Origin: a virus
DNA: 26,462 bases
Strand: one strand, 5' to 3'
Virus record (IMG/VR): IMGVR_UViG_3300041964_000051
Location: 1-26,462 of that record
The notes under the pieces are model-generated. The model ran no database searches. It saw only the letters and a list, made by a program, of their open reading frames with translations, and was not told the origin of the DNA. Shown in pieces: positions 1 to 26,462 of the stretch; the first letter of the stretch is position 1; each line of letters begins with the position of its first letter. The position numbers and the translations under genes were made by a program.

Positions 1-60
1 CTTGCCGTGCCTGTCCTGGAACTCTGCGACTGGTGGAAACTCAATCCATTGGATGGTCAT
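1..60 (-). CDS. Start of a minus-strand gene cut by the window edge
   Basis: An ATG at 60-58 on the minus strand overlaps the TGA of the upstream gene as ATGA, a sign of translational coupling in one operon. Only about 20 residues are visible, beginning MTIQWIEFPPVAEF, and the frame is open to the window edge. This is too little to assign a family. Its place behind a small membrane protein and a short soluble protein would fit a phage late or lysis-type operon, but that is inference only. Confidence 0.45.
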   Translation of the reverse strand, partial: MTIQWIEFPPVAEFQDRHGK

Positions 61-320
61 AGGCTGATTCTACTTTCCCCAAAGACCAAGGCAGCAGACG
101 CGATCGCTCTTTTAGTAGCCTCATCCATTGTGCAAGTCCTCGCACGCACTTGCTCTTTTACAAGTTCCAAGATGTACTGTTGCCGTGCGGTTAGCTTCGT
201 TTGCTCTTTGACGATCTCTTGCAACTCTACGCCTTCTACATCATTACTAGAGGGAAGATACATAGGTAAGCCTATCCACCATTCACCCTCAGGTATCGAA
301 GTGGCTTCTATATCTACCAT
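57..320 (-). CDS. Hypothetical 87-aa protein
   Basis: The product, read from the ATG at 320 (a TTG at 350 would add ten residues), starts MVDIEATSIPEGEWWIGLPM. Its second half, around LTARQQYILELVKEQVRART, looks helical and charged and suits a short coiled coil or amphipathic helix. I recognise no family. It lies downstream of the broken iron-permease-like gene on the same strand and ends in an ATGA overlap with the next gene, so three genes probably form one operon. The reading frame is uninterrupted, unlike its upstream neighbour. Its operon position supports a real gene; its function is unknown. Confidence 0.5.
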   Translation of the reverse strand: MVDIEATSIPEGEWWIGLPMYLPSSNDVEGVELQEIVKEQTKLTARQQYILELVKEQVRARTCTMDEATKRAIASAALVFGESRISL

Positions 321-375
321 GGTGAAGTTCTTGTAAATCCATTGACACAATCATAGCCAACCGATTGTCAATACC

Positions 376-795
376 CTACTCGCTTTCGATTTCTGACTCT
401 GCCGCTTCTGCTTCCTGTTTGGCTTGCCGGAGGTCATCAGCTAGGGCAGCAATGCGATCGTCGCTATCCTCCTCCAGCATCAGTGCCAGATTAGGGGCAT
501 CAGAAATCGCCTTGAGAATGACTTGCCGCTCTAGCCGTGCAAGTAAGCATCTCTCCCCTGTGTGAAGCAGGATCAGGAAGCCCATCAAGAAAGTTGATCA
601 CTGTTGTACTGAGTTAGCGGCGAAGTTCCAGCCGTCGCTGAAATGGAAGAAGGGGCCAGAGGCTAACCAGATTAAAGAGACGAGTAGGGCGATCGCGAAT
701 GCCCAAGGGCTAGCCATCGCATCGGTCGATTTCTTAGCGAACTTATTAAACAGTCGATTGATTTTGCGAACGTTCACAGTAAAACTTGTTCCCAA
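376..795 (-). pseudogene. Low-affinity iron permease-like small membrane protein, interrupted
   Basis: The N-terminal part (TTG at 795 or, more likely, GTG at 777) reads FNKFAKKSTDAMASPWAFAI, then a hydrophobic segment, then GPFFHFSDGWNF. This follows the pattern of the low-affinity iron permease family (membrane segment, GPxFxxSDxWQ, second membrane segment). A TGA at 598-600 stops the frame. The same frame resumes with FLMGFLI, the expected second membrane segment, then an acidic helical tail ending in a Glu-rich coil. Reading neighbouring frames gives a better family match (STTVINF, then TQGRDAYLHARLERQ), so I infer two or three small indels and not one nonsense change. Whether the product moves iron is doubtful; in a phage setting a two-helix protein of this kind might act as a holin-like protein. 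Confidence 0.6.
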
Positions 796-919
796 AGGGT
801 TGCTATCAGTTTATCCATAAATCTAGACTGGGCATTAAGACGCTGCGATCGTCCGCTCGAAAACAGCTTCACCGCTTAAACATTGAGTAGCATAGGGTAT
901 AAGTAATTTCATTCTGGTT

Positions 920-1517
920 ATGGCTTTTTGGAGTCAAGTGGAAGAAACCCTGGACAAAATACCAATGCCGCGATCGCTATGCTGAGCAGGTGGCGACAGG
1001 ATTGGGCTATCGCTTGCTGTCCGAACAGTCAGGGCGTGATCCATCCACCTTAACAGCATGGTCAAAGTCTGACCCTGAGGGCACTTGGCAGGATCAACGC
1101 CAACGCTATGCTGATGAACTCCGAACAGAAACCGACAAAAAAACAATCGAAAAAACGAGTGATCAACTGTCGGATCAGTTATCTGAATTAGCGACTGAGC
1201 ATTTCAAGGCTCACAAGTCAGTACGCAATTTGGCTCAGATTTACTTGAACTACATGACTCAGCAATGCCAGCGTCATGAACATCCAGAAGCGATGGAAGA
1301 ATTTGTTAAGCAATTGAATCCACTAACGATCAATTTTTGGAGCCTCGTACTCGATCGCTCGATCAAGGGTGAACGGGTAGCGACAGGGATGCAGTACGAA
1401 GATGTGACTGCTGCTTATAAATATCTCACAGCACTTGGTTATGAAATAAGTGATCCAAGCACCGAGCCGGACGAGACTACCGCCAAAGCATCGCCAGCAA
1501 TGCAAACAGCGGACTGA
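920..1517 (+). CDS. Putative terminase small subunit, N-terminus frameshifted
   Basis: The main frame (from GTG 990) gives about 175 residues with WSKSDPEGTWQDQRQRYADE, a long helical middle part, and a section on helices that may oligomerise. The frame is open upstream and reads WKKPWTKYQCRDRYAEQVATG, a start typical of the helix-turn-helix part of small terminases. The only nearby ATG (920, MAFWSQV) is in another frame, so one indel around 930-950 is likely. The gene sits directly before the large terminase and overlaps it, which is the main reason for the assignment. The sequence alone does not prove the family. No convincing promoter was found in 796-919, apart from an AT-rich stretch near 890-905. 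Confidence 0.55.
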
Positions 1518-3049
1518 AGAGAAGTATCAGCCCAAAGCTAAGCAATCAGCCGTTGGCAAAGTCTTACAAGAGAAAGCCGACCAACTGATCGCCATTGGTG
1601 CTTTCGTGTCTCTGTGGGCGATTTTTGCCCCAATGGTCAACATTCAAACATCAGGCACAGTACAACCGTTTGACCCGTATGGCTTCCAAGTTGACCTGAT
1701 TCAGACGATCGAGGAGAACCAGAACACCGTTATCTGCAAATCACGCCAGATGGGTATTTCAGAAACCATCTGCTGTTGGCTATTGATGCGATCGCTCACT
1801 GAACCGGGCTTCAGCGCGGTCGTGTTCAGCAAGACTCAGGCAGACTCTTCTGAACTGGGTAGACGTATTCGTGAAATGGCGATTTCACTTGGTTCACTCT
1901 GTCCACAGTTGTCTTCTGAAAGCGCCACCAAGTAGCCTTCAAGCGTCTCGGTCGCATCCATTTCTACCTGTTACGGCTCGCGCTGCGCGTGGTATTCCGT
2001 CTGTCTCTGTCGTGCTGTTTGATGAGGCAGGCTTTATCGACGGCATTGACGGAGTGTATCAGGCTGCCATGCCAACCCTTTCCATGCTGGGCGATCGCGG
2101 CAAGGTCATCTTCAACTCAACTCCCAACGGGAAAACAGGCTTGTTCTATCGCTTGCTTTCAGGGTGGTGTTGATGAACCTGCCAGAGTCAGAGATGCACT
2201 GGATCAAATCAGGCTGCCAGTGCCCTCTAACAACATCGTGCCGTTCAGTCGTAGCAATCGCCCAACACGCGATCGTGGGTACATCGCAAATGGCGAAGGT
2301 GTTTCTGCATTGGCGGGCACATCCGGTCTATGGTTCTGATCCTGAATGGGCTGAGAAGACCAGATTGAACGGCAGCTTACTGAGACGCAATGGAATCAAG
2401 AATATGAGCTTGACTTTGCAGAAGGGCAACGATCGGTCTTAAGCTCGACCTCTTTGAAGTCGCTGAGTCCGATACTTTTGCTGAACCAAAATGGCAGCAT
2501 CAATACTTAGTCGGCATTGACCCTAGCTTCGGTGGTGATGACTTCTACACCGTGCGTGTGTGGGATGTGACCTGCTTCCCGTACACTTGGCAGCAGAGTT
2601 TAAGGACAACCGTAAGAGCAAAGACTATTACATCGCTAGGACGATCGACTGCATTGAACCCTACGAGCCATCACTGATTGCAGTGGAGACTAACTCAGTG
2701 GGAGCGCTGTATCAGCAAGAGTTGATCAAAGAGCGCCCTGAGTGGTTGGTGGAAGGCGTGACATGAACAACGCTAGCAAGATTCTGCACACCGATCGCCT
2801 GGTTCTGCTGCTAGAACGTGAGCAACTTCAAGCCCGGCTGAAGCGCTAGAGGAGTATAAACACTTTGTTGAATCGATCGACGGTAGCACACGCAGACGAG
2901 AAGCGGAATCAGGACACCATGACGACTCAGTGATGGCGGATGCCGTTGCTTTTGCCAAATTGGAAGCCATGCCACCGCTGCCAGATTACACAGCATCAAG
3001 CGCTGACGATCGCCCAGTCTATGACGTTTTAAGCGAAATCGGCATCTAA
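1450..3049 (+). pseudogene. Terminase large subunit (Mu gp28-like), multiply frameshifted
   Basis: This is the ATP-driven DNA packaging motor. A Walker A-like motif, CKSRQMGISET, lies at 1735-1767. LPVTARAARGIPSVS and the Walker B core VVLFDEAG follow, with the Asp-Glu pair at 2021-2026. Then come NSTPNGKTG and the C-terminal RNase H-fold nuclease, with GIDPSFGGDD (Asp codon at 2519), the VETNSVGALYQQEL segment and the HHDDSVMADAVAFA segment near 2915. These pieces occur in different frames. Two breaks can be placed: a lost C in ACC(C)AAG near 1928 and a lost C in TTC(C)TACC near 1964. More lie between 2160 and 2830. The order and content of the protein are otherwise complete, about 530 residues. 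It ends with TAA 3047-3049. The start is uncertain; GTG 1450 gives a 68-base overlap with the previous gene. Confidence 0.85.
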
Positions 3050-3085
3050 GGCTACAATCAACTCATTGACAAGCGACACCGCTTC

Positions 3086-4690
3086 ATGTCTTTAGACTTA
3101 CAGACACAAAATCAATATTGTCGAAAGTGATCCACTGCTGGCGTATTCGTTCAGGGCGGGTCCAGAACCGCATGATGAATTTTTAGCGCTGCGGATTGGT
3201 GATGACTACCACAGCTACGCCGAATGCGGCGTGATCCACACGTTCGGGCACAGCTATCGAAGCGCTTGCAAGCCTTACTCAGTCGCCGGGTGATTGTCGA
3301 GGGCAAGAACAAGAAAGCAACTGCGATCGCTCAGGACATCCTAACAAGTACTGAGCTATGAAGCCATTCTGTTCCATGCTCAAGCCACAGGCGACCTGAT
3401 TGGGTTTGCCGTGTTGCGCATGGACTGGGAGCCGATCGGTGGCTATATTCTGCCTAAGTTTGAGTTTGTACCACAGAATCGTTTCAGCTTTGCGTATGCC
3501 GCGCCCGACGATCGCACCATTCTCGATCGCGGATGGTAGTGACCTCGACCCTCGCACAGAGATCTCGTTGGTGGCATGTCTATGATTTACGCCCTGCTGA
3601 CCAAGACTCACCACTACAAGGTGAACGCTGCCCCAAGGGTCGGTTCCTGGTCTACACATTTGGAGGGTGATGGTTCACCGTGGGCTTAGGTCTAGGTTAC
3701 AGCATCTTCCCTTGGTGGAACGGTCAAAAGGCAGGCGATGAAAGCTTGGGTTAGTGCACTCCGATCGCATTGGCTCCCGCCCTGTGCTGGGCCCCAAGCC
3801 CGCACAAGGCGAACGAGAAAAGCCCAGCCCAAGCAGCAGCAGACCTTCAGTTTGAGCGCTTCTTGCGCTCCATCAGCCCCAAACGGGTTGGGCGAATATG
3901 CCACACGGGTACAGCGCTGAGATGCTAGAGGATTCGAGTAGTACGTCCCTGATGTACACCAGCGACTGATCGAAGTGGCAGACGCACAGATCAGCAAAGC
4001 GGTGTTAGGTGAGGTGGCGTTAGTGAGAAAGCGACAGGCAGCTATGGGGCGAACGAATCGCAGGTAGCCGATCGCGAGTCCTCCATGATCGATGCTGACT
4101 GCAACTTGCTAGACGAACAACTACAGCAGCAGTTATGGACAGAGATTCAACGCTCAACTACCCGACCAGGAAGGCGCACTAGTACGGCGGGAGACGATCG
4201 CGGATAAACGTCAGATTGCGCGGATGCTGAACACCAGCAGCACTGAAAGATCGCGTCGATCGTGACAACACCTTACTCAGCATGGGCTTCAGCGTCAAGC
4301 TGATGCGGTCAAGAAAGTCTATGGCGATGAGTACGTGAGACACGTCGATCGCTAAGGACGCTGACGTGAAGAACAGAAGCAAGCGCTGATCAGCATCCTG
4401 CAGGTAGGTGGTACTACAGCGCTGATGACATTCCTTTCTAGCTTTCAGCCAGTCGGATTGAGTAAAGAGAATGCGATCGCTGTGCTGACTGCGGTATTTG
4501 GTGTCACGGCTGAGTGGCAGAGTCGATGCTACCGAGCGCCCGCACCAGAAGCAGCAGCGCCAACCAGCGTAGAGGATGCTGTAGGGGCAGCGTATGTGCT
4601 GAACCCGAGGCGATCGTAACGATGAGACTGTTGATCTAGCAGAGTTGCTCGACCTGTACTGTCAGATTCATTCAGTGAACTTGACTTAAC
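3086..4690 (+). pseudogene. Portal protein, DUF935 / Mu gp29-like, multiply frameshifted
   Basis: This protein would form the ring at the capsid vertex through which DNA enters. From ATG 3086 the pieces read, across frames: INIVESDPLLAYSFRAGPEP, RLQALLSRRVIVEGK, YEAILFHAQATGDLIGFAVL, PKFEFVPQNRFSFAY, GLGLGYSIF, LQFERFLRSISPKR, VADAQISKAVLGEV, SEKATGSYGANESQVADRES, MIDADCNLLDEQLQQQLWTE. The PKFxFVPQxRF, ADAQISKAVLGE and DADxxLLDE elements in this order are characteristic of the DUF935 portal family. At least eight indels are needed to join them. The C-terminal part (FSSFQPVGLSKENAIAVLTA, then APAPEAAAP) leads into the cysteine linker and ADP-ribosyltransferase domain listed next, probably as one polypeptide. 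It follows the large terminase after about 36 bases, the usual Mu-like order. Confidence 0.75.
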
Positions 4691-5797
4691 GCTTTGGATT
4701 TTGCCGATCCAAAGCCCAAAGGCGCAAAGAAATGTAAACCCACATCGGTATCGTGTGGCAACTCCTGCCAACGCGCTGGGGTCAAAGTGCAAGAATAAGC
4801 CAGCGGCAGAGGGCAAAAGGCAGGGGATCTGCTGGAGAAGTCGATCCCATCGTCTTCAGAAAAAGGAGCAAAGGAAGCCAAGCCAGAACCTAGCAAATCA
4901 GCTTCAAGCATCAAGTCAGCAAAGAGAGTAAAAACAGTAGTGATGCGACTGAAAAAGCGTCTGAAAGCGACTTGGCTCGAAAATCATCGCCCAAAAATGT
5001 ATATCTACATCAGTTAGCAGACAAAACCCCATTAAGCGCAGATGCCGAGTCTAAAGTAAAATCTCTAATTGACAAAAAGCTTCAGATGCAGGTGGCGATC
5101 CAGGTTCCATCGACGCAAAGCAGATCAAGCTAAAAAATTATTTCCTGATTAACAGACGTTGAAGCAGAAGCGTTAGCGCTTTATATCAATGGTGATGGCT
5201 ATTCAGGCATTAATTCCGTTTTGAGAGCAAACCCGTCAATTGGCAGCTTGCCTGACGGTCGCAAGTTTTAAATTTCGGCAAAAATGGATACGTTCCTCTG
5301 ATTATGCAAAAGATCCTGCGAAGTATTCTAAAGCGACAGCAGATAAAAGTATTGAGCCTGTCTTACAAAATGCTGCGGCAGCTAGAGCGGTAAACACAGG
5401 TTTGGCTAATTACCCCCCATCACTTACGACTCTTTGAAGGCTGATAATAAAGACTTTAAATCAGACGAGCCACTCAAACGACACATTAAAATACCTAGCA
5501 AAAATTTGGACGAGTTTCTTTCTCGGTATAGCCCAGGAAATAAAATAGCTGAACAAGGTTTTACTAGCACGACAACCATTCAAAAGCGTGCTGGCATTTT
5601 TGCTGAAAATTCTAATGTAACTTTGAAATTAACTATAAAAAGGATGGGACTTCTAAAGGCAAATATGTTGATAAAATCCAGCGCGTGAAGGGTGGGCAGA
5701 AAGAGCGTGAAGTGATATTCCCTCCGTTAACTCAGTTTTCTGTTCGGGAGGTCAAGACGAAAATGGGCGAAAAACTATAGTAATGGATGAAGATTAA
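4691..5797 (+). CDS. Portal C-terminal extension: Cys linker plus ADP-ribosyltransferase domain (ART1), frameshifted
   Basis: After the portal body comes FADPKPKGAKKCKP and a four-cysteine linker (4733-4802), a Lys/Ser-rich spacer, and then an ADP-ribosyltransferase fold. Visible family features are the helical ALALYINGDGYSGINSVLR at about 5172-5230, a candidate NAD-binding Arg in LKRHIKIP (codon 5479-5481), the STS-like GFTSTTT (about 5560-5577), and the ExE motif E-R-E in EREVIFPP (5704-5712). The R-S-E order fits arginine-type ARTs, enzymes that transfer ADP-ribose from NAD to a target. Repairing an A run near 5772 gives the C-terminus KTIVMDED and TAA at 5795-5797. Whether it is fused to the portal or translated separately cannot be settled because several frames are joined here. 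The target is unknown. Confidence 0.7.
4733..4802 (+). repeat. Four-cysteine linker, copy 1
   Basis: This encodes CKPTSVSCGNSC, QRAG, then SKCKNKP, with spacing C-x6-C-x3-C-x6-C. One extra G in the GGGG run around 4778-4781 must be removed to keep the frame; with it the frame reads VKVQE and stops. The same 23 residues occur at 6691-6759. The spacing suggests a small metal-binding or disulphide-stabilised knuckle between a virion protein and its effector domain. Confidence 0.75.
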
Positions 5798-5967
5798 ATG
5801 GAGTTATCTGAAAAAGATAGACAAATAAACTTTAATAAAAGACAGCAAGAAAAATTGGAGGATTTCTCTTTACCACTTGTTGTAGATAACTCAGATAAAT
5901 CCAAGCTAAAAGCTTTAACAAAGAAGAAAAAGCGGAATTAGAAGGACTTGTTGATGGTAATCCCTGA
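5798..5967 (+). CDS. Small candidate immunity partner of ART1
   Basis: The ATG directly abuts the stop of the ART1 gene. The product starts MELSEKDRQINFNKRQQEKL and continues EDFSLPLVVDNSD. As written the frame stops at 5939-5941 after 47 residues. One indel in the AAG/AAA run near 5905-5920 would instead give FNKEEKAELEGLVDGNP and a TGA at 5965-5967 that overlaps the next start codon. It is small, charged and adjacent to an enzyme-toxin domain, which is the position and kind of gene expected for an immunity or antidote protein. No family is recognised, so the role is inference. Confidence 0.5.
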
Positions 5968-7826
5968 CACCCTCACTCCCGAACAACTCGATCGCGCTAC
6001 AACTGCACTGCTGAAGCTGATACTCCAAACAGGAGACAGGGGCTATCAGGACAGTATCGACGCATTCGACCCTTTGCCAACAGCGGCTAACAATTGGTTG
6101 CGTGGTGAGGATGGCGTATTCTCTGGCGTGTTCATCGACAATCAACCAGACGGCAGCGCCAAGCGCGTCAAGTTCCGCATTGCCAAAGTGCTAACGGGTG
6201 GGAGTCAGAAACCGAACTGGAGACAAGCACGATCGACCAATCAGAGACGCATGACTACCGTGCGATCGTTGACTCCATCATCCCTTATCAGGGTTTAAGC
6301 ATTGGCGTACAGCACTCACCGGGAAGCGTGCGGTTTCCTCGTGCTGCCTATGCCAAGAAGTTGCGGTGTGGCTATGGGCATCTGAGAGGGTATTACCAGG
6401 ACGGGCGATCGCTCAAAGGTTTCATTCATCCTTCGCTACTCAATGGCGAGACAGACGGTAAGCTGTGGTTGTTACTGCAAGACGATGGCGAAGCGGTGCA
6501 GACCAAATTCATGGCGGGATGGGGCACGAAGGATGAGGCGATCGCGGCTTATGCTCAAGAGATGCCGCCTGACTGGCTGACGGACATTTGGGAAGCAACA
6601 CCGGATGAGTTGGCAGGTTTTAGGCGATCGGAGTTTGGTGAAACGGTGGCTGAAGTGTTAGAGTTTGCCGCTGCTAAAGCACCGCGCAAGTGTAAGCCGA
6701 CGAGCGTTAGTTGCGGTAACTCATGTCAGAGAGCGGGTAGTAAATGTAAAAATAAGCCCAGTCCTGAAGGCGAGAAAGGGTTAGACCTGGCTGCTAAATC
6801 GGTGAGTGAAGCTAAGGGCAAGAAGCCTAAAGCGGAACCAAAACCGAAGGGCGAGAAAAAGCCTAAAGCAGAGAAGAAATCGACAAAGGAAAGTAAGCCA
6901 GAAACGGTTGACAACTCTACAAACAATGGAGTCATCAAAGCAAAAGAGGGTGATCTTAACCCGGTCAAACTGACTGCTGATGAATGGTTAGCTTGTCCGA
7001 TCGCTTAGACAGTATTGACACTAGCGCCAACGGTGACAGGGTTGGAGCGGCTTGGGCAAAAATACAAGGGTTTGATGGTAAACCAGAGCTTTCTTCCAAA
7101 GCAGGATATGGATGCAGCTATAGCTAGGGGTGAGACGGCAACTTATAGAGGTGTAGCGCTTGAGAGTCACGCTAAACAGCTTCAGTCTGGTGAGTTGTTG
7201 TTGGTGGCGGTTTGTTTGGCGATTCCATCTATACGGCAGTTGATGTGCCTCCAGGCTTGGGCTACAAGACAGCCAGTGGCTATGCAGGCGACGGCTCAAC
7301 AGTTGTCAGGATGTCGATTAAACCTGGGTTAAAAATCGTCAAGCACGAAGACTTGATCAAAGAAATGGAAGACGCATCAAACGATTTCAAGGAGAAAAAA
7401 GCACCGCAAATTGTTCAGAAAGAAACCGAACGGTTGAACAAGGCTGTCAGTTTGAAAAAAGTTGACAGCAAAACAGATGCTATATCGATCGATGGTACTG
7501 ATGCTGGCAGGGTTAAAAAAATAGGCAAGTTTTATCGCACAATTCCGCCCGGTTCTAACCGCGAAGAAGATGCCAAATTCAAAACACCTGAAGAGGCTCA
7601 AGAGTTTTTGAAAAAGCGGAAAATATCAGAACTAGCAGAATTAAAAGCGAATAAAGTGTACGACAACTTCTTTCTTAATGAAGGTACATATGCTTCTGCT
7701 CGTGGCTATGACGGCTATAGCCTCACCAACACAAAAGACGGTAAGACACCTCTGGCTGACTACACAATGATTACCAACAGGACAGCTTTAAGAATGCAGT
7801 CCGAACTACTGAGCAAGCAGTCATGA
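5954..7826 (+). CDS. InPase-like virion protein with Cys linker and ADP-ribosyltransferase domain (ART2), frameshifted
   Basis: ATG 5954 starts MVIPDTLTPEQLDRATTALL, a domain with a paralogue at 8022. After an indel near 6190 (KGANGWESE is restored by one G) the next domain reads SIGVQHSPGSVRF, KKLRCGYGHLRGYY, FIHPSLLNGETDGKLW and FMAGWGTKDEAIAAYAQEMP. This matches the phage inorganic-pyrophosphatase-like (InPase) domain found in phage structural and toxin proteins. The four-cysteine linker (6691-6759), a Lys/Pro/Glu-rich spacer and a second ART domain follow: TATYRGVALESHAKQL (candidate Arg codon 7147-7149), then GDSIYTAVDVPPG, ending in YASARGYDGYSL and MITNRTALRMQ, as in phage minor-head ARTs. 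Breaks lie near 7003 and 7199 (a lost T). The last 204 residues are one clean frame to TGA 7824-7826. Fusion as one protein is inferred from repaired frames. Confidence 0.7.
6691..6759 (+). repeat. Four-cysteine linker, copy 2
   Basis: This encodes the same 23 residues as 4733-4802 with spacing C-x6-C-x3-C-x6-C, but 19 of 23 codons differ. It sits between the InPase-like domain and a Lys/Pro/Glu-rich spacer that leads into ART2, the same position copy 1 has between the portal and ART1. Confidence 0.85.
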
Positions 7827-8035
7827 GCAAAGCCATAGCCTTTACCACATTAAGCCAGAGAGTGGGCAGAGTTATAATTGCTCCTGTTTTTAGGCAGTTG
7901 AATTTTGATAATTTAGCCAACTACTTTAAAATTATTGGTGTGATTAATAACACGGATTTTTTTGAGAACCTACCAAAGACATTCAGGAATTGATTGAACA
8001 AGCAGAACGGGAGGTTGCTAAGTGGCAATCCCTGA
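7823..8035 (+). CDS. Small candidate immunity partner of ART2
   Basis: The ATG overlaps the ART2 stop as ATGA. The product starts MSKAIAFTTLSQRVGRVIIA and contains LNFDNLANYFKIIGVIN. As written it stops at 7991-7993 (56 residues). A single-base loss near 7975 would restore KDIQELIEQAEREVA, and a second shift would give a stop at 8033-8035, overlapping the GTG start of the next gene, just as the partner gene after ART1 does. It has no resemblance to that gene, which fits toxin-specific immunity proteins. No known family is recognised. Confidence 0.5.
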
Positions 8036-8436
8036 TTCTCTCTCACCCGAACAACTCGATCGCGCCATTCCTGCATTACTTAAATTGGCGCTACAGTCAG
8101 GCGATCGCGCTTATGCTGACCCCATCGATCGCTTTGACCCAGCGCCAACGGCAGACAACAACTGGCTGATGCAGGAAGACGGTAGTTTTGCAGGCGTGTT
8201 TGTGGACGATCAACCAGATGGTACTGAGAAGCGGGTTCGTTTCGTTTGTACCAAAGGCGCTAATGGTTGGGAGACTGAAACCGAGTTAGACGGTGGCATG
8301 AGTTTGCAGAGCGATCGCGCTATCAGGTAGCACCGATCTCTTAGATGATGCCGAATGGGATGCGTTAGCGGCGGGGGTAAGCGATCCAGATGTGATCAGT
8401 GAAGCGATGGAAGCGATCGCGGAGTTAGACAAATGA
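8022..8436 (+). CDS. Paralogue of the InPase-protein N-terminal domain, without toxin
   Basis: The GTG start (8022) gives MAIPDSLSPEQLDRAIPALL. It aligns without gaps to the first domain of the 5954 protein through IDRFDPAPTADNNWL, DGSFAGVFVDDQPDG and KGANGWETETEL, at roughly 60 percent identity by eye. The frame breaks near 8325; one base restores LSGSTDLLDDAEWDALAAGV and the acidic end AMEAIAELDK with TGA 8434-8436. It lacks the InPase, linker and ART parts, so it may be the ancestral stand-alone form or an orphaned trunk left after a cassette change. It overlaps the next start as ATGA. Function is unknown. Confidence 0.65.
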
Positions 8437-8641
8437 CTTTTATCTTTCAGCCTTGGGACGACCTAGCCAATAACGCAGTGCTTCATCCTCTGAGCATTGA
8501 AGAACCACATGCAAGCATTGCAAATACTGGAGTCCTAGAGCAATAACGGATGCCAAAGGGGTTTACAGCGGCGTTCAACTTTGCATGGTTGAAGATATGA
8601 ACCATGATTTTAGCTGCTTTGAGTCTAAAGAATCAGAATGA
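8433..8641 (+). CDS. Small four-cysteine protein, probably metal-binding, frameshifted
   Basis: ATG 8433 overlaps the previous stop. The product begins MTFIFQPWDDLANNAVLHPL. After one indel near 8510 it reads TCKHCKYWSPRA, then VQLCMVEDMNHDF, then SCFESKESE and TGA 8639-8641. A CxxC pair followed by two spaced cysteines is typical of small zinc-ribbon-like proteins of phages and bacteria. Without the repair the frame stops at TAA in GVLEQ after about 40 residues. Its stop overlaps the next ATG (8638), so it is coupled to the MuF gene. The role is not known. Confidence 0.5.
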
Positions 8642-10503
8642 CTGCACTGCTAGAGTTTGCCATCAGCACTGAGTTAAAGTGACCAAGCTACCGGCGGTTC
8701 CGCTACATTAGTGGAGCCGCTAAGGGCAAGTCGCACCTAGGGAAGCAGTACTTAATCTCACCAGAGCAACCGTTGAGGCTCAATCACGCGAACTGGTAGC
8801 ATTGGGCGATCGCCTTTCCAGTGGCAAAGTCACCTTGAAGGAATTTCAGGTCGAGGCGGCGACACTGCTGCGTCAGATCCACATCGGGCAAACTACGATC
8901 GCGAAAACGGCTTAGATAAGGTAACAGCAAAAGATTGGCTTGCCACAGCCCGCATACTGAAAACTTTGTACTACCAGGGCAAAGATAGCGAGACAGGCAA
9001 ACCCTATGGACTCAAGCATTTAAGCGCTGAGATAGCCGCTGGCACCGTCTCACCCGCTCAACTGGCAGCGAGGCTAAAGATGTATGCTAACAGTGGCGGC
9101 ATCTCTTTCTGGGCATCCTGGAGGCAGGCAGAGAAGGATGCAGGTAGAGCGTATGGCATTCGGAAACTTGGTGCGACTGATAATCATTGCCCCGACTGCC
9201 TTGCTTATGCGGCGATGCTACCAAGAGCGATCGAGAAAGTACCGCTTCCAAAAACTCTCTGTCAGTGCCGTGCGAATTGCTTATGCACGATCGTTGGCTT
9301 GACAGCAGCGCAGGCTAACGCTAAGACAGGGCGTACTGACTACAATGAATTTGCCATTAAGCGTGATGCTAAAGGACGCTTCGCTAAAACAAATGGCACC
9401 AAGGCATCTGCTATCAGCCAGCGTGAAAAACAGATCGAATTATTAGCTGATGGTGGTTACAAAAGTCGGCTAAGGGTGTTTGATGAGAGCGATCGCAAAT
9501 ACCAAAAACTGAGCGGTGAAGGCAAGACCTACAATCAGCTTAAAGACAAACGTGGCAAGGAATATGCTGATCAGCGCTCGAAAAGCATCTCAAAAAGCTG
9601 GCAAGAGAAGAAGCGGTTTTTACGGTTGGCAAAGGTGAGGCGACTTTAGAGCACGATCGCATCAAGCGTAAAGGCTCTGCCACCGAAAAGGCAGAACTAG
9701 AAGCTTTTCAGTACTTCCATACTGAGAGCGAATATACGGCATTGTCTGCATGGAAAGCCGAAAATCCTGAAGCATCTAAAACGCTGGTCAGCCGCCATCA
9801 AAAGGAAAAAGAGCTAAACGCTTTGTTTGACCACGATGCGATTATGGCGCGTGGGAAAGCTGCTGCTGCAACCTATGAACAAGAGGCAAGCAAAACGTTA
9901 GACTTGCATCGCAAGGCAGCGGCAGCAGCCAAGTTAAAAGACTCACTTCTGGCGCGTGGACAGTCGCGAGAAGAGTCGCTTAAGCAAGTCGCTCAAATCC
10001 AAACGACAGGGCTAACGGAAAAAGATAAGGCTACAGCTTTATCAGCCGCAGTGGAGTTCTATCAACTAAGTGGCGGTGAGGGGAAAGCAACGCTAGAACG
10101 CTTTGAGCGCACAGACTCACGCGCTTATGCGAGTCGCGACAATCGCTCCATCAATGTGGGCAGTGATACTCGCAAGGATGTCATCTGGCACGAAATGGGA
10201 CATCATCTGGAGTTTGAAAACCCACGCATCGCTAAGGCGGCTAGAGAATGGCGCGATCGGCGAGCCACAGGAGAAGAAAAGACACTAAATGAAATCACAG
10301 GCAAAAAGCACTTCGACCCTACAGAACGAGCATTACCTGGGGATTACATCACACCCTACGTTGGCAAAACTTACTACAATGGCGCTACTGAAGTTGTTTC
10401 GATGGGGATGCAATTCTTTGCCCACCCGCAAACGATGGTCTACTTCCACAACAAAGCGCCTGATCACTTTTATTTTATGTTGGGACTATTAAACCGTGAT
10501 TAA
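8638..10503 (+). CDS. MuF-like minor head protein with C-terminal HExxH metallopeptidase domain, frameshifted
   Basis: The start is coupled to the previous gene (ATG 8638). Pieces in three frames read RYISGAAKGKSHL, LNLTRATVEAQSRELVALGD, GLDKVTAKDWLATARILKTL, and then a clean frame with SFWASWRQAEKDAGRAYGIR. The cysteine-rich MuF end, TDNHCPDCLAY through LCQCRANCLCTIV (about 9179-9296), follows. Restoring one T in the run at 9617-9621 joins this to a C-terminal domain with WHEMGHHLEF (HExxH, 10189-10203) and a downstream Glu in ATEVVSMGMQFF (codon 10390-10392), fitting a zincin with a Glu third ligand. MuF proteins sit inside the capsid and can carry toxins that travel with the DNA. The substrate is unknown. 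Confidence 0.8.
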
Positions 10504-10789
10504 GTACGCTCTAACAATTAATGGCAACCCCGCATCAGTAGCAGTTGACAGCAACGACCCTAATGCGTCTGCATTCATCAAAATCACAGGCGATGATGGC
10601 ACTTTTGCTGATTGGCTAGCGTTACAGTGCGGTGCTTTTGGTCATCTCATTGGGGAATCTACTAGCCCGATCGACCTGGATTATGCGCTTTCTACAGCAG
10701 ACGCTCAACAGTGGCAACCAACAATAATAGAAGGCAGTGAGATGGTTGTAAACTATAAGTCTTATCTGCCAGATGGGGCAGTGTCTTAA
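10496..10789 (+). CDS. Hypothetical 97-aa protein, candidate immunity partner of the metallopeptidase
   Basis: The GTG start (10496) lies inside the last codons of the metallopeptidase gene, so the two are translationally coupled. The product starts MIKYALTINGNPASVAVDS and contains FADWLALQCGAFGHLIG and YALSTADAQQWQPTIIEGSE. It is acidic and has no membrane segment. The frame is intact. I recognise no family. A small acidic protein directly behind a predicted peptidase toxin is the arrangement expected for an inhibitor or immunity protein, but it could equally be a small virion protein. Confidence 0.65.
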   Translation: MIKYALTINGNPASVAVDSNDPNASAFIKITGDDGTFADWLALQCGAFGHLIGESTSPIDLDYALSTADAQQWQPTIIEGSEMVVNYKSYLPDGAVS

Positions 10790-10822
10790 TGTCTAACTCA
10801 TATGGCAGGGTGGTACGGCTAA

Positions 10823-11341
10823 ATGGCTAACCAATTTTTCAATGTCAAAGTAGACACCACTCAAGCCTCTACCGTGTTCGGTCGCATGGCAGCGAAGCTA
10901 CAGGGCACAGCGCCACTGATGAGCCAAATCGCAGGCATCCTGAACAACTACGAGGATGATCTATTTGAGCAAGAGCGATCGCCCAGTGGTCAACCTTGGG
11001 CACCGTTAGCACCATCGACCATCAAACAGCGCGAACGCAAAGGCTTGGTGCCACTGAAGAAACTACAGGCAACGGGCAAGGGCAAGAGTGGGATCAGGGC
11101 GATCGTTGCTTCTGGTAACAGAGTGCAGTTGACTGTCTCTGAGGACTATATGCAGTACAACAACGATGGGACACGGCGGATACCTGCAAGACGCTTCATA
11201 CCATCTCAGATGGAGTTAGAGAGCGGTATTCTTGGTGGGCAGATTCGGGCAGCGACAGAGGCTTATTTGTCTCAGGGACTAGGCGCGTTTATCGGTGGGG
11301 AGATTGCGCGGACTCCTGGTTTTATTCGTGGGCTGCGCTAG
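10823..11341 (+). CDS. Phage virion morphogenesis protein (Mu gpG-like)
   Basis: The 172-residue product begins MANQFFNVKVDTTQASTVFG. It carries the family pattern of the virion morphogenesis / tail completion family: early helices, then LFEQERSPSGQPWAPLAPST, then LQATGKGKSGIRAIV, a YMQYNNDGTRRIPARRF segment with the family's GxxxxIPARxF motif, and C-terminal helices. Members help finish the head-tail connector. It follows the MuF gene as in Mu-like phages. Its end overlaps the end of the minus-strand gene at 11322 by 20 bases, so the two are convergent. Confidence 0.85.
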   Translation: MANQFFNVKVDTTQASTVFGRMAAKLQGTAPLMSQIAGILNNYEDDLFEQERSPSGQPWAPLAPSTIKQRERKGLVPLKKLQATGKGKSGIRAIVASGNRVQLTVSEDYMQYNNDGTRRIPARRFIPSQMELESGILGGQIRAATEAYLSQGLGAFIGGEIARTPGFIRGLR

Positions 11342-11711
11342 CCACAGGCAAGCTTGCAATTATGTAAGGCTCATACCAATGGTGAGGTTTGAGTGCTCTA
11401 AACTCTAAAGCTTCTTCGTCCCATTTCACGATCGGTAGCAATATAGTAAGACGGTCAGTAATAAGACGACCAGTAATCGTTTTATTTGCTAATACAGCAA
11501 ATAAAGAGAGCGATTCATCCGTGCCTGCATATTTCTCGCAGCTTTTCCACGTCACTGACACAGAAGAAGATCTTTTATCAATCACTAAGTTTTCAGCAAA
11601 CAAGACTTGCTCTTGCTCCAGCTCAAAGCCAAAGTTATTTTTATGCTTCAAATGATCTACAAAAAATTGCAGGTCAGACTTGTTCCCTTTGTCAAAACTA
11701 TATAAAAGCAT
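11322..11711 (-). CDS. Hypothetical 129-aa protein paired with an XRE regulator
   Basis: The ATG at 11711 lies 14 bases inside the upstream regulator gene, so the pair forms a coupled operon. The product begins MLLYSFDKGNKSDLQFFVDH and contains FAENLVIDKRSSSVSVTWKS, RLITDRLTILLPIVKWDEE and ALKPHHWYEPYIIASLP. It has no HExxH, kinase or nuclease motif that I can see. The arrangement, a short XRE-type protein followed by an overlapping gene of 100-150 residues and inverted within a phage structural block, is typical of cargo genes or toxin-antitoxin-like pairs expressed in the lysogen. That role is inference. Confidence 0.65.
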   Translation of the reverse strand: MLLYSFDKGNKSDLQFFVDHLKHKNNFGFELEQEQVLFAENLVIDKRSSSVSVTWKSCEKYAGTDESLSLFAVLANKTITGRLITDRLTILLPIVKWDEEALEFRALKPHHWYEPYIIASLPVASAAHE

Positions 11712-11952
11712 CCGGTTTTAACAGTACAAAGACATCATCCAGTCGTAACGCCAATTGCAACTCAGGCAGCACACTCAGGCACACACCTGTCTCGCCATAC
11801 TCAATCCGTTGGATGAAACGCCGATCGCGCCCGATCGCTTCACCAAGTTCCACTTGCGATAGTCCTAACGTCCCACGCCTAGCGGCAATATTCGCGCCAA
11901 TGACTTTCTCAGCGGTGAGGATGGACTTCAGTTTGCGTGGATGCGTTTGCAT
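11698..11952 (-). CDS. XRE-family helix-turn-helix regulator
   Basis: This is an 84-residue protein. A helix-turn-helix of the Cro/C1 type spans roughly residues 18-72: IGANIAARRGTLGLSQVELG, then EAIGRDRRFIQRIEYGETG, then LPELQLALRLDDVFVLL. The recognition helix lies around GRDRRFIQRIE. It is transcribed against the flanking head genes. A 15-base palindrome and a -10-like CATAAT lie just upstream, so it probably represses its own operon. If that -10 is used, the transcript would start at or next to the ATG and be leaderless, as known for some phage repressor genes. It is too short to be a typical full-length phage repressor. Confidence 0.8.
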   Translation of the reverse strand: MQTHPRKLKSILTAEKVIGANIAARRGTLGLSQVELGEAIGRDRRFIQRIEYGETGVCLSVLPELQLALRLDDVFVLLKPDAFI

Positions 11953-11957
11953 AGTGG

Positions 11958-12022
11958 CATTATGCCCTATCTAAGGGCGTATTGTCTGTAGCGTGTGCTT
12001 TTTCAATACATACATTATGCCC
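11958..12022 (-). promoter_or_regulatory. Operator and promoter region of the XRE operon
   Basis: A 15-base inverted repeat, GCCCTATCTAAGGGC (11964-11978, five-base perfect arms), lies directly upstream of the XRE start. On the minus strand it falls in the spacer between CAGACA and CATAAT, a reasonable sigma-70-like pair with 18 bases between. CATTATGCCC occurs at 11958-11967 and again at 12013-12022 in the same orientation. The palindrome overlapping a promoter spacer is what an autorepressor site looks like. The promoter boxes are not perfect, so this is moderate evidence. Confidence 0.45.
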
Positions 12023-12059
12023 GTTGGCAAGATTGTAGAAAGCCTTTCTGCGATCGCCC

Positions 12060-13574
12060 ATGCCATCGGCACTTTTGCCAACTATCAAACTGGTTAGCGC
12101 CAAGCAAGTCCCTGTTTTTCGTTTAGGAAAACAGACAGATTCTAATGGCATTGAAAAGGTCTGGTCGCCTGCTGAATTAGATGAGGCGATCGCTGCCTAC
12201 AACGAGGTGGCTGCGAAAGCCGATCATGAAGCGCCTGTACTGCATGGGCATCGTGGCAAACACGCCTTTGGCTGGATTGAGAAGGCTTACCGCGTGGGTG
12301 AGACGGTTTTTTGTGACCTCAAGAACGTGGTTGAAAGCTTTGCTCAAAACGTTAACTCTAAGTTGCATCCCAAGCGCAGCATCAGCTTTTATCCACCTAA
12401 CCACCCCAACAACCCCACACCGGGGCGGCTCAACATCAATCATTTGGCTTACCTACCTGCTGAAGGTGAGGTAAATCCGGCTGTCAAAGGTCTGCCCGAT
12501 CACGCATTTTCGGATGCAGAACTGGATGCCTGCATTGAATACGAGTTTGCTGATTACAACTTTGGTGCATGGATTGGTGGCAGTCCTTTAGAAGCGGTTG
12601 CCAATTTGTTTCAATCCTTGCGCGATCGCACTATCGAGGACGACGACCTGGAAACAGCAGACAAATTATTTCCAGTGATGGCGATCGATGCCATCAAAGC
12701 AAGCGCCAATCAGCAATGGGCATCAGTTGACATGGTGCTGAATGTCGTTCGCCCTTTGCAAGACCAAATCGATCGCCTGACTTACCCAGAACCTAAACCG
12801 GAGTATGCCGAAATGAATCTCAAAGCGATGGCGAAGGACAAGGGTGTGACCGCCGTTAAGGGCATTTCACCTGTGGACTTGCCCAAAATATTGGCTGGCG
12901 ATCTGGAACCGGATGACGAACAGATGAGCGCGATCGCTTCAGCAATGGGCATTGGCAAAGACGCGCTTAAAAAAATGATGACTGGAGGCAAAACTAAGGC
13001 AACTGATATGAGCGAACAACAAACCGAACAAGTTTCACAGGCTGATTTTGCAGAGTTAACCAACACCGTGCAAACGTTGCAGGCTGAACTCGCGGCGACA
13101 CGCAACCAGGCAACGGCAACGGCTGAAGAGAACCGAGTTTTGAAAGCAGAGCGTGAAAACGATCGCATTGCCAGTTTTGTCGAAAAGTTGGTCAGCGATC
13201 GCAAGCTTCGCTCCACCGAAAAAGATGCGGTCATTCAGGAGTTGAAATGGTTGCCCAATGATAACCCTGTGGAATTTTCTGAGGGTGGCGCAACGGTCAG
13301 CAAGACACCGCGACAAGCCAAGATGGATCGCCTTGCTGCCTCTGCTGAATTGTATTCAGTGCGAAATATGCCCACAGGTCCAGAGTTCGACCCGACTCAG
13401 TTCAGCGAACAGCAGCAGGCTTACGGCTTAGACGTTGACGTTGACGTTGCCTCAATCAAGCAAGACCGACTGATCCGAGCAAAGCAAGCAGAGATGGTCA
13501 AGCAGACGGGGGCAATCGTTTCCTATGCCGAAGCAGCAAACGCCTTGGTACAAACTGGCGTACTTAGTCTCTAG
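12060..13574 (+). CDS. Mu gpI-like prohead protease / scaffold protein
   Basis: This is a 504-residue intact frame. Residues 1 to about 165 match the phage I-like protease type: EKVWSPAELDEAIAAYNEV, LHGHRGKHAFGWIEKAYRVG, an aspartate-rich strand, and SKLHPKRSISFYPPN, then HLAYLPA. The middle is linker-like. Residues about 315-390 contain a long coiled coil (FAELTNTVQTLQAELAATRN onward), and the tail is charged, as in fused protease-scaffold proteins that shape and mature the procapsid. It precedes the decoration and capsid genes as expected. An internal start near 13008 (MSEQQTEQVSQADF) could yield a free scaffold as in Mu I/Z. ATG 12060 has no clear ribosome binding site, so its start is less certain. 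Confidence 0.8.
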   Translation: MPSALLPTIKLVSAKQVPVFRLGKQTDSNGIEKVWSPAELDEAIAAYNEVAAKADHEAPVLHGHRGKHAFGWIEKAYRVGETVFCDLKNVVESFAQNVNSKLHPKRSISFYPPNHPNNPTPGRLNINHLAYLPAEGEVNPAVKGLPDHAFSDAELDACIEYEFADYNFGAWIGGSPLEAVANLFQSLRDRTIEDDDLETADKLFPVMAIDAIKASANQQWASVDMVLNVVRPLQDQIDRLTYPEPKPEYAEMNLKAMAKDKGVTAVKGISPVDLPKILAGDLEPDDEQMSAIASAMGIGKDALKKMMTGGKTKATDMSEQQTEQVSQADFAELTNTVQTLQAELAATRNQATATAEENRVLKAERENDRIASFVEKLVSDRKLRSTEKDAVIQELKWLPNDNPVEFSEGGATVSKTPRQAKMDRLAASAELYSVRNMPTGPEFDPTQFSEQQQAYGLDVDVDVASIKQDRLIRAKQAEMVKQTGAIVSYAEAANALVQTGVLSL

Positions 13575-13585
13575 GAGAAATTATC

Positions 13586-13939
13586 ATGCCAAATTCGCAG
13601 CAAACTACTGTCGTCTCTACCGTTGTGGCGACAGGCACAATCTTACAGAAACGCGGCGTGTCACGCCTTGCGGCTCAAGCGACAGCCAATCAGCCAATCA
13701 TCGGTTTTTCTGATCACAAAGTCGAAGTCGGTGAAGCCTTGCGACTCAATGAAGGTCCCACATCAATGGCGGAAAGTGGAGCCGCGATCGACGGCACAGA
13801 ACGCCGCCTAGCCACCGATGCCCAAGGTCGCGTTGTCCCATGGACAACTGGCGTTGTTGCTGCCTTGTTACAACCTGGGCAGACCGCAACCGCAGCGGGT
13901 GAGTCGATCGAAGTCCGACCAGTTGTTAACCAAGCGTAG
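13586..13939 (+). CDS. Capsid decoration-like protein
   Basis: This is a 117-residue protein, with AGGAGA seven bases before the ATG. It is rich in small residues and beta-type, containing KRGVSRLAAQATANQPIIGF, DHKVEVGEALRLNEGPTS, and the end GVVAALLQPGQTATAAGESI, EVRPVVNQA. The size, the position between the protease/scaffold and the capsid gene, and the short beta-rich composition fit head decoration or stabilisation proteins (DUF2190-like). The sequence match is not strong enough to name the family firmly. Confidence 0.6.
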   Translation: MPNSQQTTVVSTVVATGTILQKRGVSRLAAQATANQPIIGFSDHKVEVGEALRLNEGPTSMAESGAAIDGTERRLATDAQGRVVPWTTGVVAALLQPGQTATAAGESIEVRPVVNQA

Positions 13940-13951
13940 GAGGAACCCTGA

Positions 13952-14956
13952 ATGCCCGTTGATTATTCGTTGACAGCGGCTAGAGCAGGGGTATCACTAC
14001 CGCTGACTAATCTAGCCCAAGGCTTTACCCAGTCATCCTTTGTGATGCGCCTGCTTTACCCATTGGTAGAGGTAGGTACTTATGGCGGGACGACATTGCA
14101 ATTTGATGAGTCTGCATACGAGCCTGCCACCGACGATCGCGCCGATGACACGCCGTATCCCGAAGTGCAGAGCAACTACGAAGGCAAACCTTTTAAGTTA
14201 AACACAAAAGGTTTGAGCTATCGAGTGGGAGACAAACGCCGCAAAGAAATGGAAAACCTGCGGATCAACTGGGGGCAAATCGCCACCACCACGTTGATGA
14301 CCAAAGCGGGTCTAAATCACGAAATTGAAGGCGCGATTAAAGCAACGACGCTTAACAATTACGCAACCACCAACCGCTTAACGTTGGCTCCCGGTTCTCG
14401 CTTTGGCGATGTTAATCCAGACCCAATCATTCGCTCTTCTATTTCTGCCATCTCGGATCAGATCAGCGATGTCACCAACTTAGTGGGCGTAATGGGTCGG
14501 CGGGTGTTTGATGTACTGGCAGGCAAGTACGCCACCAACTTCACCAGCACTAGCCCGGGCGTACAGCAACAGCTAACGCTGGACACACTCGCAAACATTT
14601 ACGGCTTCAGAAAGCTCGGCATCTGTGATGCGATCGCCAAAGTTGGTGGAGTCAAAACCAAAGTTTTTGGCAACGACTTTGTGATCGGTGTTGCCAATCC
14701 TGCTGCCATTCCTGCTGGCTCTAGCGACGCTGGTTTGCCCATCCCTTACGTCACCAATGGCACGGTAAACGCCATGACCGCAGCGTTTGGCTATACCTAC
14801 GTGATGCAGAACCAGCCCAGGATGTACGCACCGTGGGAAGACTTGGAACGCCGGGCACTTGTTTATCAGTTGGACTTCGATCGCGCAGTTGTAAACACCG
14901 GGGTTGGTCCAGATGGACTAATCACACACGGCTTCTTAATTAAATCCGCAGTCTAG
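13952..14956 (+). CDS. Major capsid protein
   Basis: This is a 334-residue protein with a strong AGGAGG ribosome binding site (13939-13944), the best in the window, as expected for the most abundant product. It begins MPVDYSLTAARAGVSLPLTN and contains FDESAYEPATDDRADDTPYP, RVGDKRRKEMENLRINWGQI, PIIRSSISAISDQISDVTNL and MYAPWEDLERRALVYQLDFD. The layout (N-terminal arm, middle with alternating helix and strand, C-terminal strand) and place in the operon support an HK97-fold capsid protein. I do not recognise the exact subfamily. No frameshift is present. Confidence 0.75.
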   Translation: MPVDYSLTAARAGVSLPLTNLAQGFTQSSFVMRLLYPLVEVGTYGGTTLQFDESAYEPATDDRADDTPYPEVQSNYEGKPFKLNTKGLSYRVGDKRRKEMENLRINWGQIATTTLMTKAGLNHEIEGAIKATTLNNYATTNRLTLAPGSRFGDVNPDPIIRSSISAISDQISDVTNLVGVMGRRVFDVLAGKYATNFTSTSPGVQQQLTLDTLANIYGFRKLGICDAIAKVGGVKTKVFGNDFVIGVANPAAIPAGSSDAGLPIPYVTNGTVNAMTAAFGYTYVMQNQPRMYAPWEDLERRALVYQLDFDRAVVNTGVGPDGLITHGFLIKSAV

Positions 14957-14968
14957 GAGCAAGGATAA

Positions 14969-15319
14969 ATGCCAGAACAACCGATGAAGTACAAGGTGAT
15001 TGCAGGTCCTCTCTACGTCAACAACAAACCAGTAGAGAATGACAAAACCGTTGATCTGCTACCGTCCACCGCCAAAGAGTTAGTCGCAGCCAAGGTGATC
15101 GAGTTGGTTGGTGAAGGCACACCACCACCGGAAGAGATACCTAAGATCAACCTGAACACAGCAGGCGAGGAAGAACTGATCGCGCTCGACCATATTGGCA
15201 AAGCCACAGCCCAAAAGCTAATTGCAGCCCGACCGATCGCCGTGCTGGAAGACGCTCAAAAGGTATTGGGTTTGAAGCCAGAACAATGGAGTGCGATCGC
15301 TCCACGCTTGATGGTGTAG
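14969..15319 (+). CDS. gp35-position head protein with helix-hairpin-helix domain
   Basis: This is a 116-residue protein with an AGGAG site before the ATG. The N-terminal half (MKYKVIAGPLYVNNKPVEND, LLPSTAKELVAAKVIELVG) resembles the short proteins that follow the capsid gene in Mu-like phages. The C-terminal half, KINLNTAGEEELIALDHIGK and ATAQKLIAARP, is a clear helix-hairpin-helix of the ComEA type. In Mu-like phages this position is held by gp35 (HI1506-like) proteins, which can carry small C-terminal nucleic-acid-binding modules such as Rho-N or HeH; here the module is HhH. Binding to packaged DNA at the head is a reasonable guess. Confidence 0.7.
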   Translation: MPEQPMKYKVIAGPLYVNNKPVENDKTVDLLPSTAKELVAAKVIELVGEGTPPPEEIPKINLNTAGEEELIALDHIGKATAQKLIAARPIAVLEDAQKVLGLKPEQWSAIAPRLMV

Positions 15320-15322
15320 CGC

Positions 15323-15761
15323 ATGGCTTATTGCACCCTAGCCGACATGATTGCGCTGTTTGAAGAACTCGAAATTGTCGAGGCTTCAAACTTGCGGGAG
15401 GCGCGGGAACGTGACCCCAATGCAGTCAAAATTCAAGCGGCGATCGACGGTGCCACTGGCATTATTGATGGCTACCTGATGCGTCGGTATGGTTTTACCT
15501 GTCACCACTCCAATAGAGATTGCTGGAACACTCAAGATTCATTGTTTGAATATTGCCCGCAATCTACTGGATGGCAGCACGGAAGAGGTCAAACAAAAAG
15601 CAGACGACGCGATCGCGTGGCTCAAACTTTTCACTGATCCTGCTACGACTGGCTATGGCGATCCAGCACCAGGAGTGCAAGAGGGCGAAGGGGTTGGCAG
15701 CGTTAACTCTGAAACGCCTTGCTACTTCTGGGATACCGACACGGTAGGAGTGTTTTTCTGA
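15323..15761 (+). CDS. gp36-like head-tail connector protein (DUF1320), one frameshift
   Basis: ATG 15323 gives MAYCTLADMIALFEELEIVE, with the family's Y-CT-xDM start, then AAIDGATGIIDGYLMRRYGF. One T lost from the TTTT run at 15492-15495 breaks the frame; restoring it gives LPVTTPIEIAGTLKIHCLNI, ARNLLDGSTEEVKQKADDAI and the end CYFWDTDTVGVFF with TGA 15759-15761. Full length is about 146 residues, normal for Mu gp36-like proteins of the connector. The stop overlaps the next ATG as TGATG. Confidence 0.75.
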
Positions 15762-16192
15762 TGCTCCTGAGCAAGATTGAAGGCGCGATCGCGCAACGTT
15801 TGAAACCATTGGAGCGTGAAAACCTCAAAGTCCTTGTCTTCCCCGACGATCCCAAAGAGTTAAAGCTGCCTGCTTTCAATCGGATCATCGTGCGCTACCT
15901 CAGCGAAAGTTTAACGCCCCCACAAACATTTAACCCACACGCCCCTTGCATCCAGCAGCGTTTCTTAGAGTTTCAGGTGTTTATCCAATACCAGGACTTG
16001 AGAGCCAAAAAAGGTTTGGGCGTGACCGACTTGATGGATCAGATCCGCGATCGCTTGACCTTCTTCAAGCCGATACCGGATGGCAAGTGGCTGTACCAGA
16101 CTAGCGGCGGCTTCAGCGAATTATTTCAAGACTTTTGGGCGTACACGATGAACTTCACATTGCCCTATCCCTACACAAAACAACCGGAGTAA
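15761..16192 (+). CDS. gp37-like neck / tail terminator protein
   Basis: This is a 143-residue protein from ATG 15761 with GTAGGAG 11-17 bases upstream; a longer reading from TTG 15719 would run into the previous gene. It contains LLSKIEGAIAQRLKPLEREN, VLVFPDDPKELKLPAFNRII, FLEFQVFIQYQDLRAKKGLG and WLYQTSGGFSELFQDFWAYT. The pattern of a helical start, a beta centre with the ExxVxIxxxxLR segment and an aromatic end fits the gp37 family that follows gp36 in Mu-like phages. Confidence 0.7.
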   Translation: MLLSKIEGAIAQRLKPLERENLKVLVFPDDPKELKLPAFNRIIVRYLSESLTPPQTFNPHAPCIQQRFLEFQVFIQYQDLRAKKGLGVTDLMDQIRDRLTFFKPIPDGKWLYQTSGGFSELFQDFWAYTMNFTLPYPYTKQPE

Positions 16193-16196
16193 ATAG

Positions 16197-16976
16197 ATGG
16201 CATTACTGTATGGCATGGGCAGATTCGTGATAGAAACGGTGGGCCTTACACCTAACATCTTGGTCCCAGCCGAACCCGTTACGTTTGCAATGAATGTTGA
16301 TTCCGAGGATCAAGAATCGCTCAAATGGAAAGATGGCATCAAGGTGGCGGCGGGTGCTGCTACAACCAAAGTAACGTACACGCTACAGTTCAACGTGCAG
16401 GCGGTTACATGGTTCGTCATGCAACTTGCGACTGGTGAACTGGCGCAAACGACCGCTTCTGCCAGCCTTAAAGATGTTAAGTATGGCACTGTGCCACTAA
16501 CCGCGCCCTATGAGATTGCAGATGAGGCGTTGACGACTCAGAATGTACTAGTGAGCATTACCACCTCTGGCGCATGGGGTAAGGCACGACCATTAACGCT
16601 GACCGCAGCAGAGGCAACTGCTCCAGCTACCGCTAACGAAGTGCAGGTAAAAACCTCTGCACCTAAAAAGCTGGTGTTTGATGCCAGCGCTGCCGGAGCG
16701 CCGATCGCCTATCGCGTTCTCAACACTTACACCAGCCTCTCTAGTATTGGGGTCGAGGCATCAGCCGTCACGTTAAGCGCCTTCGGTTTTGCGGGCATTG
16801 CGTATGGCGATGAAGAGAAATACCGAATTGATGTACCGCGCATGGTCAACATCGGCAGACCAACGATTGAAGTTAACGATGTAACTGAACTCGAATTTAA
16901 CTACAAGTTGATTACCACTGGAGCCGATCGCTTGCCGTTCAAGATGTATGACATCACTGGCGTTGTCTTGCCGTAA
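16197..16976 (+). CDS. Tail-tube-like structural protein
   Basis: This is a 259-residue, Ala/Thr-rich, beta-type protein beginning MALLYGMGRFVIETVGLTPN. The central part (TSAPKKLVFDASAAGAPIAY) and the end (RYIDVPR-like segment, then VTELEFNYKLITTGADRLPF) resemble tail tube or major tail proteins with an inserted domain. Its position after the neck gene supports this. Sequence evidence for the family is modest; a head-associated beta protein is the alternative. The frame is intact. Confidence 0.45.
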   Translation: MALLYGMGRFVIETVGLTPNILVPAEPVTFAMNVDSEDQESLKWKDGIKVAAGAATTKVTYTLQFNVQAVTWFVMQLATGELAQTTASASLKDVKYGTVPLTAPYEIADEALTTQNVLVSITTSGAWGKARPLTLTAAEATAPATANEVQVKTSAPKKLVFDASAAGAPIAYRVLNTYTSLSSIGVEASAVTLSAFGFAGIAYGDEEKYRIDVPRMVNIGRPTIEVNDVTELEFNYKLITTGADRLPFKMYDITGVVLP

Positions 16977-16982
16977 CCGCTA

Positions 16983-17095
16983 ATGACCTTCCCGCCTACC
17001 AATCTAGCCACACCGATCGCGCCCTCGCTTGCAGCAGGAGGGTTAACGGGATGGACTTGCAGTTGAGACGGTTGAGCGCGATCGAGGCTTACTAA
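16983..17095 (+). CDS. Very small protein, frameshifted
   Basis: ATG 16983 reads MTFPPTNLATPIAPSLAAGG then LTG, and stops at 17064-17066 as written. One base added near 17052 restores MDLQLRRLSAIEAY with TAA 17093-17095, which overlaps the next ATG as TAATG. The overlap and the composition suggest a real gene of about 37 residues. In tailed phages a very short helical protein follows the tube gene as part of the tail assembly chaperone, but similarity cannot be shown at this length. Confidence 0.4.
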
Positions 17096-19283
17096 TGCCA
17101 TTACAACTTAACGGGCAAAACGTTGAGACGCTCTCTAGCGATACAGGCACTTACACCTGGGCTGATGTTGTGGCATTGGGCAGCAGCAACCTCATTACAC
17201 TTGCAACAGTGGGTGGGCGTACTCTTTATCGTTGGACTGGCATATTAACGCTACGCGGCACCAGCATCCTCAACATCACGAACCAGACGATCGAGTTGCT
17301 GGATGGCAGATTTAGCGCTAACGAATCCAGCACGATTAACTTTGGGGCCGTATCAACCTACTTAGGGCAGACCGTTTACAGTGGCGGCTGTCAGCTTTTA
17401 ATTTCTCGGAATAACGATGAGGGTGGATCGGCAAGCGACAGCTTGTTGAGCTATACGACAGGCAGCGATCGCAGCTCAACCGCATCTAAAATAAATATCT
17501 ACAATTCTGTTGTTTCGATCAGGGCTGGTAGTAATCGCTCGAATCTTTTCGTGTCCGCCATTTATAATTCGCTGCTTTATGTTGATTCTACGGACAATGG
17601 CAGCCTGGGGTCTTTTTGTTTCTTGCAAGGTAATGGAGTCCTGGCAGGCACAAAATTCACACGATTAAGTATTGAGTTGGCAGGCTCAAACATTCAGGTA
17701 AGCGGCTTTGAAACCGTTTTGCCAAAGTATGCCTTCTTGAACTACACAGGAGTTCGGCAAAGCTTCAGTGGTGTCTCAAGTTTAACTTCGACGGATTATG
17801 ATTTCTATGTGGCAGATAATTCACCCATAGATTTTGTAGACTCCTTTGTTTCGTTGGCAAAAGGGCACATTCAATCCTTTGGAAGTCCTGTACAACAATC
17901 AAGACAGTTAGCGAGTCAGAGGATCAGAATCCAGTCGGGCGGCTCCCCTGTCCAAAATGTTTATATTGCCTATGCTGGACGGACAAATGTTAATGGTGCG
18001 ACAGCAGCAGACGGCAATTTTAATTGCTCGTTGGTTTGGCAAGAAACAAACTTAACGGGTAATCCAGGGGGAGCCAGCTTTTTTGCGGAACCAACACCGA
18101 TCGCTGACTATTCGAGCTACATCAGAGAGGTGCGATCGTATCTGCATCTAGGGATATTAGAAAACCTCACGATCAATTCTCCACTCGGCACGATCGCCCA
18201 GCCTTTTTCACTGAGCCTGAGTATTGATAGCGGCATCACGCAAACCAATACAACAACGGTAGCGGCGTACTCAGGCGTTGCTCATGCCACCAACTTGATT
18301 ACACTTTCGGGCAGTCTGTGTTGGCTCAGGCTTATGACTCCAGGAAGCTCTACTGGCGCAACAACGACAGTATCACGGCACCTGTGCGAGTCGGGCAGTT
18401 AGCCGACTTTGGCTCAACCAGTCTCACGATCGCTTCGGTGGCGTACTCACGGCGAGCACAGCCAAGTTTAGTGATGGGATTAAATCGAAACGGCACTCTG
18501 ACGCTACTCAGTCCCTCCAGCCTTACGGCCTTCTACCAGACTGATAGCGGCTCGATCGCGCTTCAGGCAGCAGGCAACTATAGTGCTATTAAAGGCGTTG
18601 TGGGAGCAACGGCGATCGTCACTGTAGTGGCAGGCACAACCAACCTTAGCGGTTGGACATTCGCCAGTGGCACTACCATTAACCGAGTTTCTGGTAGTGC
18701 CACGGTGATCGTAGATAACACAACAGGCATTACGGCGGGCACAGGTGTTACGGTCATGGTCGCTCCGTCTTCCATTCAGGTCGCAGTGCAAGGTGCCCCG
18801 ATAGGGGCAGCGATCGGTGTCTTCAAAAGTCTCGGCACGGGGAGCATCATTGCCGATCGCGCTCAGTTCGCCTTAGCCGCTGGCAACAACTCAGGCAACT
18901 CTACCCTTGTCTTGAGTGCAGCGATTCCGCTCGATACACCAGCAGCAGGCTTTGTGCGTGTAGTGAGAACATCTGGAGTGGAGGATCGTTTAGCCTATAC
19001 CAGCTACAGCGGCTCAACGTTCACTCTGTCGGGAACGTTGCCTACATCCTATACAGCAGGCGACGGTGCTTATGTGGGCTACCTGGATGTGCTGGGTTCT
19101 GCTACGGGTAGTGAGTCCAACACGATCCAATACATAGCCGATCGTGATTGTGTGCTGGCAGTGCGTAAAGGTTCAGGCACCGGACGGATTAAGGATTTGC
19201 GCCAGGCTTTTGTCATCGTCAACAGCAGTCAGGTGATTCCGGTATCTGGCATTCTCGATTCGATCAACAACGCTACCGTATAG
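17095..19283 (+). CDS. Large beta-rich adhesin / tail appendage protein, one frameshift
   Basis: Frame one gives 400-plus residues beginning MPLQLNGQNVETLSSDTGTY, with repeated short beta segments and few charged residues, as in beta-helix fibres. Near 18320-18330 the frame is lost; one base restores SGSLVLAQAYDSRKLYW and continues into RNNDSITAPVRVGQLADFG. The last part, from FALAAGNNSGNSTLVLSAAI to the end SGILDSINNATV, is a module that recurs at the end of the 20922-22664 protein. Full length is about 728 residues. It is likely a receptor-binding or decorative fibre protein. The following gene has AGGAG before its ATG. Confidence 0.65.
18870..19283 (+). repeat. Shared C-terminal adhesin module, copy 1
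   Basis: This covers about 137 residues from FALAAGNNSGN through SAAIPLDTPAAGFVRV, YTSYSGSTFTLSGTL, IQYIADRDCVLAVRKGSG to the gene end. It matches copy 2 (22254-22664) in order and in most aromatic and glycine positions, with clear DNA similarity in the first 70 bases. Confidence 0.8.
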
Positions 19284-19292
19284 GAGTTTCTG

Positions 19293-19667
19293 ATGCCTTT
19301 TCTTGCCGATCGCGTCCTCGATAGCGGGTTAACCATTCTCACAACAGAGGTTAATCGGTTCGATATTTGCTCCGCAGAACCCACAACCTACGCAGCGGCG
19401 ACATCGACCAACACGCTAGGCAATCGAACGGCACCGACGATCGGCTCACCCGCTGCACGATCGCCCAGTGGTCGCAGAGTAACGGTGGCGGCGATCACAT
19501 CAGGCGGGACGGTGACGGTGAACGGGACGGCAACCCACTGGGCACTGAGCGACACCGTTAACTCAAGGCTACTGGCGACAGGCGCTCTAAGTTCGAGCCT
19601 AGCCGTCACCACCAGTTACTCTTTTACCACGGCGGCGTTTGACATCGGGATACCAGGAGCGGTTTAA
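19293..19667 (+). CDS. Small beta-rich tail-associated protein
   Basis: This is a 124-residue protein with AGGAG seven bases before the ATG. It starts MPFLADRVLDSGLTILTTEV and contains VNRFDICSAEPTTYAAATST, GRRVTVAAITSGGTVTVNGT and LLATGALSSSLAVTTSYSFT. The RVLDxGLxxL and ICxAEPTTY start resembles short proteins found among phage and prophage tail fibre genes. The frame is intact; the biochemical role is unknown. Confidence 0.55.
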   Translation: MPFLADRVLDSGLTILTTEVNRFDICSAEPTTYAAATSTNTLGNRTAPTIGSPAARSPSGRRVTVAAITSGGTVTVNGTATHWALSDTVNSRLLATGALSSSLAVTTSYSFTTAAFDIGIPGAV

Positions 19668-20698
19668 GTGCCCTGGAATACTGAGTTACTCGGAGCGACG
19701 GCAGAAGTAGCATCAGGCAACCTGACGCTCACAGAACCCGCTGGTGTGCAGGTAGGAGATCTCCTGATTGCCTGCATCAGCTATCGCTTCTAACGCAGCA
19801 TTCACAAGGCCATCCGGCTGGAACGACACGACCAGTCAGAATACAGGCAACACGACAGCCAACAACACCACTAGTATAGGCTAGTGGCTTCATGGCGTAC
19901 ATCGTGCGTGGCACTAGCGCCCCAAACCTGACGTTTACCAGAACGGGGGGCGATGTCGCGCTGGGTCGAATCATTTCTTATCGGGGTGGCGCTCCAGGTA
20001 CATCGCTGACGGCTACTGGCAGCACGACGATGGGTACCACCGGGACAGCCATCAGTGTTGCTGGCGTTACGACTGTAAACGCACGCGATCTGATTGTGGT
20101 TGCTGCCTGTGGTGCCCGCGCCAACACTTTCTCGGTGTTCGCTGCCACAGACCCCGCCACCTCATCCGGTACGAACTCAGCCCAAACAGCCGACCCGATC
20201 GCAGGGACATGGCAGGAACGATCGGATAACAGCACGACAACAGGAGCCGACTGCACGTTAGCGATCGCGGATGCCGTCCGCTCAACTGCTGGCGCGACAG
20301 GCAATATCACGGCGACCGCCTCTGCTTCAGCCCGTCATGTTGTCCTGATTGCAGCGTTTCGCGAAGATATTCCGGTGGCGCTCACACCCACAGGTATCGC
20401 CACGGGTGCCCCTGTGGTTGGCAATCCTGCGATCGCACTGCAATGGCGGCTCGTCCCCACGGGCATCACTGCTACGCCTGTCGTAGGGAATCCGAAACTT
20501 AGCTTAATTGCCCTCTTCGTCCCACAGGCATTACCGCTACTCCCGTGTTGGCAGTCCTGCCCTTAGTTTAATCGCTCTTTTCACTCCCACGGGCATCACC
20601 GCAACACCTGTCGTGGGGAATCCAGCCGTTTCACAGCCCTGACCCCGGCAGCAGCCAACAACGATTATGTCATCACGCTACGGATCACGAAACTATGA
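19668..20698 (+). CDS. Beta-rich appendage protein with tandem C-terminal repeats, frameshifted
   Basis: The GTG at 19668 follows directly after the previous stop. The product begins MPWNTELLGATAEVASGNLT and reads VQVGDLLIACISYR; repair near 19790 gives SNAAFTRPSGWNDTTSQNTG. The main clean frame (19892-20566) contains MAYIVRGTSAPNLTFTRTGG, DLIVVAACGARANTFSVFAA and RHVVLIAAFRE, a jelly-roll-like pattern. The C-terminus has four 22-residue repeats of the type PTGITATPVVGNP (20387-20636). Single bases lost near 20520 (CCCC to CCC) and 20549 (GG to G) break the repeats. A final shift gives TALTPAAANNDYVITLRITKL with TGA 20696-20698. It is probably a virion surface protein with a flexible repeat tail. 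Confidence 0.6.
20387..20636 (+). repeat. Four tandem repeats of about 66 bases
   Basis: Units start at 20387, 20456, 20521 and 20586, each opening with CCCACRGGYATYRC and encoding the pattern PTGIxATPVVGNPxxxLxxLFV. Unit spacings are 69, 65 and 65 bases; multiples of three would be expected, so units 2 and 3 have each lost one base. The last unit is cut short by a unique C-terminus. Confidence 0.85.
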
Positions 20699-20823
20699 AG
20701 GCATTGGAAAAAGCTGAAAAAAAAGGAGGAGAGGCTAAGATTAGGTTGTTGCTGATTACGGTCAGGCGTGCCCTGTTGATGATTGCCGCCGCGATCGAAG
20801 ACTATTTGAAAGAAGCTAGCTAA
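20695..20823 (+). CDS. Small 42-aa helical protein
   Basis: The ATG overlaps the previous stop as ATGA. The product begins MKALEKAEKKGGEAKIRLLL and ends AAAIEDYLKEAS, a lysine/glutamate-rich start followed by an amphipathic or weakly membrane-seeking helix (RLLLITVRRALLMIAAAIED). It is too small for a family call. The overlap and the presence of a following hairpin suggest a true last gene of the transcription unit. It might be an oligomerising or membrane-associated peptide. Confidence 0.5.
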   Translation: MKALEKAEKKGGEAKIRLLLITVRRALLMIAAAIEDYLKEAS

Positions 20824-20835
20824 ATTTTTATCGAC

Positions 20836-20867
20836 CAATCAAGTCGCCATTTTTGCCCACTTGATTG
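20836..20867 (+). terminator. Stem-loop between appendage operons
   Basis: CAATCAAGT and ACTTGATTG form a perfect nine-base stem with a 14-base loop, 13 bases after the stop of the 42-aa gene and about 55 bases before the next start. No U-run follows on the plus strand, so it could end transcription weakly, process the transcript or protect an RNA end. Confidence 0.4.
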
Positions 20868-20921
20868 ACCTGGATTCCCCTTATGGTGCATCCCTTTGAA
20901 CTAAACAGAGGATGATGCCCG

Positions 20922-22664
20922 ATGGCTTTAATTGACGATCTACAGATTAATTTGCCGAATCAGCGGCTCAATATTAACGCGACACTATTCACGGTTTATC
21001 AGTGCGTAGATTTTTACACGCTCCTGCAAAATCTGTTTGATGAAATTGGCGCGATCGCACTCGCTGGCTCGATCGCCTATCCAACACCATTAACCGCTAG
21101 TACGAAAACGGACTATACGTTGGTACAAGGCTGGTATCTGACCCAGGCTTCGTACAGATTCCTGCAAGGTGGTTCGATTCAAACCAGCGGCTTCGCCAAT
21201 ACCATTTATTTGCTGACTCTGGCGAGCGGTGGCTACACCAGCGCTATAACGGGCGACCTTTACAAAACGGTTGTCGGTGGCACTTCAACCGCCACGGGCA
21301 GGTTACTCGACTATGACAACACAGCCCGTAAATGGTGGGTGCGTAGGGTGACGGGTACCTACGCAAACTCTGAAGCTATTACCATCACGACGGGCACAGG
21401 GGCAGGTAGTACGATCGCCTCTACTGGTTCGCAAACTGGCGAAGATGGTTCAGCTAACGCCTATACACTCGGCACGCTCAATCACGGTGGCACTTATTTT
21501 GCTCAAGGCTCAACCGTAACGGACGGGACTGGCTGGTACGGTAACAGCAACATCACCGGAAACCATATCGACATTTTGATCAAGGTGCGCGAAGCCGGAA
21601 ACCTTATCAGTAGTGGTAGCGTTACATTCTTTAACCGAACGAACCGCGATGCCGCTAATGCGCTCGATGGGGCAACGGTAGGCGATACTTACGATTGGTA
21701 TAACGCCGATCTAAGCGGCTTTGGGCGTACTCCGATACCTTTGAACACCAAAGCGGATTTGGCTGATACACTGACGAATGCTCAAGCGCTCAATCTGACC
21801 AACGGGACGACGGCAACGATCGCGCTCACGATCGGCTCGTTTACCGCTGACGTGGATCAGGACGGCAGCACCGAATCCTACACAGGCAGGGTTGATCAGT
21901 CCAGCCAAACCAACGCCGTCCTTTACTCTGTCCTGAAATACATTTTCCGCAAAGGCAACACGACAACGATCAACAGTGTCCAGGCGCAGTTGTTCCAGTT
22001 CCTCAACAGCGCCTACACGGTGGTCAAAGATTCACCGATCGCAGCGATCGCGGGTGGCAAAATCTTCTATGCGCGTGGCTGGTATCCGATCAACGTGGTG
22101 TCATCTGATGCTTCTAATTACCAGACGATCGGGACTGGTTCAACACGCCAATCAACCCCCCTGTGTTCTACCTGAGAGCGCGAACAGGGTGTTCCGGTTG
22201 GAGCTAAAGTCATCTTGGCTCGTAGCTCTAGCAGTAACTTCCTGCTGACCAGTGAGTTTGCACTTGCCGCTGGTAACAATTCAGGCAACGGCACTCTAGT
22301 ACTAAGCGCTGCCATTCCGCTCGACAAACCCTCTAGCGGCTTTGTACGGGTGTTCGACAATAGCGGCAACGAAGACCGTTACGCCTATACCTCGTTTTCA
22401 GGCGCAACCCTAACGCTTTCCGGCACCCTCAGTAAAACCTACGCTGCGGCCAATGCCGCTTACATCCCCTACCTCGACACCACAGCAGGTAGTTCAACCG
22501 TATCGGTCGCGCTGCGCTATGTCGCCGATCGCTCTGTTGCCTCCTTTGTGCGGCTGGGTAGTGGTGCTAGCAAGATTCAGGGTGATAGCTCCAACTACAC
22601 GCTGACCGCTGCTGACAGTTCCGTACCTGTGACCGCGATCGCTGACACTATCAACAACAACTAA
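20922..22664 (+). CDS. Second large adhesin / tail appendage protein, frameshifted
   Basis: ATG 20922 (AGAGGA upstream) starts MALIDDLQINLPNQRLNINA. The 417-residue clean part has LLTLASGGYTSAITGDLYKT, SEAITITTGTGAGSTIASTG, DGTGWYGNSNITGNHIDILI and LNLTNGTTATIALTIGSFTA, then QTNAVLYSVLKYIFRKGNTT, typical of beta-structured appendages. Two indels near 22130 and 22190 restore DWFNTPINPPVFYLRA and REQGVPVGAKVILARSSSSN, after which the shared module (22254-22664) completes the protein, about 580 residues. It starts after a stem-loop, so it may have its own promoter, though none is clear. Confidence 0.65.
22254..22664 (+). repeat. Shared C-terminal adhesin module, copy 2
   Basis: This covers about 136 residues from FALAAGNNSGNGTLVLSAAI through PLDKPSSGFVRVFDNSG, YTSFSGATLTLSGTL, LRYVADRSVASFVRLGSGAS to IADTINNN. 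It is homologous to 18870-19283; the start is most conserved and the middle diverges, suggesting an old exchange or duplication of a receptor-binding or assembly tip. Confidence 0.8.
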
Positions 22665-22668
22665 ACCA

Positions 22669-23256
22669 ATGGCAACCAAACCCGCTCCACCTAAGCCCGC
22701 TGCTACAATCTCGGACATCAAACCACAAGCGCGTCAAATTCAGCAAGCCGTTGCAAATTTGCAAGCCGTTTTGCTTGGCGTGGAATTAGTCGAGCATTTC
22801 AAGCAACATCCCGATGTGGTGCAAGGTCATCCTGGGGCAGACAGATACAAGCCGATCGCGGCGATTGGTACTGAACGGGCTGGCAGAGGCATTGAGTAGT
22901 CAAGTCCTGCCCAAACGTGATCAGCTTTTGGAGCGTCAGCAAGACTGGCTAGAGCCAGGTGATCTGATTGTCGGTTGGGCTGGTGAATTGATTGAATCCC
23001 CGACTTCGCCACACCCATCAGCGCGAATCGTTACCAGCGTTGAGGATGATGGCTACAAATGGCGCTATGCCGATGACGAAGAATCAATCAGTCGTGATCC
23101 GGTCAAGCTCGATCCCTGGTTCAGCATATTGGCTGGGAGCAGATTGAAGGTGGAGAGGACGCGGTAGGAGCGATCGATGCCGTGCAGCAAGAAGAATTAG
23201 CAATCCTCTCGGCAAAGCTAGAATATTTTCAGTCCCACGCCTATAAAGCCGAGTAA
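22669..23256 (+). CDS. Hypothetical phage protein, frameshifted
   Basis: The product starts MATKPAPPKPAATISDIKPQ, then QIQQAVANLQAVLLGVELVE. One indel near 22870 leads to VLNGLAEALSSQVLPKRDQL and LERQQDWLEPGDLIVGWAGE. A lost G near 23139 (GGGG to GGG) restores GEQIEGGEDAVGAIDAVQQE and the end AKLEYFQSHAYKAE, TAA 23254-23256. About 195 residues, helical at both ends. No family recognised. It is coupled to the next gene, whose ATG follows the stop directly. Confidence 0.5.
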
Positions 23257-23897
23257 ATGCCCCCTAGCTACACCGTCACGACAGGAGACGTTGCCAGCGT
23301 TGCCGCTGATTCCAAATTAACGGCAGGCACCGTCTTTGATTGGGGTAGCCAAACATCACGATTCCCGCCTCCACTAGCGTCGTTGATGCCCAGTGGCTTG
23401 CTGATGCCGCCAGGTTCGCTGAGATGACAACGATCGGCTATGCGCGACCCAACATCGTCTCACCGCAGGGAAAATACAAAAAGGGCATTGATCCCGCCAC
23501 AGGCTTAGATCTTTTGGCAGGAGTGGAAGTAATCTTGCTCGATCAGTGGATTATCCGTACCGCTAAGACATCTGGGGCTTTTGTAGCGCGGGACATCTAC
23601 AAAGTGGATGGTAGTTATCCAATCGCTCCTAACCCACTGGTGAATTTGCAGTATCAAACCGCACAGGGTATTTTGTTGGTGCAATTCGCATCAGGTAGTA
23701 GTGACGGATTCACGAACACGGACCGAGCGGTTTTGACAGCAACGAGAGCGATCGTGGAGGATATAGCCGATCTTTCTGGCTATACCGAGGGTGAACCGAT
23801 GACAGCCGATGCTACCGCTGGTACAGTGACAGCCAACGGAAAAAAGGTGACAATTATCAGCCCCACACCAACAACGAAGGTCTATAGCCGTGATTAA
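23257..23897 (+). CDS. Hypothetical phage structural protein, one frameshift
   Basis: ATG 23257 gives MPPSYTVTTGDVASVAADSK then LTAGTVFDWG. One base near 23350 restores PNITIPASTSVVDAQWLADA and joins it to the clean 157-residue frame (TTIGYARPNIVSPQGKYKKG, TGLDLLAGVEVILLDQWIIR, IYKVDGSYPIAPNPLVNLQY, VLTATRAIVEDIADLSGYTE). Around 213 residues, beta-rich with a short helical insertion. The family is not recognised. In this position it may belong to the baseplate or a fibre attachment set. Confidence 0.55.
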
Positions 23898-24060
23898 CCC
23901 AGGCTCAATCTTTGACTACGCCTCTCGCGGTGTCTTTGGCTCTCTAACTGCCTATAGCTCACGCGGATTATTCATTGATTTAGCGCTTAGTGGTACGAAA
24001 TATCGCCCCCTTTGCCTGATTACACTTGACCCTAGACCGATCGCCGTTGCCAAGCTATGA
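23890..24060 (+). CDS. Small 56-aa protein overlapping its neighbours
   Basis: The GTG start (23890) lies within the last codons of the previous gene, and the stop overlaps the next ATG (24057). The product begins MINPGSIFDYASRGVFGSLT and ends LITLDPRPIAVAKL. It is beta-like with no charged cluster. No family recognised. The tight overlaps on both sides support a real coupled gene. Confidence 0.5.
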   Translation: MINPGSIFDYASRGVFGSLTAYSSRGLFIDLALSGTKYRPLCLITLDPRPIAVAKL

Positions 24061-24215
24061 ACCTACCGACCACTATTACAACAATAGCCCCACAGCCGAT
24101 CGCACAGATTAGCGTTGATGCTCAACCTGTAACTCTAGTGGTATTAGTGGCATCACCAACAGCAGCGATCGCATTCAACATCCAGCCTTTAGCAATGGTG
24201 ACGATCAATGAGTAG
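24057..24215 (+). CDS. Small 52-aa protein, proline/threonine/valine-rich
   Basis: It is coupled by ATGA overlap to the previous gene; its stop (TAG 24213-24215) overlaps the next ATG at 24208. The product begins MNLPTTITTIAPQPIAQISV and ends FNIQPLAMVTINE. It looks like a short beta linker peptide with alternating hydrophobic residues. Unknown function; probably made with its neighbours as part of one appendage complex. Confidence 0.45.
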   Translation: MNLPTTITTIAPQPIAQISVDAQPVTLVVLVASPTAAIAFNIQPLAMVTINE

Positions 24216-24600
24216 TTTAGATGGCTACGAGCTAATCAGGGGCGACTATTACACGGCAACAGTTAGCTTCACGAACCAGTCCGATCTGGTTGCAAATCAT
24301 CCGCTCAAGGTGTCAGGCTTTCAGACCGCTGGTTATGCGCCCCGCTTCACGGTCAAAAAAGCGCTCAACTCTGACGAGGCTCTAATCGAGAAAGTCCTAG
24401 GGAATGGGATTGAAATTATCAATGCGACAACTGCCATCCTAGAAATTTATCCAGCCGATACCAAAGATCTTAAAGTCCCACTAGACGGATTGACACTGTA
24501 TTACGACTTTCAGTTTGCCTCTACGGATGGCAGCAGGGTTTACACGATGGAGCGCGGCAGCTTTACGATTACCTTAGATGCATCGATCGCGGCACCTTAA
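24208..24600 (+). CDS. Phage baseplate/appendage protein resembling a BppU-type N-terminal domain
   Basis: This is a 130-residue intact frame starting MSSLDGYELIRGDYYTATVS. It contains PRFTVKKALNSDEALIEKVL, GIEIINATTAILEIYPADTK and LYYDFQFASTDGSRVYTMER, ending GSFTITLDASIAAP. The sequence of an early RGD-x-xx strand, a LTVK-like strand, a YPADT turn and a YDFQ strand that closes with an E-x-GxFTI strand is the pattern of immunoglobulin-like N-terminal domains in phage baseplate proteins. It is the last gene of the plus-strand appendage group. Confidence 0.55.
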   Translation: MSSLDGYELIRGDYYTATVSFTNQSDLVANHPLKVSGFQTAGYAPRFTVKKALNSDEALIEKVLGNGIEIINATTAILEIYPADTKDLKVPLDGLTLYYDFQFASTDGSRVYTMERGSFTITLDASIAAP

Positions 24601-24697
24601 CTCATGCCTGAACTAAACTTGGCTGGGCGATCGCACTGGCTGAGAGAAGGGCTAGAGCCGTGTGCGATCGGTTAGGGGAAGAGTGAGGTGCGGGGAG

Positions 24698-24880
24698 CTA
24701 ATCCTTGTCAAAGCCATGACGCGCCAAGCCAAACCCCATACAGATCAAAATAATTGCTGTTTGCTCGGCACGAAACTCAGCAGATTCGCGATCGCTTAGG
24801 ACAGGGAAACCAATCTGCACAGGCTTGCCCGCTTGTATTCGGTTGAGATGATTAGCAACAAGCATTGAGTTAAGACTCAT
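24698..24880 (-). CDS. Hypothetical 60-aa minus-strand protein
   Basis: ATG at 24880 gives MSLNSMLVANHLNRIQAGKP, then VQIGFPVLSDRESAEFRAEQ and TAIILICMGFGLARHGFDKD. The composition is protein-like, with a hydrophobic C-terminal stretch of about 13 residues. No family is recognised. The upstream region (24881-24910) is AT-rich and could hold a promoter. It faces the plus-strand appendage operon, whose last gene ends 98 bases away. Confidence 0.45.
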   Translation of the reverse strand: MSLNSMLVANHLNRIQAGKPVQIGFPVLSDRESAEFRAEQTAIILICMGFGLARHGFDKD

Positions 24881-25182
24881 ATAATTTCTGTTAAAGATAT
24901 AAAGATGCGATCGCTCAAATACACCGTTGCCGCCTACCAGCTTGCTAGCCTCACAAGTTTAGACCCCCTAAAGAGAGATTAGTAGATAATCGGTGCCCAG
25001 TCCCTTCAGCGTTTGAGTTTTATTTATTGAGGGTTACCCTATCCCTTTCTGTACAGCATTTGAAGGAGTCATTGATCTGTATACTAAAACGCCGCTATCT
25101 CAGGTGCGGCTACCACTGGTTGAGCGATCGCACTTTTATTCTACGCCAGCGAAGTGCGATCGCTCTGAGCGCTGTACTATTG
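24881..25182. other. 302-base intergenic stretch between small minus-strand genes
   Basis: I see no convincing gene here. A 25-codon reading frame starts at 24905 but has no supporting context. AGGGTTACCCT near 25031 is a near-palindrome. A strong hairpin lies at 25122-25165 and is listed separately. Confidence 0.6.
25122..25165 (-). terminator. Hairpin built from two HIP1-containing arms
   Basis: GAGCGATCGCACTT (25122-25135) and AAGTGCGATCGCTC (25152-25165) form a perfect 14-base stem with a 16-base loop. It lies 17 bases beyond the stop of the minus-strand gene at 25183, so it would cap that transcript. No U-run follows, so termination would be of the weaker type. Both arms contain the full GCGATCGC octamer. 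Confidence 0.5.
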
Positions 25183-25419
25183 TCAACCTTTGGCAACGAT
25201 AGGGTTGTCGATCGCGATTACTTCTTTGCTGTCTGTCCAAGTTATCAAGCCGCGCACCGTTCTTTCTAAAACCTCAGACCGACTTACACCACCAAGCGCT
25301 GCGCCTTTATCTTCCAAAAGATCCCAGGCGCGATCGGTCAAGATAAGATTTCTTCGTTTCTTTAGCTCGTCCCAATCTACGGGAACGCCTTTAATCCTTC
25401 TGGGGCGTGGGTTTGTCAT
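25183..25419 (-). CDS. Ribbon-helix-helix-like small regulator
   Basis: The 78-residue product reads MTNPRPRRIKGVPVDWDELK, then KRRNLILTDRAWDLLEDKGA, then LGGVSRSEVLERTVRGLITW. A basic beta strand (RRNLILTDRAWDLL) followed by SRSEVLERTVRG is the pattern of RHH / CopG-type DNA-binding proteins. It is divergent from the recombinase-like gene, and its start codon overlaps the -35 box of that gene's promoter, so it may repress it. No toxin partner is seen next to it. Confidence 0.65.
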   Translation of the reverse strand: MTNPRPRRIKGVPVDWDELKKRRNLILTDRAWDLLEDKGAALGGVSRSEVLERTVRGLITWTDSKEVIAIDNPIVAKG

Positions 25420-25441
25420 GTACGTATGTGCAAGCTATAAT
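25413..25441 (+). promoter_or_regulatory. Sigma-70-type promoter of the GIY-YIG/recombinase gene
   Basis: TTGTCA (25413-25418) and TATAAT (25436-25441) are separated by exactly 17 bases, one mismatch from full consensus. The expected start near 25448 leaves only about 7 bases before ATG 25455 and about 22 before ATG 25470. The spacer contains TACGTATGTG, and related GTATGTAAGTATAT follows, which might be operator material. It is the best promoter in the window. Confidence 0.7.
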
Positions 25442-25454
25442 TGTATGTAAGTAT

Positions 25455-26369
25455 ATGATAACTCAGAACATGAATATTGACGATCTAGAGATTGAAAGCC
25501 TCCCTAGCGTAGATATGGCAAGTTTGCATTTGCTTCCTGCGGCTCCAGGTGTGTATTTTGCGGCTGATGACAACAAGGTTGTTCATTACGTTGGTTTAGC
25601 AACTGATTTGCGTCAGCGGTGGGAAATGGGTCACAACAGGGGTGTCGCCTTAGCTTTGATCCAAGGTATTCGTATTTATTATTTGATCGAAGTGCCAAGT
25701 CGTATTGCGGCTATAGAAAGTCAAGCTATTCTCCGATTTAAGCCAGTGCTTAATATTTGGGTGCCGAAAGAAAACAAAGATTATTTAGAGCAAAAATATC
25801 AAGATCCCACAGTAGTAAGAGCCAAAATAAGAAGCGTAGCAGTCCGATCGTGTAAAGGTCGTTTGAGACTGGTATGGACTTGGAGAGGCAAACGATTTTT
25901 CTTTGTGCTCAAAATGGATGACACGTTGATGAACCGCGCAGCCGCGCAAATACTAGCATCAACAATCGCGCTTGATATAGCTAAAGGTTCGTTCGATCCC
26001 ACACTGGCTAAGTATCAACAAGATCAAATCGACAAAGACCACTTGACCGCTTCAAGCCTTTTACTTGCCTTTCAGGAGCACAAAAAAGAAGTGGTTTCAA
26101 AAGCGACACTAAGTAAATACAAAGCGCTGGAAAGCCATTTGACAAGCTTCTTTAACCATACTCCTGCACGATCTGTAACGGCTGGGAAGTCAAGAACTTT
26201 TACAGGATGGCTAGCGACAAAAATGACTCCCAGGAACGTCTACGACCGGATAACGATCCTCAATGCTTGCTGGGATTGGGCGATCGGGAAAGGTCTTGTT
26301 TCACTCAATCCTTGGGCAAAGGAGTTATCGCAACTTACTAAAGGGTTGTCGCAGTCAAATAAAACTTAA
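25455..26369 (+). CDS. GIY-YIG nuclease domain fused to the N-terminal part of a tyrosine recombinase
   Basis: 304 residues from ATG 25455 (ATG 25470 is also possible). Residues about 27-100 form a GIY-YIG domain: PGVYFAADDN with GVY at 32-34, HYVGL with YVG at 45-47, LRQRW with candidate Arg 53/55, the Glu in IESQAIL (88), and KPVLN with Asn 100. Residues about 125-180 (RSCKGRLRLVWTWRGKRFFF, TLAKYQQDQ) match the arm-binding domain, and about 190-295 (LSKYKALESHLTSFFNHTPA, WAIGKGLVSLNPW) the core-binding SAM-like domain, of phage integrases. The stop at 26367-26369 comes where the catalytic domain with the R..H-x-x-R..Y residues should begin; none of it is present in any frame up to 26462. 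It is either truncated or a DNA-binding nuclease in its own right. Confidence 0.75.
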   Translation: MITQNMNIDDLEIESLPSVDMASLHLLPAAPGVYFAADDNKVVHYVGLATDLRQRWEMGHNRGVALALIQGIRIYYLIEVPSRIAAIESQAILRFKPVLNIWVPKENKDYLEQKYQDPTVVRAKIRSVAVRSCKGRLRLVWTWRGKRFFFVLKMDDTLMNRAAAQILASTIALDIAKGSFDPTLAKYQQDQIDKDHLTASSLLLAFQEHKKEVVSKATLSKYKALESHLTSFFNHTPARSVTAGKSRTFTGWLATKMTPRNVYDRITILNACWDWAIGKGLVSLNPWAKELSQLTKGLSQSNKT

Positions 26370-26462
26370 GAGATGCGCGTGTGATCCAACAAAAACGTGA
26401 GCGCTACAATCTCATACTAATAAGCCTTCTAGGTCGCATATTCCTTTGATCGCACCGCAGAG

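Follow-up and report, generated by a model that had tools for sequence, protein, structure and literature searches.

The window analysed here is the whole of IMG/VR virus record IMGVR_UViG_3300041964_000051 (positions 1-26,462), which is classed linear. Its head genes include those for a head maturation protease, a major head protein, a neck protein and a Gp37-type protein, and its last gene encodes a chimaera in which a GIY-YIG nuclease module precedes the DNA-reading half of a tyrosine integrase. Judged from the sequence, the host of the virus is very likely cyanobacterial, since the motif GCGATCGC occurs 37 times in the record against 0.8 expected and the major capsid protein shares 47% identity with its Nodularia phage counterpart. 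The features at and around the chimaera gene are as follows:

25183-25419, minus strand: divergent gene for a 78-aa CopG/ribbon-helix-helix-like protein (from the translation)
25413-25441, plus strand: promoter-like site TTGTCA-17-TATAAT, matching the consensus at 11 of 12 positions
25455-26369, plus strand: GIY-YIG/integrase-reader chimaera, 304-codon frame, last gene of the record
25470-26369, plus strand: chimaera from its likely true start, ATG 25470 (codon 6 of the frame), 299 aa
25500-25769, plus strand: GIY-YIG nuclease module, residues 16-105 (alignment of 24 modules; AlphaFold2/Foldseek)
25833-26012, plus strand: arm-binding domain Arm-DNA-bind_2 (PF12167), residues 127-186, 27.4 bits (cut-off 22)
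26070-26318, plus strand: core-binding domain Phage_int_SAM_5 (PF13102), residues 206-288, 23.7 bits (cut-off 22.3)
26367-26369, plus strand: stop codon of the chimaera, within the linker, at the expected start of the catalytic domain

The chimaera frame is open across 324 codons (25395-26366). The ATG at 25470 is the likelier start, because proteins of the same family begin ten residues ahead of a conserved LP, and because the other ATG of the frame, at 25455, would lie too near the predicted transcription start, only about 7 nt past it. An earlier note on this DNA, made from the sequence alone, had taken the near-consensus promoter as an argument for expression. The site itself stands, but the region contains two promoter-like sites against 2.3 in shuffled sequences, which is no excess, and the promoter thus argues only weakly for expression. 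The -35 element of this promoter overlaps the start codon of the divergent gene, whose product is 47% identical to Calothrix CopG-domain proteins, gave no match in a Pfam scan and could be a regulator of the chimaera. In addition, third-position G+C amounts to 0.37-0.42 in the chimaera gene against 0.49-0.58 in the head and tail genes, which suggests a separate ancestry. Searches around the gene for tRNAs, Rfam families and direct DNA similarity returned nothing, and a comparison of the chimaera with the PADLOC defence-protein models gave no family at E 0.01.

In the nuclease half, the Pfam GIY-YIG model matches residues 32-65 with 17.1 bits, under its cut-off of 22.6, and the assignment was therefore tested by alignment and by a structure model. 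The residues found invariant across 24 aligned modules include Y34, Y45, G47, H60, E88 and N100, all present in the chimaera together with the nearly invariant R55. The chimaera reads GVY (Y34) for the GIY motif and YVG (Y45, G47) for YIG, and its H60 is displaced by a one-residue insertion. Furthermore, an AlphaFold2 model of residues 1-127 (mean pLDDT 86.6) had as its best PDB match in Foldseek the GIY-YIG domain of UvrC (E 3e-5, probability 1.00, TM 0.67 by target), whereas I-TevI was matched at E 0.5. By alignment, the identity of the N-terminal module is settled as a predicted nuclease domain of the GIY-YIG superfamily with its catalytic-type residues intact. The complete-looking GIY-YIG domain described in the earlier note is thus borne out, by all the catalytic residues in the alignment of 24 and by a UvrC-like predicted fold.

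The arm-binding and core-binding domains that follow are both nearly complete, score above their Pfam cut-offs and stand in the order that had been claimed. This integrase half shares 34% identity with the Planktothrix phage PaV-LD integrase (ADZ31525.1), and the alignment stops at NPW, the motif with which the core-binding domain ends. The PaV-LD protein is full-length, with a catalytic domain and no GIY-YIG module. The chimaera possesses the arm and core domains of an arm-type tyrosine recombinase and lacks the catalytic domain with its tyrosine and RKHRH residues. The stop codon falls 17 residues past the end of the core-binding domain, and the record ends 93 bases after it. That the protein stops where the catalytic domain should begin, as the earlier note had stated, was confirmed by the position of this stop in the linker and by a search with the Phage_integrase model (PF00589), which found no match across the 26.5-kb record. 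Similarly, the PaV-LD integrase compared with the whole record gave a significant match at 25824-26321 and nowhere else. When the three frames of 26370-26462 were read, no catalytic-domain residues were seen, and each frame hits a stop within 28 codons. A single frameshift hiding the catalytic domain was rejected for the 93 bases present, which are few, and the earlier suggestion that the missing part might follow after a corrected frameshift finds no support within them. A stretch past the stop, YNLILISLLGR, resembles a catalytic motif by eye and was treated as chance, there being no supporting alignment. PDB chain 9i5v_14, labelled as the ribosome-associated inhibitor RaiA, matches the profile of the integrase half at 5e-6; it was set aside as a structural relative, since its label does not fit and probably reflects a labelling problem.

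The nuclease half is a member of a modular family that is frequent in viral contigs and on plasmids of cyanobacteria. Proteins with the start and GIY-YIG module of the chimaera are encoded by plasmids of, among others, Nostoc, Calothrix, Gloeothece and Fischerella; the chimaera fits the family in that the LP...LP leader and the N-terminal module align and the tails vary between members. When diverse plasmid GIY-YIG proteins were aligned, no part was conserved well enough to scan with. A profile scan based on a narrower alignment, together with DNA patterns for the conserved core of the module (YF[AV]-8-Y[IV]G-3-[ND]L-2-RW), revealed more members in viral contigs. When 20 other viral members were scanned one by one with Pfam for tail domains, 13 showed a recognised small DNA-binding domain beside the module (seven HTH/Xre, three HTH_17 and three ribbon-helix-helix, one of the last weak), and the other seven had a tail with no assigned domain. 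Several plasmid members likewise pair the module with a small DNA-binding domain, and the usual partner in the family is an HTH, excisionase-like or ribbon-helix-helix domain. Because 13 of the 20 viral members and several plasmid members are built in this way, the pairing of the nuclease module with a predicted DNA reader lacking enzyme activity is normal, a family rule as judged from the domain matches. Seen from the nuclease side, a putative integrase reader without a recombinase engine follows this rule.

The likeness extends to individual proteins such as WP_309472796.1, from a plasmid of Nostoc sp. ATCC 53789, which has the same start, the same N-terminal module and a C-terminal DNA-binding domain. 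In plasmid proteins of this type the tail is an HTH domain, whereas that of the chimaera is integrase-derived; their genes often stand behind a codirectional small HTH gene, whereas the regulator-like neighbour of the chimaera is divergent. On the plasmids L005, L008, L036, L037 and L039, the module gene often comes after a small HTH-annotated gene with a short overlap, and gene order indicates that the two form a recurring two-gene unit on cyanobacterial plasmids. Tandem GIY-YIG module genes with end-to-start overlap and different tails occur at L043:3998-4926 and in L064, and in one protein (L068:591-1100) ribbon-helix-helix domains flank the GIY-YIG module on both sides.

No second protein combining GIY-YIG, arm-binding and core-binding domains was found in viral contigs, phages and plasmids, where the chimaera is a singleton. 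Scans of genome contigs also returned nothing, and covered cyanobacterial genomes inadequately. A literature search for GIY-YIG-integrase fusions found no paper, which is not proof of absence. The idea that a recombinase-type reader guides a GIY-YIG cutter, put forward in the earlier note, gains from the exchange of small DNA-binding tails within the family, loses from the lack of a second copy, and has the standing of a prediction.

The best explanation, to which we incline tentatively, is that the chimaera is a site-directed GIY-YIG nuclease with a borrowed integrase DNA reader, resembling the nuclease Odn but aimed at integrase sites. In this scheme, one nuclease module would be combined with exchangeable DNA-binding tails, the tail here being the arm and core half of an arm-type tyrosine integrase. 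Because the tail consists of that half, it would be expected to bind the attachment DNA of an integrase, at core and arm sites, without recombining it. The GIY-YIG domain would then nick or cut at or near the bound attachment DNA, recombination being impossible. The likely benefit would lie in acting against a competitor, an integrating element with an integrase that the tail imitates. The further proposal that the chimaera is an att-directed weapon or guard of the phage, which would use a captured integrase reader to locate the att sites of integrating elements and cut there, destroying rivals either ahead of their integration or once integrated, is rather unlikely. No att site of a victim element was identified, and in the search for a donor of the reader the nearest relative found was only 34% identical. 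The directed nuclease starts from established ground, namely the domains, the intact nuclease residues, the absent catalytic domain and the modularity of the family. It is favoured by a nuclease that is intact, by a protein that ends cleanly within the linker, by the absence of catalytic traces and by what is customary in the family; the evidence against it comprises the singleton status, the full-length fusion in contig L060, the integrase-like position of the gene, the indel-rich record, the contig end and the long branch of the module.

The precedent for such an enzyme is Odn (gp88), the origin-directed nuclease of phage ICP1. Its reader shares 42% identity with the RepA_N domain of the victim satellite, and Odn has been shown to cut the replication origin of that satellite (PMC8263062). 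Both proteins join a nuclease of the GIY-YIG superfamily to a DNA-binding domain resembling another mobile element's own recognition domain. They differ in layout, Odn having a C-terminal T5orf172 nuclease and a RepA_N reader and the chimaera an N-terminal UvrC-like nuclease and an integrase reader. They also differ in that cutting by Odn is demonstrated (PMC8263062), whereas the chimaera is known from sequence and model alone. An active chimaera would mean that the principle of Odn, a copied DNA reader of the enemy, applies to integration sites as well as to replication origins. The little-studied GIY-YIG family found in cyanobacterial plasmids and phages would then also look like a general set of cutters whose readers can be exchanged.

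The main rival explanation is that the chimaera is a remnant, a full-length GIY-YIG-integrase fusion such as that of L060 from which deletion, mutation or a sequence error close to the contig end removed the catalytic domain and which has no special function. It takes this place because a sister phage, 91% identical, has an integrase after its tail genes; it is a serious possibility, and the two readings were weighed nearly equally. The genes used for comparison are the following:

IMGVR_UViG_3300020202_000646 (contig L060), 4787-6334, minus strand: P0009, a GIY-YIG-tyrosine recombinase of 516 aa
IMGVR_UViG_3300018906_000009 (sister phage), 21723-22838: tyrosine integrase of 372 aa, complete, after the tail module

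A full-length fusion does exist, in the phage contig L060. Its P0009 resembles the chimaera in carrying a GIY-YIG module of the same kind N-terminal to tyrosine-recombinase sequence, and differs in keeping a complete catalytic domain (Phage_integrase 124 bits, GIY-YIG 33 bits), in which the R, HxxR, GH and Y motifs can be recognised. Furthermore, all 16 viral contigs related to PaV-LD encode an integrase with arm, core and catalytic domains and no nuclease, and the protein of Leptolyngbya phage Lsp-JY17, like that of PaV-LD itself, is also full-length. The earlier note had held that its reading would fall if all homologues were full-length, and on the integrase side this is nearly what was found, every relative including that in L060 keeping the tyrosine. 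However, the recombinase of L060 is Xer-like and without a Pfam arm-domain match, and a tree with weak support places its module apart from that of the chimaera, which sits on a long branch. L060 is therefore not the direct parent, and the sequences make it probable that the two fusions arose by independent captures.

The sister record (L033/L034/L035) has head genes about 91% identical to those of the record and almost no sequence in common with it beyond position 17,100 of the record. It has no chimaera gene; its complete integrase, although unrelated, lies past the tail genes, a position comparable to that of the chimaera gene, which likewise follows the tail module. This speaks for a remnant. 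Compared with the sister, the record contains 10-20 frameshifting gaps per kb at 2000-4500, all of single bases and none in-frame, where the frames of the sister are open, and the terminase frame is broken within this part. These indels look like sequence error rather than gene decay, so findings based on open reading frames at 2000-4500 are unreliable. Such a record, the location of the chimaera at the contig end and its singleton status are all consistent with a remnant. Against this, a frame of 300 codons is intact despite the error-prone record, its stop lies in a domain linker, and no single frameshift opens a catalytic domain in the remaining 93 bases. The plain truncation named in the earlier note as the simple alternative is thus strengthened by the full-length relatives and the contig end, and weakened by the clean linker stop and the absence of a catalytic trace.

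A role as recombination helper, in which the chimaera would bind and nick the attachment sites of its own element and so assist a separate, complete integrase, appears improbable. Tsy transposons have a GIY-YIG nuclease that assists YRec and TnsF, and in ZooTsy transposition was impaired without the nuclease, which was not essential (PMC10293859); the fused GIY-YIG-recombinase of L060 points the same way. Tsy, which acts at a fixed target site (PMC10293859), likewise links a GIY-YIG nuclease with tyrosine recombinases. However, its nuclease is a separate gene and both of its recombinases are catalytically active, whereas the chimaera is a single protein without a catalytic domain, and neither a complete integrase nor an rve-type transposase was found in this incomplete record. 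A related case is TnsF of Tn6022, which likewise descends from a tyrosine recombinase and has lost catalysis while still serving to recognise DNA (PMC10293859); TnsF retains its catalytic domain in inactivated form and directs a Tn7-type transposase, whereas the chimaera pairs its reader with a nuclease.

There is equally little probability that the chimaera is a homing endonuclease or selfish gene, which would cut an integrase gene or att locus in genomes without it and be copied in by repair. Modular DNA-binding tails on GIY-YIG genes are typical of phage homing endonucleases, a relaxed pattern search returned free-standing homing-type GIY-YIG genes, and the separate ancestry suggested by third-position G+C would fit. 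Nevertheless, the module is UvrC-like rather than I-TevI-like, no NUMOD-type tail is present, and no pair of empty and filled sites was found; in the sister, no empty site can be defined because the two records share almost nothing past 17.1 kb.

Apart from the chimaera, P0009 of L060, whose gene adjoins terminase-like and portal-like genes, may be a recombinase that has two different active sites for breaking DNA, as its domain content suggests. The full-length GIY-YIG-recombinase would then be a recombinase equipped with a second, cutting active site.
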